This document shows positions 1-64,000 of a stretch of DNA of 64,000 nt, piece after piece (the first letter of the stretch is position 1; each line of letters begins with the position of its first letter). The notes beneath the pieces are model-generated. The model was not told the origin of the DNA and did not search any database. It saw nothing but the letters and a program-made list of their open reading frames with translations. Source of the stretch: Sinorhizobium garamanticum (GTDB lineage Bacteria > Pseudomonadota > Alphaproteobacteria > Rhizobiales > Rhizobiaceae); NCBI RefSeq assembly GCF_029892065.1, contig NZ_CP120374.1:1928740-1992739 (forward strand), written 5' to 3'. The position numbers and the translations under genes are program-made.

Positions 1-162
1 TTGCTTCGCGACGCGTTCCGCATGGAACACGACACCGGCGGTCCAGCCGTGGTCGGCCGCAGGGATCGAGACGCCGATCGTGACCTTCTTCTCCTCCGCG
101 TGGGCCACGCCCGTCAGTGCCATCATCGCGACGGCAGCAATGCCCATTAATCCCTTTCGCAT
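1..162 (-). CDS. Sugar ABC transporter periplasmic binding protein (5' part only)
   Basis: Only the first 54 codons are present; the rest lies beyond the left edge. The product starts MRKGLMGIAAVAMM and has a typical Sec signal peptide ending VAHA-EEKK at about residue 22, followed by VTIGVSIPAADHGW, the usual start of a ribose/galactose-type periplasmic binding fold (Peripla_BP_4 type). An AGGAAAGAAG-like ribosome site lies just upstream of the ATG. It is upstream-most in reading direction only relative to genes outside the window: the permease and ATPase genes follow to the right on the same strand but are transcribed before it (ATPase, permease, binding protein). It should deliver a monosaccharide or polyol to that membrane complex. 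The substrate cannot be told from sequence. Confidence 0.85.
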   Translation of the reverse strand, partial: MRKGLMGIAAVAMMALTGVAHAEEKKVTIGVSIPAADHGWTAGVVFHAERVAKQ

Positions 163-227
163 GTCTTCTTTCCTCCCAATGTGTCAGGGTCTTCGCTGAT
201 ATGGCCGGATCGCGAGATCCGGCATTG

Positions 228-1238
228 TCACGATTTGCGTACCAGCGAGCGCTGGACGAGCATCGCGATGATGATGATCGCACCCTGCATCGCGCCGATC
301 AGGTATTCGCTGATGAAGTTCGACAGGAGCATGATGTTACCGACCAATTCGAGAATGAAGGCGCCGCAGATCGTGCCCCAGACGCGGCCGGCGCCGCCCT
401 TGAGCGCCGTGCCGCCGACGACGACGGCGGTGATGGCCTGCAGTTCCCAGAGAATGCCGGTCGTCGCCGAGGTGGAGCCGAGGCGCGGCACGTAGAGCAG
501 CACGGCAATCGCCACGCAGAGGCCCTGGATCACGAAAGCGATGGTGCGCACCCGGTTGACGGCAATGCCGGAATAGCGGGCGACGTCGCTGTTGGAGCCG
601 ACGGCGACCACGTGCCTGCCATAACGCGTGCGATAGAGGATGAAGGCGGCGACGGCGGTAACCGCGAGGATGATCGCGATCGGCGTCGGAACGCCGACAA
701 TACTGCCGAAATAGGCCGGTCGATAGAGTTCCTGAATCTCCGGCTCGCGAAGCGTGATCGCGCCGCCTTGTGAAAGCCAGGTGGTGAGGCCGCGATAGAT
801 CCCCATCGTGCCGAGCGTGGCTATGAAAGGCTCGATCCTGCCGACGGTGGTGATCAGCCCGTTGGCGAGGCCGCAAGCAGCACCTGCCGCCACCGCGAAA
901 ACGACCGCCGCCGTCAGCATCAACGTCGGATCGGCGATGACACCGGAATTCATGAACAGGATCATCAAGCTCGCCACGAAGGCGACCATCGAGCCGACGG
1001 AGAGATCGAGGTCTCCTGCCGAGATGACGAACGTCGCGCCCACCGCAATGATGGCAATGAAGGCGCAGCGGGTGGCGACATTGGCGAGATTGTTGAGGCC
1101 GATGAAGTTGGGGTTGACGATCGCACCGACGATCAAAAGCAGGGCGAGCGCGGCAAACGGCGCCACCGCCCTCAGATCGACGTCCCGCCAGGTGCGGCGG
1201 TGACTTGTGCTTTGGATGCTTTCCTCGTTCACGCTCAT
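228..1238 (-). CDS. Sugar ABC transporter permease (RbsC/BPD_transp_2 family)
   Basis: A 336-residue inner-membrane permease with about 8-10 hydrophobic segments. It has the family hallmarks: a VISAGDLDLSVGSM segment early, a GRIEPFIATLGTMGIYRG segment in the middle, and AVVVGGTALKGGAGRVWGT near the C-terminus, the region that contacts the ATPase in RbsC-type transporters. I chose the start at 1238 (MSVNEES) because GGGAGG lies about 10 bases upstream; an in-frame ATG at 1310 has no such site. It follows the ATPase gene by 78 bases and precedes the binding-protein gene by 65 bases, so the three form one operon, probably controlled by the LacI regulator at 3.1 kb. Substrate is probably a pentose, hexose or polyol. 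Confidence 0.9.
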   Translation of the reverse strand: MSVNEESIQSTSHRRTWRDVDLRAVAPFAALALLLIVGAIVNPNFIGLNNLANVATRCAFIAIIAVGATFVISAGDLDLSVGSMVAFVASLMILFMNSGVIADPTLMLTAAVVFAVAAGAACGLANGLITTVGRIEPFIATLGTMGIYRGLTTWLSQGGAITLREPEIQELYRPAYFGSIVGVPTPIAIILAVTAVAAFILYRTRYGRHVVAVGSNSDVARYSGIAVNRVRTIAFVIQGLCVAIAVLLYVPRLGSTSATTGILWELQAITAVVVGGTALKGGAGRVWGTICGAFILELVGNIMLLSNFISEYLIGAMQGAIIIIAMLVQRSLVRKS

Positions 1239-1316
1239 GTTCAGACCAACCTCCCGCCCCGAAGCCCCGGGGAATTCCATATTCCTGTGACGGCCTGTCG
1301 CCGGTGGCATGCACCG

Positions 1317-2843
1317 TCAGGCGGCAACCATCCTCTTCAGTCCCGCTGCATAGCGCATGATCTCCTGCTCGGAGATATCGTCCCCTTCGAGCATGCCGAC
1401 GATCCGTCCCTCGCGCATCACGGCAACCCGCGTGCAAAGCCCGATCACCTCCGGCATTTCGGAGGAAACGACGATGATCGAGCGCCCGTCGCGCGCCAGC
1501 GCCGAAATGAAGTGATAGATCTGCTGCTTGGTGCCGACGTCGATGCCGCGCGTCGGCTCGTCGATGATGATGATCTCGGGCTCCGTCTCCATCACCTTGG
1601 CGAGCAGCAGCTTCTGCTGGTTGCCGCCAGACATGCGCCTCGCCACCACGTCGCCGTCGCGCACGCGGATGTCGAAGCGGCGACGGGCCTTTTTGAGCGC
1701 CGCGGCCTCGCTCGTGGGATCGAGATAGCCAAGGCGGGTATGCTGGCCGAGCGATTGCAGGGTGAGGTTCGCCGTCATGCCGGAATTCAGGAGCAGGCCC
1801 TTCGCCTTGCGGTCCTTGGTCATGTAGGCGAGGCCGCGTCGGTTGGCGGCGCGCACGTCGCCCGACGGCACGGCTTCGCCGCGGATTGTCACTTCTCCCG
1901 AGAGCCGCGGCCTGAGGCCGGCGACCGCCTCCATCAGTTCCGTGCGTCCCGAGCCGATCATGCCGGAAAAGCCGAGGATTTCGCCCTTGCGCACCTCAAA
2001 GCTGGCGTCCTTGACATAGTCGGTGGAGAGCGAGTCCACTTGCAGAACGATCTCTTCGTCGACATCCGGCTCGGTCTTGGCGGGATAGAGGCTCGACATC
2101 TCGCGGCCGACCATCAGTTGGGCGATTGACTCCCCGTCGAGTATCGCGGTCGGGGCGGTCTTTACCCACTGACCATCGCGCAACACTGTCACCCGATCGG
2201 TCAGTTCGAGGACCTCGTCGAGCTTGTGCGACACGAAGACGAAGCTCGTGCCCTGGTCTCTGAGTTTGCGCACTTGGCGGAAGAGGAAATTGGTCTCCTC
2301 GCGGGAGAGAACGGCCGTGGGCTCGTCCATGAAGACCACCCGCGCATCGCGGCTGATCGCCTTGGCAATCTCCACCATCTGCTTTTCGGCGATCGACAGG
2401 CTGCTGATCAGCGCATTCGCATCGACATGACAGCCGAGGAGATCGAGCACCCGGCGTGTCTCCGCACGCATATATTTGCGGTCGAGCACTCCGAAGCGCG
2501 TTACCTCGCGGCCGAGGAAGAGACTCTCCGCAACGGTCAGATGTTCGGCGAGATTGAATTCCTGGTGGATGATGACGATGCCGAGCGCTTCGGCGGCACC
2601 GTTTGGCGGAAGCGTCACCGGTTTGCCGTCGAGCAGGATTTCGCCCGAGGACGGCTGCTCAAAGCCGGAAAGGATTTTTACGAGCGTCGATTTGCCGGCG
2701 CCGTTCTCGCCCATCAGCGCATGGATCTCGCCGGAGCGAAGCTCGAAACTGACGCTGAAGAGCACCTGGACGCCGCTGAACGACTTGCCGATGCGACGTG
2801 CTTCCAGCACGACGCTCCCGGTCTCGACCGTTTCCGGATTCAT
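1317..2843 (-). CDS. Sugar ABC transporter ATP-binding protein, double cassette (RbsA/MglA type)
   Basis: A 508-residue protein with two fused ATPase cassettes, the normal size for the CUT2 class. The first has Walker [10 protein letters not shown] (residues 45-53), a degenerate signature LSIAEKQM and Walker B VVFMDEP. The second has a degenerate Walker A (GMIGSGRTE), an intact signature MSGGNQQK and [14 protein letters not shown]. This asymmetry is normal for the family. The start at 2843 (MNPETVETG) is preceded by AAGGGGGAATCG; an in-frame upstream ATG at 2903 lies inside an operator and is rejected. It is the first gene of the operon and is read divergently from the LacI gene at 3110. Confidence 0.92.
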   Translation of the reverse strand: MNPETVETGSVVLEARRIGKSFSGVQVLFSVSFELRSGEIHALMGENGAGKSTLVKILSGFEQPSSGEILLDGKPVTLPPNGAAEALGIVIIHQEFNLAEHLTVAESLFLGREVTRFGVLDRKYMRAETRRVLDLLGCHVDANALISSLSIAEKQMVEIAKAISRDARVVFMDEPTAVLSREETNFLFRQVRKLRDQGTSFVFVSHKLDEVLELTDRVTVLRDGQWVKTAPTAILDGESIAQLMVGREMSSLYPAKTEPDVDEEIVLQVDSLSTDYVKDASFEVRKGEILGFSGMIGSGRTELMEAVAGLRPRLSGEVTIRGEAVPSGDVRAANRRGLAYMTKDRKAKGLLLNSGMTANLTLQSLGQHTRLGYLDPTSEAAALKKARRRFDIRVRDGDVVARRMSGGNQQKLLLAKVMETEPEIIIIDEPTRGIDVGTKQQIYHFISALARDGRSIIVVSSEMPEVIGLCTRVAVMREGRIVGMLEGDDISEQEIMRYAAGLKRMVAA

Positions 2844-2881
2844 CGATTCCCCCTTGCGGCTCCCATCCGCTTTATGGGCTA

Positions 2882-2916
2882 TGTAAACCTTTACACACGT
2901 CATGTAAAGGTTTACA
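2882..2916. promoter_or_regulatory. Paired LacI-family operators
   Basis: Two near-palindromic 14-mers, TGTAAACCTTTACA (2882-2895) and TGTAAAGGTTTACA (2903-2916), are exact reverse complements of one another, 21 bases apart centre to centre (two helical turns). The half-site TGTAAA with a C/G centre is typical of LacI/GalR operators. They lie about 40-75 bases upstream of the ABC operon start and about 195 bases upstream of the LacI gene, so that regulator is the likely ligand (inference). Confidence 0.75.
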
Positions 2917-2985
2917 TCGTGACTTACACAGGAATTTCCGAGGTGTCCTTTGACGTTGCCGGAAGTGTGTGTAGTGTCCCGCCAC

Positions 2986-3085
2986 CTGCAGCGCCGCGCG
3001 TCTTACCAAACGTGCAAAGGACGCTGCAGCACTTTGGATAGCTGCATGTTTCCTTAAATCGGCTGCGATTTAAGGAAACATGCAG
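2986..3085 (+). repeat. RIME-like palindromic repeat, copy A
   Basis: About 100 bases starting CTGCAGCGCCGCGCG and ending in a long inverted repeat (TTTCCTTAAATCG...CGATTTAAGGAAA) closed by ATGCAG. It matches the other copies in this window, notably 42676-42775, and the two-palindrome layout described for the Rhizobium-specific intergenic mosaic element RIME1. Its right end carries an AAGGA and an ATG in frame with the LacI gene. Confidence 0.8.
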
Positions 3086-3109
3086 TACGAGACGCAAGGC
3101 AGAGCGAGA

Positions 3110-4141
3110 GTGTCGGAATCCACGCCCGCAACCATCGAAGACGTCGCCAGGATCGCCGAAGTTTCGATCGCGACGGTATCGCGGGCAATCCACACCCCGG
3201 AGAAGGTCGCAAAGTCCACGCGACTGAAAGTCAACCAGGCCATTGCCATTACCGGTTATACGACCAATGCCATGGCGCGCAGCCTGAGGCTTGGCCGGTC
3301 GAACATGATTCTGGTCGTTGCCCCGGATATCGGCGACCCTAATTTTTCCAGCATTCTCGTCGGCCTGGAAAACGAGGCGCGGTCGCACGGCTATGGCGTG
3401 CTGATCGGCCATACGCAGAACGACGCCCAGCGCGCACTTGAATATCTGAAGTTCCTCAACTCCAATCAGGCGGCGGGCCTCATCCTCTTCACCGGTATTC
3501 TGCCGTTCGGCCATGAGACGATGACGGCGCGATTGCCACCGAGCGTGGGCATCTTCGAGCCTGTTTTCAACGGCGGCATCCCCTATGTCGGCATCGACGA
3601 CATAGAGGGGGCACGCAAGGTGGTCGATCTCCTGATTGCCGAAGGCCATCGCAAGATTGCCTTTATCGGCGATTCCCGCACGCGGCTCGCCTACAAGAGG
3701 CGACGGGCTGGATACGACGCCGGCCTCGACGCGGCCGGCGTGCCGGCGGAGTTGCGGCTCGTCCAGGAGGGAGACGGCACGCTCGAGAGTGGAAGGGCGG
3801 CCGTGGAACGGCTCTTTGTTCGCGACACGTTGCCGACCGCTTTCATGTGCGTCAACGACCAGACGGCGCTCGGCGTGATGATCGGGCTTAAGACGCGCGG
3901 CTATGACATACCCAATGATTTTTCGGTGACCGGCTTCGACGACGTGCCGCAGGCGACGTTCATGACGCCGGCCCTGACCACGATCCGCCAGCCGCGCACG
4001 CTGATCGGAAAGCAGGCCATGGCACTCCTGCTTGACCTTCTTTCCGACAGGCGCCCCGCCGAGACCGAGTTCCTCCTGAGGCCGGATCTGGTGGTCCGCA
4101 ATTCGGTGACCGCACCGTCGCGGCGATGGATAGGTAAATAG
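3110..4141 (+). CDS. LacI-family transcriptional regulator
   Basis: A DNA-binding repressor with an N-terminal LacI helix-turn-helix (TIEDVARIAEVSIATVSRAI) and a hinge ending NAMARSLRLGRS, then a periplasmic-binding-like effector domain (IDDIEGARKVVDLLIAEGHRKIAFIG; VNDQTALGVMIGL; FDDVPQATFMTPALTTIRQP). From the GTG at 3110 the protein is 343 residues and starts directly before the HTH, as usual in the family. An in-frame ATG at 3080 (353 residues) lies inside the RIME repeat with AAGGA only 3 bases away, so either start is possible. It is divergent from the sugar ABC operon at 1-2843 and probably represses it through the TGTAAA operators until the imported sugar binds. Confidence 0.88.
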   Translation: MSESTPATIEDVARIAEVSIATVSRAIHTPEKVAKSTRLKVNQAIAITGYTTNAMARSLRLGRSNMILVVAPDIGDPNFSSILVGLENEARSHGYGVLIGHTQNDAQRALEYLKFLNSNQAAGLILFTGILPFGHETMTARLPPSVGIFEPVFNGGIPYVGIDDIEGARKVVDLLIAEGHRKIAFIGDSRTRLAYKRRRAGYDAGLDAAGVPAELRLVQEGDGTLESGRAAVERLFVRDTLPTAFMCVNDQTALGVMIGLKTRGYDIPNDFSVTGFDDVPQATFMTPALTTIRQPRTLIGKQAMALLLDLLSDRRPAETEFLLRPDLVVRNSVTAPSRRWIGK

Positions 4142-4165
4142 GGTTACGGTATGTCCTGCTAGCCA

Positions 4166-4203
4166 CCCCTCCGCGCAAGGTCCACTCAGCGGAGGGGCTT
4201 TTT
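4166..4203 (+). terminator. Rho-independent terminator after the LacI gene
   Basis: A perfect 9-base stem CCCCTCCGC / GCGGAGGGG around a 14-base loop, followed by CTTTTT, 24 bases past the LacI stop codon. It separates that gene from the convergent chemoreceptor gene. Confidence 0.88.
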
Positions 4204-4222
4204 CAGCGCGCCCTTCCTGACC

Positions 4223-6028
4223 CTAAGCCGCCAGCCTGCTTGCGCGGCCAAGTACCTGAAAGCGGCCCGCCATGCGGTTGAGGTCGCCCACCTCGCTGCT
4301 CAACTCGCGGCAGGCCGCATTGGTCTCCTCGACCATCGCTGCATTCCGTTGCGTCACTTCATCCATTCTGTGAAGTGCGGCATCGATCTCGGATAATGCA
4401 GTCGACTGCTCGGTCGCGGCAGTCACGATCGCGCCGATCAGGTCGGTCACCTGCTGCACATGGCCCTCGATCCCGATCAACGCCTCACCGGTCTGGTTGA
4501 CAAGCTCCACGCCGCCGGCGACTTCCCGTGTCGACGCCTCGATCAGCATTTTGATCTCCTTGGCGGCGCTGGCGGAGCGACCGGCCAGTTCCCGCACCTC
4601 CTGAGCGACGACGGCAAAACCTTTGCCGGCTTCGCCCGCACGCGCAGCCTCGACGCCCGCATTGAGCGCCAGGAGATTGGTCTGGAAAGCGATCTGGTCG
4701 ATGACGTTGATGATCTGCTGGATCTGCCCGGAGGATCGCGCGATGCGCTCCATGGCGGCCACTGCGTCGCGCACGACCATCGCGGATTTTTCGGCGGTGT
4801 CTTTCGCCGCCACCATCACCAAGCTTGCCTCTCGCGCGCGCTCCGAGGAATTGTGTGCCGTCGCCGTGATCTCGTTGAAGGCGGAGGCGGTCTGTTCGAG
4901 CGAGGCCGCCTGCTGCTCGGTACGTTTGGCCAGATCATCGGTCGCCCCGGCGATCTCCGACGAGCTCGTGCCGAGCTTGGCGGTCGCGTTGAGGACACTG
5001 GAGATCGTTTCAGCGAGCCGTTCAACGCTCGTGTTGAATTCAGCTCTCAACTCCTCGTACTCGTCGGAGAAGCGATCCTCGATGCGGACGGAGAGATCGC
5101 CGGCAGACAGGCGTCCCAGTCCGCGGGTCAGATGTTCAATGACTTGCAGCCTGCCCTTCTCCTCGATCGCTTTTCTTCGTGCGTGGGCTGCCTCTTGTTC
5201 GTCCCGCAGGCGGCGCTCCTCGTCCGTCCGCTCCCGCGCATTGCGGCGCTCGATTGCCGCTTCCCGGAACACGGCGACGGACCTTGCGACCATGCCGATC
5301 TCATCCGGACGCTCGGCATAGGGAACCTCGCGGTCGTAGTCGCCAGCGGCCAATGTCTGCATATAGGCAGACATTGTGGCCAGAGGCTTCACCGCGTGAT
5401 GGCGGAAGAACCAAAGGCCGGCGAGCAGCAGAAGGACGGACATCGCCGAGCTCAGGGTGGCGGCCCAGGAAAGGCTGGCCGTGTCCGAAGCTGCACCTGC
5501 TTCCTGCTGTTTCAGGAACTTGTCGGCCATCGCGACCAGTTCATTGACCGCGACTTCATGGTGGTGAAAGCTTGCCTTCAACTCGCCCATTGCCTGCGCC
5601 GCAGAAGCCTGATCTCCGTCCCGGAACGGAGCGAGGAACTTTTCTTCCATCGCTGCCCAATAGGCATCGGCTCTGCCGATAACATCGTTCTCCAGCTTTG
5701 CCTTGAGCGTTTCGGGAGCGGTCGACGCTTTCCAGTAGGCGTGCCGGTCGTCATAGGCTTGTTTCAAGGTCGCAATCTTGTCGAGGTTGCCTTTGGCGAG
5801 TTCGGGATCGGATACGGCCTCCATCGCCAGCATGTATGACTCTACCGTGTACAACGGTGGCGGCAGGATATCGGCGATCAGGTCTTTTCCGTAGACCACC
5901 TGCGTATAGACGGGGCCGTTTACCCTGAGCTTGTCGAAGGCGTATGTCTTGATGCCAATGGAAATTACCAAGCCGGCGGTGACGATCGCCCCAAAGATCG
6001 CCAAACCGCGCGCAATAGATAGTTTCAT
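4223..6028 (-). CDS. Methyl-accepting chemotaxis protein
   Basis: A 601-residue chemoreceptor. It has an N-terminal membrane segment (residues about 8-25), a mostly helical periplasmic sensor of about 165 residues, and a second membrane segment (about 190-212, [21 protein letters not shown]). Two HAMP-like regions follow ([10 protein letters not shown]...[15 protein letters not shown], and [26 protein letters not shown]), then the signalling coiled coil with the conserved hairpin tip [24 protein letters not shown]. No C-terminal CheR/CheB pentapeptide is visible. It should relay ligand binding to CheA/CheW at the cell pole. It stands alone between two sugar-uptake loci and is convergent with the LacI gene. 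Start at 6028 has GGGAGAG upstream. The ligand is unknown; a sugar is a guess from position. Confidence 0.93.
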
Positions 6029-6630
6029 GCAATCTCTCCCACGGAAAACCTTGCTGCGCTGGACACGCCATGGACTTCACGGAACCTCCTGAAGAGGCCG
6101 CAAGCGAGTAATAAGTCATGAAAAAATTCCGGACTGACCGGCGCGGAACGTCCGCATCATGCATCAAGCCTTCCACTCAAGGGGATAGACTTGGCAACGT
6201 TCTCGTATAACGAGCAGAATTATATGATAATTGTTACTGCGTAATTAAGCGCTCGCACGGCGCAGTAGCGCCGAACACGGCGAGCCGTAGCGTGGGTGCC
6301 ACGCCGCGTATGCTATAGGACTCGCATAGGCGGGGCAGTCGAGCGGACGGGATGCGAGGCGTTATGCGTTAGCGATCGCGGGGGCCGAAGAGGGAAGCTG
6401 TTTCGCGGGTCTGAACCCGAAGCATTGCGTTCCAAAGCTGAAGAACGAAACGCGGCTGGAACTGGCTCGCAAGCTTGCGCTGCGACAACATCATAAATCT
6501 CCAATGGTTTTGGATGCTAGCTCTCTAGTGTATCGACGGCGCCTTTGCCAGAGCGGAGTCTACGGGGCTGCCTTGCAGGGCAAGCATGCGTCGATGCACG
6601 AATAATCGCTGAGCTTTAGCAGTACAAGCA
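6029..6630. other. Intergenic region without a supported gene
   Basis: About 600 bases upstream of the chemoreceptor and downstream of the inositol permease. Short open frames here lack good ribosome sites or recognisable domains. The stretch near 6200-6250 is more AT-rich and may hold the chemoreceptor promoter. Confidence 0.6.
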
Positions 6631-6666
6631 AAGAAAAGAGCCGGAACGGCTTTCGCCATTCCGGCC
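6631..6666 (-). terminator. Rho-independent terminator of the inositol transport operon
   Basis: On the minus strand GGCCGGAATGGC-GAAA-GCCGTTCCGGCT forms a strong stem closed by a GAAA tetraloop and followed by CTTTTCTTT. It lies about 40 bases past the permease stop codon. Confidence 0.85.
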
Positions 6667-6705
6667 AGTCACTTCTCTGGGAGGATCAGTCTTCTTTTCT
6701 GAAGC

Positions 6706-7731
6706 TTAGGTTTTCTTTCGGCCCTTCTGGCGATAGACGTCGACAACGACGGCGGCGACGATGATCACGCCCTTGACGATTTCCTGGTAGTAGGCGTCGA
6801 CCCTGAGGAACGTGAAACCGGAGGTCATGACGCCGAGGATCACCGTGCCGATGACGGTCCCGGTGACGCGGCCCACGCCGCCGGTCAGCGACGTGCCGCC
6901 GATGACTGTCGCAGCAATGGCGTCGAGTTCATACATGACGCCCATGCCGGCCTGTGCTGTCTGGGCGCGTGCTGCGGTGACGACGCCTGCCAGGCCCGCC
7001 AGCATGCCGGCGATTGCATAGACCTTGATCAGATGCGCCTCGACATTGATGCCGGATACGCGCGCAGCCTGCACATTGGCGCCGATCGCATAGGTGAACT
7101 TGCCGTAGCGGGTGTAGCGCAGCGCGATGTGGAATATCAGCGCGACGACGAGGAAGACGATAACCGGCCAGATGCCCGTGCCGATGAAGTTGAACTGGTC
7201 GGTGAGACCGGATACGGGCTGACCCTTGGTGTACCACTTGGAGACGCCGCGCGCCGAGACCATCATGCCGAGCGTGGCGATGAAGGGGGGGATCTTGGTC
7301 TTGGCGATCAGCTGCCCGTTGATATAGCCGGCGACAAGGCCGATGCCGACGCCGAGGCCGATCGGCACGATTGCCGGAAGGTCTGTGAGCGACGGATAAA
7401 GTGCACGTGGCCAGGTGGATGCTTGCGCGACGCTCGCCGAAATCATCGCCGTCATGCCGACGACCGATCCCGATGACAGGTCGATGCCGCCGGTGATGAT
7501 CACCTGCGTCACGCCGACGGCGATGATGCCGATCACCGAGACCTGCAGGATCATGATCGTCAGTCGCTGGGAATTCATCAGGAAGCTCTGGCCGACGAAG
7601 ATCCAGCCGAGAATTTCGTAGACAAGGGCAATCCCCAGCAACACCAGGAAGATGTTGAATTCGGGCGGCACGCGCCGCCTTGACCCGACAAGGGTCGTGC
7701 TCGTGCCATGTGCGGCGACATTGGTATCCAT
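6706..7731 (-). CDS. iatP: Inositol-type sugar ABC transporter permease
   Basis: A 341-residue CUT2 permease with about ten membrane segments. Motifs include VIITGGIDLSSGSVVGMTAMISA, the middle AKTKIPPFIATLGMMVSARG and the late AIAATVIGGTSLTGGVGRVTGT loop. Start at 7731 (MDTNVAAHG) has AGGGAGGACAG upstream; an in-frame ATG further up at 7842 would run into the ATPase gene. It is the last gene of the operon binding protein-ATPase-permease and ends just before a strong terminator. The inositol assignment rests on the IolR-type boxes and the IolI-like gene upstream and on the similar gene set known from S. meliloti (ibpA-iatA-iatP); sequence alone only proves a CUT2 sugar permease. Confidence 0.8.
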   Translation of the reverse strand: MDTNVAAHGTSTTLVGSRRRVPPEFNIFLVLLGIALVYEILGWIFVGQSFLMNSQRLTIMILQVSVIGIIAVGVTQVIITGGIDLSSGSVVGMTAMISASVAQASTWPRALYPSLTDLPAIVPIGLGVGIGLVAGYINGQLIAKTKIPPFIATLGMMVSARGVSKWYTKGQPVSGLTDQFNFIGTGIWPVIVFLVVALIFHIALRYTRYGKFTYAIGANVQAARVSGINVEAHLIKVYAIAGMLAGLAGVVTAARAQTAQAGMGVMYELDAIAATVIGGTSLTGGVGRVTGTVIGTVILGVMTSGFTFLRVDAYYQEIVKGVIIVAAVVVDVYRQKGRKKT

Positions 7732-7765
7732 TTTCTGTCCTCCCTGCAGTCGGCATTGCGCGCGT

Positions 7766-9307
7766 CTAGCGCGCGGCAAGTTCCATGACCTTGATCTGGG
7801 TCGCTTCGGCTCGGTCGAGGAAGCCGGTGACGCGGCCTTCATGCATCACCATGATCCGGTCGCTCATGCCGAGCACTTCGGGCATTTCCGACGAGATCAT
7901 GATGACCGCGACGCCGTTGCGGGCGAGTTCGGTGACAAGACGGTGGATTTCCGCCTTGGCGCCGACATCGATGCCGCGTGTCGGCTCATCAAGGATGAGA
8001 ATGCGTGGATTGGTGAGCAGCCAGCGGCCGATCAGCACCTTCTGCTGATTGCCTCCCGACAGGTTTTCGATGCGCTCCTGCAGGTTTGGCGTCTTGACGC
8101 GCAGCTTGCGGCTCATCTCCTCGCAAGCCGCAGTGATCGCCTTCTCGCTGACGAAGCCGCGCTTGACGAATTTGTCCTGCAGCACCGCGATCTGCATGTT
8201 CTCGAGAATGTCGAGGATGAGCAGGCAGCCGGTGTCCTTGCGGTCCTCTGTCAGGAACGCCATGCGATGACGGATTGCCGTGTTGGGATTGTCGATCGCG
8301 ACCTCGCTGCCATCGATCGCAATCGTCCCCGAGCTTGCCGGTGTGACGCCGAAGAGGGCCTCGGCGACGTTCGAGCGGCCGGAACCGACGAGGCCCGCAA
8401 CGCCGAGGATTTCGCCGGCGCGCACATCGAAGGACACGTCGTGAAAGACGCCGGTGAGCGTCAGATTCTTGACCGACAGCACGACGTCGCCGATCGGCAC
8501 CTCCTCCTTCGGGAACATCTGGGTGATCTCACGGCCGACCATCATGCGGATAATGTCGTCGCGGGTGACATTGCTGGAGGCGTGCGTGCCGATATATTTG
8601 CCGTCGCGAAACACCGAGAATTCGTCGGCGATCTCGAAGAGCTCGTTCATCTTGTGGGTGATGTAAACAATGCCGATGCCTTGCGATCTGAGGTCGCGGA
8701 TGATCTCGAAGAGGTGCGCAACCTCGCGCTCGGTCAGCGCCGATGTCGGCTCGTCCATGATCAGGACGTCAGATTCGTAGGAAACCGCCTTGGCGATTTC
8801 GACCATCTGACGGTTAGCGACGGAGAGGTGACGGACTTCGATCTCCGGGTCGAGATTGATCTTCAGCCGCTCGAACAGCTTGGCGGTCATGCGGCGCATT
8901 TCGCCGTGATCGACGAAGCCGAACCGGTTCTTCGGTTCGCGGCGGATCCAGATATTTTCCGCGACCGTCATGAACGGCATCAGGTTCAGTTCCTGATGGA
9001 TCATGGCGATGCCGTTTTCGAGCGCATCGAGCGGCGACTTCAACTGGATGTCGACGCCGCGGAGCTTCACTTCGCCCCTGTCCGGATGGTAGATGCCGGC
9101 GAGGATCTTCATGAGCGTCGACTTGCCGGCGCCGTTCTCGCCCATGAGCGCATGCACGGTGCCGCGCTTCAGCTTGAACTCGACGTCATCGAGCGCCACG
9201 ACGCCCGGGAATTCCTTGCGTATGCCTTCCGCGGAAAGAAGATACTCCGCATTCGGTATGGCGCCACTCGCACGCACGGCTGCCATGGTTGTGGGACTGA
9301 GCGTCAT
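7766..9307 (-). CDS. iatA: Inositol-type sugar ABC transporter ATP-binding protein
   Basis: A 513-residue double-cassette ATPase. First cassette: Walker [10 protein letters not shown] (residues 56-64), [16 protein letters not shown] in place of the signature, and [12 protein letters not shown]. Second cassette: [24 protein letters not shown] and [14 protein letters not shown]. It powers sugar import with the permease at 6706. Two ATGs six bases apart compete; 9307 is preferred because GGAGG lies eight bases upstream, whereas for 9313 the gap is only two. It is 34 bases upstream of the permease gene and follows the binding-protein gene after a stem-loop. Confidence 0.85.
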
Positions 9308-9417
9308 TCTCATAGCCTCCCCAGTTTCCGGCTCGGGCCGAAAATTCCCGCGGCGGGCGAATACGCCTTCTCATTGAGCCCAACCGTCAGGGCTTGGTGC
9401 GGGGACTGATTTCAGGA

Positions 9418-9443
9418 GGGAGCGCGGCTCTTGCCGCGCCCCC
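9418..9443 (-). terminator. Intercistronic stem-loop after the binding-protein gene
   Basis: GGGGGCGCGGC-AAGA-GCCGCGCTCCC on the minus strand forms a very GC-rich hairpin 11 bases past the binding-protein stop. No long T-run follows. Such hairpins often trim or protect the transcript so that the binding protein is made in excess over the ATPase and permease (inference). Confidence 0.6.
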
Positions 9444-9454
9444 AATGCGAACGA

Positions 9455-10384
9455 TCAGTTCTTCGCCTGGTATTTGTCCAGGTTTTCCTTCGTCACGAGT
9501 TCGAAGGGGATGTAGACCTTCTTTTCGACCGGCTCACCCTTGGCGAGCTTGAGTGCGGCGTCGACCGAGCCCTGGCCCTGGCCGGCGGCGTTCTGGAATA
9601 CGGTCACGTCGAGGTCGCCGGCCGCCATGGCGGCGAGCGCATCCTGGGTGGCATCGACGCCGCCGATGACGACCGAGTCCATCGAACGGCCGGCAGCCTT
9701 CAGTGCCTGGATGGCGCCGATGGCCATTTCGTCGTTGTTCGAAATGACGGCATCGAACTCGAGGCCGGCGGAGAGCCAGTTGGTTACGAGGTCGGCGCCC
9801 TGGGTGCGCGACCAGTTGGCCGTCTGCTCTTCGACGATCTCGATGCCCTTGCACTGTTCGGTGGCAAGCACGTCATGCACGTCCTTCGTGCGCATGCGGG
9901 CAGCCTGGTTCGAAAGCTCGCCCATCATGACGACAGCCTTGCCCTTGCCGCCAAGCAACTTGCAGATCTCCTGGGTTTCCAGCGTGCCGGATTCCAGCTC
10001 GTTCGAGGCCACGAAGGCCTGCTTCTCAGGAAGGGTGTCGACGTTGACGGGCTCGCGGTTGACATAGACCAGCGGAATACCGGCATCGGCGGCGATCTTC
10101 GACATGGCGGCGGTCGCATCGGTGTCGACCGGGTTGACGATGATGGCATCGACGCCGGCTGCGATGAAGTTCTGGATCTGGCTCTGCTGCTTCGCGACGT
10201 CGTTCTGCGCGTCTTCGATCTGCAGTTCGACGCCATTGAGCGTCTTCGCATAGTCGGACATGCCGTTGCGCAGAACTGTCAGGAAGTTGTCGTCGAACAG
10301 CGCCATCGACACGCCGATGGTCTCGGCATGCGCAGCCGTCGACATCATGACGGCCATTGCAGCGCCCAGCACAAATTTCTTCAT
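9455..10384 (-). CDS. ibpA: Inositol-type sugar-binding periplasmic protein
   Basis: A 309-residue periplasmic binding protein. Signal peptide MKKFVLGAAMAVMMSTAAHA is cut before ETIGVSM. The mature part shows the ribose-binding-protein pattern (QNFIAAGVDAIIVNPVDTDAT; GIPLVYVNREP; VISNNDEMAIGAIQALKAAG; VIGGVDATQDALAAMAAGDLDVTVFQNA). Start at 10384 has GGAGGAGAAAGAA upstream; a longer in-frame start at 10591 would place the signal peptide internally and is rejected. First gene of the transporter operon, with a GGAA-N6-TTCC box at 10532 about 150 bases upstream. It should capture a cyclitol, most likely myo-inositol (from context). Confidence 0.85.
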   Translation of the reverse strand: MKKFVLGAAMAVMMSTAAHAETIGVSMALFDDNFLTVLRNGMSDYAKTLNGVELQIEDAQNDVAKQQSQIQNFIAAGVDAIIVNPVDTDATAAMSKIAADAGIPLVYVNREPVNVDTLPEKQAFVASNELESGTLETQEICKLLGGKGKAVVMMGELSNQAARMRTKDVHDVLATEQCKGIEIVEEQTANWSRTQGADLVTNWLSAGLEFDAVISNNDEMAIGAIQALKAAGRSMDSVVIGGVDATQDALAAMAAGDLDVTVFQNAAGQGQGSVDAALKLAKGEPVEKKVYIPFELVTKENLDKYQAKN

Positions 10385-10531
10385 TTCTTTCTCCTCCACA
10401 TTCGGTGCCCGGCGACACCTTCTCCTGCCGGAAGTGCGACCTTCGTGGCCGCACCCATTCCAAACCGGAAGCCGCACTCCCGCTGCGCGTCCGGTCAAAA
10501 CGGAATAAACGAACCAGCAAATTGCGATTAC

Positions 10532-10545
10532 GGAATATGTATTCC
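10532..10545. promoter_or_regulatory. IolR-type operator GGAA-N6-TTCC
   Basis: GGAATATGTATTCC is a near-perfect palindrome upstream of the binding-protein gene. GGAA-N6-TTCC is the motif reported for the RpiR-type repressor IolR in S. meliloti inositol genes. A sister site occurs at 11470. Confidence 0.72.
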
Positions 10546-10611
10546 ATTTTATCTCGGCGCCGTCAAGTCTGTCTTGAGGCGCCCGAGCCATTTTCGGTGT
10601 TTAGTGAATGA

Positions 10612-11424
10612 TCAGGCCTTGGCTTGCAGGTAAGCCATGCTTTCGCGGAGAGCCTTTGCTGGATCGGCGAGGTCGTGCACCGACGGCGCGAAGGGCTCGA
10701 AGGAAAACGGGCCCTTGTATCCCTGACCGGTGAGGCGCCGGATCTGGCCGGCATTGTCCAGCCGGTCCTCCGCGTCGACGAGAACGCGATGCGGATCGCG
10801 CATATCGGCGACCGTCACCGCCTTGTCACTGACGCCGGAAATATGCACGAGCCCGGTCATATCCGGGAAAAAGGCGTTCTCGCCGGCAAGATGGTGATGG
10901 AAGGTGTCGTGGACGAGACGGAATGTCGCCTCGCCGCCGACCTCCCGGATCGCCTCGACGGCTTCGGTCTTGGAGCGCAGAGAGCAGATCTCGAAGCCGA
11001 GCGGCTCGACGAGCCCGGTAACGCCTGCCGTTTCCAGCAATGGCTTCAAGGCTTTCAGCGCGGTCCTGAGGTTTGCCTGGCGCTCGCCGTCCTTCTGGCC
11101 GCTGCCATCATTGACCGGCACCAGCACCAGGGCCTTGGCGCCGCAATCACGCGCATAGGAGACAAGCGCGCGTGCTTCCGCGTCGCGCTCGTCGTTCCAT
11201 TCGTTGAAGCGTTGCAGCGCGTTGATCGAGAGGATCGTCAGCCCGTGCTTTTCAGCAAGCGCCCTCACAGCATCCGGGCGGGTGCCGTCGAGGATCGCGT
11301 TGCCGGAAAGATCGTTGCGAATTTCGACCGCGGATATTCCAAGCGACTTGGCGAGCGCGAAGAATGCATCAAGCGGCAGGCCGGGCGCGGTCATGTGATT
11401 GAGGGCGAAGGGAATGGCGGTCAT
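10612..11424 (-). CDS. Inosose isomerase-like TIM-barrel protein (IolI family)
   Basis: A 270-residue AP endonuclease 2-type TIM barrel. MTAIPFALNHMTAPGLPLDAFF, the segment SLGISAVEIRNDL and GLTILSINALQRFNEWND resemble IolI (2-keto-myo-inositol isomerase) of inositol catabolism. Probable metal ligands include Glu in GLVEPLGFE, Asp-Thr-Phe-His-His in RLVHDTFHHHL and His in GLVHISGV. Start at 11424 has TGGAGGATACGCC upstream. It lies upstream of the transporter operon on the same strand, each with its own GGAA-N6-TTCC box, so both are probably derepressed together by inositol. A hydroxypyruvate-isomerase-like role on another keto-cyclitol is possible. Confidence 0.78.
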   Translation of the reverse strand: MTAIPFALNHMTAPGLPLDAFFALAKSLGISAVEIRNDLSGNAILDGTRPDAVRALAEKHGLTILSINALQRFNEWNDERDAEARALVSYARDCGAKALVLVPVNDGSGQKDGERQANLRTALKALKPLLETAGVTGLVEPLGFEICSLRSKTEAVEAIREVGGEATFRLVHDTFHHHLAGENAFFPDMTGLVHISGVSDKAVTVADMRDPHRVLVDAEDRLDNAGQIRRLTGQGYKGPFSFEPFAPSVHDLADPAKALRESMAYLQAKA

Positions 11425-11469
11425 TTGGGCGTATCCTCCAGGAATGTTTGGAATGACTTTCGCCTGATC

Positions 11470-11483
11470 GGAACATTTATTCC
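11470..11483. promoter_or_regulatory. IolR-type operator GGAA-N6-TTCC
   Basis: GGAACATTTATTCC lies 46 bases upstream of the IolI-like start codon. It shares the motif and the flanking ATTT with the site at 10532. Confidence 0.7.
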
Positions 11484-11892
11484 ATTTCAGGCCTGGAGCC
11501 ACATTCATCACTTGGGAGGCGGCAGTCAAAGCGATAGGCGTGCAGCCGGCTTGCATTTCTGCAAGATTGCATTTTGCTAATGATGGAATTCTGTCATGAC
11601 AGGCCGGCTGGGATTGCTAGTCAAGTAACGGCATCAAGTCGATGGCGACCATGCTGTTCACAGAGCACCACCAACCCGAGCCCCGTCTCCCAAGCCGCCG
11701 CAGTCGCCGCTCTGACCGGGCCGGTCGACTTTCTGCCGAATGCAACGCCGTGTGTCAGATGCGTCGCGGCCTATGCCTTTGGTCGCTTAACGCGACCGCC
11801 GGACTGAGCTTCGACAACATTGGCGCTCCGAGGATGGCGATCGCCCGTTTGCGGTTGTAGGCCGGGACTTGGAGGGGGTGATGTCAGGTTCG
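11484..11892. other. Intergenic region without a supported gene
   Basis: About 400 bases between the IolI-like gene promoter and the 3' end of the desaturase gene. Open frames present here lack ribosome sites and family similarity; nothing else recognised. Confidence 0.55.
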
Positions 11893-12915
11893 TCACCGGG
11901 CAGCCTCAGCGAACGACACAAGCCGCCCGGTCTCTTCATCCCACAGAACAAGCTTCACGCACCGAAAACTGTCCATGATGGAAATGCGACCGATTTCGCC
12001 CAGCTCTGGATGATCGCGCAGGACTTCCGGAAGACGGTAGTAGGGCACCCTGCTGGATAGGTGATGGACGTGATGAATACCGATGTTCCCGGTTATCCAC
12101 CGCAAAATCGGCGGCAAATCATAGTGCGATGCGCCGTGAATAGCAGCATGGGCAAACTGCCATTGCGGCGGCTTTGACCAGTGCGTTTCTTCAAATTGAT
12201 GCTGAACGTAAAAGAGCCAGACACCTGCGGCGCCGGCCAACAGAACGATCGACAGGTGGACCAGCAAAAACGGGACCAATCCAACAGCCCATATCAGCAG
12301 GGCTGCCAATATCGTGACCGCCACATTGGTCATCATCGTCGAAACCCATGGCAAGGCTCCGGAGCGCATCATGCCGAAGGGCAGGCGCTGCTTAAACAGG
12401 AAGAGCCATGCTGGACCAATGCCAAACATCACAAGCGGATGCCGGTACAGACGGTAACCTAGACGTCCCCATCGCGATAGCGCGTTGTATTCAGACACCG
12501 TCAGCGTTGAAATATCGCCGACACCGCGCTCGTTCAGGTTTCCGGCGGATGCATGATGCTCCGCATGCGCACGCCGCCAATAGTCATAGGGAGTAAGTGT
12601 CAAAATGCCAATCAACCGTCCTATCCAATCGTCGAGGCGGCGGCGGGCAAAAAACGAACCGTGTCCGCAATCATGCTGAATCATGAACAGGCGAAGCAAG
12701 AACCCGGCTGCGGGGACGATCAGGACCAGCCCAAACCAGAAGCCGTAGTGAACAGCCGCCCAGGAGCAAGCCCACAGCATTGCGAAGGGAATGACCGTAA
12801 TGGCGAGTTCGAATGAACTTCGACCGGCACGGGGTTGGCGATAATTCGCAAGGATTTTGAGCCAGGCTTTCTCGCCGTGGTGGTTTGCAGGCCCGAAGGC
12901 AGTCGCTGAGTTCAT
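11893..12915 (-). CDS. Membrane fatty acid desaturase
   Basis: A 340-residue integral-membrane di-iron desaturase. All three histidine boxes are present: HDCGH (residues 81-85), HAEHH (117-121) and HHVHH near residue 285 of the C-terminal part, together with about four to six membrane segments. The size and box spacing fit the bacterial omega/delta-12 type acting on acyl lipids. It probably introduces a double bond into membrane lipid acyl chains using ferredoxin-derived electrons. The gene is isolated; no ferredoxin lies next to it. Start at 12915 is weakly supported (ACGGGA directly upstream). It is a different family member from the histidine-box oxygenase at 49274. Confidence 0.85.
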   Translation of the reverse strand: MNSATAFGPANHHGEKAWLKILANYRQPRAGRSSFELAITVIPFAMLWACSWAAVHYGFWFGLVLIVPAAGFLLRLFMIQHDCGHGSFFARRRLDDWIGRLIGILTLTPYDYWRRAHAEHHASAGNLNERGVGDISTLTVSEYNALSRWGRLGYRLYRHPLVMFGIGPAWLFLFKQRLPFGMMRSGALPWVSTMMTNVAVTILAALLIWAVGLVPFLLVHLSIVLLAGAAGVWLFYVQHQFEETHWSKPPQWQFAHAAIHGASHYDLPPILRWITGNIGIHHVHHLSSRVPYYRLPEVLRDHPELGEIGRISIMDSFRCVKLVLWDEETGRLVSFAEAAR

Positions 12916-13039
12916 TCCCGTGAATTGCTTTCTTGTTGTTCAATGCTGCGGCGTATTGGAGATGAGCTTTCACTCTAAGGCAGCTGAAACATTCCTGATC
13001 GCGCCTCAGCAGCAACGGGGATTATATGAATCAGTCGAA

Positions 13040-13168
13040 CTAAGATAGCCTCCAGACATAGGACAAAATGACCAGTGCGCCGAAAATTCGCGGTCCAAGG
13101 AGGATCGTGCCGCGCGGCTGCAATGGTCGTGAGGTTTCGTTTGGGGGTATGTCGGCGCCGGCGGACAT
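13040..13168 (-). CDS. Tiny single-pass membrane protein (42 aa)
   Basis: MSAGADIPPNETSRP... is a polar N-terminus of about 20 residues followed by one hydrophobic stretch (TILLGPRIFGALVILSYVW) and a short RLS tail. AGGAGG sits five bases before the ATG, a near-perfect ribosome site. No family recognised. It resembles in design the other tiny membrane proteins of this window. Confidence 0.6.
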   Translation of the reverse strand: MSAGADIPPNETSRPLQPRGTILLGPRIFGALVILSYVWRLS

Positions 13169-13614
13169 GCGTGCCTCCTGTGAAGTGAAGCAGCATTATC
13201 GGACCCCAAATAAGAGGTCTGAAAAGGTGGGACAGCGATCTGCTAAGCGATGAAATCCATTGAGCTGAGTTTTCACCCAACTTTGCAGTAAGGTTTCATC
13301 GTGACCCGACAGCAGGAGAGCCTTAAAACAACAGCCGATTTCCTCGTCGGCAGGTTTCAAGAAGGATTGAGCGATCCTGATGCCTTGCTTGCTGAAACGG
13401 AGAAGCACCGGGGTGGTCGGCGCCCCGCCGAGACGAGGGCGGCCAGCCTTGAATCTCAATCGCGAGGACCGCAGACCTGCCTCATGACGCGACAACGCCA
13501 GCGTTGTGCGTCTCATCAGGCGCACAAAGCTGCGACATTTTGCTTCGCTGCATGCGGTCGTCCTTGAATCGACTCCGATTTAAGGAATGCAGTAGCGGCT
13601 AGATGTTTGCGATC
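13169..13614. other. Intergenic region with a diverged repeat
   Basis: Overlapping open frames on both strands here (13.2-13.55 kb) show no recognisable domain and no convincing start. The right part is a diverged RIME element. Nothing else supported. Confidence 0.5.
13500..13592 (+). repeat. Diverged RIME-like repeat
   Basis: GTTGTGCGTC...GGCGCACAAAG corresponds to the first palindrome, and TCCTTGAATCGACTCCGATT followed by TAAGGAATGCAG to the second, in the same order and spacing as the intact copies, with many substitutions. Confidence 0.6.
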
Positions 13615-13956
13615 TCAGGACAATGTGCGGCTGCAGCTCGTTCCGACCTTGCTGACGATGTCCGCAGGAACTTGAATATCGGCCAATATCAACGCCACGA
13701 GCTCATCGCGCTTCGCACGATTGTCATAGCCTTTCAAAGCTGCAAGGTCCGTGCTGCTGGCGGTAGCCATTCGTCCCGCGGCACTTGAGCAGACGCCTGT
13801 CAACGCATCCACTCTGGCCGTCTCCGCCGCAATTGTGCTGGCACTGGTTGTCGTGACCCATCCAGCATTGAAAGCGATGATCGGCGCGGCAAAGGCCCCT
13901 ACGACAAAACCAATCGCATAGGGTTTTGTCCGTTCAAGGATTTGATCGAATGTCAT
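13615..13956 (-). CDS. Small membrane-anchored protein of unknown function (113 aa)
   Basis: Starts MTFDQILERTKPYAIGFVVGAF, with a single membrane segment at about residues 13-38, then a mostly polar part with a TDLAALKGYDNRAKRDELVALILADI stretch and two cysteines (GVCSSAAGR and KVGTSCSR), which could form a disulfide outside the membrane. Start at 13956 has GAGGGA upstream; a longer frame to 14061 has no ribosome site. I do not recognise a named family. It stands alone next to the AT-rich patch. Confidence 0.72.
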   Translation of the reverse strand: MTFDQILERTKPYAIGFVVGAFAAPIIAFNAGWVTTTSASTIAAETARVDALTGVCSSAAGRMATASSTDLAALKGYDNRAKRDELVALILADIQVPADIVSKVGTSCSRTLS

Positions 13957-14489
13957 GATTTCATTCCCTCTAATCAGGTTGATTATCGGGATCGTTGCGG
14001 GCCCGCGCTCGGACCATGAGCCAATGGCAATCCAGATTTTTGATCCTGCGCTATAAAACATTTAATGTAAACAACCAATCCGCAATGTTTGCAGAAAAAT
14101 ATATTTTATATATTGATCTCGCGTGTTGCGCTACGTTTGCGATTTTTTATTGTGCCTATAGGTAGAAAATCAACGCACGCTCGCAGCTTATTTTTTTAGT
14201 AAATGGCTTATCGACCTAAAATAGCTTGGTAAGTCAGCGATTGTCAGGTAGAAGTTAAAAATCGTTCTTAGGCTAGCTTGGCTTTTTTGCTTCGCCCGAA
14301 GCTCTAGCCCCGCCAAACGCACCCATCATCGATCCTTCAAGCACAGCAGGCTGCTGTGACATCTCATCGGCATGAGAATGTGAAGGAAATCTGCGGCCGA
14401 CGGCGATCGCGCCGCGCTCTTGTTCTGAACAGAAAGAGCTAAGCGCTCCAGCGGCGCCAGAAATATCCGAGAGGTGAAAGGAGGTTCTT
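13957..14489. other. AT-rich intergenic patch
   Basis: About 530 bases. The part 14060-14240 contains runs such as AAAAATATATTTTATATATTG and TTATTTTTTTAG, far more AT-rich than its neighbours. An 85-codon frame on the minus strand (14273-14530) lacks a ribosome site and overlaps the next gene; not called. The patch may hold promoters for the flanking small genes or be imported DNA. Confidence 0.55.
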
Positions 14490-14732
14490 ATGCGCGGGTT
14501 CCCCGATGATATCGTGGCTGCACTGAGCAAGGCTGAAATTGAGGTGCTCCGGCGCGTATTTGAAGCGATCTGCGCCAGGTACGGAATATCGCGGCAGGGC
14601 CAACAAATTCAACGGCTGGCGCAATTCCTCATGAGCGAGTTCCGCCGCGGGCCATTGGATGAAGAGGCGCTGTTGACCGCCGCTCACGAGTTTTGCCGCG
14701 AACAGGAACGGGAACCTGGCGGCGCAGAATAG
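14490..14732 (+). CDS. Small rhizobial protein of unknown function (80 aa)
   Basis: MRGFPDDIVAALSKAEIEVL begins a compact, soluble, helix-rich 80-residue protein with many charged residues (AQFLMSEFRRGPLDEEALLT; HEFCREQERE). AAAGGAGG lies seven bases before the ATG, one of the best ribosome sites here. No membrane segment or signal peptide. I cannot assign a function. The next small gene at 14801 is on the same strand 68 bases downstream and may be co-transcribed. Confidence 0.75.
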   Translation: MRGFPDDIVAALSKAEIEVLRRVFEAICARYGISRQGQQIQRLAQFLMSEFRRGPLDEEALLTAAHEFCREQEREPGGAE

Positions 14733-14800
14733 GCGATGCCCCGGCCTCGTAGCAGGGCCAGCGGCTGCCGGTCGCAAAGCAAAAAAGAAAAGGGAGAGAA

Positions 14801-14926
14801 ATGATGAAATCGCATATCGGACGTTTCGGATATCAGTTCAGGCTTGTTGACTTCATGGTGCGATCGTCACTCGTAGTTTCGCTCCTGGTGATAGGGTATG
14901 TCACCTTCTACGGAGTTTTCTGGTAG
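14801..14926 (+). CDS. Tiny single-pass membrane protein (41 aa)
   Basis: MMKSHIGRFGYQFRLVDFMVR is a basic N-terminus followed by one hydrophobic segment (SSLVVSLLVIGYVTFYGVFW) that runs to the C-terminus. AGGGAGAGAA precedes the ATG. The basic N-terminus suggests the N-side stays in the cytoplasm. No family recognised. Confidence 0.62.
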   Translation: MMKSHIGRFGYQFRLVDFMVRSSLVVSLLVIGYVTFYGVFW

Positions 14927-14997
14927 TCGTCAGCGCAACGGGAGCCAGCGGGCCTAGCGGGTAATCGTTCGGCCTCCTCAATCAATTCTCCTTGGGT

Positions 14998-15885
14998 TCA
15001 CTTGATCCCATTCGCTTCGGCGATGAAATCAGAGAGCATCGGGACATAGTCTTCGCCGTGGCCGGTACCGACGGCCTGCGCGAAGGAATTGCGGACAGCC
15101 GCGCCAATCGGATTGGCGGCGCCCGACGCATTGGCGAAGGCCGCGAGATAGCTCATGTCCTTGAAGGCGTTGCGGATGGCGAATTTGTGCGCATTCGGGT
15201 CGCGTTCCAGCACCCAGCGGAAGAAGGTCTGGTAGAACGGGCAATCCATCCGCCCGCCGCGGATGACGCTGTCGAAGACATTTGGGGTGAGGCCGGCCTT
15301 CTTGCCGAGCATCAAAGCCTCGGAATAGAGCGCGGCGTAGCCCATCGCCAGGAAGTTGTTGAGGAGCTTCATCGTGTGGCCGGTGCCGGTCGGGCCGGTA
15401 TGGACGATGCGGCCGGCGAAGCATTCGAGCACCGGCCAGACACGCTGGACATCGTCGTCAGCGCCGCCGACCATGACATCGAGCGTGCCGGCGGCGGCAT
15501 CGGCCGGCGTGCGGCTGAGCGGCGCGTCGAGGAGCGTGATGCCTTTTCGGGCCAGATCCTCGGCGAGTTTCGTTGTGACGGAGGGATCGGAGGTGGAGCA
15601 GTCGACGATGGTGAGCGGCTTGTCCGCGGCTGTGATACCGTCCGCGCCTTCGACGATCGACAGCACCTCTGGGGAGCCGGTGACGCAAAGGACGATGATG
15701 TCGCATCGCTCCGCCATCTCGCGCGGCGTTTTGACTTCCGTCGCGCCCTCGGCGAGGAGCGCCTCGACCGGCGCCCGATTGCGATGCGCCATAACCGCAA
15801 GCGGCCAGCCCTTCTTCACGATGTTCGTCGCCATGCCCTGACCCATCAGCCCGAGCCCGATGAAACCCACATTCGCCTTCGTCAT
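14998..15885 (-). CDS. Beta-hydroxyacid dehydrogenase (3-hydroxyisobutyrate dehydrogenase family)
   Basis: A 295-residue NAD(P)-dependent dehydrogenase. The N-terminal Rossmann motif is GFIGLGLMGQGM (residues 7-18); the substrate-binding segment is LDAPLSRTPADAAAGTLDVMVGG; and the catalytic lysine lies in GTGHTMKLLNNFLAMG. Members oxidise 3-hydroxyisobutyrate, tartronate semialdehyde, threonate and similar hydroxyacids. GGGAGGCGACC precedes the ATG at 15885. The gene is alone, so the substrate is open. It is only a distant relative of the LtnD-type enzyme at 29948 (both share the family motifs). Confidence 0.88.
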   Translation of the reverse strand: MTKANVGFIGLGLMGQGMATNIVKKGWPLAVMAHRNRAPVEALLAEGATEVKTPREMAERCDIIVLCVTGSPEVLSIVEGADGITAADKPLTIVDCSTSDPSVTTKLAEDLARKGITLLDAPLSRTPADAAAGTLDVMVGGADDDVQRVWPVLECFAGRIVHTGPTGTGHTMKLLNNFLAMGYAALYSEALMLGKKAGLTPNVFDSVIRGGRMDCPFYQTFFRWVLERDPNAHKFAIRNAFKDMSYLAAFANASGAANPIGAAVRNSFAQAVGTGHGEDYVPMLSDFIAEANGIK

Positions 15886-16004
15886 TGGTCGCCTCCCTGC
15901 CGTTGGTCATGTCCGGTCGTCGCTATCCTGCACGATTGAGCACGCATCGCCAAACAAAACAAAGATGTAGCGTCTTGCATGAACTCGTTTGAACGCGACG
16001 CGTT

Positions 16005-16778
16005 TTAATCCCGCAGCGTGATCCACACGGGTGCGTGGTCGCTTGCGCCATCGACGCCGCGAACGTCTCGGTCGATACCTGCACCATTCAGTCGGCGTGT
16101 GAGCTTCCGGCTCAAGAGAACATGGTCGAGACGCAGTCCGGCGTCGCGCTGCCAGCGGTTCCGGCGGTAGTCCCAGAACGTGAAGAGCTGTTCCTCCGGA
16201 TAAATCTTGCGGAGGGCGTCCAGCCAGCCCTGGTCGAGAAGGCGCCGGAAGGCGGCGCGGCTTTCGGGTTGGACGAGGGCGTTGTCGTCGTAGGAGCGGG
16301 TCGGGTAGATGTCGCGCGGCTCGGGCACCACGTTGTAGTCGCCGGCAAGCACCACCGGCAGACCGGTCGCCAGCAGTTCGGCAGCATGCAATCTCAGGAG
16401 TTCGTGCCAAGCCAGTTTGTAGCCGAATTTCGGTCCGGGCTGCGGATTGCCGTTGGGGGCGTAGAGCGAGGCGATCAGAATGCCGTTTACCGCCGCTTCG
16501 ATGTACCGGCTTTGCGTGTCAGCCGGATCACCGGGCAACTCGGCCCGGGTCAGGATCGGCTCGCTGTCGCGCGCCAGGATCGCAACGCCGTTCCAGGCCG
16601 CCTGTCCGCGCCAGACGGCACCATAGCCGGCCGCCTCGATTGCAGTCTTCGGGAATTGGCTGTCCGTCGCCTTGAGTTCCTGCAAGCAGACGACGTCTGG
16701 TTCGGCCGTGGCGAGCCAGTCGAGCAGGACTTCGAGCCGACGGTTGACGCCATTGATGTTGAAGGTCGCGATCTTCAT
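16005..16778 (-). CDS. xthA: Exodeoxyribonuclease III / AP endonuclease
   Basis: A 257-residue endonuclease/exonuclease/phosphatase-fold enzyme that cleaves at abasic sites and trims 3' blocked ends. Motifs: TFNINGV at residues 5-11, metal ligand Glu34 in LQELKATD, SLYAPNG, AGDYNVVP, RLDHVLLS and the C-terminal ASDHAPV catalytic pair. Start at 16778; the gene begins four bases after the hydrolase stop codon and is the last gene of the ligD-ku operon. End cleaning by an AP nuclease fits with end joining. Rhizobia usually also have a chromosomal xth, so this may be a dedicated paralogue. Confidence 0.9.
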   Translation of the reverse strand: MKIATFNINGVNRRLEVLLDWLATAEPDVVCLQELKATDSQFPKTAIEAAGYGAVWRGQAAWNGVAILARDSEPILTRAELPGDPADTQSRYIEAAVNGILIASLYAPNGNPQPGPKFGYKLAWHELLRLHAAELLATGLPVVLAGDYNVVPEPRDIYPTRSYDDNALVQPESRAAFRRLLDQGWLDALRKIYPEEQLFTFWDYRRNRWQRDAGLRLDHVLLSRKLTRRLNGAGIDRDVRGVDGASDHAPVWITLRD

Positions 16779-16782
16779 GCGC

Positions 16783-17424
16783 TCAGCGCACCAGCCGGCC
16801 GATCCAGGCGGCAACTGCTTCGGACACCGTCTTCAGATGGTCGGCAGCGGAAAAGCCCGATACGCTCTTGCGCGGTTTGAGGTCGTGGTCGCCATCCTCG
16901 AGCCACAAAATTTCGATCGCCTCGGAGAGCGTATAGCCGGCGACGTCCTCGCGGGTGCCGAACTCGTCGCGTGTTCCCTGGCAGATCAATGTCGGCGTCT
17001 TCAGGTCGGCGAGATGCTTCGTGCGAAGCTGCTCCGGCTTGGCCGGTGGATGAAACGGGTAGCCGAGGCAAAGCAGCCCGGCGATTTTTCCGCTCGAGTG
17101 AAGGTCGTCGGCAATCATGCTGGCAACGCGCCCTCCCATCGACTTGCCGCCGATGACGAGCGGGCCGGTCGCGCCGAGCGCGGCGACGGCGGCTTCGTAT
17201 TCGGGCTTCAGCGTCTCGGCCCGCGGCGGGGGCTTGCGGCCTTCCGAGGTCCGACGAGCCGCCATGTAAGCGAACTCAAAACGGGCGACGCGAAAGCCGG
17301 CGTCGGCAAGGGCCTTCGCGGTCGCGGTCATCGAGGTCGAATCCATCGGTGCGCCTGCGCCGTGCGCCAGCAGAATGGTGACTGCGGCGTCGTCCGGTCC
17401 GTCGAACAGGAATTTTTCGCCCAT
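16783..17424 (-). CDS. Alpha/beta hydrolase of the KANL3/Tex30 type
   Basis: A 213-residue alpha/beta hydrolase. The oxyanion strand is TILLAHGAGAPMDS, the nucleophile Ser95 lies in IGGKSMGGRVA, and the distal catalytic part is TPTLICQGTRDEFG and LEDGDHDLKPR (Asp and His). No signal peptide, so cytoplasmic. It starts one base after the stop codon of the TPR gene and ends four bases before xthA, which ties its expression to the end-joining genes. The substrate is unknown; the family is usually annotated only as dienelactone-hydrolase-like. Confidence 0.82.
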   Translation of the reverse strand: MGEKFLFDGPDDAAVTILLAHGAGAPMDSTSMTATAKALADAGFRVARFEFAYMAARRTSEGRKPPPRAETLKPEYEAAVAALGATGPLVIGGKSMGGRVASMIADDLHSSGKIAGLLCLGYPFHPPAKPEQLRTKHLADLKTPTLICQGTRDEFGTREDVAGYTLSEAIEILWLEDGDHDLKPRKSVSGFSAADHLKTVSEAVAAWIGRLVR

Positions 17425-17425
17425 T

Positions 17426-18511
17426 TCAGCCAGCCGTCCTTGGAAGGAGATGGAGGTCGACGAACTGCACGCCGCGTTCGGCAGCCCGTGCCCACTCGGA
17501 ATCCTTGTCGAGCTCGAGATAACGCCTCCACCAGCGTCGCGCCTTGGCGAGATTGTCCGCGTCGAATTCGAGTTTCGCCAGGTTGAAGACAGCGTCGGCA
17601 TAGTCGCCGTCGAATTCGATGGCTTTTTGCAGATATCGGCGCGCAGCATCGATCCGCCCGCGTTCGCTCATGAGCCCGGCAAGGTTGAACCAGGCCTCGA
17701 CGAAGCTCGCGTCAAGCTTGAGCGCGCGTATGTAATCATGTGCCGCTTCCACCTGTCGGCCCGCTGCTTTCAGGCAGTTCGCGCGGTTGAAGGCGGCGAC
17801 GGAGTCCGTCGGATCGATGGCGAGACAGCGCTGATAGAGTGCGGCTGCTTCGTCATAGAGCCCTTCTTCCTCGGCGACTTCCGCCCGAACGAAGAGGTCC
17901 TCAAGCTCCGCATCGCTGGACGTTCCAAGATCGAACAATAACTGGCCGTCGAGTTCGCTGAGGCCCTCGGCGCGGCGAGCGTAGATCGTGTCCGCTCCTT
18001 CGTGATGGAGCGAGAGCGCGGTGAGCGCCGCCACGGATCCCGAGCGGTGCACTGACCGTGCGATCGCACTCCAGCTGGCGCCGCTCTCGACCAGGCCGGC
18101 ATATTTCCGGGCGAGGATCAGGTCGCGGAAGGAATAGGGTTCGCTGTCATGCTCGAAGGCGTCGAACAGCGAAAGTAGGTCGAAGGTGCGTGCCGCAAGC
18201 CGCGATTGATCGAGCAGCGACTGCCGCGTCAAGGCCGAGGCTTCAGGTGCGGTCATCAGTCCCAGCAGCCTAAGAAAGCCGTTCTCGCTAAGAGGACGTC
18301 TGTTTTGGCGTATCTCGGAGTCAAACCGGGCTTCGATCTCCGCCTCGCCCGCCTTTGAAAGCAGGCTGCGGCCGAAGACGAGGTGCGATGTCTGGCGTGT
18401 GATGCCGCGCCTCAGGTGGCCGAACTGCCGTTCGACCTCGCGCGCCGCCAATCGGCGGGGGAACGCGGCAAGTGCGCCGACGATGCCGAATGTCTGCCCT
18501 GCAACCGCCAT
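17426..18511 (-). CDS. BRCT-like / MerR-like / TPR protein of the NHEJ operon
   Basis: A 361-residue, apparently three-part protein. Residues 5-87 fit a BRCT pattern (GQTFGIVGALAAF; QTSHLVFGRSLLSKA; PLSENGFLRLLGL). Residues 125-155 (PYSFRDLILARKYAGLVESG...SAIARSV) resemble the MerR-type winged-helix start. Residues 205-340 hold about four tetratricopeptide repeats (EGLYDEAAALYQRCLAIDPTD; GRQVEAAHDYIRALKLDASF; GRIDAARRYLQKAIEFDGDY; NLAKARRWWRRYLELD). The start codon overlaps the ku stop codon (TGATG) and the hydrolase gene starts one base after its end. BRCT and TPR domains bind partner proteins, so a scaffold or regulator of DNA end joining is likely (inference). No enzymatic motif seen. Confidence 0.75.
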   Translation of the reverse strand: MAVAGQTFGIVGALAAFPRRLAAREVERQFGHLRRGITRQTSHLVFGRSLLSKAGEAEIEARFDSEIRQNRRPLSENGFLRLLGLMTAPEASALTRQSLLDQSRLAARTFDLLSLFDAFEHDSEPYSFRDLILARKYAGLVESGASWSAIARSVHRSGSVAALTALSLHHEGADTIYARRAEGLSELDGQLLFDLGTSSDAELEDLFVRAEVAEEEGLYDEAAALYQRCLAIDPTDSVAAFNRANCLKAAGRQVEAAHDYIRALKLDASFVEAWFNLAGLMSERGRIDAARRYLQKAIEFDGDYADAVFNLAKLEFDADNLAKARRWWRRYLELDKDSEWARAAERGVQFVDLHLLPRTAG

Positions 18512-19383
18512 CAGACTTTTTTCTTGGCCGCCGGCTTGCCGCTGGTCGTTGCTGGCTTCGCCGTTCGCTTGGCCGCCGGCTCGGCCTTGGGCTTGCTCTT
18601 GGCGGGCGGTTTCGATTGAGAAAGGCTCGCCTTCAGAGCATCCATGAGATTGATGACGTTGCCGCGCTCGGGCGCCGCCGCAATGATCGGCTTGTGGCCC
18701 TTGAGCTTCTCGCGGATCATCTGCATCAGCGCGATCTCGTAGCGATCCTCGTAATTCTTGGGATCGAAGGTCGTGAGCTTCTGCTCGATGAGCGCTTCGG
18801 CAAGCTGCAGCATTTCAGGGTCAGGGTTTCCGACCGGAATATTGCCGAAATACTCCGCGGTGCCGCGCACCTCGTTCGGGTTCCGGAGCGTGCAGACGAA
18901 CATGCCGGTCTCACGCGGACCAATGGTAATCACCCGTTCGCGGCTGGAAAGCACGAGGCGCGCGATCGCCAGCTTGCCGGACTTTCGCAACGCTTCGCGC
19001 AACACGATGAAGGTTTCCTCCGCCATCGCGCCGTCCGGTGCAAGATAATAGGGCGCATCCTGGTAGATGACGTCCACCGATCCTTCGTCGACGAACGCCT
19101 CGATGTTCATCGTGTGGTTGGATTCGATCTTGACGCTTTCGAGATCGGCATCCTCGATGATGATGTATTTCTTGTCCTCGTACTCGTAGCCCTTCACCAG
19201 ATCGGACCGCTCGACCAGCCCGAGCTCCGGATCCACCGGCTTCATGTTGATCCGGTTGTGGGTCTTCTTGTGAAGCTGGTTGAAGGTGATGCGTTCACTT
19301 GAACTGGTGGCTGGGTAAAGCCTGACGGGACAACTTACGAGACTAAGCCTGAGATAACCTTTCCAACTTGCCCTGGGCGCCAT
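18511..19383 (-). CDS. ku: Non-homologous end joining protein Ku
   Basis: A 290-residue bacterial Ku. It begins MAPRASWKGYLRLSLVSCPV and keeps the core segments (LHKKTHNRINMKPVD; LVKGYEYEDKKYIIIEDADL; IDEAFV-like IEAFVDEGSVDVIYQDAPYY). Past about residue 255 a basic, low-complexity lysine/alanine/proline tail follows, the region that in bacterial Ku binds DNA and recruits LigD. Homodimers thread onto double-strand ends. AGGAG precedes the ATG. It is 27 bases downstream of ligD and overlaps the next gene by one base, so the genes are one transcript. Confidence 0.95.
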   Translation of the reverse strand: MAPRASWKGYLRLSLVSCPVRLYPATSSSERITFNQLHKKTHNRINMKPVDPELGLVERSDLVKGYEYEDKKYIIIEDADLESVKIESNHTMNIEAFVDEGSVDVIYQDAPYYLAPDGAMAEETFIVLREALRKSGKLAIARLVLSSRERVITIGPRETGMFVCTLRNPNEVRGTAEYFGNIPVGNPDPEMLQLAEALIEQKLTTFDPKNYEDRYEIALMQMIREKLKGHKPIIAAAPERGNVINLMDALKASLSQSKPPAKSKPKAEPAAKRTAKPATTSGKPAAKKKV

Positions 19384-19410
19384 GATCGTCTCCTGCGCGG
19401 CAACACGAAA

Positions 19411-21888
19411 CTACTTCCCCGCCTCGGACAACAGCGGCAGATCCCTGGCGAAAGCATCTATTTCCGCCCATGGATCGCCGGACGTGACCAGGAGGCCAGG
19501 CAGCGAAGAATAGTTCAAATCCTCCGGAGCGTCGATAGATTCAAGATCGCTCCAGCTTACCGGGGTTGAGGCCGGCAGATTCGTCCTCGCGCGAAGCGAG
19601 TAGGGGGCGGCTGCCGTGTGGCCGCGCGCGTTGCGATGGAAGTCGATGAAGATCCGCTTAATGCGGTTTTCTTTGCCCATCGTGGTCGTGAAGACCTCGG
19701 GCGCGGTCGCGGCGAGACGGGTGGCAATCGCGCTTGTTGCCTGATGCACCTTTTTCCAGTTGAGTTTCGGCACGATCGGCACGACCACGTGCACGCCCCT
19801 GCCGCCCGATGTCTTGACGAAGGGAACAAGATCGAGCGCTTCCAGCTCGCCGCGCACATGGACGGCAGCCTCGACCACCTCGCGCCAGGTGATGCCTTCA
19901 CCGGGGTCGAGGTCGAAGACGACGCGGTCGGCCTTTTCAAGCCGCTCGCAAACGGTCCCCCAGGTGTGAAATTCGACGACGCCGAACTGCGCAAGCGCGA
20001 GATATCCCTTGGCCTCTCCCACCGAAAGGTAGGATTTCGTCTCGCCTTCCGAGTTGGTCGATTGAAAGGTTTCGACCGAGGAAGGCATGCCGGTGAAAGG
20101 ATGGCGCTGGAAGAAGCAATCCTGTGCTCTTCCCGTCGGGCAGCGTACCAGCGAGACCGGGCGGTTGAGGATGTGCGGCAGCATGAAATCGCCGACGAGC
20201 GCATAGTAGACGGCGATGTCGAGCTTGGTGGGGCCGGACTTGCCGAACAGGCGACGCGTCGGATTGGTGATCGAAATGCTGGCGAGATCGGCATCGGAAA
20301 TCAGCCGCTTTCGCTGCGGCGCGGCGGGCGTCGACAGTTCGATTTCGCGAAGCCCCTTGAATACGGCATGGCGGAGCACATTGTCGGCCGTGCGGTTGCC
20401 ATAATGGATATGCGCCCACAGCACCGGCCGGACCCAGACGATCTCCTTTGGCGCGCCCTCGAGCTTTGCCGCACCGGCGCGAAGCGGCTCCAATCGCGCG
20501 AGCAATTCTTGCGCCGTCTGCGCGTCGAAGCCGGTTCCGACCTTGCCGCGATATTGCAGTTCGCCCTCGACCCATTCGCCGAGCGCAAGCGCGGCAAGGC
20601 CCTCTGCCGCCTCGGAGGTGGTGTATCCGGCGATCACGAAGTCGTCCGGCTGCAAGGCCTTGGTCTTGGTCCAGGTTTTCGACCGTCCGCTCTGGTATGA
20701 TGCCGAGGCGCGCTTGGAGACGATGCCTTCAAGCCCCAATTCCGAGACCCGGTCGTAAAGCGCCCGCCCGTCGCCTGGGACATGGTCGCTGAACTGAATG
20801 GCCGAGCGCGCCGATACATGCGCGGACAGCAATTGCGCCAGCAGTGCCTTGCGCTTTTCGAGCGGAACGGCCAGGAGATTCCAGCCGTCGAGATGCAGAA
20901 GATCGAAAGCATAAAAGACAAGCTTGTTGCCTGCGCCACTTGACAGCGCCTCCTGTAAAAGCGCGAAGCGGCTGATTCCTTTCTCGTCGGGGACGATGAT
21001 TTCGCCGTCGATAATGGCCTCGCGACATGGCAGCCGGCGAAAGGCTTCTGGCAGGTCGCCGTAGCGCCTCGTCCAGTCGAGGCCGCCACGGGTGATGAGA
21101 CGTACGTCACCGTCGGAGATGTGTGCCATCGTTCGGTAGCCGTCGAACTTGATCTCATGCAACCAGTCACCACTCTCGGTGGCACCGCCACCTGGCGGCC
21201 TGTCAGCAGGCGTCGCGAGCTGCGGTTCGATGCGGGCGGGCGCTGTACCTTTCACGGCGCCCGGTAGTGCGCCGGGATTGAGCTTGAGCGGCTTGGCGGG
21301 CTTCGCCGGTGGTTTCGGCTTCTCGACCAGTTCTTCGATCCGCCGTCCGGATTTGACGCTCTCGGGGCGCGCTGCGAGGATGTCGACAGTCGTGTCGGCC
21401 GCCAGGTCGCGTTCCTTGAACAGGAGCCAGTTGCGCTGGTCTTCCTCGCCCGGCTTTGGTTGCAGGCGCGCCAGCATCCAGCCACCATTGAGTTTTTCGC
21501 CGGCAAGGCGGAACTTGAAGGCGCCCGTCCGCAAGCTCTTCTCGATGTCGTCCATCGGTGCCCACACGCCCGTGTCCCAGACGATCATCTGGCCGCCGCC
21601 ATACTCGCCCTCGGGGATGACACCCTCGAAGTCGATGTATTCCAGCGGGTGATCCTCCGTCTCGACCGCGAGCCGCTTGTCCGCCGGATTGAGCGATGGC
21701 CCCTTCGGGACGGCCCAGCTTTTGAGCACGTCCCCCACCTGCAGCCTTAGGTCGTAGTGGTCGGCCGTCGCATGATGCTTGTGGACGACAAAGCGGTTGC
21801 CGCTCTCGCCGGCAAGCCTGCCGGGCGGCTCCGACGTTTTCGAAAAGTCCCTTTTCGTGCGATAGACCTGTAGCTTCGACGTCGCCAT
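19411..21888 (-). CDS. ligD: ATP-dependent DNA ligase LigD (three domains)
   Basis: An 825-residue multifunctional end-joining enzyme. Residues 30-150 are the 3'-phosphoesterase (FVVHKHHATADHYDLRL; EGVIPEGEYGGG). Residues about 225-530 are the ligase with nucleotidylated Lys247 in EIKFDGYR and downstream DGEIIVPDEKG. From about 545 on is the archaeo-eukaryotic primase-type polymerase (PHILNRPVSLVRCP; VVFDLDPGEG; VKTSGGRGVHVVVP). Order phosphoesterase-ligase-polymerase is usual for alphaproteobacteria. It processes, fills and seals double-strand breaks held by Ku. First gene of an operon with ku, the TPR protein, the hydrolase and xthA. Confidence 0.95.
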   Translation of the reverse strand: MATSKLQVYRTKRDFSKTSEPPGRLAGESGNRFVVHKHHATADHYDLRLQVGDVLKSWAVPKGPSLNPADKRLAVETEDHPLEYIDFEGVIPEGEYGGGQMIVWDTGVWAPMDDIEKSLRTGAFKFRLAGEKLNGGWMLARLQPKPGEEDQRNWLLFKERDLAADTTVDILAARPESVKSGRRIEELVEKPKPPAKPAKPLKLNPGALPGAVKGTAPARIEPQLATPADRPPGGGATESGDWLHEIKFDGYRTMAHISDGDVRLITRGGLDWTRRYGDLPEAFRRLPCREAIIDGEIIVPDEKGISRFALLQEALSSGAGNKLVFYAFDLLHLDGWNLLAVPLEKRKALLAQLLSAHVSARSAIQFSDHVPGDGRALYDRVSELGLEGIVSKRASASYQSGRSKTWTKTKALQPDDFVIAGYTTSEAAEGLAALALGEWVEGELQYRGKVGTGFDAQTAQELLARLEPLRAGAAKLEGAPKEIVWVRPVLWAHIHYGNRTADNVLRHAVFKGLREIELSTPAAPQRKRLISDADLASISITNPTRRLFGKSGPTKLDIAVYYALVGDFMLPHILNRPVSLVRCPTGRAQDCFFQRHPFTGMPSSVETFQSTNSEGETKSYLSVGEAKGYLALAQFGVVEFHTWGTVCERLEKADRVVFDLDPGEGITWREVVEAAVHVRGELEALDLVPFVKTSGGRGVHVVVPIVPKLNWKKVHQATSAIATRLAATAPEVFTTTMGKENRIKRIFIDFHRNARGHTAAAPYSLRARTNLPASTPVSWSDLESIDAPEDLNYSSLPGLLVTSGDPWAEIDAFARDLPLLSEAGK

Positions 21889-21983
21889 GTGCCTACGCTA
21901 TGGCTTATAGGGCGAACCCGCAATATGACGTTGAAGCCAACGCGGTAAGCACGCGCTGAACATTGAGGGAGGGGAGGGCAGAG

Positions 21984-22559
21984 ATGGGAGAAAACCATCG
22001 CTGGTTGAACGAGCCGGCAAGCTGGCAAGGCGACGAACAGGCGCTGTCGCTCAAGACGGACGGCAATACGGATTTCTGGCGCGAGACCTTCTACGGGTTC
22101 GTTCGCGACAGCGGCCACGCCTATCTCCGACCGGTTTCCGGCGATTTCACCGCATCCGCCACGATCACGGGCGCATACGAGCAACTCTACGACCAGGCCG
22201 GGCTGATGTTGCGGCTCGACGAGGAGAACTGGATCAAGTGCGGCATCGAATACACCGACGGGCTGATGCATTTCAGTGTCGTCGTTACACGCGGCGTTTC
22301 GGACTGGTCGGTCATCCCTCTCCATGAGGCCACGCCATCCGACGCGGTCGAGGTGCGGCTGACGCGCCATGGCGACGCGGTGCGGGTGCAGTTCCGCTTT
22401 GGCGATGCGCCCTGGCAGATGGCGCGGCTTTGCCCGTTTTCGGCGGCGGATGCGGAGATCGGCGTCATGGCCTGCTCTCCGGAACGCGCAGGCTTCGAGG
22501 CAAACTTCCGCGACTTTAGCGTCGGCCCGCCAATCGCCCGTGCGCTGCATGAGGATTGA
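21984..22559 (+). CDS. DUF1349 family protein
   Basis: A 191-residue beta-rich cytoplasmic protein of the DUF1349 (concanavalin-like) family: WLNEPASWQGDEQALSLKT, DFWRETFYGFVRDSGHAY, YEQLYDQAGLMLRLDEENWIKCGIEY, SVVVTRGVSDWSV and a final GVMACSPERAGFEANF. These blocks match the lectin/glucanase-like sandwich often found with sugar metabolism. The ATG at 21984 follows GGGAGGGGAGGGC; a TTG seven codons upstream is possible. It is divergent from ligD. Exact role unknown. Confidence 0.85.
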   Translation: MGENHRWLNEPASWQGDEQALSLKTDGNTDFWRETFYGFVRDSGHAYLRPVSGDFTASATITGAYEQLYDQAGLMLRLDEENWIKCGIEYTDGLMHFSVVVTRGVSDWSVIPLHEATPSDAVEVRLTRHGDAVRVQFRFGDAPWQMARLCPFSAADAEIGVMACSPERAGFEANFRDFSVGPPIARALHED

Positions 22560-22658
22560 TAGCGGTGAAGCGCGTCGCGTCAACGCGAATGCACTTTATG
22601 TCTCTGGTTCTTGGGCCTGTGGTGTCACGCAAACCGCTGCGCCTTTGGGTGACACGCA

Positions 22659-23714
22659 CTACGCGATCGCGCGCGGCGTAAGGCTGATTGGCCGGCAGGA
22701 CTCGCGGATCATCAGGCGTCCCTGCAGCACGAGCCGGCGCGGTGTCTCCGGGCTCTTGCCTGAAAGACGGTCGAGGATGAGTTGCGCTGCCTGCTCACCG
22801 ATCGCCTGAACCGGCTGGGCGATCGTCGTCAGATGCGGCTGGAAAACGTCGGCCCAGGGGAAATCGTCGAAGCTTGCGACGGAGACGTCTTCCGGGCACT
22901 TAAGACCGATATCGCGGATCGCCTTCATCACGCCGATGACCATCAGGTTATTAGCGGAAAAGATCGCGCTCGGTCTTTCGGCGCTCGTGAGCAGCTGCAT
23001 CGTCGCCTTGTAGGCGTCTTTCTCTCGGAAATTGCCGATCCGCACGAGGTCTTCCTCGTAGGGCAGATCGGCCGCTTCCAATGCGGCCTTATAGCCGGCA
23101 AGTCGCTCTCGACCCGTCGATGTCTCGAGCGAGCCTGAAATATAGCCGATGCGGCGATGGCCGAGGCCGATCATGTAGAGGGTCGCATCGTGAACCGCAC
23201 GGCGGTTGTCGAGCACGACGGCATCGGTGTCGATTCCGTCCAAGAGCCTGTCGATCAAGACGGTCGGCAGATTGGCGCCGGCAATAATGCGCTTCAGGGT
23301 CTCGTCGTCTCCCGCGGGCGCGATGATCAGGCCGTCCACGCTGCGATCGATCAAGAGCTCGATCTGTTCATCCTGCATCTCGACGTCCTCGTCGTTGCAG
23401 CAGAGCATGACCGCATAGCCGGCGCGATGGAGAACGTCCTGGATCACTGCCACGACGTCGGTGAAGAATGGGTTCGTGATGTCGGCCACCATCAGCCCGA
23501 CCGTGCGCGTGGTGCCGAGCTTGAGACTGCGGGCGATCGCGTTGCGCTTGTAGCCGATGACCTGGATCGCCTCTTCTATGCGGCTGCGCAGTTCGGGGCT
23601 GACGGGAGCAGACCCGTTTATAACCGCAGAGACCGTCGCCACGGAGACGCTCGCGGCCTTCGCCACGTCGAGCATCGTGGGTGCGGTGGATTTTCGTGAA
23701 CGGCGGCGTTGCAT
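22659..23714 (-). CDS. LacI-family transcriptional regulator of the adjacent ABC operon
   Basis: A 351-residue repressor. N-terminal HTH at about residues 13-35 (TMLDVAKAASVSVATVSAVI), hinge NAIARSLKLG, then the effector domain (VGLMVADITNPFFTDVV; DGLIIAPAGDDET; SASGS-like YISGSLETSTGRERLAGYK; ASFDDFPWADVFQPHLTTIAQP). It is divergent from the ATPase-permease-binding protein operon at 23897, with two AAACGTTT-centred operators in the gap, so autoregulation and control of that operon are likely. Ribosome site of the ATG at 23714 is weak; ATG at codon 14 is an alternative but would remove residues just before the HTH. Confidence 0.9.
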   Translation of the reverse strand: MQRRRSRKSTAPTMLDVAKAASVSVATVSAVINGSAPVSPELRSRIEEAIQVIGYKRNAIARSLKLGTTRTVGLMVADITNPFFTDVVAVIQDVLHRAGYAVMLCCNDEDVEMQDEQIELLIDRSVDGLIIAPAGDDETLKRIIAGANLPTVLIDRLLDGIDTDAVVLDNRRAVHDATLYMIGLGHRRIGYISGSLETSTGRERLAGYKAALEAADLPYEEDLVRIGNFREKDAYKATMQLLTSAERPSAIFSANNLMVIGVMKAIRDIGLKCPEDVSVASFDDFPWADVFQPHLTTIAQPVQAIGEQAAQLILDRLSGKSPETPRRLVLQGRLMIRESCRPISLTPRAIA

Positions 23715-23720
23715 CGTTGA

Positions 23721-23832
23721 TCAAAACGTTTCGAAATGCGGCTGGGAAAAACCTTATGTGAGCCGGCGAATTTGTGCAATAGGTGCGCTGCGGCGGGATT
23801 TCTAGCCGCTTGACACGCTCGAAACGTTTAGA
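23721..23832. promoter_or_regulatory. Two LacI-type operators in the divergent promoter region
   Basis: TCAAAACGTTTCGA (23721-23734) and TCGAAACGTTTAGA (23819-23832) share the palindromic core AAACGTTT and lie 98 bases apart, one next to each divergent gene. The spacing permits a repression loop. Ligand probably the LacI protein at 22659. Confidence 0.75.
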
Positions 23833-23896
23833 ATACGCTGCAGAAAACATACGAAAATGATCGTCGGATATCGGTGGTGGGGAGGCCGCCAATGTC

Positions 23897-25486
23897 ATGC
23901 GCGATGATAATGCGATCTCGCCTCATTCTGATCCGCACAGCGGCGCTGAGCGTGCCGTCCTGACGGCTGAAGGCGTTTCCAAATCCTTCGGGGGTGTCGC
24001 GGCGCTCAAGGATGTGCGCTTCGATCTGCGCGCCGGCGAGATCCATGCCCTCATGGGCGAAAACGGCGCCGGCAAATCGACGCTGATGAAGATCATTTCT
24101 GGCGTTTATCCTGATTATGACGGTCTCGTGCGCGTCGATGGCACGCCGGTGCGCTTCTCGACAGTCAGGGACGCCGAGGCGGCCGGGATCGCCATCATCC
24201 ATCAGGAGCTGAATCTTGTTCCGGAGCTCCGCGTCGCCGACAACATCTTTCTCGGCCGCGAACGTGTGATCGCCGGCCTCTTCGTCGATCGCAAGGCAAG
24301 CCTCGATGCGTCGCGCGTGCTGCTGCGCCGTCTCGGCATCGAACTCGATCCCGAGGCGCGCGTGGGTCAGCTGAGGGTCGGTGAGCAGCAGCTTGTTGAG
24401 ATCGCCAAGGCACTCTCGCTTGAGGCGCGCATTCTCATCATGGACGAACCGACCTCGGCGCTTTCACCCGGCGAGTGCGAGCGGCTTTTCAAGATCATGC
24501 GCCAGCTCGCTGCCGATGGCGTCGGCATCATCTATATTTCCCATCGAATCGACGAGGTGATGCACTTGAGCGACCGCATCACCGTCTTTCGCGATGGCCG
24601 CCATGTCTGGACCCGGCCGAGGGCCGACCTCGATGAAGAGACGGTCATCGCCGCCATGGTCGGGCGCAGCCTGCTCGATGCCCAGAGGCTCGACCGATCG
24701 ACACAAGGCGACCCCGTGTTGTCGGTGCGTGGCCTTTCGCTTTCAACCTCCAGTCGGCATGGCTGGCGCGACGTATTGAAGAGCGTGAGCTTCGACGTCA
24801 GCGCGGGCGAAATCCTCGGCATCGGCGGGCTGCTTGGGGCAGGGCGTACCGAGATCCTGGAAACGATCTTCGGTTCAAGCAATGGCCGGCGCGGCGGCGA
24901 GATCAGCCTCGATGGCACTCCGGTCGACATCCGCTCACCGCTCGATGCCCGCCGCCTCGGCATCGCGCTGGTGACGGAAGACCGGAAAACCCAAGGGCTG
25001 CATCTCCATGATTCAATCACCGACAACGTGGCCTTGCCGCTGGTCGGTCGGCTGGCGCGTTTCGGTTTGCGGTCCTTCGATGCCGAGAGTTCGCTGAGCA
25101 GGAAGGCCGTCCAGACGCTCGGCGTGCGTTGCGGCAGCATCGACCAGGTCGCCGGGACGCTGTCGGGCGGCAATCAGCAGAAGGTGGTGATCGGCAAGTG
25201 GCTTGCCACCGGGCCGCGGGTGCTTTTGCTCGACGAGCCGACACGCGGCATCGACGTCGGCGCGAAACGCGAAATCTACGACCTTATCTTCGCGCTCGCG
25301 GGGGAGGGGCTGGCGATCGTGGTGGTGAGCTCAGAACTGCCGGAGCTGCTGCATCTTGCAGACCGTATCCTGGTGATGGCCGAAGGTCGCCAGACGGGGC
25401 TTATTCCCCGGGAGGAGGCGAGCGAGGAGCGAATTATGCAGCTCGCCGCGCCGCGGGGCGGTGCGCTTGGAAGGGCCGTTGCATGA
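23897..25486 (+). CDS. Sugar ABC transporter ATP-binding protein, double cassette
   Basis: A 529-residue CUT2 ATPase. First cassette: Walker [10 protein letters not shown] (54-62), QLRVGEQQLVEIAKAL as signature, [11 protein letters not shown]. Second: [24 protein letters not shown] and [14 protein letters not shown]. It energises sugar uptake through the permease whose start codon overlaps its stop (ATGA). GGGGAGGCC lies upstream of the ATG. Controlled by the divergent LacI gene. Confidence 0.9.
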   Translation: MRDDNAISPHSDPHSGAERAVLTAEGVSKSFGGVAALKDVRFDLRAGEIHALMGENGAGKSTLMKIISGVYPDYDGLVRVDGTPVRFSTVRDAEAAGIAIIHQELNLVPELRVADNIFLGRERVIAGLFVDRKASLDASRVLLRRLGIELDPEARVGQLRVGEQQLVEIAKALSLEARILIMDEPTSALSPGECERLFKIMRQLAADGVGIIYISHRIDEVMHLSDRITVFRDGRHVWTRPRADLDEETVIAAMVGRSLLDAQRLDRSTQGDPVLSVRGLSLSTSSRHGWRDVLKSVSFDVSAGEILGIGGLLGAGRTEILETIFGSSNGRRGGEISLDGTPVDIRSPLDARRLGIALVTEDRKTQGLHLHDSITDNVALPLVGRLARFGLRSFDAESSLSRKAVQTLGVRCGSIDQVAGTLSGGNQQKVVIGKWLATGPRVLLLDEPTRGIDVGAKREIYDLIFALAGEGLAIVVVSSELPELLHLADRILVMAEGRQTGLIPREEASEERIMQLAAPRGGALGRAVA

Positions 25487-26799
25487 CGTTCTTGAGACTT
25501 TTATCCCAGACGAAACTCTATTGGGGCCTGATCGCCATCTTCCTGATCGGCGTTCTCTCGTCGCCGGTGACCTCGTCGGGGAGAAACATCTTTCTTTCCT
25601 CCGGCAACCTTCTCGACGTGCTGCGGCAAGTTTCGACGACGGGACTTGTCGCCACCGGCATGACGGCCGTCATTCTTACCGGCGGGATCGATCTCTCCGT
25701 CGGCTCGATGATGGCGATCTGCAGCGTCATTTGCGCCATGCTTCTGACCGTGCCCGGCGAAACGCCTGCTGTTTTCTTAGGGTTTCCGGCTGTCGGATTG
25801 GCGTCGCTTCTTATCGGTGCGGTCGCCGTTCGCTTCATTTTTATCAATATCGAAAAAACGCGAAGCGGCGTTGCCAATATCAGAGACGTCCAACTCGACC
25901 GGATGCGTGGCACGCTCCTGCCCGCGGTCGGCGGCGTCATCCTATGCGCCCTTGTCTTAAGCTTCCTGCTGCCGCAGGTGCAGACGAAGTTCGGCGTCCT
26001 GGGGGTTCTCCTGGTCGCGCCCGCCGTCGGCCTGCTCTTCGGGGCGATCAATGGCGTGATCATCGTTGTCGGCAGGCTGCAGCCGTTCATCGTCACCCTG
26101 GCGATGATGGTGACGGCACTTGGCATCGCCCGGCTGACGGCCGGTCAGAACAATGCGGTTCTGCCCGTTTACACCGGCAGCAACGCCACCGCGGATTTCG
26201 ACGTACTTCGCCAGCTCGTCTTCGGCATCGTACCGATGCCCGGCATCTTCTTCATCGCCGCGATCATCCTTTACAGCGTCGTTCTGCGCTTCACGCCCTT
26301 CGGCCGCTACGTCTACGCGATCGGGGGGAACGAGGAGGCGGCGCGGCTCTCCGGCATCAATGCCGGGCGGGTAAAGATTGTCACCTACGCGATCTCAGGG
26401 CTGCTCGCCGGCGTCGCCGCGGTTCTCTATGTGGCACAGTATCGTCAAGGCAAGCCGGACGCCGGCGCGGGGCTGGAGCTCGACGCGATTGCGGCTGTGG
26501 TGATCGGCGGCACGAGCCTCATGGGCGGGCGCGGAAGTCTCGCCGGCACGTTCTGCGGGGTTCTGATCTTCGGGCTGCTCTCCAATATCCTGCAGCTCCA
26601 CAACATCAACTCTAATCTTCAGCTGGTGCTGAAAGGCGTGATCATCATCGGCACGGTGCTCGTCCAGGAGCGCAATGCCTTCGATGTGCTTGCCCATTTG
26701 CGGCTGACAAGCCGCCGCCCGGCGCAAAGGGAAACGGCCGCGGAGGAGCGGCCGTCAAGAGAGACCTTGTCTCTAACCGTGGGAGGAAAGGAAGAATGA
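25483..26799 (+). CDS. Sugar ABC transporter permease with an enlarged middle region
   Basis: A 438-residue CUT2 permease beginning MTFLRLLSQTKLYWGL; it shares ATGA with the ATPase gene. Usual landmarks are VILTGGIDLSVGSMMAICSV, VVGRLQPFIVTLAMMVTALG and AIAAVVIGGTSLMGGRGSL. It is about 100 residues longer than the ordinary RbsC type. The extra part sits between the first and middle landmarks (IFINIEKTRSGVANIRDVQL, then LLPAVGGVILCALVLSFLLP) and includes a hydrophilic piece with at least one more hydrophobic segment. This might add membrane segments or a cytoplasmic loop. The C-terminus is hydrophilic (RRPAQRETAAEERPSRE). Confidence 0.88.
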   Translation: MTFLRLLSQTKLYWGLIAIFLIGVLSSPVTSSGRNIFLSSGNLLDVLRQVSTTGLVATGMTAVILTGGIDLSVGSMMAICSVICAMLLTVPGETPAVFLGFPAVGLASLLIGAVAVRFIFINIEKTRSGVANIRDVQLDRMRGTLLPAVGGVILCALVLSFLLPQVQTKFGVLGVLLVAPAVGLLFGAINGVIIVVGRLQPFIVTLAMMVTALGIARLTAGQNNAVLPVYTGSNATADFDVLRQLVFGIVPMPGIFFIAAIILYSVVLRFTPFGRYVYAIGGNEEAARLSGINAGRVKIVTYAISGLLAGVAAVLYVAQYRQGKPDAGAGLELDAIAAVVIGGTSLMGGRGSLAGTFCGVLIFGLLSNILQLHNINSNLQLVLKGVIIIGTVLVQERNAFDVLAHLRLTSRRPAQRETAAEERPSRETLSLTVGGKEE

Positions 26800-27764
26800 A
26801 ACGTCGTGACATCATGAGACTGGCGGCCTTTGCGGCTGTTCTCGCGGCCACCACCGCGCTCTTGCCGGGCAAGGATGCAATTGCCCAGGACAAGAAGTGG
26901 CGCATCGGCTTCAGCCAGGCGACGACCATCGAGCCGTGGCGCGCGCAGTTCAACAAGGACATCATCGCCGAAGCCGCGAAACATCCGGAAGTCGAGCTCA
27001 TCATCACGGATGGCGAGGACAAGACGGAGAAGCAGGTCGCCGACGTCGAGAACCTGATCCGTCAGGAAGTCAATGCGTTGCTCATTTCGCCGAAGGAGTC
27101 GGCCGGCCTGACAGGCGTCGTCCAGCAGGCGATCGACGCAAAGATCCCCGTCTTCGTTCTCGACCGCAACGTCGAGACCGACCAGTACACCCAGTTCGTC
27201 GGAGGCGACAACAAGCTGATCGGCCGGGCGGCGGGCGAATATGCGGTCGAGCTTCTCGGCGGCAAGGGCAAGGCCCACGGCAATGTTGTCGAGATCTGGG
27301 GCGGCATGGGCACGCAGCCGGCGCACGACAGGCACGACGGCTTCCACGAATTCACCGACAAGGAGCCGGGCATCAAGAACCTGCTCGACCAGCAGTCCGG
27401 CGATTGGAAGCAGGACCAGGCCTATAACATCATGGCGACGGCGCTTCGCAACAACGAGAAGATCGATCTCGTCTACGGCCACAACGATCCGATGGCCTAT
27501 GGCGCCTATCTGGCGGCCAAGGACGCAGGCCGCGAGAAGGACATCAAGTTCATCGGCATCGACGCCCTGCCGGGTGAAGGCGTGACCTGGGTCAATAATG
27601 GCGAACTCACCGCGACCTTCCTCTATGCGACACCCGGTGCCGAGGGACTCCGTCAGGCGATCAAGTTCCTGAACGGCGAAAAGGTCGAAAAGACCGTGAC
27701 GCTCGACACGATGAAGGTGACGAAGGAGAACGCCGGCCAGATCATGAAGGAGAAGGGCCTGTAA
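26796..27764 (+). CDS. Sugar-binding periplasmic protein of ABC transporter
   Basis: A 322-residue periplasmic binding protein with a basic N-terminus (MKRRDIMR), hydrophobic core and probable cleavage after DAIAQ-type residues near 31. The mature part has VENLIRQEVNALLISPKE, KIPVFVLDRNVETDQY, YGHNDPMAYGAYLAAKDAG and FIGIDALPGEGVTWV, as in the ribose/xylose-binding class. It overlaps the permease stop by four bases and has GGGAGGAAAGGAAG upstream. Last gene of the operon; a terminator follows at 27856. Confidence 0.9.
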   Translation: MKRRDIMRLAAFAAVLAATTALLPGKDAIAQDKKWRIGFSQATTIEPWRAQFNKDIIAEAAKHPEVELIITDGEDKTEKQVADVENLIRQEVNALLISPKESAGLTGVVQQAIDAKIPVFVLDRNVETDQYTQFVGGDNKLIGRAAGEYAVELLGGKGKAHGNVVEIWGGMGTQPAHDRHDGFHEFTDKEPGIKNLLDQQSGDWKQDQAYNIMATALRNNEKIDLVYGHNDPMAYGAYLAAKDAGREKDIKFIGIDALPGEGVTWVNNGELTATFLYATPGAEGLRQAIKFLNGEKVEKTVTLDTMKVTKENAGQIMKEKGL

Positions 27765-27769
27765 TCGCT

Positions 27770-27833
27770 TCACTTTGAATGGCTGCATGTCTTCGTCCTT
27801 CAATCGGTTCCGACCGAGAGAAGCATGCGGCAG
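27770..27833 (+). repeat. Partial, diverged RIME-like repeat
   Basis: CACTTTGAATGGCTGCATG is the element's central block, followed by a decayed second palindrome (TCCTTCAATCGGTTCCGACC) and GCATGCGGCAG. The first palindrome is missing. It lies directly after the binding-protein stop codon. Confidence 0.6.
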
Positions 27834-27855
27834 CGGGCGGCGGGAGTTGGACGAG

Positions 27856-27876
27856 GGGGCGCCCGCCGCCCCTTTT
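27856..27876 (+). terminator. Rho-independent terminator of the ABC operon
   Basis: GGGGCG-CCCGC-CGCCCC followed by TTTTA. It overlaps the stop codon of the convergent otnK gene by two bases. Confidence 0.7.
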
Positions 27877-29158
27877 ATCGCATCATCGCCAGCGCCGTGG
27901 CGAAGAAGTCGTCGCCTCCGAAATTGCCGGATTTGAGCGCCATAAGCATCTCGCCCTGCGAATTGCCGATCGTCCGCAGCACCGGCACGCCAGGCGCGAT
28001 CTCCGGGCCGATCAGGAACGCCGGAATTCCCAGCCTGTCGACCGTAGCGCCGGAGGTCTCTCCGCCGGCGACGATGAGGCGCCTGACGCCGCGCGCCACC
28101 AGTTCGGCGGCGATCGCCGAGGTGGCGGCTTCGATCGCGCGCCCCGATATTTCGCGTCCATAGCGCGATTGAAGGTCGGAAACGGCCTCCGGCGTGGTGC
28201 TGGCGGCAATGATGACGGGCCCTGCCTTCATTCGCTCCCCCGCCCAGGAAAGCGCGGCTGAGATTTCGTCCGGCGCGGCGGTGAGCAATCGTTCGGGATC
28301 GAGCCTCAGGACCGGCATTGCCTGTTCGGCAATGGCAAGCTGGCGAAGGGTGGCGCTGGAGCAACTGCCGGCAATGATGGCCGCATACCCACCGACGGGG
28401 CGGATGGCATCGGCCGTGGTACTGACCTTCGACGGCACGCGACCGGAGCGCACGAGCGCGCGTGCCAGACCGAGACCGAGGCCGGAGGCCCCGGTCGACA
28501 CCGGTGCATCGAGCGCAACCTCCCCGAGGATTTCAAGGTCGCGTTCGAAGACCGCATCGGCTATCACCGCGCTGGCGCCCTCGGCGCGCAGCGCATCGAG
28601 CCGCGCTCGCACGGCATCGGGTCCGGCCGCCACGGCCGGCAGGTCGATGAGGCCGATCGCACCACGCGACTGGCGGGCCATGACCCGGACGAGATTGGCG
28701 TCGTGCATGGGATTGAGCGGGTGGTCCTTGAGCGGGCTTTCGTCGAGCGGCTGGCCGTTGACGAAAAGGTGGCCGAGATAGACGGTGCGCCCGGTTTCCG
28801 GAAAGGCTGGGGTGACGAGCACGGTGCTGCCGCCCGCGAGTTCCGCGAGTGCCTCCGTCACCGGGCCGATATTGCCCTGGTCGGTCGAATCGAAGGTCGA
28901 GCAGATCTTGTAAAGCACATGCATCGCTCCACGCCCGCGCAGCCAGTGTTCGGCCGTGCCCGCGGCGGCCACCGCCTCCTGCGCGGAGACCGAGCGGATC
29001 TTCAGCGAAACCACCACTGCGTCGACATCCGGCAAGGTGAGGGACGGATCGGGAATGCCGACCGTCTGGACAGTGCTGAGCCCGTTCTTAGTCAGCGTGT
29101 TGGCGAGGTCCGAGGCGCCGGTGTAATCGTCGGCGATCGATCCGAGGAGGATGGTCAT
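27875..29158 (-). CDS. otnK: 3-oxo-tetronate 4-kinase (DUF1537 family)
   Basis: A 427-residue four-carbon acid-sugar kinase. It starts MTILLGSIADDYTGASDLANTL, with the DDxTGA sugar-binding motif of DUF1537; KICSTFDSTDQGNIGPVTEAL, TPAFPETGRTVYLGHLFVNG and KDHPLNPMHDANLVRVMARQ are typical of OtnK. The C-terminal nucleotide domain has IIAGSCSSATLRQ and RLIVAGGETSGATV. It should phosphorylate 3-oxo-tetronate at C4 with ATP, in the cytoplasm. GGAGCTGACCG precedes the ATG, overlapping the OtnI stop region, so it is translated with otnI and ltnD in one operon. OtnC, which uses its product, is on the opposite strand at 33498. Confidence 0.9.
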   Translation of the reverse strand: MTILLGSIADDYTGASDLANTLTKNGLSTVQTVGIPDPSLTLPDVDAVVVSLKIRSVSAQEAVAAAGTAEHWLRGRGAMHVLYKICSTFDSTDQGNIGPVTEALAELAGGSTVLVTPAFPETGRTVYLGHLFVNGQPLDESPLKDHPLNPMHDANLVRVMARQSRGAIGLIDLPAVAAGPDAVRARLDALRAEGASAVIADAVFERDLEILGEVALDAPVSTGASGLGLGLARALVRSGRVPSKVSTTADAIRPVGGYAAIIAGSCSSATLRQLAIAEQAMPVLRLDPERLLTAAPDEISAALSWAGERMKAGPVIIAASTTPEAVSDLQSRYGREISGRAIEAATSAIAAELVARGVRRLIVAGGETSGATVDRLGIPAFLIGPEIAPGVPVLRTIGNSQGEMLMALKSGNFGGDDFFATALAMMR

Positions 29159-29161
29159 CGG

Positions 29162-29938
29162 TCAGCTCCTTGCATACGGCTTGAACCAGTCGAGACCGTC
29201 GAGGGTGCGGCCGCGCGGGATATATTCGCAGCCGACGAAACCATCATATCCGAGCCGGTCGATTTCCTCGAAGAGGTACGAATAGTTCAGCTCTTCGCCG
29301 TCGGGTTCATGGCGGGAGGGGACGCTCGCGATCTGGATGTGGCCGACTATCGGCAACAGGCGACGGAGTGCCATGACGACATCGCCGTGCAGGATCTGGC
29401 GGTGATAAATGTCGAATTGGAGCTTCAGATTCGGCATGCCGAGTTCGGCGATAAGGCGCTCGGCAGCGCCGAAGTCGTTCAGGAAATAGCCCGGCATGTT
29501 TCGTCCGTTGATCGGCTCGATGAGCAGGTCGATACCGCTCTCCGCCAAGCGTTCGGCCGCATAGACGACGGAGCGACGATAGCAGGATGTGGCCTCCTCG
29601 TCGTCGCTATCGGCGAGACCCGCCATCAGATGCAGCCGTTTAACGCCTGTCGCGGCCGCATAATCGAGCGCCCGTTCCGCGCTCGACTTCAGTTCATCGA
29701 AGCGGCCGGGCAGCGCTGCGATGCCGCGCTCGCCGGCTGCCCAGTCGCCCGGTGGCAGATTGAACAGCGCCTGTTTGAGATCGTTGCGGGCAAGCCGCTC
29801 ACCAAGAACGTCCGGTGCGGCTTCATAGGGAAACAGATATTCGACGGCGGCAAATCCGGCGTCCGCCGCCGCGTCGAAGCGGTCGAGGAACGACCATTCG
29901 TTGAACATCGTCGTCAGGTTGGCGGCAAAGATCGGCAT
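29162..29938 (-). CDS. otnI: 2-oxo-tetronate isomerase (hydroxypyruvate isomerase family)
   Basis: A 258-residue TIM barrel of the Hyi family. It starts MPIFAANLTTMFNEWSFLDRF; FAAVEYLFPYE, LLIEPINGRNMPGYFLND (catalytic Glu), LKLQFDIYHRQILHGDV (metal Asp and His), HIQIASVPSRHEPDGEELNY and GFVGCEYIPRG (second catalytic Glu) are all present. In a tetronate context it converts 2-oxo- to 3-oxo-tetronate between LtnD/DenD and OtnK. AGGAGTAGGACG precedes the ATG. It lies nine bases after ltnD and three bases before otnK. Confidence 0.88.
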   Translation of the reverse strand: MPIFAANLTTMFNEWSFLDRFDAAADAGFAAVEYLFPYEAAPDVLGERLARNDLKQALFNLPPGDWAAGERGIAALPGRFDELKSSAERALDYAAATGVKRLHLMAGLADSDDEEATSCYRRSVVYAAERLAESGIDLLIEPINGRNMPGYFLNDFGAAERLIAELGMPNLKLQFDIYHRQILHGDVVMALRRLLPIVGHIQIASVPSRHEPDGEELNYSYLFEEIDRLGYDGFVGCEYIPRGRTLDGLDWFKPYARS

Positions 29939-29947
29939 TGTCGCGTC

Positions 29948-30883
29948 CTACTCCTTCTGTGAGTTTGCGTCGGGCAGCGTTGCGCCGGAAAGCTGGGCGT
30001 AGAGCCGGGCGAGCGAGGAATCGTCGTCTCGGCCCATGCCCGCGCCGGCAGCGGCGAGATACATCTGCAGTGCCGCGGCCGCGAGCGGCACGGGATAACG
30101 CTCCGACCGGGCCATGTCCTGGACGATGCCGAGGTCCTTGACGAAGATTTCGATGGCGCTGAGCGGCGTATAGTCGCCGGCAAGCACATGCGGCACCCGG
30201 TTTTCGAACATCCAGGAATTGCCCGCCGACGCAGTGATCACTTCATAAACCTTGCCAAGATCGAGCCCCTGCTTGGCGGCAAAGCTTATCGCTTCGCAGG
30301 CGGCCGCGATATGCACGCCGGCAAGAAGCTGGTTGATCATCTTGAAGGCCGCGCCGGTCCCGGCGGCGTCGCCCAGCTCGTAGACCTTGGCTGCCATTGC
30401 ATCGAGGGCAGGGCGCGCCGCGGCGAAGGCTTCGGCCGATCCCGAAGCCATGATCGTCAGTTCGCCCCTCGCGGCTCGGGCGGCGCCGCCTGAAATCGGC
30501 GCGTCGAGATAGTGGAGGCCGAGCGCCTCGACCTTCTCCGACAGGCGGCGTGCGACCGCCGGATCCATAGTCGCCGACGAAACGAAGACTGCGCCGGGCT
30601 TCATGTCGCCTGCGATTCCGTCCGGGCCGAACAGCACGGCTTCGGTCTGAGCGGCGTTTACGACGACGCAGACAACGATGTCGGCGTCCCGGACCGCCTC
30701 TCTCAGCGCGCCCGCACCGCGGCCGCCTTCCGTCACGAAGCGCTCCACTGCCGCTTGCGCAACGTCGTATCCGGTGACATCGAGGCCGGCACGTTTTATC
30801 GATTGGGCCATTCCAAGCCCCATCGCGCCGAGGCCGATTACGGCGGCCGTTCCGCGCCCGCGATTTTCAACATGCACTGACAT
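29948..30883 (-). CDS. ltnD: L-threonate dehydrogenase (beta-hydroxyacid dehydrogenase family)
   Basis: A 311-residue NAD-dependent dehydrogenase. Rossmann motif AVIGLGAMGLGMAQSI near residues 14-29; substrate motif DAPISGGAARAARGELTIMASG; catalytic lysine in GAAFKMINQLLAGVH. The LtnD assignment follows from its position directly upstream of otnI and otnK. It oxidises C2 of L-threonate to 2-oxo-tetronate. Start at 30883 (MSVHVENRG) has CTGGAG upstream. The MFS transporter gene lies 65 bases upstream on the same strand. Confidence 0.85.
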   Translation of the reverse strand: MSVHVENRGRGTAAVIGLGAMGLGMAQSIKRAGLDVTGYDVAQAAVERFVTEGGRGAGALREAVRDADIVVCVVVNAAQTEAVLFGPDGIAGDMKPGAVFVSSATMDPAVARRLSEKVEALGLHYLDAPISGGAARAARGELTIMASGSAEAFAAARPALDAMAAKVYELGDAAGTGAAFKMINQLLAGVHIAAACEAISFAAKQGLDLGKVYEVITASAGNSWMFENRVPHVLAGDYTPLSAIEIFVKDLGIVQDMARSERYPVPLAAAALQMYLAAAGAGMGRDDDSSLARLYAQLSGATLPDANSQKE

Positions 30884-30948
30884 GACGGTATTCTCCAGTG
30901 TTGTGATGTCGGGTGACCCTCCGATCATCGCGTCGGGAGGGGCCGAGC

Positions 30949-32265
30949 TTAGCGGTTGACGGTCTTGCCTGGAACGGTCAGCACGGCGAGCGCGCCGATG
31001 ACGAGAACGGCGGCCAGGAAATACATGCCTGCACTGTTGCTGCCAGTGAAGTCCTTCAGGTAGCCGACCATAAACGGCCCGAGGAATCCGGCAAGATTGC
31101 CGACCGAATTGATCCAGGCGATGCCGGCTGCCGCACCTGTGCCGGCGAGAAAGGCCGTCGGCAGCGACCAGAAGAGCGGTGCGCAACTGATGGCACCGGC
31201 GGCTGCGAAGGAGAGGCAGATGATGGCGACCGTCGTGCTCGTTGCCATTGTCGCCGCGGCGAAGCCGCCGGCTGCGATGACAGCCGGGACGACGAGGTGC
31301 CAACGCCGTTCGCGCAACCGGTCCGAAGAACGCCCGAGCGCCAGCATGGCTATGAACGTGCAGACGTAGGGGATAGCCGAGATTAGGCCGATTTGCAGGT
31401 TGCCGGTGACACCGGATGCCTTGACCATCGTCGGCATCCAGAAATTCAGGCCGTATTGCCCGAGCACGAAGCAGAAATAGATGAGGCACATCAGCCAGAC
31501 GCGACGGTCGGTCATCGTTCCGACGATGCTGTGCGGGCTCGACGCTTTCGCCCGATTGTCGGCGCCGATATTCACGGAGAGCAAGTTCTTTTCCTCGTCG
31601 GTGAGCCAGCTTGCGTCCCGGATCGTGTCATCGAGATAGAAGAAGGTCACAATCCCGAGGGCGACGGCAGGAATGGCTTCGATCAGGAACATCCATTGCC
31701 AGCCTGAAAGGCCATGCGTTCCATGGAAGCTGTCGATAAGCAGACCGGAAAGCGGATTGCCGAAGATGGCCGAGATCGGGATTGCGGACATGAAGGTCGC
31801 AACGATCTTGGCGCGGCGATGCGCCGGATACCAGGATGTCAGGTAGAGGATGATGCCGGGAAAGAATCCGGCCTCGGCGATGCCGAGCAGGAACCGCAGC
31901 ACATAGAATGCTGTTTCCGACGAGGTGAACATGAACGCCGCGGAGATGACGCCCCAGGTGATCATGATGCGGGCGATCCATACGCGGGCGCCGACCTTGT
32001 TCAGTATGACGTTGCTCGGCACTTCGAACAGAAAATAACCGATGAAGAAGATGCCGGCGCCGACGCCGTAGGCCGCTTCCGATAGGCCCAGTTCGCTCGA
32101 CATCTGCAGCTTGGCAAAGCCGACGTTGACGCGGTCGAGATAGGCGACCACGTAGCAGAGCATCAAGAACGGGACGATTCTCCAGAAAACCTTGGTATAG
32201 GCGCGATCCTCGACCGCCCGTTCGAGGTGTACGCCAGTGGCTGGCGCCTGCGTTTGCAGCGTCAT
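30949..32265 (-). CDS. MFS transporter, anion:cation symporter (tartrate/sugar acid type)
   Basis: A 438-residue major facilitator with 12 predicted membrane segments. The N-terminal half has LCYVVAYLDRVNVGFAKLQM, IFFIGYFLFEVPSNVIL and FYVLRFLLGIAEAGFFPGI, all typical of the ACS family (tartrate, galactonate, phthalate). It probably imports the four-carbon sugar acid used by LtnD, OtnI and OtnK downstream. The start at 32265 (MTLQTQAP) has GGAGGAGGAAATC upstream. A longer in-frame start at 32406 would run through the operators and is rejected. It is divergent from the LacI gene at 32437. Confidence 0.9.
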   Translation of the reverse strand: MTLQTQAPATGVHLERAVEDRAYTKVFWRIVPFLMLCYVVAYLDRVNVGFAKLQMSSELGLSEAAYGVGAGIFFIGYFLFEVPSNVILNKVGARVWIARIMITWGVISAAFMFTSSETAFYVLRFLLGIAEAGFFPGIILYLTSWYPAHRRAKIVATFMSAIPISAIFGNPLSGLLIDSFHGTHGLSGWQWMFLIEAIPAVALGIVTFFYLDDTIRDASWLTDEEKNLLSVNIGADNRAKASSPHSIVGTMTDRRVWLMCLIYFCFVLGQYGLNFWMPTMVKASGVTGNLQIGLISAIPYVCTFIAMLALGRSSDRLRERRWHLVVPAVIAAGGFAAATMATSTTVAIICLSFAAAGAISCAPLFWSLPTAFLAGTGAAAGIAWINSVGNLAGFLGPFMVGYLKDFTGSNSAGMYFLAAVLVIGALAVLTVPGKTVNR

Positions 32266-32333
32266 GATTTCCTCCTCCAACAGTTTGCCGGGAGACCCCC
32301 TTGCCCGCCTTCCGACATGGCGCCTTGCCTTGA

Positions 32334-32406
32334 TTGGCAGCGCTGCCAATAATTCAAATAATCCATTTTGGCAGCGCTGCCAACAAGAAAATGGTAGCGC
32401 TGCCAA
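32334..32406. promoter_or_regulatory. Three tandem LacI-type operators
   Basis: TTGGCAGCGCTGCCAA, a perfect 16-base palindrome, occurs at 32334-32349 and 32368-32383; a third version ATGGTAGCGCTGCCAA is at 32391-32406. Centre spacings are 34 and 23 bases. They fill the divergent gap between the MFS transporter and the LacI gene, which therefore probably binds all three. Confidence 0.85.
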
Positions 32407-32436
32407 AAATTCTGGCTATTGAATTGAAGTGGTAAG

Positions 32437-33480
32437 ATGCGGCGCGAAGACACCCGTGCTCTCAGGAGTGGCGTAAACTTGACCTTGGAATTCAAGCACC
32501 ACACTGCGGTAACCCTTGCCGAGGTCGCGGAAGCAGCCGGCGTCGGCGAGAGCACGGTGTCGCGGGTGCTCCGCAACCATGGCTCCTTTTCCAAGAAGAC
32601 GCGGGACCGGGTGATGGAGGCGGTCGAACGGCTCGGCTATGTACCGAACCGGATCGCCGGGACGCTCGCTTCCGCCGGATCGCGGCTCGTCGCCTTCGTC
32701 ATTCCCTCGCTGTCCAACATCGTCTTTCCCGATGTGCTGCGCGGCGCGAGCAGCGTTTTGGAAGCAAATCAGCATCAGGCCGTCTTTTCCGTCACCGACT
32801 ATGACGCGGAACGCGAGGAGGCGCTTGTCGCCGCGATGCTCGCCTGGCGGCCGACGGCGGTCATGCTTGCTGGCTTCGAGCATACCGAAGGCACGGTGAA
32901 GAGGCTGCGCGCGAGCGGCTGTCGTGTGGTGGAGATGCTCGATCTCGACGGAACCGCGCTGGATCTGGCCGTTGGCTTGTCCAACCGCTCAGCCGGGCGC
33001 ACAAGCGCCGATTTTCTCTTGAAGCGCGGCTATCGCCGGATCGGCTATGTCGGACATGATCTCGATCGCGACACCCGCGCCCGCAAGCGCTTCGGCGGCT
33101 TCTGCGAGGCACTCGGCGCCGCCGGCTTTGCGCTCGTCGACCGGGAGATTTGCGCGGGCGGCTCATCGGTTGAAAGCGGGCGGCTTGGGCTGGAGCGTCT
33201 GCTCGCCAGAAGCTCTCTCGATGCCGTCTATTTTTCAAACGACGACATGGCGCTCGGCGGCTATTTCCACTGCCTGGCACGCGGGATTTCGATCCCCTCG
33301 CAACTGGCGATCTTCGGCTACAATGGTCTCGACATCGGCCGGGTCACGCCGCAGCCGCTCTCGACCATTCGCACGCCCCGCGTCGAGACGGGCCGGGTGG
33401 CAGCTGAACTTGTCGTCACGGATGCGCCGCCGCAGGTCGTCGATCTCGGGTTCGAATTGATCGAAGGCGCAACCGCCTGA
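32437..33480 (+). CDS. LacI-family regulator of the tetronate genes
   Basis: A 347-residue repressor of the GntR(gluconate)/LacI type. HTH at about residues 25-47 (VTLAEVAEAAGVGESTVSRVL), hinge NRIAGTLASAGS, effector domain with VIPSLSNIVFPDVLRG, YRRIGYVGHDLDRDTRARKR, YFSNDDMALGGYF and GYNGLDIGRVTPQPLSTIRTP. Its gene starts 31 bases after the last of the three operators. It is divergent from the MFS-ltnD-otnI-otnK genes and 18 bases upstream of otnC, so it probably represses both arms. An acid-sugar intermediate is the likely inducer. Confidence 0.9.
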   Translation: MRREDTRALRSGVNLTLEFKHHTAVTLAEVAEAAGVGESTVSRVLRNHGSFSKKTRDRVMEAVERLGYVPNRIAGTLASAGSRLVAFVIPSLSNIVFPDVLRGASSVLEANQHQAVFSVTDYDAEREEALVAAMLAWRPTAVMLAGFEHTEGTVKRLRASGCRVVEMLDLDGTALDLAVGLSNRSAGRTSADFLLKRGYRRIGYVGHDLDRDTRARKRFGGFCEALGAAGFALVDREICAGGSSVESGRLGLERLLARSSLDAVYFSNDDMALGGYFHCLARGISIPSQLAIFGYNGLDIGRVTPQPLSTIRTPRVETGRVAAELVVTDAPPQVVDLGFELIEGATA

Positions 33481-33497
33481 GTTGAAAGGATTGCAAG

Positions 33498-34175
33498 ATG
33501 TCCGAAGCACGTCAGCGCGAGGAAATCTGCCGCTATGGACGATCGCTGTTCGAGCGCGGCCTGACACCCGGCTCGTCGGGCAACATATCGCTGAGGCTCG
33601 ACGACGGCAGTTGGCTGGTGACGCCGACCAATGCCTCGCTCGGCTTCCTCGACCCCGCCCGTATCTCCAGGCTCGACGGCGCGGGTCGGCTGCTATCAGG
33701 AGACAAGCCGACCAAGGAAATTCCGCTTCACACCGCCCTTTACGAGACGCGCGGCAGCGCCCGCGCGATCGTCCATCTCCATTCCACCCATGCGGTGGCG
33801 CTCACGATGCTGCCGGAGGTCGATCCGCGCGCCGCGCTGCCGCCGATGACGCCCTATTATCTGATGCGCGCCGGTGAAACGGCTCTTGTGCCCTACTATC
33901 GTCCCGGCGACCCGGCGGTTGCCGATGCGATCCGCGGACTTGCGGGCAAGTACTCCTCGGTGTTGCTCGCCAATCACGGTCCGGTGGTGGCGGGCGACAG
34001 CCTCGAGGCGGCGGTGTTCGCCACCGAAGAACTCGAGGAAACGGCAAAGCTCTATCTGCTGCTGCGCAATCTCAATCCACGTTATCTCAGCCCGGAGCAG
34101 GTGGATGACCTTGCGAAAACCTTCGGGCTCGACCTGCCATCCCGTGGCGGTCATGAAGGGCATGATCACGACTGA
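33498..34175 (+). CDS. otnC: 3-oxo-tetronate 4-phosphate decarboxylase (class II aldolase family)
   Basis: A 225-residue class II aldolase/adducin-fold enzyme. It has TPGSSGNISLRL, the substrate-phosphate segment TPTNASLGFLDP, catalytic Glu in KPTKEIPLHTALYE, the zinc histidines in IVHLHSTHAVAL and LLANHGPVVAGDSL. OtnC decarboxylates 3-oxo-tetronate 4-phosphate to dihydroxyacetone phosphate and CO2. It is the last step of the pathway and the only tetronate core gene on this strand, 18 bases after the LacI stop. The C-terminus is histidine/glycine rich (GGHEGHDHD), which might help load metal. Confidence 0.88.
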   Translation: MSEARQREEICRYGRSLFERGLTPGSSGNISLRLDDGSWLVTPTNASLGFLDPARISRLDGAGRLLSGDKPTKEIPLHTALYETRGSARAIVHLHSTHAVALTMLPEVDPRAALPPMTPYYLMRAGETALVPYYRPGDPAVADAIRGLAGKYSSVLLANHGPVVAGDSLEAAVFATEELEETAKLYLLLRNLNPRYLSPEQVDDLAKTFGLDLPSRGGHEGHDHD

Positions 34176-34351
34176 ACCTGCTGGCGAAACAGTGTGTTAC
34201 ACCCATTCGTGGGCTGGCAATCTTGCATCGCTTCTTCGGTAATACGCCTTGCAATCTGCGTGCGCCGCACAAGAAGCGCGCGCATTTTTGATGCACTGCC
34301 GCGACGAACTGCCCTTGACCGCCTCCGCCTTTGCGGCGTCTATTCGTTAAT

Positions 34352-34380
34352 ACTGATCCGGTGGACCAACCAGTGGATCA
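34352..34380. promoter_or_regulatory. Inverted repeat before the GntR gene
   Basis: CTGATCC-N15-GGATCAG is a perfect 7-base inverted repeat whose centre GGTGGACCAACC contains a further GGT/ACC pair. It ends 17 bases before the GntR start codon and overlaps a likely promoter, which suggests autoregulation by this FadR-type regulator. Confidence 0.6.
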
Positions 34381-34397
34381 GTTGGAGGTGCGGCGCA

Positions 34398-35174
34398 GTG
34401 AATGGCAGTCCCATACTCACGCAAATGCCGAAGATCGGGCGGAGCCTCGAACGCCGCACCGCGCGTGACGTGATTGCCGACAAGCTGATGGTTCTCGTTG
34501 CGACCAACATGCTGCATCCGGGCGACGAACTCCCCGGCGAGCGCGAACTCGCCAACGTGCTCCATGTCAGCCGTGAGACCGTGCGCGGCGCCATCCAGGC
34601 GCTTGCCGCGCGCGGCATCATCGAGGTTTCGCAAGGCAGCCGCAGCCGGGTTGCCAATGTCGATCTCAGCGACGTCACCGTGACGATCGCCTCGCCGAAC
34701 GCCATCGACAGCTATGATCTCGAGGCGGTTCATGCCGCTAGGCTGCATATCGAGTTGAAGGTCGTGGGTGATGCCGCCGAAAACATCGATCAGGACACGC
34801 TCAGCAAACTGGAGAGCCTGCTCGAAGCGCAGCGGCTCGGCGGCGACGATGCCATGCGATTCCTGATCTGCGACCGTGAATTTCATGTGGCGATCTATCG
34901 GGCTTGTGGCAATCCGCTGCTCTCGGACTTCGTCACCGATCTCTACACCTACATGATGAATTACCGGCGCAGCGCCATGTCCCGGCCCGGCGCTATAGAT
35001 GCCAGCCACAAGGATCACTGCGAGATCGTGGCAGCGCTTGCCCGGCGCGACCGCGATGCCGTCGTCACGGCGTTTCGCCATCATCTCATGCGAATCTACG
35101 AGACAACGAAGGAATTGCTCGCCGAGCACGGGCGGGCGGAAAAGCCAGCAGGCAAGGGTGGGAAGACACGCTGA
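34398..35174 (+). CDS. GntR/FadR-family transcriptional regulator
   Basis: A 258-residue regulator. The GntR winged helix covers about residues 20-80 (RDVIADKLMVLVATNMLHPG; GERELANVLHVSRETVRGAI), followed by an all-helical FCD effector domain (FLICDREFHVAIYRACGNPL; IDASHKDHCEIVAALARRDR), whose Asp/His residues commonly bind metal and a carboxylate effector. The GTG at 34398 with GTTGGAGG upstream is chosen; the frame is open further upstream to 34194 but through the inverted repeat. It sits before denD on the same strand with 40 bases between and probably controls it. Confidence 0.85.
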   Translation: MNGSPILTQMPKIGRSLERRTARDVIADKLMVLVATNMLHPGDELPGERELANVLHVSRETVRGAIQALAARGIIEVSQGSRSRVANVDLSDVTVTIASPNAIDSYDLEAVHAARLHIELKVVGDAAENIDQDTLSKLESLLEAQRLGGDDAMRFLICDREFHVAIYRACGNPLLSDFVTDLYTYMMNYRRSAMSRPGAIDASHKDHCEIVAALARRDRDAVVTAFRHHLMRIYETTKELLAEHGRAEKPAGKGGKTR

Positions 35175-35214
35175 ACCCGGAATTTCCCGGGCCGAAAACG
35201 GAGGTTCGCCGCGA

Positions 35215-36198
35215 ATGCATGTCATGGTCATAGGCGCGGCCGGAATGATCGGCCGCAAGCTGGTCGAGAAGCTTGCCGCAGAGCCGGGCGCCCTCGGCTA
35301 TGAGATCACCCGGCTCACGTTGGTAGACGTGGTCGAGGCACCAGTGCCCGCGACACTTTCCGCGACTTCGACGGCGCGCGCGCTCGATCTGTCGTCTGAA
35401 GGCGGCGCAGAACGGCTCATCGCGTCACGGCCGGATGTCATCTTCCATCTGGCGGCGATTGTTTCCGGCGAGGCGGAGGCCGATTTCGACAAGGGCTACC
35501 GCGTCAATCTCGACGGTACACGTTCGCTCTTCGAAGCGATCCGCCACGAAGGCCGCAACGAACCCTATTTCCCGCGTCTCATCTTTGCCTCGTCGATTGC
35601 CGTCTTCGGCCAGCCCTTCCCGGAGAAGATCGGGGACGAATTTTTCACGACCCCGCTGACCAGCTACGGGACGCAAAAGGCCATCTGCGAATTGCTGCTC
35701 GCCGACTATACGCGCCGAGGCATCTTCGACGGGATCGGCATCCGCCTCCCGACCATCTGCATCCGGCCCGGCAAACCCAACAAGGCGGCGTCGGGCTTCT
35801 TCTCGAACATTCTGCGCGAACCGCTGGTCGGGCAGGAGGCGGTATTGCCGGTGGACGAGAATGTGCGTCACTGGTTCGCGAGCCCGCGCTCAGCGGTCGG
35901 TTTTTTCGTGCACGCCGCGCGCATGGACACCGCGAACATCGGGCCGCGGCGCAACCTGACCATGCCAGGCCTGTCGGCACTCGTCGGCGAGGAGATCGAG
36001 GCGCTTCGGCGTATTGCCGGCGAGAAGGCGGCGCGCCTCATCCGCCGCGAACCGGATCCCATCATTTCCTCGATCGTCTCCGGCTGGGCGACCGATTTCG
36101 ACGCCCGGAGGGCGCGCGAACTCGGTTTCTTGGCGGAAAGCAATTTCGACGAGATCATCCGGATCCATATCGAGGACGAGCTTGGAGGGAGGATCTGA
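35215..36198 (+). CDS. denD: D-erythronate dehydrogenase (extended SDR)
   Basis: A 327-residue NAD-dependent extended short-chain dehydrogenase. Rossmann motif [11 protein letters not shown] (residues 6-16), NVDG-like [13 protein letters not shown], catalytic Ser in [10 protein letters not shown] and YxxxK in [35 protein letters not shown] and the [13 protein letters not shown] end fit the DenD group, which oxidises D-erythronate to 2-oxo-tetronate, joining the OtnI-OtnK-OtnC route. The ATG at 35215 follows GGAGGTTCGCCGCGA. A second SDR starts one base after its stop codon. Confidence 0.87.
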
Positions 36199-36199
36199 C

Positions 36200-36976
36200 A
36201 TGGCGCAAGCGAAAAGATCGGGCGAAGGAAAGATCGCGCTCGTGACCGGCGGCGGCACCGGCGTCGGTCGCGGGCTCGCCAAGGCCTTGAGCGCCGAGGG
36301 CTACAGCCTCGTTATCACCGGCCGCAGGCCTGACGTGCTTGAGCGCGCGGCAGGCGAAATCGCGCGGGAGACTGGCGGCACTGTGCGGGCGATCACCTGC
36401 GACGTCGGCAACCCGGCCCAGGTCGCGGCACTGTTCGGGGCAATCCGGGACGAGTTCGGTCGGCTCGATCTGCTTGTCAACAATGCCGGGTCGAACGTGC
36501 CGCCGGTGCCGCTCGAGGACGTGACGTTCGAGCAATGGAGCGACATCGTCGCGGCGAACCTGACCGGCGCCTTCCTCTGCACCCAGCACGCTTTCCGGCT
36601 GATGAAAAGCCAAAGCCCGCGCGGCGGACGGATCATCAACAACGGCTCCATTTCGGCGACGACGCCGAGGCCGAATTCCGCCCCCTATACCGCGACCAAA
36701 CACGCGATCACGGGGCTGACGAAATCCACCGCGCTCGACGGGCGGGCGCACGATATTGCCTGCGGCCAGATCGACATCGGCAATGCGGCTACCGATATGA
36801 CTGAGAAGATGGGCACGGGCGTGTTGCAGGCCAATGGCGAGATCGCGGCCGAGCCGACCATTCCCGTCGCGCACGTGGCCGAGGCCGTCATCTACATGGC
36901 GAGCCTGCCGCTGACCGCCAACGTGCTGACCATGACCGTCATGGCGACGAAGATGCCGTTGGTCGGACGCGGATAG
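36200..36976 (+). CDS. SDR-family oxidoreductase
   Basis: A 258-residue classical short-chain dehydrogenase: cofactor motif [11 protein letters not shown] (residues 15-25), [11 protein letters not shown], catalytic Ser in [12 protein letters not shown] and YxxxK in [13 protein letters not shown]. The acidic-poor GRRPDVL after beta-2 (Arg-Arg) suggests NADP(H) preference. It starts one base after the denD stop with GGAGGGAGGATC upstream, so the two are co-translated. It may reduce or oxidise a further acid sugar or polyol; the exact substrate is unknown. Confidence 0.87.
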
Positions 36977-37033
36977 GAGAATTCCAAAAGGTCGCTTGCG
37001 ACGGGCAGGGGAAGGCCGGATCGCGGGCGATCA

Positions 37034-37137
37034 CTACAGCGCCGCACGTCCAATCGGACGCGCAAAGGTCGCTGTAGTACTTTGAATTGCTGCATGATTT
37101 TGTCCTTAAATCGATGCCGATTTAAGGAACCATGCAG
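37034..37137 (+). repeat. RIME-like palindromic repeat, copy B
   Basis: About 104 bases: CTACAGCGCCGCACGTCC with its palindromic partner GGACGCGCAAAG, the spacer GCTGTAGTACTTTGAATTGC, then the TCCTTAAATCG...CGATTTAAGGA palindrome and CATGCAG. It separates the SDR from the following ABC genes. Confidence 0.82.
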
Positions 37138-37162
37138 CGAGCAGATATTGGGAGGAACGCAT

Positions 37163-38230
37163 ATGGCAGCCGTGGACTTTGTCGATGTCAGGAAATCGTT
37201 CGGTGCCTTTCCCGTCATCAAGGGCGTGAACATCGAAATCGAGGACGGCGAGTTCGTCATCCTCGTCGGTCCTTCCGGTTGCGGAAAATCCACGCTGCTG
37301 CGGATGCTGGCGGGACTTGAAAACATCTCCGCGGGCGAGATCCGCATCGGCAACCGCGTGGTCAATTCGCTACCGCCGAAGGACCGCGACATTGCTATGG
37401 TGTTCCAGAATTATGCGCTCTATCCGCATATGACGGTCGCCGACAATATGGCCTTCTCGCTGATGCTCGCCGGTTCGCCCAAGGCGGATATCGACAAGCG
37501 CGTCGGCGTGGCGGCGGAGATTCTCGGCCTGTCGAAGCTGCTCGACCGCTATCCGCGTCAGCTCTCCGGCGGTCAACGCCAGCGCGTGGCCATGGGCCGG
37601 GCGATCGTGCGCGACCCGCAGGTGTTTCTCTTCGACGAGCCGCTTTCGAACCTCGATGCGAAGCTGCGCGTGGCCATGCGCGCCGAGATCAAGGAACTGC
37701 ATCAGCGCCTCAAAACCACCACCGTTTATGTCACTCACGACCAGATTGAGGCGATGACCATGGCCGACAAGATCGTCGTGATGCATGACGGTATCGTCGA
37801 GCAGATCGGCGCGCCGCTCGATCTCTATGACAACCCGGTCAATCTTTTTGTCGCCGGCTTCATCGGCTCGCCGGCGATGAACATGATCAAGGGCAGGCTG
37901 GATCCGGCCAATGGCAATGCGTTCCTCACCGAGGACGGCACGGCACTGCCGGTGGCGCGCCCCGCCGCTGCCGCCAACGGACGTGACCTCGTCTACGGGC
38001 TTCGACCCGAATACATGGTGCTGGACCCGAACGGGCTTCCCGTCGAAGTCGTGGTGATCGAGCCGACCGGCTACGAGACGCAGATGATCGTCCGGCTGGG
38101 AGGCAGCGATGTCACCTGCGTCTTCCGCGAAAGGGTGACTGCGAAGCCCGGCGAGACCATCCGTCTGTCGATCGATGCCGCCCATGTTCACCTGTTTGAG
38201 GCCGAGAGCGGACGACGCTTGTTTGATTGA
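37163..38230 (+). CDS. ABC transporter ATP-binding protein (MalK/UgpC type)
   Basis: A 355-residue CUT1 ATPase. Walker [10 protein letters not shown] (residues 36-44), Q-loop [14 protein letters not shown], signature [17 protein letters not shown], Walker [14 protein letters not shown]-loop [12 protein letters not shown], then a C-terminal OB-fold (TOBE) regulatory part ([25 protein letters not shown]). It works as a homodimer with the two permeases at 39797 and 40743. The ATG at 37163 has GGGAGGAACG upstream; an upstream in-frame ATG lies in the RIME element and is rejected. Confidence 0.92.
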
Positions 38231-38382
38231 TGCCGCGCGGCGAGGCAATCGAGGGAAGAGGAGCCCTCGGCCTTGATCGCGCGGAGATGTCCGGCAGGGG
38301 CTGGGCATCATTGCCGCCGCATTCGCCAAGCGGGAAGGTGAATGCCGGAAGGATGTGCTCCCGCTTTTCTAGGAGGAGTATT

Positions 38383-39699
38383 ATGCCAATAAAGAGACGT
38401 GACTTCCTCGCAGCCTCGGCTGCTCTTGCCGGCACGGCGGGCCTTTCGCCGCTCGGCATCCGCCCGTCCTTCGCGCAGGCCGCCGAGCCGAACTACAAGC
38501 CGGAGGAAGGCGCAAGTCTGCGACTTCTGCGCTGGACGCCTTTCGTCAAGGGCGACGAGGATGCCTGGCTTGCCAACACCAAGAAATTCACTGAGGCGAC
38601 TGGCGTCGAGGTACGCATCGACAAGGAAAGCTGGGAAGATATTCGTCCGAAGGCAGCGGTCGCCGCCAACGTCGGCTCCGGCCCCGACATGATCATGTGC
38701 TGGTTCGACGATGCGCATCAATATCCGGACAAGCTCGTGGACGTGACCGAGCTCGCGAATTATCTCGGCAACAAGTATGGCGGCTGGTATGACGGCGTGA
38801 AGGGTTATGCGACCCACGGCGACAAGTTCATAGCCATGCCGCTGACAGCGATCGGGAACGCCGTCTGCTACCGTGAGAGCCACATGAAGGCGGCGGGTTT
38901 CAGCGAATTCCCGAAAGACACCGCAGGCTTCCTCGAGCTCTGCAAGGCGTTGAAGGCCAAGGGGACACCGGCCGGTTTCCCGCACGGCAAGGCCGTCGGC
39001 GACGGCAACAACTATGCCCATTGGCTGCTGTGGAGCCATGGCGGCAAGATGGTCGACGAGAGTGGCAAGGTCACCATCAACAGTCCTGAGACGCTCGCCG
39101 CGATCAACTACGCAAAACAGCTATACGAAACCTTCATTCCGGGCACCGAAAGCTGGCTCGACATCAACAACAACCGCGCCTTCCTGGCGGGCCAGGTGTC
39201 GCTGACGGCCAACGGTGTTTCGCTCTACTACGCGGCGAAGAAGGATCCGGCGCTTGCGGAGCTGGCGGCCGACATCCGCACCACCAACTTCCCCGTCGGC
39301 CCGGTCGGCCAGAGCGTCGAGCTCCACCAGACGAGTTCGCTGCTGCTTTTCAACCACACCAAGTATCCGGAGGCGGCCAAGGCCTACATCAAGTTCATGA
39401 TGGAATCCGACCAGATGAACGCCTGGATCCAAGGGTCGAGTGCCTATTGCTGCCAGCCCTTGAAGGCCTTCGCCGACAACCCGGTCTGGACCTCCGATCC
39501 GATCCACGCTCCCTATGCGCGCGCTTCGGAAACATTGCGTCCGAACGGTTATGCCGGGCCGCTCGGCTATGCTTCGGCCGGCGTCATGGCCGACTACGTG
39601 CTGGTCGACATGTTTGCCTCAGCCGTGACTGGCCAGACGACGCCGGAAGACGCCGTCACCGAGGCCGAGCGGCGGGCAAACCGTTACTATCGCGTCTAG
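38383..39699 (+). CDS. ABC transporter extracellular solute-binding protein (Tat-type signal)
   Basis: A 438-residue family 1 binding protein. MPIKRRDFLAASAALAGTAG has a twin-arginine motif (K-R-R-D-F-L), so it may be exported folded by Tat; cleavage is likely near FAQA. The body shows TGVEVRIDKESWEDIRPKAA, GPDMIMCWFDDAHQYPDKLV, MPLTAIGNAVCYRESHMKAAG and GGKMVDESGKVTINSPETLAA, typical of CUT1 sugar/polyol binding proteins. AGGAGGAGTATT precedes the ATG. The ligand may be a polyol or acid sugar relevant to the adjacent tetronate genes (inference). Confidence 0.9.
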   Translation: MPIKRRDFLAASAALAGTAGLSPLGIRPSFAQAAEPNYKPEEGASLRLLRWTPFVKGDEDAWLANTKKFTEATGVEVRIDKESWEDIRPKAAVAANVGSGPDMIMCWFDDAHQYPDKLVDVTELANYLGNKYGGWYDGVKGYATHGDKFIAMPLTAIGNAVCYRESHMKAAGFSEFPKDTAGFLELCKALKAKGTPAGFPHGKAVGDGNNYAHWLLWSHGGKMVDESGKVTINSPETLAAINYAKQLYETFIPGTESWLDINNNRAFLAGQVSLTANGVSLYYAAKKDPALAELAADIRTTNFPVGPVGQSVELHQTSSLLLFNHTKYPEAAKAYIKFMMESDQMNAWIQGSSAYCCQPLKAFADNPVWTSDPIHAPYARASETLRPNGYAGPLGYASAGVMADYVLVDMFASAVTGQTTPEDAVTEAERRANRYYRV

Positions 39700-39796
39700 C
39701 CAGCTTCGGGCGGCTCTTGAGCGAGCCGCCCGAAACCGGAAATGCGCCGGCGAATCTTGCCGGCGCAAACTGCGAGATCACCCGCGGAGAAGTTCG

Positions 39797-40729
39797 ATGC
39801 CCACTGTACCGTCCGGAAAGCCGCCATCCTTCATGGCTTCGCTCATGCAGAACCACAACGTGCTCGGCTTCCTGTTCATGCTGCCGGCGGCCGTATTCCT
39901 CGTCTGCTTCCTCACCTATCCACTCGGGCTCGGCGTCTGGCTCGGCTTCACTGACACGCGCATTGGCCGCGACGGTATCTTCATCGGTCTTGAGAACTAT
40001 ATCTTCCTCGCCGAGGACGCGGTCTTCTGGCTTTCGGTCTTCAACACGCTGCTCTACACCTCGGTGGCCTCGATCCTGAAGTTCGTGCTCGGCCTGTGGC
40101 TTGCCCTGCTGCTCAACGAAAACCTGCCGTTCAAGTCTTTCTTCCGGGCGATCGTGCTGCTTCCCTGGGTCGTGCCGACCGTGCTTTCGGCGCTGGCCTT
40201 CTGGTGGATCTACGATTCGCAGTTCTCGATCATCTCCTGGTCGCTGATGCAACTGGGCGTGATCGATGGACCAATCAACTTCCTCGGCGATCCGACCAAT
40301 GCCCGGATTTCGGTAATCGCTGCCAATGTCTGGCGCGGCATTCCCTTCGTTGCCATCTCGCTGCTCGCCGGGCTGCAGACGATCCCGGCTTCGCTGCAGG
40401 AGGCAGCCTCGCTTGACGGCGCGACCAACTGGCAGCGCTTCCGCTACGTGACGTTGCCGATGCTGACGCCGATCATAGCCGTCGTCATGACCTTCTCGGT
40501 GCTTTTCACCTTCACCGATTTCCAGCTGATCTATGTGCTGACCAAGGGAGGACCGGTGAACGCGACCCATCTGATGGCGACGCTATCCTTCCAGCGCGGC
40601 ATTCCGGGCGGTCAGCTTGGCGAAGGCGCGGCGATTGCTGTTGCCATGATCCCCTTCCTGCTTGCCGCGATCATGTTCAGCTTCTTCGGACTGCAGCGCC
40701 GCAAATGGCAGCAGGGCGGTCAGGATTGA
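39797..40729 (+). CDS. ABC transporter permease (MalF type)
   Basis: A 310-residue permease with six predicted membrane segments, opening LGFLFMLPAAVFLVCFLTYP. The EAA loop EAASLDGATNWQRFRYVTLPML contacts the ATPase. RAIVLLPWVVPTVLSALAFWWIYDS and FTFTDFQLIYVLTKGGPVNAT are typical of the CUT1 class. Follows the binding-protein gene by 97 bases and precedes the second permease by 13. Confidence 0.92.
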   Translation: MPTVPSGKPPSFMASLMQNHNVLGFLFMLPAAVFLVCFLTYPLGLGVWLGFTDTRIGRDGIFIGLENYIFLAEDAVFWLSVFNTLLYTSVASILKFVLGLWLALLLNENLPFKSFFRAIVLLPWVVPTVLSALAFWWIYDSQFSIISWSLMQLGVIDGPINFLGDPTNARISVIAANVWRGIPFVAISLLAGLQTIPASLQEAASLDGATNWQRFRYVTLPMLTPIIAVVMTFSVLFTFTDFQLIYVLTKGGPVNATHLMATLSFQRGIPGGQLGEGAAIAVAMIPFLLAAIMFSFFGLQRRKWQQGGQD

Positions 40730-40742
40730 TAGGAGGCATGCC

Positions 40743-41642
40743 GTGAACACCACCACGAAAATCCCTGACGACGTCCTTACCGATCATGCGGAGGGCATGA
40801 GCTATCTCAACCGGCTGCCGCGCCGGATCGTCGTGCTCTACCTGCCGATGGCGGTCTTCGTCTTCGTTCTCCTGTTTCCCTTCTACTGGATGGCGATCAC
40901 GGCGGTGAAGCCGAATTCGCAACTGACCGACTATAACAACTACAGCCCGTTCTGGGTCGTCGGACCGACGCTCGATCACATCAAGTATCTGTTCTTCGAG
41001 ACGTCCTATCCGGGCTGGCTGTGGAACACGATGCTCGTCGCGGTCGGCTCCACGATCCTGTCGCTCGCGGCCTCGGTCTTTGCGGCTTACGCGATCGAGC
41101 GCGTGCGCTTCACCGGCTCGCGGCCGGTCGGGCTGATGATCTTCCTTGCCTATCTGGTGCCGCCGTCGATCCTCTTCATCCCGCTCGCCCTCATCGTCTT
41201 CAAGTTCGGGATCTACGATTCCAGGCTGGCGCTTATCTTCACCTATCCGACCTTCCTCATTCCCTTCTGCACCTGGTTGCTGATGGGCTATTTCCGCTCT
41301 ATCCCGTTCGAGCTCGAAGAGAGTGCGCTGGTTGACGGCGCGACACGCTGGCAAATCCTGGTCAAGATCATCCTGCCGCTCGCCGTGCCCGGGCTGATCT
41401 CGGCGGGCATCTTCGCCTTCACGCTCTCCTGGAACGAATTCATCTATGCGCTGACATTCATCCAGTCGTCGGAAAACAAGACCGTTCCGGTGGGCGTACT
41501 GACCGAACTGGTGCGTGGCGACGTGTTCGAATGGGGCGCACTGATGGCGGGCGCGCTGTTCGGCTCACTGCCGGTCGTCATCCTCTACTCCTTCTTCGTC
41601 GACTATTACGTTTCGTCCATGACGGGCGCGGTGAAGGAATAG
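40743..41642 (+). CDS. ABC transporter permease (MalG type)
   Basis: A 299-residue permease with six membrane segments (LYLPMAVFVFVLLFPFYWMA; SLAASVFAAYAIERVRF; LVPPSILFIPLALIVF). The EAA loop is EESALVDGATRWQILVKIILPL, and it ends LYSFFVDYYVSSMTGAVKE. It starts at a GTG with TAGGAGGCATGCC upstream, 13 bases after the first permease. Last gene of the ABC operon. Confidence 0.91.
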   Translation: MNTTTKIPDDVLTDHAEGMSYLNRLPRRIVVLYLPMAVFVFVLLFPFYWMAITAVKPNSQLTDYNNYSPFWVVGPTLDHIKYLFFETSYPGWLWNTMLVAVGSTILSLAASVFAAYAIERVRFTGSRPVGLMIFLAYLVPPSILFIPLALIVFKFGIYDSRLALIFTYPTFLIPFCTWLLMGYFRSIPFELEESALVDGATRWQILVKIILPLAVPGLISAGIFAFTLSWNEFIYALTFIQSSENKTVPVGVLTELVRGDVFEWGALMAGALFGSLPVVILYSFFVDYYVSSMTGAVKE

Positions 41643-41950
41643 AGCGGAGTATGGCCGGCGTTGTTCGTCGGTCGTCCCTCTATTGCAACGGAGCGACCGA
41701 GAAAAACGCGTATGTCGCGAAGAGAAACCAGGGGAATGGTTGGGCGAGGCCTGCAGCGATGCTCGATCGACGGCGCAGGCCCCTGACCGTCAGCTTTTCC
41801 AAACGGCTGGAAAAAAATTTACCACCAGAGCGGGAAAGCTGCCATTCGCCAAAACGGCTTACCACCGACGTGCGAGCAATGGTACCCAAATGGATGCGCC
41901 ACTTTTGGGCGACCAATCCGAGGGGCGATTCCGCCGCACGCCGACAACTT
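41643..41950. other. Intergenic region without a supported gene
   Basis: About 300 bases after the ABC operon. Overlapping frames on both strands lack ribosome sites and domains. No clear terminator seen. Confidence 0.5.
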
Positions 41951-42088
41951 TCAGAGCGTGCTTCCCATCCATTCGGCTGCAGCGATTGCCGAGCCGAGCA
42001 AAATGACCGGCAGCAATAGCGCACCGAAGAACCTGATCATCTGAATTCGGCGCGAACGCCTGTCATGCCGATCGTAAACCATCTTCAT
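41951..42088 (-). CDS. Tiny single-pass membrane protein (45 aa)
   Basis: MKMVYDRHDRRSRRIQMIR is a strongly basic head, followed by one hydrophobic segment (FFGALLLPVILLGSAIAAAEW) and a short MGSTL tail. AGAGGCTGA precedes the ATG. Head-in orientation expected from the positive residues. No family recognised. Confidence 0.58.
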   Translation of the reverse strand: MKMVYDRHDRRSRRIQMIRFFGALLLPVILLGSAIAAAEWMGSTL

Positions 42089-42299
42089 TCAGCCTCTGGC
42101 TGCATCCCAAGAACAGTTCCGGCGATATGAAAACATCATTGGAGTCGGACGGTCGAGTCTCCAAGGTAACACACCGGTCGGCAGCCGGGCTTTCTTGCCG
42201 CGTGGAATACGGAAGCAATCGGAGCGAGAGATCGCCGGGCACGAGGGCGTGGCCGGCGACCGCAAAGATTATTGGGGAGTGATGAACCCGAAAGGGCGA

Positions 42300-42392
42300 T
42301 CACCAGGCCGAGAAGGCCACCATGAGCACTGCGGCCCAAAATAACGCTGACAATTCAGCCGCCACCAGAAACCCGAAAGTGGTGTCGCTCAT
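42300..42392 (-). CDS. Tiny single-pass membrane protein (30 aa)
   Basis: MSDTTFGFLVAAELSALFWA begins a 30-residue peptide that is almost wholly one membrane helix (ending VLMVAFSAW). AGAGGAGGATCAC directly upstream is an excellent ribosome site, the main support for the call. Confidence 0.55.
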   Translation of the reverse strand: MSDTTFGFLVAAELSALFWAAVLMVAFSAW

Positions 42393-42484
42393 GTGATCCT
42401 CCTCTGGCAACCTCCATTACCAGGGGAAACTATAGGGGGTCGCGGTCGGTTCCGCTACAAAATAAGACATACTCCTCCATCGGA

Positions 42485-42574
42485 TCACGTGAGCAGCGAG
42501 TAAATCAGAACGCCGACTGAACCCCAGAAGCCAACCATTACCAGCGACATCGCCACAACGAAGATCTTAGTCAC
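42485..42574 (-). CDS. Tiny single-pass membrane protein (29 aa)
   Basis: Begins at GTG as MTKIFVVAMSLVMVGFWGSV and continues GVLIYSLLT: one membrane helix. GGTGGAG lies eight bases upstream. Same strand as the genes at 42300 and 41951; gaps of about 90 and 210 bases between them allow one transcript. Confidence 0.5.
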   Translation of the reverse strand: MTKIFVVAMSLVMVGFWGSVGVLIYSLLT

Positions 42575-42675
42575 AACAAAACTCCACCACCTTTCAGAAG
42601 GTTACAAAGACTACCGCAGCGGCGAAAACTGGGTATCGGCACTAAGTCTGATGGGCATCGGACTATGGTCTGACA

Positions 42676-42775
42676 CTACAGCGCCGCGCGTCCAATCGGA
42701 CGCGCAAAGGCCGCTGTAGCACTTTGAAGTGCGGCATGAATCCTTAAATCGATTCCGATTTAAGGATTCATGCAG
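42676..42775 (+). repeat. RIME-like palindromic repeat, copy C (best preserved)
   Basis: CTACAGCGCCGCGCGTCC-AATC-GGACGCGC forms the first palindrome, then AAAGGCCGCTGTAGCACTTTGA, then the second palindrome ATCCTTAAATCGATTCC/GATTTAAGGAT closed by TCATGCAG. Total 100 bases, like the 106-base RIME1 described in rhizobia. Confidence 0.85.
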
Positions 42776-43005
42776 TAGAGGGCGCGGGCCCAAATCGAAC
42801 ACGCCGGAAGCTGTTGGTCTCATGGAGCGAGCCTGCCGGCGATTGAATGAGAAAATCGATTCCGTCCGAAAAGCCGGCAAAACGTTCACCGGACAGGCCC
42901 ATCAAGGCCGTTGCGTTTTCGCGACTAAACTGGTTCTTGAGCGTACAGTGAGGAAGCGATCGGCGCCGAAGCGCCTCAAGATGAGGTGCCCGAGATGAGG
43001 GGCTC

Positions 43006-44049
43006 GTGTTAAAAGTTACGGACAACTTGCCCGGCGCGACGGACAAGAGCTGGTATCCGCCGGAGGGAACCAGGCTCGGCACGACATTCTTTGTCCGCAG
43101 CGCGTTTCCGTGGCTCGGTCACTATTTTGGCGGAATTCCGCTCGGCTCGACGCTCGCCCCCGGGATCAACGGAATAGTCTCCTGGGGTGGGCGCATTCCA
43201 GCGAAAAGTGCGATGGCCGTCGCCCGCTTGCGGCGATTGCCGCATTGGCATCTTGAAGACGGCTTCCTGCGCTCTGTCGGCCTTGGCAAGGATGGAGCCG
43301 CGCCCGTCTCGATCATCGTGGACGACCGGGCGCTTCCTGTCGACGGCGGGAAGGCGTCGCGCCTGGAACTGCTGATCGCCGCAGCGGCAAAGGGGGACTG
43401 GGACAGCTTTGGAAAAAGCATCCGCGAACGGATGACCGAACACAAGCTGTCGAAATACAACAACCTGCCGCACAAACCGCCGTCGATGGAACAGAGTGCC
43501 CGGAGGCGTATTCTGCTTGTCGACCAGGTCCTCGGTGACGTCTCTGTGGAGCGTGCACTCGGGAGCCGTTATTCCTTCGACAGGATGCTCGATGATGCGT
43601 TGGCAAGTGGCGGGCAATGCGTCGTGCGCACGCATCCGGACGTCATGGCCGGTTACCGAAAAGGCTATATGACCGAGCGCGCGGCGAGGACGGCCGGCGT
43701 CGTTCTCCTTGCCGACCGCGTGTCGGTCGCTTCGATTCTCGAGGTCGTCGACGAGGTCTGGACAGTTTCGAGCCAGGTCGGCTTCGACGCTTTGTTACGA
43801 AAGATGCCCGTGCGCTGCTACGCCGTACCGTTCTATGCGGGATGGGGGCTGACGGATGATCGAGCAGGCGTCGCGGCCGAGGCGGCCTTGGCGCGGCGGG
43901 CCGGCGCGAGACCCTCGGTCGATCAACTCACCGCGGCAACGCTCGGGCTCTATCCGAGCTACCGCAATCCGAAAGACTGGCAGCCGATGGACGTGTTTGC
44001 AGCGATCGATTTCCTGGTCGTCGAACTCGATGCAACTCGTCGCGCATAA
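43006..44049 (+). CDS. Capsular polysaccharide protein, KpsC/RkpJ-like
   Basis: A 347-residue cytoplasmic glycosyltransferase-like protein of the capsule synthesis/KpsC family (beta-Kdo transferase relatives). Motifs: HWHLEDGFLRSVGLG, RRRILLVDQVLGDVSVERAL, QCVVRTHPDVMAGYRKGYM, VSVASILEVVDEVWTVSSQVGFDALL and VPFYAGWGLTDDR. KpsC proteins usually contain two such domains (about 650 residues); this one has a single domain, as in RkpJ-type or half-size forms. The GTG start at 43006 (GAGGGG upstream) is uncertain. It is isolated from other capsule genes and lies just after RIME copy C. Confidence 0.82.
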   Translation: MLKVTDNLPGATDKSWYPPEGTRLGTTFFVRSAFPWLGHYFGGIPLGSTLAPGINGIVSWGGRIPAKSAMAVARLRRLPHWHLEDGFLRSVGLGKDGAAPVSIIVDDRALPVDGGKASRLELLIAAAAKGDWDSFGKSIRERMTEHKLSKYNNLPHKPPSMEQSARRRILLVDQVLGDVSVERALGSRYSFDRMLDDALASGGQCVVRTHPDVMAGYRKGYMTERAARTAGVVLLADRVSVASILEVVDEVWTVSSQVGFDALLRKMPVRCYAVPFYAGWGLTDDRAGVAAEAALARRAGARPSVDQLTAATLGLYPSYRNPKDWQPMDVFAAIDFLVVELDATRRA

Positions 44050-44101
44050 CGCCTACTGCATGTTTGAAAGATAGCCGGTCCGTCAACGGCCGAGAACGTC
44101 G

Positions 44102-44245
44102 TCAGTTCTCCTCCACCGAAACACCATCTTGGCCAATCCTAATCTCGATGCCCGGCTTGTTTTCTTCGCGGTAGATGTAGATGCCGAGCCCGATCGCAAC
44201 GGCAGCAAGAACTGCGATAATGAGATAGAGCCCATTCCGGTTCAT
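44102..44245 (-). CDS. Small membrane-anchored protein (47 aa)
   Basis: MNRNGLYLIIAVLAAVAIGL has one N-terminal membrane helix, followed by a charged tail (YIYREENKPGIEIRIGQDGV). Start at 44245 has GAGGAAGGACGGC upstream. The design, a helix with a small C-terminal beta-like tail, is common for conserved hypothetical proteins of rhizobia; I cannot name its role. Confidence 0.75.
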   Translation of the reverse strand: MNRNGLYLIIAVLAAVAIGLGIYIYREENKPGIEIRIGQDGVSVEEN

Positions 44246-44280
44246 CTGTGCCGTCCTTCCTCGAGTTGGCGCTGCCTCGC

Positions 44281-44379
44281 GACAGGGCCGCGCGTCCTTT
44301 GAGGCGCGCATAGGTCGCTGTAGCAGTTTGAGTTACTGCATGATTCCTCAAATCGATTCCGATTTGAGGAATCATGCAG
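44281..44379 (+). repeat. RIME-like palindromic repeat, copy D
   Basis: GGGCCGCGCGTCCTTTGAGGCGCGC then AGGTCGCTGTAGCAGTTTGA and the TTCCTCAAATCGATTCCGATTTGAGGAA palindrome with CATGCAG. It abuts the stop codon of the ROK gene (five bases away). Confidence 0.8.
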
Positions 44380-44383
44380 TAAC

Positions 44384-45463
44384 TCAATCAGCATCGCGTT
44401 CGCGCCTGTTGGTGAAGTGGGCGTTGCCCAGGCCCGTGCCAATCGTCAGAACTCCCCAGCCGGAGACGTCCTGCATGAACGGTACCTGCGAGAGGCCCTG
44501 GACGACCGCGTCGTTGTGCATGATCACGAAGGTCTCATCCTCGCCGATTTGCGGAATGGCCTCCCTGATAGCGGCGGGCAGATTGAAGTGCTCGCTTTCC
44601 CAGTTGCCACCTGGCAGGTTCTGACCGCCGCGCACAATCGATCCATCGGCGTCGATCAACCCAGGACAGGCCACACCAATCACGGGGGCGGGGGTGAGGT
44701 CTGCCTTGTCGGCCTTGGCGATCAGCCTTTCGATCATGGAGATGAGACGTTCAATTGCAGTGGTCCGACTGGGCTTATCGTCCGCATGTCGCCAGATATC
44801 TGACTTCCAGACCTTGGCCTTCGAGAGGTTCGCGTCTTCCTTCAGGCACGTCTCGACTATGCCCACACGAATATTGGTGCCGCCGATATCAATGGCAAGG
44901 ATCGCCTTGTGCCCCTTCAGCATCCAGGACGGGATAAGGTGCACGGCGCCGATGAGCCCCGCTTCATCCGGACGGTGGACGACCGGCGTGAGTTCGATCT
45001 TGATGCCCTTGGCCTTCAGCAGCACCATCGCATGGGCAATTGCAAGTTCGCCTACGACGCGCTCTCTAAAGCCGCCGCCCACAACGACGCGTTCGGTATT
45101 CTTCCAGCTCTTCTGACGCAGCAATTTGTCGAGAACAGCGGCGAGTTCGCCTGCGAAATCGTGAACCGCTCCCATGACCAGGGCGGCTGCCTCCTTGTCA
45201 TCACCAACGAGAAGGGCATCGACCTCCTTTTTCGACAGGTCGCCGGTCGGAGTTTTCCCGAGCGGATCGGTGCCGCCCTTGCGCACGCGCTTGCGCCAGG
45301 CTTCGAGCTTTTCCTGGAAGGCATATTTGTTGGCCTTGTCGCCCAGAAATCCGTCGGAGCTCCGCAATTCGATGTTGTAGTCATCGACCGTGACCGACGG
45401 CAGATCGTCGTCACCATGCGTGAGGAGGACGCCGTTTTGCTTCTCGTTCGCGGATCTGCCCAC
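44384..45463 (-). CDS. ROK-family sugar kinase-like protein with swapped domain order
   Basis: A 359-residue actin-fold kinase-like protein. Residues 80-175 look like the usual C-terminal ROK region (ALVMGAVHDFAGELAAVLDK; NTERVVVGGGFRE at 122-134; DEAGLIGAVHL). Only after this come the usual N-terminal elements: phosphate-binding AIDIGGTNIRVG at 190-201, VIGVACPGLIDADG, NLPGGNW, the catalytic-type HNDAV (Asp318) and GTGLGNA at 342-348. It ends soon after GTGLG. The normal order is DIGGT first and GGG last, so the chain appears circularly permuted. The zinc motif HxCxCGxxGC is absent. GTG start at 45463 has GGGGAGG upstream; ATG at 45625 is an alternative. Divergent from otsBA; glucokinase-like activity is plausible, unproven. 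Confidence 0.8.
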   Translation of the reverse strand: MGRSANEKQNGVLLTHGDDDLPSVTVDDYNIELRSSDGFLGDKANKYAFQEKLEAWRKRVRKGGTDPLGKTPTGDLSKKEVDALLVGDDKEAAALVMGAVHDFAGELAAVLDKLLRQKSWKNTERVVVGGGFRERVVGELAIAHAMVLLKAKGIKIELTPVVHRPDEAGLIGAVHLIPSWMLKGHKAILAIDIGGTNIRVGIVETCLKEDANLSKAKVWKSDIWRHADDKPSRTTAIERLISMIERLIAKADKADLTPAPVIGVACPGLIDADGSIVRGGQNLPGGNWESEHFNLPAAIREAIPQIGEDETFVIMHNDAVVQGLSQVPFMQDVSGWGVLTIGTGLGNAHFTNRRERDAD

Positions 45464-45716
45464 GCAACCTCCCCTATGACGCTTCACCCTGAACTGATCC
45501 GAGACCGGAGTGAGTGATAAACGTGAGCGGCGGGGGCGATGTTCCGACGTCGGGGCGTCAAGTCCCGAAAGAAGTCGATTGATGATGAACGCAGAGCCTG
45601 GATCACAGGCTCGCAGGCCGCACACCCAGATGCTACTCCCACCACTTTGGACAGCAGGTGTCCGCTTTATGCAAGCTCAGGGTTGCCGTTTGCGGGCTTT
45701 GACATCAATATGGGTC

Positions 45717-46514
45717 ATGTCATATCGGAAGCAGTTTCTCGGCGCCTCGAAACCGGACACGGTGTCAGCAGAGGACTTCATTCTCGCCGCTCTCTCAACA
45801 GATCTGCAAGGCTGGGCTCTGTTCCTCGACATCGATGGTACGTTGCTTGATCTTGCCGAAACGCCGGACGCAGTAGTCGTTCCGCCTTCGCTGCCTGCGA
45901 ACCTCGATGCCTTGTCGAGAAAACTCGGAGGTGCTCTGGCACTCGTGACTGGTCGCGATCTTGGCTATGCCGAGCAGCTTTTTTCGCCATTTCTTTTTCC
46001 AATCGCGGGTCTTCATGGTGCCGAACGCCGCGATCCGGACGGCCGTGTGCACAAGGCCGCCGACACGGCGGAATTTGAGCGGCTGAAGGCCGATCTTGTC
46101 GCCGATACGGCCAACTGGCCCGGTGTTCTGATCGAGGACAAGGGAGCGGCTGTCGCCGCGCACTACCGGCTTGCGCCGGACAGAAAACTCCAACTTGAAC
46201 CGCTGATCGAGCGGGCGTTGATCCGAGCAGGGCCAAACTGGACGATCCAGCATGGCAAGATGGTGATCGAAATCCGTCCGGCCCGCGCCGACAAGGGCGA
46301 CGCAGTCGCGGCGTTTCTCGCGCAGCCACCTTTTACTGGAAGACGCGCCATCGCCATCGGGGATGACGTGACCGACGAAGCGATGTTTCGCATGGTCAAC
46401 CAGCTCGGCGGCTATTCGATCCGCATCGGCCCGCCGTTGCCTGCGAGCGAAGCGCTCGGCTGCGTCCCCTCTGCCGAGGCGCTGCGCGGCATCATCGCTG
46501 CGTTGGTCCGCTGA
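45717..46514 (+). CDS. otsB: Trehalose-6-phosphate phosphatase
   Basis: A 265-residue HAD-superfamily phosphatase, the same length as E. coli OtsB. Motif I LFLDIDGTLLDL (nucleophile Asp), motif II in ALVTGRDLGYAEQLF, substrate segment LHGAERRDPDG, motif III IEIRPARADKGDAV and motif IV IAIGDDVTDEAMF. It converts trehalose 6-phosphate to trehalose. The start at 45717 (MSYRKQFLG) has a weak ribosome site; the frame is open further upstream. OtsA follows after 64 bases, so both steps of trehalose synthesis are encoded together, as expected for osmotic and desiccation stress. Confidence 0.92.
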   Translation: MSYRKQFLGASKPDTVSAEDFILAALSTDLQGWALFLDIDGTLLDLAETPDAVVVPPSLPANLDALSRKLGGALALVTGRDLGYAEQLFSPFLFPIAGLHGAERRDPDGRVHKAADTAEFERLKADLVADTANWPGVLIEDKGAAVAAHYRLAPDRKLQLEPLIERALIRAGPNWTIQHGKMVIEIRPARADKGDAVAAFLAQPPFTGRRAIAIGDDVTDEAMFRMVNQLGGYSIRIGPPLPASEALGCVPSAEALRGIIAALVR

Positions 46515-46578
46515 ATATGCGTTGCTCCCCTGAAAATTTGAGCACCTGACATATTTTCTTGCATGAAAGGAGGTCGGC

Positions 46579-48033
46579 ATGGGCCGTCTCGTCATTGTTT
46601 CCAATCGCGTACCTGTTCCGGCCAAGGGTGGTATTGCGCCTGCCGGTGGGCTGGCGGTTGCGCTGAAAGTCGCCCTCGAAGAGCAAGGCGGCGTATGGAT
46701 GGGCTGGTCGGGGAAATCGAGCGGAGAGCATGAGCCGCGAGCGCTTGCACAACTGAAGCAGGGCAACATCACCTATGCCCTGACGGATCTGACCGACACC
46801 GATGTCGAGGAATATTACCACGGCTTTGCCAATCGGGTTCTTTGGCCGATCTGCCACTACCGGCTTGATCTCGCCGAGTACGGTCGCAAGGAAATGGCCG
46901 GGTATTTCCGCGTCAACCGCTTCTTCGCCCACCGGCTTGCCCCGCTTGTCAAACCCGACGATGTCATTTGGGTGCACGACTATCACTTAATCCCTCTCGC
47001 GGCAGAGCTGCGTCAAATGGGATTGAAGAACCGCATCGGTTTCTTCCTCCACATTCCCTGGCCGCCCGCTGACGTGCTCTTCACGATGCCCGTTCACGAG
47101 GAGATCATGCGTGGCCTGTCACACTACGACGTCGTCGGCTTTCAGACCGATCATGACCTCGAGAACTTCGCCGGCTGTCTCAGGCGGGAAGGCATCGGCG
47201 ATGAACTTGGCGCAGGGCGCTACAGCGCCTATGGTCGCATATTCAAGGGCGGCACTTATGCAATCGGCATTGAGACCGCGGCCTTTGCCGAATTCGCCAA
47301 AAAGGCATCGACCAACAAGACGGTCAAAAAAACGCGTGAGAGCATTGGAAACCGCAGCCTGATCATCGGTGTCGATCGCCTCGATTATTCCAAGGGAATC
47401 ACGCAGCGCATCGACGCGTTTGAGCGCTTCATCCTGGCCAATCCGGCCCAGCATGGGCATGTCACCTATTTACAAATCACGCCGAAGTCCCGCTCCGAAG
47501 TGCCGGAGTACGAAGCCATGCAGCGCATGGTTGCCGAACAGGCCGGCAGGGTGAACGGCGCGCTCGGCGCCGTCGATTGGGTGCCGATACGCTATATCAA
47601 TCGCTCGATAGGCCGACACATTCTTGCTGGGCTTTACCGGCTTGGCAAAGTTGGCCTCGTGACGCCGCTTCGAGATGGGATGAACCTCGTCGCAAAAGAA
47701 TACGTAGCCGCGCAGAATCCCGACGATCCCGGCGTGCTCCTGCTTTCACGTTTCGCCGGAGCTGCTCGCAACCTAAACGGCGCGCTGCTCGTCAACCCAT
47801 ACGACGTAGAGGGTACGGCGAATGCCATGGCGCGTGCACTGAGCATGCCGTTGGAAGAACGGAAGGCGCGCTGGAAGACGATGATGGATCACTTGCTGGA
47901 ACACGATGTTACGCGCTGGTGCCAGGATTTTCTCGATGATCTAACGGGCATGACGGGCTCAGCCTGGTTAGAGCCCTCAGATGGAAGGCAGGCTTCGTAT
48001 TCTGATAAAACTGAGATCAAAACGAGCGAATGA
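46579..48033 (+). CDS. otsA: Alpha,alpha-trehalose-phosphate synthase (UDP-forming)
   Basis: A 484-residue GT20 enzyme joining UDP-glucose and glucose 6-phosphate. Motifs: VSNRVPVPAKGGIAPAGGLA, WPICHYR, VIWVHDYHLIPLAAEL, FFLHIPWPP, IGVDRLDYSKGI and PLRDGMNLVAKEYVA. AAAGGAGGTCGGC precedes the ATG. The C-terminal 20 residues (SDGRQASYSDKTEIKTSE) are a polar extension. Convergent with the LacI gene at 48085. Confidence 0.95.
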   Translation: MGRLVIVSNRVPVPAKGGIAPAGGLAVALKVALEEQGGVWMGWSGKSSGEHEPRALAQLKQGNITYALTDLTDTDVEEYYHGFANRVLWPICHYRLDLAEYGRKEMAGYFRVNRFFAHRLAPLVKPDDVIWVHDYHLIPLAAELRQMGLKNRIGFFLHIPWPPADVLFTMPVHEEIMRGLSHYDVVGFQTDHDLENFAGCLRREGIGDELGAGRYSAYGRIFKGGTYAIGIETAAFAEFAKKASTNKTVKKTRESIGNRSLIIGVDRLDYSKGITQRIDAFERFILANPAQHGHVTYLQITPKSRSEVPEYEAMQRMVAEQAGRVNGALGAVDWVPIRYINRSIGRHILAGLYRLGKVGLVTPLRDGMNLVAKEYVAAQNPDDPGVLLLSRFAGAARNLNGALLVNPYDVEGTANAMARALSMPLEERKARWKTMMDHLLEHDVTRWCQDFLDDLTGMTGSAWLEPSDGRQASYSDKTEIKTSE

Positions 48034-48084
48034 AGTTCCTCTCTCAAGTCGCACTTCATCCTTGAACTCACCTACCCCCCAGGA

Positions 48085-49116
48085 TCAGATATTCTCCGGT
48101 GTGAAGATGTCGAAAGGCAGGAAGGTCTGTCCCGGCACACCGGCCGCGCCTCGATCGATCGCCCCGATCATCAGGCTGATGGTCTCTCGGATGAGTGCGG
48201 GAACGGGCGTTGCGATCGCCATCGTCACTACCTCGTCGGCAAGCGCTGCGCGTGACTCCGGTGTGAGTTCGTTGACGACCACCAGCAGCCTGCGCTCGAG
48301 CTTTTCCTCTCGGATCGCCGAAATTGCGCCCTCCATCCCGCCGCCGCAGACATAGAAGCCGATGAGATCGGGATGCCGCCGCAGGAGATCGAGCGTCGCC
48401 TCGTGGGTGATCTCGGCGGTATCCAGGTTGACCATCGTGTCGAGCACTTCGAATTCGGGCGCGTTCTCGCGAAAATAGGAGCGAAAGGCGATCTCGCGCA
48501 GTTCATGCCCGTGGAAGCGATGGCTGCCGACAAAGGCCGCGACCTTTCCCGGGCGTTTCGCAGCCTTGGCAATCATCCAGGCTGCGGTGCGTCCAACCTT
48601 GTGGTTGTTCAAGCCGACGTAGCCCTCGCGCACCCCGGCTGCGAAATCGGAAAGCAGTGAGAAGATCGGAATTCCCCGCTCCTTCAGCTCTTCGATCACT
48701 GCCGTGACTGCTGGGTAGTCCGGCGCGACAAGTGCGATCGCCTGATTGCGCGCCGCCATCGTCTTCAGCTTTTCGGTGATGCCTGCCGGAGTGGAATTGG
48801 GAACGAAGTCCACCTGAGGGAGCGCGCGGACATGGGTGAGCGACAGTGCGGCGTTTTCGATCTCCTTCGCAACCGCCTGATAGAAGGACTGTTGCGGTTT
48901 TTGCAGGAGGAAGCCGAGACGATATTGCGGAAGGTCCTCGAACACCCGTTGGCGAAGCAGGCCGACGGCGTGATAGCCGATCGTCTTGGCCGCGTCGTAA
49001 ACCCTTCGCGCCGTTTCCTCACGCACGGGATGACGCCCGTTCAAGACGCGATCGACCGTGGCAACGCTCACGCCCGCCGCCTGCGCAAGATCCGCGATCG
49101 TCGGCCTCCTCGTCAT
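48085..49116 (-). CDS. LacI-family transcriptional regulator
   Basis: A 343-residue regulator. HTH at residues 4-27 (PTIADLAQAAGVSVATVDRVL), hinge region with AVGLLRQRVF, effector domain (YRLGFLLQKPQQSFYQAVAKEIE; KTMAARNQAIALVAPDYPAV; YVGLNNHKVGRTAAWMIAK; PDLIGFYVCGGGMEGAISAI). The VDRVLNGR version of the HTH and the effector part resemble regulators of methylated or amino compound catabolism rather than classical lactose regulators. Divergent from the demethylase-like operon at 49274, with repeated TTGAGAG elements between, so it probably controls that operon. Confidence 0.9.
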   Translation of the reverse strand: MTRRPTIADLAQAAGVSVATVDRVLNGRHPVREETARRVYDAAKTIGYHAVGLLRQRVFEDLPQYRLGFLLQKPQQSFYQAVAKEIENAALSLTHVRALPQVDFVPNSTPAGITEKLKTMAARNQAIALVAPDYPAVTAVIEELKERGIPIFSLLSDFAAGVREGYVGLNNHKVGRTAAWMIAKAAKRPGKVAAFVGSHRFHGHELREIAFRSYFRENAPEFEVLDTMVNLDTAEITHEATLDLLRRHPDLIGFYVCGGGMEGAISAIREEKLERRLLVVVNELTPESRAALADEVVTMAIATPVPALIRETISLMIGAIDRGAAGVPGQTFLPFDIFTPENI

Positions 49117-49131
49117 GGCTTTCTCCCTGAA

Positions 49132-49208
49132 ATTATCCTCTCAAGCATGAAGTCGACATCATGATGGAATTTGAGAGAATATATCATGACTGCATTGAGA
49201 ATTGTCAA
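49132..49208. promoter_or_regulatory. Inverted repeats in the divergent LacI/oxygenase promoter region
   Basis: ATTATCCTCTCAA (49132-49144) faces TTGAGAGAATATA (49171-49183), an imperfect inverted pair 26 bases apart, and a further near-palindrome TTGAGAATTGTCAA lies at 49195-49208. They are candidate operators for the LacI protein at 48085; the exact site is not certain. Confidence 0.45.
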
Positions 49209-49273
49209 AAGTCAACATACCCTCCTTCCATCGAATTTGAGGCGCAGTCGGGAGCGCGCTTCGGGAGGACGAG

Positions 49274-50365
49274 ATGACGGCGGTTGCCACGAAAAGAGAT
49301 TACAGCCTGCTCGGGCGCGATGCCGAGGCGGCAGTCGCCAATGGGCTTTCCGCGGCTGAGTGGTATCACACCGACATTCCGCGCAAGCAGATGAAGGAAT
49401 TGATGAAACGCGACGATGGCCCGGCCATCCGCGACACCTTCCTCTGGCTCGGCAGCATGGTGCTTCTCGGCGGGCTCGGCATCTATTTCTGGGGCACTTG
49501 GGTCGGCGTACCGTTTTTCCTCGCCTACGGCGTGCTCTACGGCTCGGCCTCCGATAGCCGCTGGCACGAATGCGGCCACGGTACCGCGTTCAAGACGATG
49601 TGGATGAATGATATCGTCTATCAGATCGCCTGTTTCATGATCATGCGCAATCCGGTGACCTGGCGCTGGAGCCATACCCGCCACCACACCGATACAGTCA
49701 TCGTCGGCCGCGACCCGGAAATCGCGGTCATGCGTCCGCCGGACCTGCTGCGGCTCGTTCTCAACTTCTTCGGCATTATCGATGTCTGGTACGCGATGAT
49801 CGATATGGTGCGGAATGCCTTTGGCGTGATCAGCGCCGCCGAAAAGACCTTTATTCCGGAAATGGAGCAGCCGAAGGCGATCCTGGTCGCCCGTATCTGG
49901 CTGGCGATCTACGCCGCGACGATCGGCCTGTCGCTCTATCTCGGTTCCATTCTGCCCTTGATGCTGATCGGGCTGCCCCGCCTCTATGGCGCCTGGCATC
50001 ACGTGTTGACGGGCCTGCTGCAGCATGGCGGGCTTGCCGACAACGTCACCGATCACCGGCTGAACAGCCGCACGGTCTATATGAACCCGGTGAGCCGCTT
50101 CATCTATTGGAATATGAATTATCACGTCGAGCATCACATGTTCCCGATGGTGCCCTACCACGCGCTGCCGAAGCTGCATAAAATGATCAAGCACGACCTG
50201 CCGGCGGCGAACCCGTCCATTCTTCATGGCTATCGGGAAATGATCCCGGCCTTCCTCAGGCAGCTCAAGAATGAGGACTATTTCGTGAAGCGCGAACTGC
50301 CGCCGACGGCAAAGCCCTATCGCGAAGAGTTCCACAACGACCGGGTCATCCACGCCGCCGAGTGA
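49274..50365 (+). CDS. Membrane di-iron oxygenase/desaturase-family protein (MocD-like)
   Basis: A 363-residue membrane protein with three histidine boxes: HECGH (98-102), HTRHH (134-138) and NYHVEHH near 282. Membrane segments lie around 57-90, 112-126 and 210-240. Although built like a fatty acid desaturase, the adjacent MocE-type ferredoxin and FAD ferredoxin reductase make a three-part oxygenase like MocDEF, implicated in demethylation of the rhizopine 3-O-methyl-scyllo-inosamine. The cluster partner PurU fits release of a one-carbon unit. GGGAGGACGAG precedes the ATG. Substrate may be an O- or N-methyl compound (inference). Confidence 0.82.
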   Translation: MTAVATKRDYSLLGRDAEAAVANGLSAAEWYHTDIPRKQMKELMKRDDGPAIRDTFLWLGSMVLLGGLGIYFWGTWVGVPFFLAYGVLYGSASDSRWHECGHGTAFKTMWMNDIVYQIACFMIMRNPVTWRWSHTRHHTDTVIVGRDPEIAVMRPPDLLRLVLNFFGIIDVWYAMIDMVRNAFGVISAAEKTFIPEMEQPKAILVARIWLAIYAATIGLSLYLGSILPLMLIGLPRLYGAWHHVLTGLLQHGGLADNVTDHRLNSRTVYMNPVSRFIYWNMNYHVEHHMFPMVPYHALPKLHKMIKHDLPAANPSILHGYREMIPAFLRQLKNEDYFVKRELPPTAKPYREEFHNDRVIHAAE

Positions 50366-50416
50366 GCGTCGAAAACGACAGCCTATCCAAAACCTTGCAT
50401 TGAATGGAGGAAACCC

Positions 50417-50734
50417 ATGAGCTCGAACTGGGTCGAGGTCTGTGCGGCCGATGAAATCGATGAGGAAGACGTTATCCGCTTCGATCACGAGGGGCGAACC
50501 TTCGCCGTCTATCGCAGCCCCGATGACGAATATTTCGCCACCGATGGGCTCTGCACCCACGAGCACATTCATCTCGCCGACGGGCTGGTGATGGACGACA
50601 TCATCGAATGTCCCAAGCACAACGGCCGCTTCAACTACAAGACCGGCCAGGCCAAGGGCGCTCCGGTCTGCGTCAACCTCCGGACCTATCCGGTGAAGGT
50701 TGAGGCCGGCAGCGTCTTCATTGCGATTTCCTGA
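50417..50734 (+). CDS. mocE: MocE-family Rieske [2Fe-2S] ferredoxin
   Basis: A 105-residue soluble Rieske protein. Cluster ligands: C46-T-H48 and C65-P-K-H68 (CxH...CxxH). It carries electrons from the reductase at 50776 to the oxygenase at 49274. The ATG follows GGAGGAAACCC. 51 bases separate it from the oxygenase gene and 41 from the reductase gene. Confidence 0.9.
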   Translation: MSSNWVEVCAADEIDEEDVIRFDHEGRTFAVYRSPDDEYFATDGLCTHEHIHLADGLVMDDIIECPKHNGRFNYKTGQAKGAPVCVNLRTYPVKVEAGSVFIAIS

Positions 50735-50775
50735 CGGCAACCGGCTTAGCGCGGACCGGCGGAGGAGGAGAGGGC

Positions 50776-52002
50776 ATGACACATATCGTCATCGTTGGCG
50801 CCGGCGAATGCGGCGCGCGGGCAGCGTTTGCGCTGCGGGACCGGGGTTTTGACGGCGGAATCACGCTGATCGGCGCCGAACCGCATCTTCCCTACGAGCG
50901 CCCGCCTTTGTCGAAGGAAGGACTTGCAGGCACCGAGACGCCGAAATACGTGGCGAGCGCCGAGCGGTACGAAGAGGCCGGGATAACCGTGCTGACAAAT
51001 GCCGTCGTGGAGAAGATTGCCCGTGAGGATAAGGCGGTGTGGCTTTTGGACGGCAGGTCGGTCGCCTATGACCGGCTGCTGCTCGCCACCGGCGCACGAC
51101 CGCGCGCGTTTCCAGGCGCTTCCGAAAACTCTAAGCGTATCCGCGTGCTTAGAACCCACGCCGATGCGCTTGCAATCCGACCAGCCCTTGCTCCTGGCCG
51201 AAAGATCGCCATCATCGGCGGTGGCTTCATCGGCCTGGAATTGGCAGCGGCAGCGCGCAAGCTGGGCGCCGAGGTTACTCTTGTCGAAGGTCTGCCACGT
51301 CTTTTGACCCGCGGTGTGCCGGAAGAGATCGCCGCCGTCGTTACCGAAAGGCATCGGCATGAAGGCGTTGAAATCATCTGCAGCGCGAGGATTGCGGCAC
51401 TCGAGGATGACGGATGTGAGGCGCGTCTTCTCCTTGCCGATGGCGGCAGTCTTTCCGCCGATCTGGTCATCGTCGGCATTGGTGCGATGCCCAACACGGA
51501 ACTGGCGGAAGCTGCGGGCCTTGCGATCGACAACGGCATTGCCGTCGACGAAACGCTGCGGACGTCAGATCCCGACATCTATGCGGCTGGCGACTGCTGT
51601 TCCTTTCCGCTGTCGCATTATGGCGGGCGGCGGGTGCGACTCGAGGCCTGGCGCAACGCCCAGGACCAGGGGACGCTGGTCGCCGCCAATTTGATCGGTG
51701 GGGCAGACCCCGTCTCCAGCGTGCCGTGGTTCTGGTCGGATCAATACGACCTGACGCTGCAGATTGCCGGCCTTGCCGACGGGGCGGTCGCGACTATTCG
51801 GCGCGACATGGAGGCGGGGGCCTTCATCCTCTTTCACCTGGATGGCGAAGGCCGGCTTATCGCCGCAAGCGGCATCGGCCCCGGCAATGCCGTTGCCCGC
51901 GACATCCGCCTTGCCGAAATGCTGATCGCTGCCGGCAGCCGGCCGGACCGGCAAGCGCTTGCTTCTTCAGACACCAAGCTCCGAAAACTGCTGGCGGCAT
52001 GA
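50776..52002 (+). CDS. FAD-dependent ferredoxin reductase (MocF-like)
   Basis: A 408-residue pyridine nucleotide-disulfide oxidoreductase of the ferredoxin reductase class. FAD motif IVIVGAGECGARAA (residues 4-17), LPYERPPLSKEGL, LLLATGARPRAF, NAD motif IAIIGGGFIGLELAAAARKLG, second FAD motif DPDIYAAGDCCSFP, and a C-terminal reductase domain (SSVPWFWSDQYDLTLQIAGL). It moves electrons from NAD(P)H to the MocE ferredoxin. GGAGGAGGAGAGGGC precedes the ATG. 60 bases upstream of the PanB-like gene. Confidence 0.9.
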   Translation: MTHIVIVGAGECGARAAFALRDRGFDGGITLIGAEPHLPYERPPLSKEGLAGTETPKYVASAERYEEAGITVLTNAVVEKIAREDKAVWLLDGRSVAYDRLLLATGARPRAFPGASENSKRIRVLRTHADALAIRPALAPGRKIAIIGGGFIGLELAAAARKLGAEVTLVEGLPRLLTRGVPEEIAAVVTERHRHEGVEIICSARIAALEDDGCEARLLLADGGSLSADLVIVGIGAMPNTELAEAAGLAIDNGIAVDETLRTSDPDIYAAGDCCSFPLSHYGGRRVRLEAWRNAQDQGTLVAANLIGGADPVSSVPWFWSDQYDLTLQIAGLADGAVATIRRDMEAGAFILFHLDGEGRLIAASGIGPGNAVARDIRLAEMLIAAGSRPDRQALASSDTKLRKLLAA

Positions 52003-52062
52003 AAGCCGCCAGAACAACCATCCACCGTTGCATTCCCCTGTGCTCTTTCATTGGAGATCTCG

Positions 52063-52884
52063 ATGAGACATCGCCGCCCGACTGTTGCCGATCTATTGTC
52101 GATGAAGGGCCAGAGGCAGCTTACGATGCTGCGCGTCGTGACGCTTGAGGAGGCGGAAGCCGCCGAAAAGGCCGGGATCGACCTCGTCTCGGTTCCGCCC
52201 GCGCTGCTCGGCCCGGAATTCAGGGAGGCAGCGCCCTCCGTCTTCGCCTTCCCGGGTCTCGAATATGGCGACCATGTCACGGCCGACGACTATATCCGCG
52301 CCGCCTTCAAGGCACTGAAGGCGGGCGGCGATGCCGTCTACTGCGCCGCGAGCCTTTCGATCGTCCGACGCATGCGCGACGAGGGTATTCCCGTCTGCGG
52401 CCATGTCGGGCTCATCCCTTCGAAGGCGACCTGGACCGGCGGCTTCCGCGCCGTCGGCAAGACGGCGGAAAGCGCGCTTGAGATTTGGCAACAAGTGACG
52501 GCGCTCGAAGAGGCGGGAGCGTTTGCCGCCGAGATCGAGGTTGTGCCAGCCGAGGTGGCGACGGCGATCTCGAAGCGGAGTTCGCTCCTGATGCTTTCTA
52601 TGGGCGCTGGTGCCGGATGCGATGCTCAGTATCTTTTTGCGGAAGATGTGCTCGGTCAAAATCGAGGCCATTACCCTCGCCACGCGAAGGTTTACCGCAA
52701 TTTTGCCGCCGAGTATGAGAGACTGCAGCAGGAGCGCATTGCAGCCTTCCGCGAATATGCTGAGGACGTCCGGTCCGGCGCCTATCCGGAAAAGGCGCAT
52801 ATGGTCGGGATTTCGCTTGGGGAACTGGAGGATTTCCTGAAACGGATGGATGCGCAGGAGCAGGCCGGTTTTCGCGCCAGATGA
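52063..52884 (+). CDS. Ketopantoate hydroxymethyltransferase (PanB) family protein with altered metal site
   Basis: A 273-residue PanB-fold TIM barrel. Conserved parts: VCGHVGLIPSKATWTGGF (His of the active site), AAEIEVVPAEVATAIS (catalytic-type Glu) and MGAGAGCDAQYLFAEDVLG. However, the usual metal-binding VGDS segment reads LVSVPPALLG, the usual LADLPF segment is missing or replaced, and the usual MVKIEGG reads AVYCAAS, so the expected Asp, Asp, Lys and Glu residues are absent. The protein is therefore unlikely to make ketopantoate. Its place between the demethylase components and purU suggests a one-carbon/folate-linked job (inference). Start 52063 has TTGGAGATC upstream; the stop overlaps the region leading to purU. 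Confidence 0.8.
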   Translation: MRHRRPTVADLLSMKGQRQLTMLRVVTLEEAEAAEKAGIDLVSVPPALLGPEFREAAPSVFAFPGLEYGDHVTADDYIRAAFKALKAGGDAVYCAASLSIVRRMRDEGIPVCGHVGLIPSKATWTGGFRAVGKTAESALEIWQQVTALEEAGAFAAEIEVVPAEVATAISKRSSLLMLSMGAGAGCDAQYLFAEDVLGQNRGHYPRHAKVYRNFAAEYERLQQERIAAFREYAEDVRSGAYPEKAHMVGISLGELEDFLKRMDAQEQAGFRAR

Positions 52885-52922
52885 AACAGCGCGGAGCTCA
52901 GGACGAGAAAGTAAGGACGATC

Positions 52923-53807
52923 ATGCATAATTATGTTTTGACAGTAACCTGCCGGTCGACGCGGGGAATCGTTGCCGCGATTTCAGGCTATCTCGCTGAA
53001 CAGGGCTGCAACATCATCGACAGCTCGCAGTTTGACGATCTCGAAACTGGTCTGTTCTTCATGCGTGTCAGCTTCATCTCGGAAGAGGGTGTAGGCCGCG
53101 AGGCGCTCGAAAAAGGCTTCGCGCCGATCGCCGAGGCATTCGGCATGGAAGCCGAAATGCACGATACGAGCGAGCGCATGAAGGTGCTGTTGATGGTGTC
53201 GCGTTTCGGCCATTGCCTCTACGACCTGCTCTACCGCTGGAAGATCGGCGCGCTGCCGATCGACATCGTCGGCGTCGTCTCCAACCACTTCGACTACCAG
53301 AAGGTCGTCGTCAACCACGACATCCCCTTCCACTGCATCAAGGTGACGAAGGAGAACAAGCCGAAGGCCGAAGCCCAGCTGATGGAGATCGTCGAGCAGA
53401 CCGGCGCGGAACTGATTGTGCTCGCCCGCTACATGCAGGTGCTTTCGGATGCGCTCTGCAAGAAGATGTCGGGGAAGATCATCAACATCCATCACTCGTT
53501 CCTGCCGAGCTTCAAGGGCGCCAACCCTTACAAGCAAGCCTATGAGCGCGGCGTCAAGCTGATCGGCGCGACGGCGCATTACGTCACCGCCGATCTCGAC
53601 GAGGGGCCGATCATCGAGCAGGACATCGCCCGCATCACCCATGCGCAAAGCGCCGAAGATTATGTCTCGATCGGCCGCGACGTCGAAAGCCAGGCGCTGG
53701 CCCGCGCCGTGCACGCCCATATCCATCACCGCTGCTTCATCAACGGCAACCGCGTCGTCGTTTTCCCGCCGAGCCCGGGAAGTTATGCGTCGGAGCGGAT
53801 GGGGTGA
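52923..53807 (+). CDS. purU: Formyltetrahydrofolate deformylase
   Basis: A 294-residue enzyme hydrolysing 10-formyl-THF to formate and THF. The N-terminal ACT domain (residues 1-80) begins MHNYVLTVTCRSTRGIVAAI; the catalytic domain has LMVSRFGHCLYDLLYRWKIG, HIPF-like NHDIPFHCIKVTKENK, NIHHSFLPSFKGANPYKQAY and ATAHYVTADLDEGPIIEQDI (catalytic Asp). The ATG follows AAGGACGATC. It is the last gene of the demethylase-like operon, 38 bases after the PanB-like gene, where it may recycle folate after demethylation; many rhizobia have several purU copies near such oxygenases. Confidence 0.93.
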   Translation: MHNYVLTVTCRSTRGIVAAISGYLAEQGCNIIDSSQFDDLETGLFFMRVSFISEEGVGREALEKGFAPIAEAFGMEAEMHDTSERMKVLLMVSRFGHCLYDLLYRWKIGALPIDIVGVVSNHFDYQKVVVNHDIPFHCIKVTKENKPKAEAQLMEIVEQTGAELIVLARYMQVLSDALCKKMSGKIINIHHSFLPSFKGANPYKQAYERGVKLIGATAHYVTADLDEGPIIEQDIARITHAQSAEDYVSIGRDVESQALARAVHAHIHHRCFINGNRVVVFPPSPGSYASERMG

Positions 53808-53877
53808 TTAGCTCTCGTTACGCGAAATCGGGCTTGGCGGTATCGAACTGACGCCGAAAACCAATCCGGAGCGATGT

Positions 53878-55353
53878 TCAAGCGGCACCTCTTTCCGGCG
53901 CGAACGGGTCCGTGATCATCGGCCAGATGTCGCGCCGCACGCGCCTGTAGGGGGTTTTCGCCGGATTGTTGGGGTAGGGCGTTCCGGCCGAGCAATAGAG
54001 GATCTTCGACGCGATCTTCGAGAAGGAGGCGAAGAAATGGTTCGTCGATTTGATGACCAGGATCTTCTTCGATCGCGGATCGATTCCCATTACGGAGAAT
54101 AGGCTCGGGTCGAAGCTCTGAGCGCGCGTGGAATTCAGGATGATTTCGATGCCGCGATGCTGGATGTGCGCGGCGTCGCCGAAGGGCGCGAAGCTTTCTC
54201 CGAACCGCATTTCGGCGTTTCGCACCAGACGTATCACCTTGACCGTTCCGTCGATAGGATGGCCGGTACCGGGCGCCGATTTTGCGCCGAAGCGCAACGG
54301 GATCTCGGCGCCTTCGCCTGCGGCCATGCAGATCTGCACAGCCATCGGATCCCAGATCGTGCCGACGGCCGCGTCGGTGGTGCCATTGGCGAGCAGTTCT
54401 TCCAGCACCACGGTCGCGTCACCCGCCGTGCCGCCGCCGGGATTATCCCACATATCGGCAATCACCACCGGACCGGCGGTCGCGGCGATCGCCTCGGCAA
54501 CCGCTTGGCGCTCGTCGAGCTCCGGCATCCGGAACGTGCCGCGTTTGGCGAAGAGTTCCAGCCCGAGGTCGCGGGCAAGTGCCTGGCCTTTCTCCCGGTT
54601 GCCGTCGGTCACCGCTATCATCTTTGTGCCCATCTCCGGCACGTCGCCGGCCATGAAGCCGTGCACCACCGAGAGCGAGAGCACGTCGGCGTCGTCTCTC
54701 TCGATGCGCATGAGCTTGTCGACGAAGCTGCGCATGGGCTCGCGGGATGTCGGAAACACGTCGATCATCCGGCAGTCGAAGACCGACATGACGGGCTTGA
54801 CGCGGCCTTCGAGCGTATCGACCGCGATCCGCCACAGGTCCTTGGCGCGATCGACGAAATCGGTGTGTGGGAATTCCTTGAAGAAAACAAAGAAATCGGC
54901 CGCGGCGACGCGCTTCTCGGTCAGATGACTGTGCGGATCGAGTTCGGCGCAGAGGAGCACGTCGGGTCCGATCACTTCGCGGATGCGCGTCAGCAGATCA
55001 CCTTCGGTGTCCTCGTAGCCATCGGCGACCATGGCGCCATGCAAACCGAGAACGACAGCGTCGACCGGAAGGGCTGCCCGCAACTGATCAATGATCTCAT
55101 CGCGCAGGTTCTCATAGGTGTGCCTGTTGACGAGACCAGCGGGGTCCGCCCAGGCAGCGGTTCCCTCGATCAACTCCCAGCCCTTTTCCGCTGCGACCTG
55201 CCGGCCGACGGTGATCGGCGCGGTGCAAAGCGTCGGCGTTTCCGGATGGCTGCCTGGCGGCGCATAGAGCGAAGCTTCGAAGGCCCGCTTGTCGATGCAG
55301 ATCGGCGAGAAGGTGTTGGTCTCGGTCGCCAGGGCCGCTGTGAAGATTCGCAA
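53878..55353 (-). CDS. M81-family metalloprotein (MlrC-like), copy 1
   Basis: A 491-residue member of the MlrC (microcystinase C) family. N-terminal DUF1485 part: IFTAALATETNTFSPICIDK, VLGLHGAMVADGYEDTEGDLL, AELDPHSHLTEKRVAAADFF and EFPHTDFVDRAKDL, holding the Asp/His residues expected to bind zinc. The C-terminal part has VIADMWDNPGGGTAGDATVV and HIQHRGIEIILNSTRAQSFD. The start codon appears to be TTG (55353). Such proteins are annotated as peptidases but most have unknown substrates. It is on the minus strand at the left edge of the RidA/GH20 cluster; the related gene at 60068 is on the right. Confidence 0.85.
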   Translation of the reverse strand: MRIFTAALATETNTFSPICIDKRAFEASLYAPPGSHPETPTLCTAPITVGRQVAAEKGWELIEGTAAWADPAGLVNRHTYENLRDEIIDQLRAALPVDAVVLGLHGAMVADGYEDTEGDLLTRIREVIGPDVLLCAELDPHSHLTEKRVAAADFFVFFKEFPHTDFVDRAKDLWRIAVDTLEGRVKPVMSVFDCRMIDVFPTSREPMRSFVDKLMRIERDDADVLSLSVVHGFMAGDVPEMGTKMIAVTDGNREKGQALARDLGLELFAKRGTFRMPELDERQAVAEAIAATAGPVVIADMWDNPGGGTAGDATVVLEELLANGTTDAAVGTIWDPMAVQICMAAGEGAEIPLRFGAKSAPGTGHPIDGTVKVIRLVRNAEMRFGESFAPFGDAAHIQHRGIEIILNSTRAQSFDPSLFSVMGIDPRSKKILVIKSTNHFFASFSKIASKILYCSAGTPYPNNPAKTPYRRVRRDIWPMITDPFAPERGAA

Positions 55354-55377
55354 TGCTGTCGCCTTTCCGCCCCTCGC

Positions 55378-55435
55378 ATGTTTCCCGAAATCGGATGCGA
55401 TCTAAGGAAACCTGCAGCCATTCAAAGTGCTGCAG
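55378..55435 (-). repeat. Partial RIME-like repeat, reverse orientation
   Basis: Read on the minus strand: CTGCAGCACTTTGAATGGC, then the GGTTTCCTTAGATCGCATCC / GATTTCGGGAAAC palindrome. The first palindrome is missing. It sits between the M81 gene and the SnoaL-like gene. Confidence 0.65.
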
Positions 55436-55438
55436 ACC

Positions 55439-55930
55439 TCAAAATGATCCCATCGGGTTAGGCAGATAGCCGGTAAACCCGCAGATCTTCCAGCGGCCTT
55501 GATGCAGCCGGCAATAATAGACGGTCTGCCACTTCATGACATCGTAGCTGCCATCGGCCTTCTTCAGGCCGCCGTCGAACTTCTTGTGCGCCAGTGCGCT
55601 GTCACCGTTGATCTCGATGTCTTCCAGCGTGGTCGTCGTGAAGATCGCGGCGCGCGGATCCTCGGCGAAGGATTGGCCGGCGAAATCCTTCGCCTGGCGC
55701 AGCCATTCGTCGCGATAGGCGGCAAGCGAGGGAAAGGAGAGGCGCCATTTGTCCGGGCTTGCTTCCCGCCGTCCGTCGATGCCGATGAAGCCGTCCTCGA
55801 CGAAATCCTCCGCAACCCGCGACCAGTCCGCAGCAAGGAAAGCGTCGATATCTCGTGTCACCAGCATGTCCCAGATCGCATGCCGGGCAACATCGGAGGT
55901 GGGGAACGGATTCTGGAAGGGATCCCGCAT
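55439..55930 (-). CDS. SnoaL-like / NTF2-fold protein
   Basis: A 163-residue cone-shaped NTF2-fold protein. DAIWD-like ARHAIWDMLVTRDIDAFLAADW, EDGFIGIDGRREASPDKWRL, TTTLEDIEINGDSALAHKKF and WQTVYYCRLHQGRWKICGFTG match the DUF4440/SnoaL-like pattern. Start at 55930 (MRDPFQNPF) chosen over 55960. It is divergent from the RidA gene, with which it probably shares a promoter region. It may be a small enzyme or ligand-binding protein for the unknown compound of this cluster. Confidence 0.8.
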   Translation of the reverse strand: MRDPFQNPFPTSDVARHAIWDMLVTRDIDAFLAADWSRVAEDFVEDGFIGIDGRREASPDKWRLSFPSLAAYRDEWLRQAKDFAGQSFAEDPRAAIFTTTTLEDIEINGDSALAHKKFDGGLKKADGSYDVMKWQTVYYCRLHQGRWKICGFTGYLPNPMGSF

Positions 55931-56044
55931 CGCTTCGCCTTGGATTGAAATTCTTTTCATAAACCAGGATTTTCTCTGGTCAAATTCAGTATTCTATGGT
56001 GATTTGTCAACGGATAAAGAAAATAATTTGCACGAAGGTCGTCT

Positions 56045-56434
56045 ATGTCCATTAAACGTTATGGCGCGGAGCAGGCCGGAGCGGGTGGCAAGGCGCTGCC
56101 GTTCGCACGAGCCGTCGAGGCTGATGGCTGGCTGCACGTCTCCGGCCAGGTCGCCATGGAAAACGGCGAGATCATCGACGGCAATATCGTCGCGCAGACA
56201 CACAAGGCGATCGGCAATCTTCTGGCCATTTTGAAAGAGGCCGGTTACGGTGTCGAACACGTGGTGAGGGTCGGCGTCTGGCTGGATGACCCGCGTGATT
56301 TCTGGAGCTTCAATAAGATCTATCAGGAGTATTTCGGCGCTCATCCTCCTGCGCGCGCCTGCGTGCAGTCTTCGATGATGGTCGACTGCAAGGTTGAGAT
56401 CGACTGCGTCGCCTACAAGCCGAAGGACGCCTGA
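56045..56434 (+). CDS. RidA-family protein (enamine/imine deaminase)
   Basis: A 129-residue YjgF/YER057c/UK114 trimer-type protein. GWLHVSGQVAMENGEIIDGN, AIGNLLAILKEAGYGVEHVVRV and the conserved Arg in HPPARACVQSSMMVDCKVEID are present. Such enzymes hydrolyse reactive enamine/imine intermediates released by amino-acid or amino-sugar enzymes. First gene of the plus-strand run RidA-RpiR-SDR-GH20-M81; the RpiR gene follows by 20 bases. Confidence 0.9.
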   Translation: MSIKRYGAEQAGAGGKALPFARAVEADGWLHVSGQVAMENGEIIDGNIVAQTHKAIGNLLAILKEAGYGVEHVVRVGVWLDDPRDFWSFNKIYQEYFGAHPPARACVQSSMMVDCKVEIDCVAYKPKDA

Positions 56435-56454
56435 TCACAAGGGGTGGGCCTTCG

Positions 56455-57318
56455 ATGGATATTTTCGCGACACTGCAGGAGGAAAAGGGGCGGCTATCCC
56501 AGTCGGAGAACCGCATTGCCGATATCCTGCTCAATGATTTCGAGTTTGCCGTGAACGCCTCGATTATCGAGCTCGCGGGCAAGGCCGATGTGTCGCCGCC
56601 GACGGTGACCCGTTTTTGCCGGCGTCTCGGCTGCGAGAGTTTTTCCGACTTCAAGGTGCAACTGGCCCGCACAGCCTATATCGGCATGCGCTACCTGAAG
56701 CCGGAGCCGAAGAGCCAGGAGCCGGCCGACGTCGCGCAGGACATCATTACCAAGGCGCAGAACGCACTCTTCCTGCTGCACCGCTCGCTCGATCTCGCCG
56801 CGATCGAGGAGACCGCCGAGCGGCTAGCCAAAGCGGAAATGATTTACGCCTTCGGTTCGGGCGGCAATTCGTCGATGATCGCCAGCGAATTGCAGAACCG
56901 CCTCTTTCGGCTCGGCCTGCGCATCACCTCGAGTTCCGATCACAGCATGCAATTGATGATGGCCGCCGCCGCCAAGCCGACGGACGTGCTGATAGGCTCT
57001 TCCTTGTCGGGGCGCAACACGGAGCTCGTGCGTGCCTTCACGCTCGCCCGCGAAGCCAGGGTCACGACGATCGCGCTGACCCAGAGCGGCAGCCCTGTCG
57101 CGCTTGCCGCCGACATCACCGTTCCGGTCGACCTGCCGGAGGGCAACAATATCTATCGTCCGACATCCACGCGCATCGCCTATCTGGCCTTGCTTGATAT
57201 CATCGCCAGCCTCGTCGCCTACCGTGTCCAGCCGCAGGCGACGGCGACGCTGAGGCGCATCAAGCAGCAATTGGTGGTGCACAGGGATGGCGATGATCGC
57301 CAGCTTCTCGGAGACTGA
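56455..57318 (+). CDS. RpiR-family transcriptional regulator (HTH + SIS)
   Basis: A 287-residue regulator. HTH_6 domain at about residues 1-77 (RLSQSENRIADILLNDFEFA; LAGKADVSPPTVTRFCRRLG), SIS sugar-phosphate domain at about 110-255 (MIYAFGSGGNSSMIASELQN; VLIGSSLSGRNTELVRAFTLA). It senses a phosphorylated sugar or amino-sugar and probably controls this cluster. It overlaps nothing; the SDR gene follows after 19 bases. Confidence 0.9.
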   Translation: MDIFATLQEEKGRLSQSENRIADILLNDFEFAVNASIIELAGKADVSPPTVTRFCRRLGCESFSDFKVQLARTAYIGMRYLKPEPKSQEPADVAQDIITKAQNALFLLHRSLDLAAIEETAERLAKAEMIYAFGSGGNSSMIASELQNRLFRLGLRITSSSDHSMQLMMAAAAKPTDVLIGSSLSGRNTELVRAFTLAREARVTTIALTQSGSPVALAADITVPVDLPEGNNIYRPTSTRIAYLALLDIIASLVAYRVQPQATATLRRIKQQLVVHRDGDDRQLLGD

Positions 57319-57337
57319 TGTGCCACAGGAGCGCAGC

Positions 57338-58114
57338 ATGAAGAAATCCGTCGCGATCGTCACCGGAGCGGCCGGTGATATCGGCCGTGCGATCGCCGGC
57401 CGCCTGGCCGATGATCATGAGGTGGTCGTGCTTGCGGACATCGACGGCGATGCGGCGGAGAAGGTTGCGCGCGATCTCGGCGCGCAGGAGCGCTTCACAG
57501 CCATTGCCTGCGATGTCACGGATGCCGCGAGTGTCGCGTCGATGGCGGCGGCGGCCGGATCGCTCGGAGCGGTACGTACGCTCGTCAACAATGCGGGTGC
57601 GGCGCGCGCCGTCAGCCTGCACGACACGACGCAGGAGATCTGGCGCATGGACAATGCGCTCAATCTCGAAGCGGCATTCCTTTGTTTCCGCGCCGTTGAG
57701 GACATGCTGACGGAAAGCCGGGGATCGGTCGTCAACATCGCATCCGTCAACGGCATGAATGTTTTCGGCCACCCGGCCTATAGCGCTGCCAAGGCCGGTC
57801 TCCTGCATCTGACCCGGCTGATCGCGGTCGAATACGGCAAATTCGGCATCCGCGCCAATGCGGTGGCGCCCGGCACCGTGCGCACCCAGGCCTGGGAAGC
57901 GCGCGCAGCGGCCAACCCGCAGGTCTTCGAGGAGGCGAAGCGCTGGTATCCGCTGCAGCGCGTCGTCAATCCGGAAGACGTCGCCAATGCCGTCCAGTTC
58001 CTGGCAGGCCCTCGGGCCGGCGCCATATCGGGCGTCTGCCTGCCGGTCGATTGCGGGCTTACCGCGGGCCAGGCGGAACTCGCACGCACCTTTTCGCAAT
58101 CCAGCCACTACTGA
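57338..58114 (+). CDS. SDR-family oxidoreductase
   Basis: A 258-residue classical SDR: IVTGAAGDIGRAIAG (residues 7-21), VVLADIDGDAAE (Asp after beta-2, so NAD(H) preferred), LVNNAGAARAV, Ser in NIASVNGMNVFG and YxxxK in PAYSAAKAGLLHL. Start at 57338 has CAGGAG upstream. Between RpiR and GH20 genes, it may oxidise a sugar or amino-sugar made by the hexosaminidase (inference). Confidence 0.88.
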   Translation: MKKSVAIVTGAAGDIGRAIAGRLADDHEVVVLADIDGDAAEKVARDLGAQERFTAIACDVTDAASVASMAAAAGSLGAVRTLVNNAGAARAVSLHDTTQEIWRMDNALNLEAAFLCFRAVEDMLTESRGSVVNIASVNGMNVFGHPAYSAAKAGLLHLTRLIAVEYGKFGIRANAVAPGTVRTQAWEARAAANPQVFEEAKRWYPLQRVVNPEDVANAVQFLAGPRAGAISGVCLPVDCGLTAGQAELARTFSQSSHY

Positions 58115-58137
58115 CAAGCCATATCGGGAGGACGCTC

Positions 58138-60057
58138 ATGCAGCCGGTTTCTTATCGCCTCGAATCTGCCTGGCAACCGGATGGCGGTCCATTCGGACGC
58201 TTCACCTTCACCCTCGTCAATCTCTCTGATGACGCTCTCAGCGACTTTCGCCTCGTCTACACATCGCTGACCCGCGTCATCGATTCTGCCGCTTGCGAGA
58301 ACGCCGTCTTTCTGCGCCGCAATGCCAATTTCCACGAATTCGCGCCGCCAATGGGGTTTGTCCTTGGCGCGGGCGAAAGCTGGATCTTTACGGTCAGCGG
58401 GCTACACAGGCAGGCAAAACACTGCACGGATGGCGCAAAATCGGCCTATCTGACGCTCTCCGACGGCCGGCATGTGCCGGTGGCGGTTTCCGATCTGCTG
58501 CTGGAGGGGGCAACCAGCGAGCCTCCGCCGCAGCGGCTGCCGGAAGGCAGGCTTGACCTGCCTTTCGCCTTGCAGCCGTGGCCGGCGGCGATCGACGCCG
58601 TCCCGGGGGATGGATTTCCGGTCGTTCTCTATCCGGCGCCGGGGAGCAGCAAGGCCGAGATTAGGGCGGTCGATGCGGCGCTGGCGCTTTTTCATCGTCT
58701 TTTCCCGGGAGGCCACGCTCCCTTCACCCTCGCCTCGTCCCCACAGGGTCGCCCGATCGTCTTCGCCGCGAAGCCCGATCTCGGTCCCGAGGCCTATGCG
58801 CTGACGTTCTCCGAGCGGGAGATCCGGCTCGAATACGGCGCAGCCGCCGGCCGGCAGTATGGTCTGACGACGCTCGCGCAACTGCTTGACGGGGCGCGCA
58901 GGGAGGGGGACAAGTTCCGCTTTCCTGTGTCGGGTACGATTTCCGACCGGCCGCGCTACGGCTGGCGCGGCTGCCATCTCGACGTCTCCCGCCAGTTCTA
59001 TCCGACCGCCGACGTCATGCGGCTCATCGATATCCTTGCCTGGTTCAAGCTCAACATCTTCCACTGGCATCTAACCGACGACGAAGCCTGGCGGCTGGAG
59101 ATCAAGGCCTATCCCACGCTGACAACGCTCGGCGTGCTTCGCGGGCCGGACGAGCCGATGCTGCCGCAGCTCGGCAACGGCGCCGAACCGGTCGGCGGCT
59201 TCTACAGCCAGGACGAGGTGAGGGCGATCGTCGCCCATGCAGGCGCGCTCAATATCGAGGTCGTTCCGGAGATCGACATTCCCGGCCACAGCACGGCCGC
59301 GCTCGTCGCCCTGCCGGAGCTCGCCGATGGGCAGGAGGCCCCGGAAAGCTATCATTCGGTCCAGGGCTACCCCAACAATGCGCTGAACCCGGCCATTCCG
59401 CTGACATACGAATTCCTCGAAAAGGTCTTCGACGAAATGGTCGAGCTCTTCCCGAGCCAATACATCCATGTTGGCGGCGACGAGGTGGCCAACGGTTCGT
59501 GGCTTGCATCGCCGCTGGCGCGAAAGCTCATGGAAGAGGAGGGCATTTCCGGGACCTTTGCGCTGCAGTCCTACTTCCTGAAAAAAGTGAAGCAGATGCT
59601 GACGGCGCGCGGCCGCAAGCTCGTCGGCTGGAACGAGGTCGCCCATGGCGGCGGCGTCGGCACCGAGGGCACGCTGTTGATGGCCTGGGAGAACCCCAAG
59701 GTCGGGATCGAGCTGGCGCGCGAGGGCTACGACGTCGTGATGACGCCCGGCCAGGCCTATTACCTCGACATGGCGCAGGCGGAAGCCTTCCAGGAGCCGG
59801 GCGCGAGCTGGGCCGGCACGGCTACGCCGGCGCATACCTACGCCTATGAGGCGGAAGGCGAATTCCCGGAAGAGCTGAAGCACCGCATGAAGGGCGTGCA
59901 AGCCTGCATCTGGTCCGAGCATTTCCTTTCGCGCGGCTATTTCAATCGTCTCGTCTTCCCGCGCCTCTCCGCCATCGCCGAAGCGGCCTGGACGCCGAAG
60001 GCGCAAAAGGACTGGCTGCGTTTCGCCGCGATCGCCCCTCTGAGCCCGATTTTGTGA
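58138..60057 (+). CDS. Beta-N-acetylhexosaminidase, GH20 family, without signal peptide
   Basis: A 639-residue GH20 enzyme. Residues 1-250 hold a beta-rich N-terminal part and the GH20b domain (GLTTLAQLLDGAR). The catalytic barrel has GTISDRPRYGWRGCHLDVSR, FHWHLTDDEAWRLEI, EVVPEIDIPGHSTAALVALP and the catalytic pair Asp448-Glu449 in HVGGDEVANGSW. It removes terminal beta-linked GlcNAc or GalNAc. No signal peptide is visible, so imported oligosaccharides would be cut in the cytoplasm. GGGAGGACGCTC precedes the ATG. No chitobiose-type transporter lies in the window next to it. Confidence 0.9.
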   Translation: MQPVSYRLESAWQPDGGPFGRFTFTLVNLSDDALSDFRLVYTSLTRVIDSAACENAVFLRRNANFHEFAPPMGFVLGAGESWIFTVSGLHRQAKHCTDGAKSAYLTLSDGRHVPVAVSDLLLEGATSEPPPQRLPEGRLDLPFALQPWPAAIDAVPGDGFPVVLYPAPGSSKAEIRAVDAALALFHRLFPGGHAPFTLASSPQGRPIVFAAKPDLGPEAYALTFSEREIRLEYGAAAGRQYGLTTLAQLLDGARREGDKFRFPVSGTISDRPRYGWRGCHLDVSRQFYPTADVMRLIDILAWFKLNIFHWHLTDDEAWRLEIKAYPTLTTLGVLRGPDEPMLPQLGNGAEPVGGFYSQDEVRAIVAHAGALNIEVVPEIDIPGHSTAALVALPELADGQEAPESYHSVQGYPNNALNPAIPLTYEFLEKVFDEMVELFPSQYIHVGGDEVANGSWLASPLARKLMEEEGISGTFALQSYFLKKVKQMLTARGRKLVGWNEVAHGGGVGTEGTLLMAWENPKVGIELAREGYDVVMTPGQAYYLDMAQAEAFQEPGASWAGTATPAHTYAYEAEGEFPEELKHRMKGVQACIWSEHFLSRGYFNRLVFPRLSAIAEAAWTPKAQKDWLRFAAIAPLSPIL

Positions 60058-60067
60058 GTTTGAAGCC

Positions 60068-61501
60068 ATGCGGATCGCCGTCGGTGGAATCCATACGGAG
60101 TGCAGCACCTATTCGCCCGTCTTGACGACGGGCGAGGACTTCCGGGTGCTGAGGGGAGCGGAGCTCCTGAAAGCGGACTATTTCAGTTTTCTCGAGGCCG
60201 ACGGCTTTGAGCATGTCCCGCTCCTCCATGCACGGGCCGTGCCCGGCGGCCCCGTTTCGCGCGCGGCTTACGACACCTTCAAGATCGAGTTCCTTGAGCG
60301 GCTTCGCGCTGCGCTGCCGCTCGACGGCCTCTATCTTGCGATGCATGGAGCGATCAAAGTCGACGGTATGGACGATGCCGAAGGCGACTGGATTTCGGCT
60401 GCCCGCGCTGTCGTCGGCCCGGACTGCCCGATCGCGACGAGCTACGATCTCCACGGCAATCTCAGCCAGCGGATTATCGACCAGATCGACATTTTTGCCG
60501 GCTACCGCACCGCGCCTCACATCGATACGCGCGAGACGATGGTTCGGGCTTGGTCGATGCTGGTCACGGCGCTTCGGACGGGAACGCGGCCGGGCGTCGC
60601 CTGGGCGCCCGTGCCGCTGCTGCTGCCGGGGGAATGCACGTCCACGGAGGATGAACCTGCGAGCAGCCTTTACCGGCGTCTGCCGGACTTCGATGCGCGC
60701 CCCGGCATTCTCGATGCCAACCTGATGGTGGGCTATGTCTGGGCGGACGAACCGCGGGCGACCGCTTGCGCCGTGGTGACCGGATCGGACAAGGCGACCG
60801 CCTCGAAGGCGGTGGAGGAAATCGCCGCAAACTACTGGAATGAACGGGAGAATTTCCGGTTCGGTCCGGTCACCGGTCCGCTCGAAGCGATGCTGGACAT
60901 TGCCGGGGAATCGGCAACGAGGCCCGTCATCCTCGCCGATTCCGGGGACAATCCCACGGGAGGCGGCGTCGGCGACCGAGCCGACGTGTTGAAGGCGCTT
61001 CTCGCGCGCGGCTGGCGGGACGCGCTGATTGCCGGCATCGCCGACCGGCCGGGAGTGGACGCCTGTTTCGCGGCCCGCGAAGGCGCGGCGCTCGAATTGC
61101 GGCTCGGGGGCAGCCTCGATCCGTCGAGTTCCGTGGTGGAGGTCGCGGCCACTGTCGTGCGGTTGGACGATCCGGGACCGATTGCCGAGCGCCAGGCGGT
61201 CGTCCGCGTCGGCGGGATCGAGGTCGTGCTGTCAGCGCGCCGGCGTCCTTACCACAACATCGAGGACTTCCGTCGCCTTGGCCTCGATCCGAGCACCGTG
61301 CGCTTGCTCGTCGTCAAATCCGGCTATCTTTCGCCGGAGCTTGCGCCGATTGCCAATCCCAACCTGATAGCGCTCACCGATGGTGTCGTCAATCAGGACA
61401 TCAAAAATCTCGGGAGCGAACGCCGCCAGCGGCCGATCTTCCCGTTCGACCGCGATTTCGATTTCGAGCCAAAGGCGCGCCTCTCGGCCCGTTGGACCTG
61501 A
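60068..61501 (+). CDS. M81-family metalloprotein (MlrC-like), copy 2
   Basis: A 477-residue MlrC-family protein: RIAVGGIHTECSTYSPVLTT, LYLAMHGAIKVDGMDDAEGDW, ATSYDLHGNLSQRIIDQIDI, AGYRTAPHIDTRETMVRAW, with the Asp/His/His set expected to bind zinc; then VILADSGDNPTGGGVGDRAD and PYHNIEDFRRLGLDPSTVRLL. It begins 11 bases after the GH20 stop. It differs clearly from copy 1 at 53878 (about the same length, other motif wording), so not a recent duplicate. Confidence 0.86.
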   Translation: MRIAVGGIHTECSTYSPVLTTGEDFRVLRGAELLKADYFSFLEADGFEHVPLLHARAVPGGPVSRAAYDTFKIEFLERLRAALPLDGLYLAMHGAIKVDGMDDAEGDWISAARAVVGPDCPIATSYDLHGNLSQRIIDQIDIFAGYRTAPHIDTRETMVRAWSMLVTALRTGTRPGVAWAPVPLLLPGECTSTEDEPASSLYRRLPDFDARPGILDANLMVGYVWADEPRATACAVVTGSDKATASKAVEEIAANYWNERENFRFGPVTGPLEAMLDIAGESATRPVILADSGDNPTGGGVGDRADVLKALLARGWRDALIAGIADRPGVDACFAAREGAALELRLGGSLDPSSSVVEVAATVVRLDDPGPIAERQAVVRVGGIEVVLSARRRPYHNIEDFRRLGLDPSTVRLLVVKSGYLSPELAPIANPNLIALTDGVVNQDIKNLGSERRQRPIFPFDRDFDFEPKARLSARWT

Positions 61502-61642
61502 GCCGGGATCAGGCGGCGATCAGTTCGCTCGGATGGTCAGTCGACGCCATGCGGTGGGTGTTGGAAATCTTGAAATTCACCCTGTCGGCGCCGATATTTT
61601 TTTCACTTCTTTTTCATCCGGCGTATGCGAAAGGAGGACGTC

Positions 61643-61945
61643 ATGCTCAATCCGGAATTGCTTTGGATGGCGCCCGTCACCGTCCGCATGAAGGACGGGG
61701 CGCCCCAGGTCTTCGCTTCTGTCAACGACGCGCTCGATTTCCTGGAAGGCGATTGGGCCGTGCATCGCGGCAGAACGTATAATCGGGCGGTTCAAACGTG
61801 CCGCCGTGCCCTAAACCGAATGACGCCAGTCGCCATAGCGCGCGAAGCGTTCATTGATGCCTGCCGAGATGCGGGTATGTCGACGGTCGCGGACGGACCG
61901 TTTGGGACGAAGACCGGCGCGGGCGGTCAACGCTCGCTTGCCTAG
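61643..61945 (+). CDS. DUF982 domain protein
   Basis: A 100-residue protein typical of the rhizobial DUF982 family: FASVNDALDFLEGDWAVHRG, then YNRAVQTCRRALNRMTPVAI and REAFIDACRDAG. AAAGGAGGACGTC lies directly before the ATG at 61643. Usually solitary; function unknown. Confidence 0.87.
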   Translation: MLNPELLWMAPVTVRMKDGAPQVFASVNDALDFLEGDWAVHRGRTYNRAVQTCRRALNRMTPVAIAREAFIDACRDAGMSTVADGPFGTKTGAGGQRSLA

Positions 61946-61950
61946 AGCAC

Positions 61951-61977
61951 GATTTTAGGTCGGATCGACCTAAAATC
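61951..61977. repeat. Short perfect palindrome
   Basis: GATTTTAGGTCG-GAT-CGACCTAAAATC, a perfect 12-base stem with a 3-base loop, six bases past the DUF982 stop codon. No T-run follows, so it is more likely a dispersed rhizobial palindromic unit than a terminator. Confidence 0.7.
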
Positions 61978-62337
61978 ATAAGCGTGACCGATTCTAATCA
62001 GTTTGCGTGGGATGCGGGCGGAAAACCGCGCATACTTATCCTAGAATGGCTGGCTGTGGCACTTCTTAGTTCCCCCGACGTCTCAGTGCGCCCGACTTTC
62101 GAGCATTCCCTCCGCGGGGCGCCGGAGCAATTCGCCACCGCCCTTAACGCGTTATGACCGAGCCGCCCGGCGCCATGTCTGGGCATTTCGGCGATCCTGT
62201 CGGGGGCATGATTGGCCCTCCCCATCACGGAGACAATCGGGCTCTTGAAGATCAGTTTGCGCAAAATTACATCGTTTTACGCAGCGTGCGCAGCACGCGA
62301 GAACACCGTTGATCAAGCTTCATTCGTGGAGGTTGTC
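61978..62337. other. Intergenic region without a supported gene
   Basis: About 360 bases upstream of the SPW gene. No frame with a good start or domain; probable promoter region only. Confidence 0.5.
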
Positions 62338-62700
62338 ATGGCAAATGGACTGATGGAAGGCAAGAAAGCACAGGATTGGCTCAATCTGGTCCTTGCAGTC
62401 GCCTTGTTCGTCTCGCCCTGGGCTATCGGCTTCGCTGGTGAGTTCATGGCCGCCTGGAACGCGTGGATCGTTGGTATCGTCATAGGCGCTTTGGCGCTCG
62501 CCACTTTGACCGCGTTCTCGGAATGGGAGGAATGGGCGAACATGGTGATCGGGATCTGGCTGGTCGTCTCGCCCTGGCTGCTCGATTTCGCCGCGAATGT
62601 GAACGCCATGTGGACACACGTGGTTTTGGGTCTGCTCGTTGCGGCGATATCGGCTTGGGCGTTGTGGGACGAACGGCGGAATCCGCATGCCCATGTATGA
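62338..62700 (+). CDS. SPW repeat membrane protein
   Basis: A 120-residue membrane protein with four membrane helices and two SPW repeats (FVSPWAIGF near residue 22 and VVSPWLLDF near residue 79), as in family PF03779. The C-terminal tail is WALWDERRNPHAHV. Start at 62338 has TGGAGGTTGTC upstream; a longer frame to 62212 is rejected. Role unknown; often linked with stress. Confidence 0.88.
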   Translation: MANGLMEGKKAQDWLNLVLAVALFVSPWAIGFAGEFMAAWNAWIVGIVIGALALATLTAFSEWEEWANMVIGIWLVVSPWLLDFAANVNAMWTHVVLGLLVAAISAWALWDERRNPHAHV

Positions 62701-62716
62701 TCGAAAAAAGGAGAGT

Positions 62717-62744
62717 ATGGCCCGCCGCCGAAGCGGCGGGCCAT
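62717..62744. terminator. Bidirectional hairpin between convergent genes
   Basis: ATGGCCCGCCGC-CGAA-GCGGCGGGCCAT is a perfect 12-base stem. On the minus strand it is followed by ACTCTCCTTTTTT, so it could end transcripts of the NDUFS4-like gene; on the plus strand it could end the SPW gene, though without a T-run. Confidence 0.75.
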
Positions 62745-62769
62745 TCCGATATGCGTCTCGCTGTGGCGA

Positions 62770-63219
62770 TCACGGAGCGACGGGAATTGAAGGGTAGAGC
62801 TTGCTAGCAAGGCGTCGACAGCGACGCAAGCACGGCCCCCTCACGGGAAACGATGGGCGGCGGCTCCTGTCGTTTACGACGGTGTACTTCAGTTTATGTC
62901 GTCCCGCGTAGGCAATGGCGGCATCGCGGGATGGGAAACGCAGTTCGACTTGTGTCAGCATGTCACTCCCGCCCGTGTAGCCCATCAGATAGTCGATGAG
63001 CGGGGGAATTTGCCGTTCGAAAACCAGCAGCCAAGGTCGCCTCGACACGCGCGCCGCAGTCATCACCGAGCGTGACGGGCGAAAAATATGTGCGACACGA
63101 TCGATGCTCGTTCGCGATTCGTTGATGTCAATCGCAAGGGGCCGGCTCGTGCCGACGTGCTCCAAAAACTTCCGGTCGGCGCGGTTTGTTTGCGCGCCTC
63201 GCTTCATGGGCTCCGTCAT
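62770..63219 (-). CDS. NDUFS4-like complex I accessory subunit (ETC complex I subunit domain)
   Basis: A 149-residue protein. The middle part, AHIFRPSRSVMTAARVSRRP-WLLVFERQIPPLIDYLMGYT-GGSDMLTQVELRFPSRDAAI-AYAGRHKLKYTVV, has the pattern of the ETC complex I subunit conserved region (NDUFS4/18 kDa subunit). The N-terminal 45 residues and the basic C-terminus (RGPCLRRCRRLASK) are extra compared with the normal chromosomal copy. Start at 63219 (MTEPMKRG) is chosen for AGGGACG upstream. It is isolated from nuo genes; a paralogue that tunes respiratory complex I or a decaying copy are both possible. Confidence 0.72.
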   Translation of the reverse strand: MTEPMKRGAQTNRADRKFLEHVGTSRPLAIDINESRTSIDRVAHIFRPSRSVMTAARVSRRPWLLVFERQIPPLIDYLMGYTGGSDMLTQVELRFPSRDAAIAYAGRHKLKYTVVNDRSRRPSFPVRGPCLRRCRRLASKLYPSIPVAP

Positions 63220-63452
63220 CGACGTCGTCCCTTGCAGAGCAACATAGATACGAGGGAACGCCAAGAAGCACGGCGCTCCCTGATTCCGACCCCATTTTGG
63301 CGCTCGGCGAAAATGAGGTGGGGATCAAATCGAGTGGCGTCAAGAGGGGACGCGGCTGCCCTCGGCCTCGGCTTATGAGCGGTGCGGACGAGGGTCATCG
63401 ATCTGAACATTAAACGGCAATTCACGCAAATAGCTCTATGAATTCATGCCGG

Positions 63453-63478
63453 TAGCACTCTCCATCGTCGAGTGCTAA
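63453..63478. promoter_or_regulatory. CIRCE element
   Basis: TAGCACTC-N9-GAGTGCTAA, a near-perfect inverted repeat that matches the HrcA-binding CIRCE consensus except for the first T. It lies about 150 bases before groES, so HrcA repression of this copy is expected. Confidence 0.92.
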
Positions 63479-63630
63479 AAAATCCGTGCCGCCCTCTTGA
63501 AACTTGAGAAATCAGAAACCAGATCGATTTGCGCGCGATGCCGAAAGGCTCGGCGCCCCGCGTCGGTTTCGCTCCGAATGCGGCGCGGAGGACCTCTTGA
63601 AAAATCTGTTTTGTCCATGAGGAGAGCGAC

Positions 63631-63945
63631 ATGACATTCCGTCCCTTGCATGACCGTATCCTGGTTCGCCGCATCGAGGCCGAGGAAAAAACGGCCGGCG
63701 GCATCATCATCCCAGACACGGCGAAGGAAAAACCACAGGAGGGTGAGGTCGTTGCCGCCGGTCCTGGTGCGCGCGACGACAGCGGGCAACTGCGACCGCT
63801 GGATGTGAAAGTGGGGGATCGCATTCTGTTTGGCAAATGGTCGGGCACCGAGATCAAGCTCAATGGCGAGGATCTCCTGATCATGAAGGAATCTGACGTG
63901 ATGGGCGTGATCGAGGTCGACGCCGCAGCGAGAAACGCAGCCTAG
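63631..63945 (+). CDS. groES: Co-chaperonin GroES
   Basis: A 104-residue Cpn10. Starts [20 protein letters not shown]; mobile loop [20 protein letters not shown]; core [29 protein letters not shown] and [14 protein letters not shown]. It caps the GroEL cavity. ATG follows GGAGAGCGAC. Controlled by CIRCE; groEL should follow past the window edge. Confidence 0.96.
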
Positions 63946-64000
63946 TGCCGATCCGGACCCATGCCAAACAAGGAATGCTGCCTTAGGAAGGAGTAGAAAA
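63946..64000 (+). other. Leader of the next gene (probable groEL)
   Basis: The last bases, TTAGGAAGGAGTAGAAAA, hold a strong ribosome site at the expected spacing from a start codon just past the edge. Given groES, groEL is expected (inference). Confidence 0.6.

Follow-up and report, generated by a model that had tools for sequence, protein, structure and literature searches.

A ROK-family protein with swapped halves, almost certainly a natural circular permutation, beside trehalose synthesis genes in Sinorhizobium garamanticum

A reading frame of Sinorhizobium garamanticum carries the motifs of a ROK kinase in an order that reverses the two halves of the family, which raises the questions of whether this order is real, what became of the remainder of the ROK chain, and what such a protein might do. 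The window, that is, the whole stretch of 64,000 nucleotides analysed here, lies at the end of contig C2, which is 1.99 Mb long, in a genome of 6.8 Mb assembled in 3 contigs. The gene and the segments of its product are listed below.

44384..45463, minus strand: reading frame encoding the 359 amino acids of the permuted ROK protein, with a GTG start at 45463 and a TGA stop at 44384
45468..45475, minus strand: Shine-Dalgarno-like AGGGGAGG, 4 bases ahead of the GTG, read from the sequence
45245..45463, minus strand: residues 1-73, a conserved N-terminal segment without a detectable ROK counterpart (alignments; hhalign of residues 1-80)
44930..45244, minus strand: residues 74-178, corresponding to the C-terminal part of ROK proteins, with GGG at 129-131 and DEAGLIGA at 166-173 (hhalign Prob 95-96)
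44903..44929, minus strand: residues 179-187, linker between the former C- and N-termini (alignment across the junction)
44408..44902, minus strand: residues 188-352, corresponding to the N-terminal part of ROK proteins (PF00480 positions 2-141; hhalign Prob 97 for 188-346)

The motifs lie where the first-pass annotation had placed them: GGG at residues 129-131, DEAGLIGAVHL at 166-176, AIDIGGTNIRVG at 190-201, HNDAV at 316-320 and GTGLG at 342-346. Residues 188-352 hold, in order, DIGGTN (phosphate-1), the WRHADD stretch, CPGLID, NLPGGNW, HND and GTGLG (phosphate-2). The roles given to phosphate-1, phosphate-2 and HND, with its expected catalytic aspartate, are presumed from general knowledge of ROK proteins. 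Residues 1-73 follow the pattern HGA..LPSV...YN...DGFIGD.A...AF...WRKRV...DP.G. At the other end of the gene, a perfect 28-base inverted repeat with a 4-base loop (window 44328-44387) overlaps the stop codon. Its core, ATGATTCCTCAAATCG, occurs 78 times in the genome within one mismatch, compared with 0 occurrences of a control pattern. The inverted repeat is therefore a dispersed palindromic repeat, and it is possibly a terminator as well.

The Pfam ROK profile, PF00480, matches residues 189-352 only of the window protein, at profile positions 2-141 of 294 (28.9 bits versus a cut-off of 22.9), and it matches 48 of 53 members of the permuted family at E 0.01. Taken by themselves, the N-terminal 182 residues are not matched by PF00480 at any E up to 10; their relation to ROK proteins is visible by profile-profile comparison only. 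In that comparison, hhalign aligned a profile built from 98 permuted-family sequences with one built from 23 ordinary ROKs, the remainder of 25 chosen loci after one was not extracted (L125) and one was dropped for a wrong frame (L081). Residues 188-346 align with ROK positions 3-136 (Prob 97.0, score 81.3); a second alignment pairs residues 74-178 with positions 206-303 (Prob 95.3, score 64.7). The comparison with a doubled ROK, proposed at first as a dot plot, was run as a profile alignment. It yields one alignment that runs across the old C-to-N junction, from residues 74-346 to doubled positions 206-441, with Prob 99.0 and a score of 138.4. Scores for 30 column-shuffled doubled profiles reach a maximum of 25.8 (mean 17.6) and a reversed profile scores 17.2, while ordinary ROKs retain their ordinary order against the doubled profile.

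Solved protein chains were searched with the family profile using HMMER. Query residues 190-208, 264-351 and 93-184 match chain positions 3-21, 58-140 and 203-289 of 5nck, and 4htl is matched in the same swapped order; in both chains each stretch is weak by itself. Within 5nck, 4htl and 2aa4, the C-terminal part is matched by weak stretches of residues 74-178. The top match, 2yhw, runs over an apparent expression tag ahead of the kinase start and is not counted as evidence for the linker.

The first-pass annotation's description of reversed halves and an apparent circular permutation is borne out, in that both parts match the ROK profile in swapped order and the shuffled and reversed controls are negative. 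As judged from these comparisons, the 359-residue reading frame almost certainly encodes a natural circular permutation of a ROK kinase. Natural circular permutation of a whole enzyme family is uncommon. The alignments show the new termini to lie after the phosphate-2 motif GTGLG, with the putative old ends joined by a linker of about 9 residues. The permutation may have originated in a tandem duplication that lost its outer halves, or by another route.

The alternative to a real permutation is an artefact, either a sequencing or frame error that joins two genes or a motif order that arose by chance. A protein search from the window protein returned at least 8000 candidates at E up to 0.001, of which the best 120 were examined; ordinary ROKs may be present among the more distant candidates. 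These 120 homologues have 343-403 residues and start in the same region. Among the matches listed, the closest named relative is from Ensifer sp. MPMI2T (94% identical), and a Sinorhizobium terangae protein, among the closest named, is 91% identical. A second search started from a homologue that is identical to a Pseudoxanthomonas daejeonensis record, and it gave at least 120 matches, the named ones mostly from Xanthomonadaceae genera. In an alignment of 53 sequences, the 22 homologues from this second search are 43-48% identical to the window protein and have the same motif order.

Motif order was also surveyed more widely, in 340 sequences of which 99 come from loci and 241 are listed proteins; this set includes the window protein three times and many near-duplicates. 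The full permuted pattern fits 333 of them. Four others (L046, P0012, P0149 and P0156) have all five motifs in permuted order with other spacing or letters. In each of the last three, one motif is not recognised by the loose pattern and the others stay in order; P0098 is the single sequence without a DIGG match, P0221 the single one without LIG and P0229 the single one without HND. Relative to eight Sinorhizobium and Ensifer orthologues, dN/dS is 0.01-0.22 for residues 1-73, 0.15-0.29 for residues 74-182 and 0.08-0.16 for residues 183-359, which indicates that all three segments are under purifying selection. A frame error joining two genes, a doubt raised by the first reading, is excluded by the order conserved in homologues and by dN/dS of 0.01-0.29. 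The same order in 340 sequences, as far as motifs are found, the purifying selection across three segments and the negative profile controls together leave an artefact of any kind with a vanishingly small probability.

The permuted protein is more than a rearranged ROK. The middle segment of the ROK chain, residues 137-205, has no detectable counterpart in the permuted family. Residues 1-80 give no match to ROK by local hhalign (Prob 0.1-0.2). Of the N-terminal 175 residues at issue in the first-pass annotation, the part from residue 74 (74-178 in the alignment, Prob 95-96) is indeed ROK-related, and residues 1-73 are not detectably so. Forced whole-chain alignments, and no others, paired GFIGDRASKxAF (residues 38-49) with CGCGxxGCxExY, the ROK zinc loop; this pairing was rejected, the local tests again giving Prob 0.1-0.2. 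The zinc motif CxCGxxGC, noted early on as missing, occurs in 0 of 340 sequences. Some accepted ROKs likewise lack this motif. An ExGH pattern is present in only two of the 340 (L019 and P0055), and the L019 match, within FAGELGHVL, is read as chance. It appears that the zinc- and sugar-binding middle segment has been replaced, or has diverged beyond recognition, and that the 73-residue N-terminal segment stands in its place. In this segment F39, G41, D42, F49, R57, D66 and G69 are strongly conserved. The WRHADDxPxR stretch (224-233) is a further feature of the family, in which W224, H226, P231 and R233 are conserved.

The region upstream of the gene offers a view of when it might be expressed. 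The relevant features are as follows.

45520..45545, minus strand: EcfG/RpoE2-type promoter sequence GGAAC-N17-CGTT, spanning 82 to 57 bases upstream of the start codon
45717..46514, plus strand: otsB, trehalose-phosphatase, divergent neighbour (PF02358, E 3e-32; start codon chosen by eye)
46579..48033, plus strand: otsA, trehalose-6-phosphate synthase (PF00982, E 4.8e-124)

The promoter sequence at 45545-45520, GGAAC-N17-CGTT, is the sole strict match in the 64-kb window. Two papers give the R. etli EcfG1 motif as GGAAC-N16-CGTT (PMC3892343) and the Sphingomonas motif as GGAAC-N17-20-GTT (PMC6599016). Among alphaproteobacterial loci, which are the closest relatives and are partly redundant, 61 of 95 have a strict site (N16-17) within 110 bases upstream, in every case starting 54-94 bases before the start codon. 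Across the 17,998 windows of these loci, permuted-ROK upstream regions included, the background for the strict site is 52. A looser site (G[GC]AAC and [CG][GA]TT) is found in 82 of the 95 loci (background 122 of 17,998 windows), a count that is no independent test, as the looser form was chosen after Shinella and Bradyrhizobium sequences had been viewed. The strict site is absent from 34 of the 95, and three loci outside the class (L101-L103) have neither a strict nor a relaxed EcfG site. The S. meliloti RpoE2 regulon is described in PMC3616915, and in the main text of PMC3892343, on the R. etli EcfG regulon, ROK, glucokinase, otsB and trehalose are not named. Position and enrichment of the sites strongly suggest that in alphaproteobacteria the gene is transcribed from this putative promoter with EcfG/RpoE2, the sigma factor of the general stress response, and within Rhizobiaceae the gene is very probably under EcfG control.

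The gene is, as first noted, divergent from trehalose synthesis genes, with otsB and then otsA as its divergent neighbours. The survey of homologues beside otsB that the first-pass annotation had proposed found a trehalose-phosphatase gene upstream and on the opposite strand in 40 of 88 loci with flanks. In 38 of the 40, the otsB open frame reaches to within 230 bases of the permuted-ROK start or overlaps it. The upstream neighbour is annotated as otsB or trehalose-phosphatase in Rhizobium indicum and Shinella plasmid records. In S. meliloti ml66 the neighbouring gene is annotated as an osmoprotectant NAGGN-system peptidase, homologues of which are found in 3 of the 88 loci. The flank lacks otsB in 48 of the 88, including all Bradyrhizobium loci and the three non-alphaproteobacterial ones, and it lacks both otsB and the NAGGN peptidase in 45. 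Annotated neighbours of a few loci without otsB include no trehalose gene and share no common theme. A first clustering of gene neighbours was cluttered by antisense frames and served for choosing the reading frames to annotate. At two loci (L022 and L139), the permuted ROK gene is followed downstream by replication and partition genes of the repABC type; the ParA-, RepB- and RepC-like frames of L022 fall into clusters of 16, 16 and 15 loci, and the R. indicum plasmid record has the same arrangement.

Genome-level searches covered the window's own phylum. Matches were found in 16 of 299 genomes of the phylum at E 1e-20, three of them outside the class, and at E 1e-40 in 26 of 297 genomes of the window's family and in 21 of 198 from the family of a Pseudoxanthomonas-like genome (G031), two of the latter being partial. 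Among 72,556 plasmid records 205 match, mostly from Rhizobium and Sinorhizobium, with single Roseateles and Methylobacterium records; a phage collection yielded no match. The permuted ROK gene is accessory and patchy, because it is found in a minority of genomes and plasmid records. Two genomes of a single genus, which belongs to the same order, each carry two copies in different places (G200, L107/L094; G217, L108/L093).

Alignments show that the motifs predicted to serve phosphate binding, adenosine binding and catalysis, the last through the aspartate of HND, are retained. The permuted chain would fold as the usual two-lobed ASKHA kinase with its termini moved. Its donor would be ATP, or possibly polyphosphate, and its acceptor a sugar, in the simplest case glucose, which would become glucose-6-phosphate. 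OtsA uses glucose-6-phosphate and UDP-glucose, and OtsB releases trehalose. Activity during stress and starvation might feed or recycle sugar for trehalose or osmolyte metabolism. Our best explanation, held with moderate confidence on the evidence of sequence, is thus a permuted ROK kinase with an EcfG-type stress promoter and a hexokinase-like role in trehalose or osmolyte metabolism. For ordinary hexokinase-type catalysis as such, the prospects seem slightly poorer than even, and sugar-kinase activity is not assured because the ROK ExGH and zinc motifs are missing.

The same losses, with ExGH not found in a ROK-like place, and the novelty of the N-terminal segment could instead mean that the protein is a pseudo-kinase, a stress-induced sensor or regulator of sugars or nucleotides without kinase activity. 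Many ROK proteins are regulators. This seems unlikely for a family in which D192, N317, D318 and G342-G346 (GTGLG) are invariant or more than 98% conserved in sets of 98 and 53 sequences, dN/dS is low in the segment that holds them, and the window protein has no DNA-binding domain in Pfam.

A kinase of changed specificity is another account, in which the N-terminal segment and WRHADDxPxR would form a different acceptor site, for a disaccharide such as trehalose or another osmolyte, or polyphosphate would be the donor. It overlaps with the hexokinase-like reading, where the donor is left open, and the probabilities that we attach to both rivals overlap in part with that of our best explanation. 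The family-specific conservation of F39, G41, D42, R57, D66, G69, W224, H226, P231 and R233, and an adjoining otsB or NAGGN-system gene, point towards it. So do a 21.3-bit HMMER match of 1woq, a polyphosphate/ATP-glucomannokinase, over the ROK-N part and the matches of 38 of 53 permuted members to NF045942 (polyphosphate glucokinase) at E 0.01. Against it, the window protein has no NF045942 match at E 0.01 or at E up to 1, its own genome has none at E 1e-15, and 0 of 200 genomes are above the NF045942 cut-off. NF045942-related sequences below the cut-off (L149 in G139, L150 in G091) occur in two alphaproteobacterial genomes alongside the permuted ROK. From ten loci two sequences were extracted and one, L149, was used; it reads as a 244-residue ROK of ordinary order, and this one sequence matches the ROK-N part only of the permuted family and not its N-terminal segment. 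Altogether, a changed acceptor or donor is improbable to much the same degree as a pseudo-kinase.

Searched by title and start of abstract in literature other than subscription papers, neither the permuted ROK protein nor this gene yielded a report; PMC1976428 and PMC7701253 use terms shared with it for unrelated things. Since Pfam matches one half only, the permuted family is concealed by the name 'ROK family protein'. It is a natural test of how far the two-lobed ASKHA fold tolerates moved termini and the loss of the zinc-bearing sugar site. If the promoter reading is true, the general stress response of alphaproteobacteria also gains an enzyme beside trehalose synthesis. The boldest statement, that this is an unrecognised permuted ROK family of Alpha- and Gammaproteobacteria whose zinc/sugar segment was exchanged for a new N-terminal module, acting in the rhizobial general stress response as a stress-induced kinase of new specificity, with an acceptor related to trehalose or an osmolyte or with polyphosphate as donor, is tentative and on balance doubtful.

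Several known kinases can be set beside the permuted protein. Hexokinase_1 (PF00349) and Glucokinase (PF02685), which are likewise ASKHA sugar kinases, match weakly round its phosphate-1 loop, and at E 0.01 they match 15 and 3 of the 53 permuted members, respectively; the window protein is below both Pfam cut-offs and is not assigned to either family. 1woq aligns with the ROK-N part from end to end (query 185-350, chain 9-156) and, like NF045942, shares GTGxGxA at the phosphate-2 motif, but these proteins have the ordinary order and are shorter (267 residues). The closest comparison is with the ROK family itself (PF00480: glucokinases, NanK, BglK and allose kinase), the profile of which matches both parts. 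Phosphate-1 DIGGT, the PG motif, the ND catalytic aspartate, GTGxG, GGG and D.AG..GA are common to both. Unlike the ROK family, the permuted protein has swapped halves, no ExGH in a ROK-like place and no CxCGxxGC, and it has a new 73-residue N-terminal segment and the WRHADD stretch.
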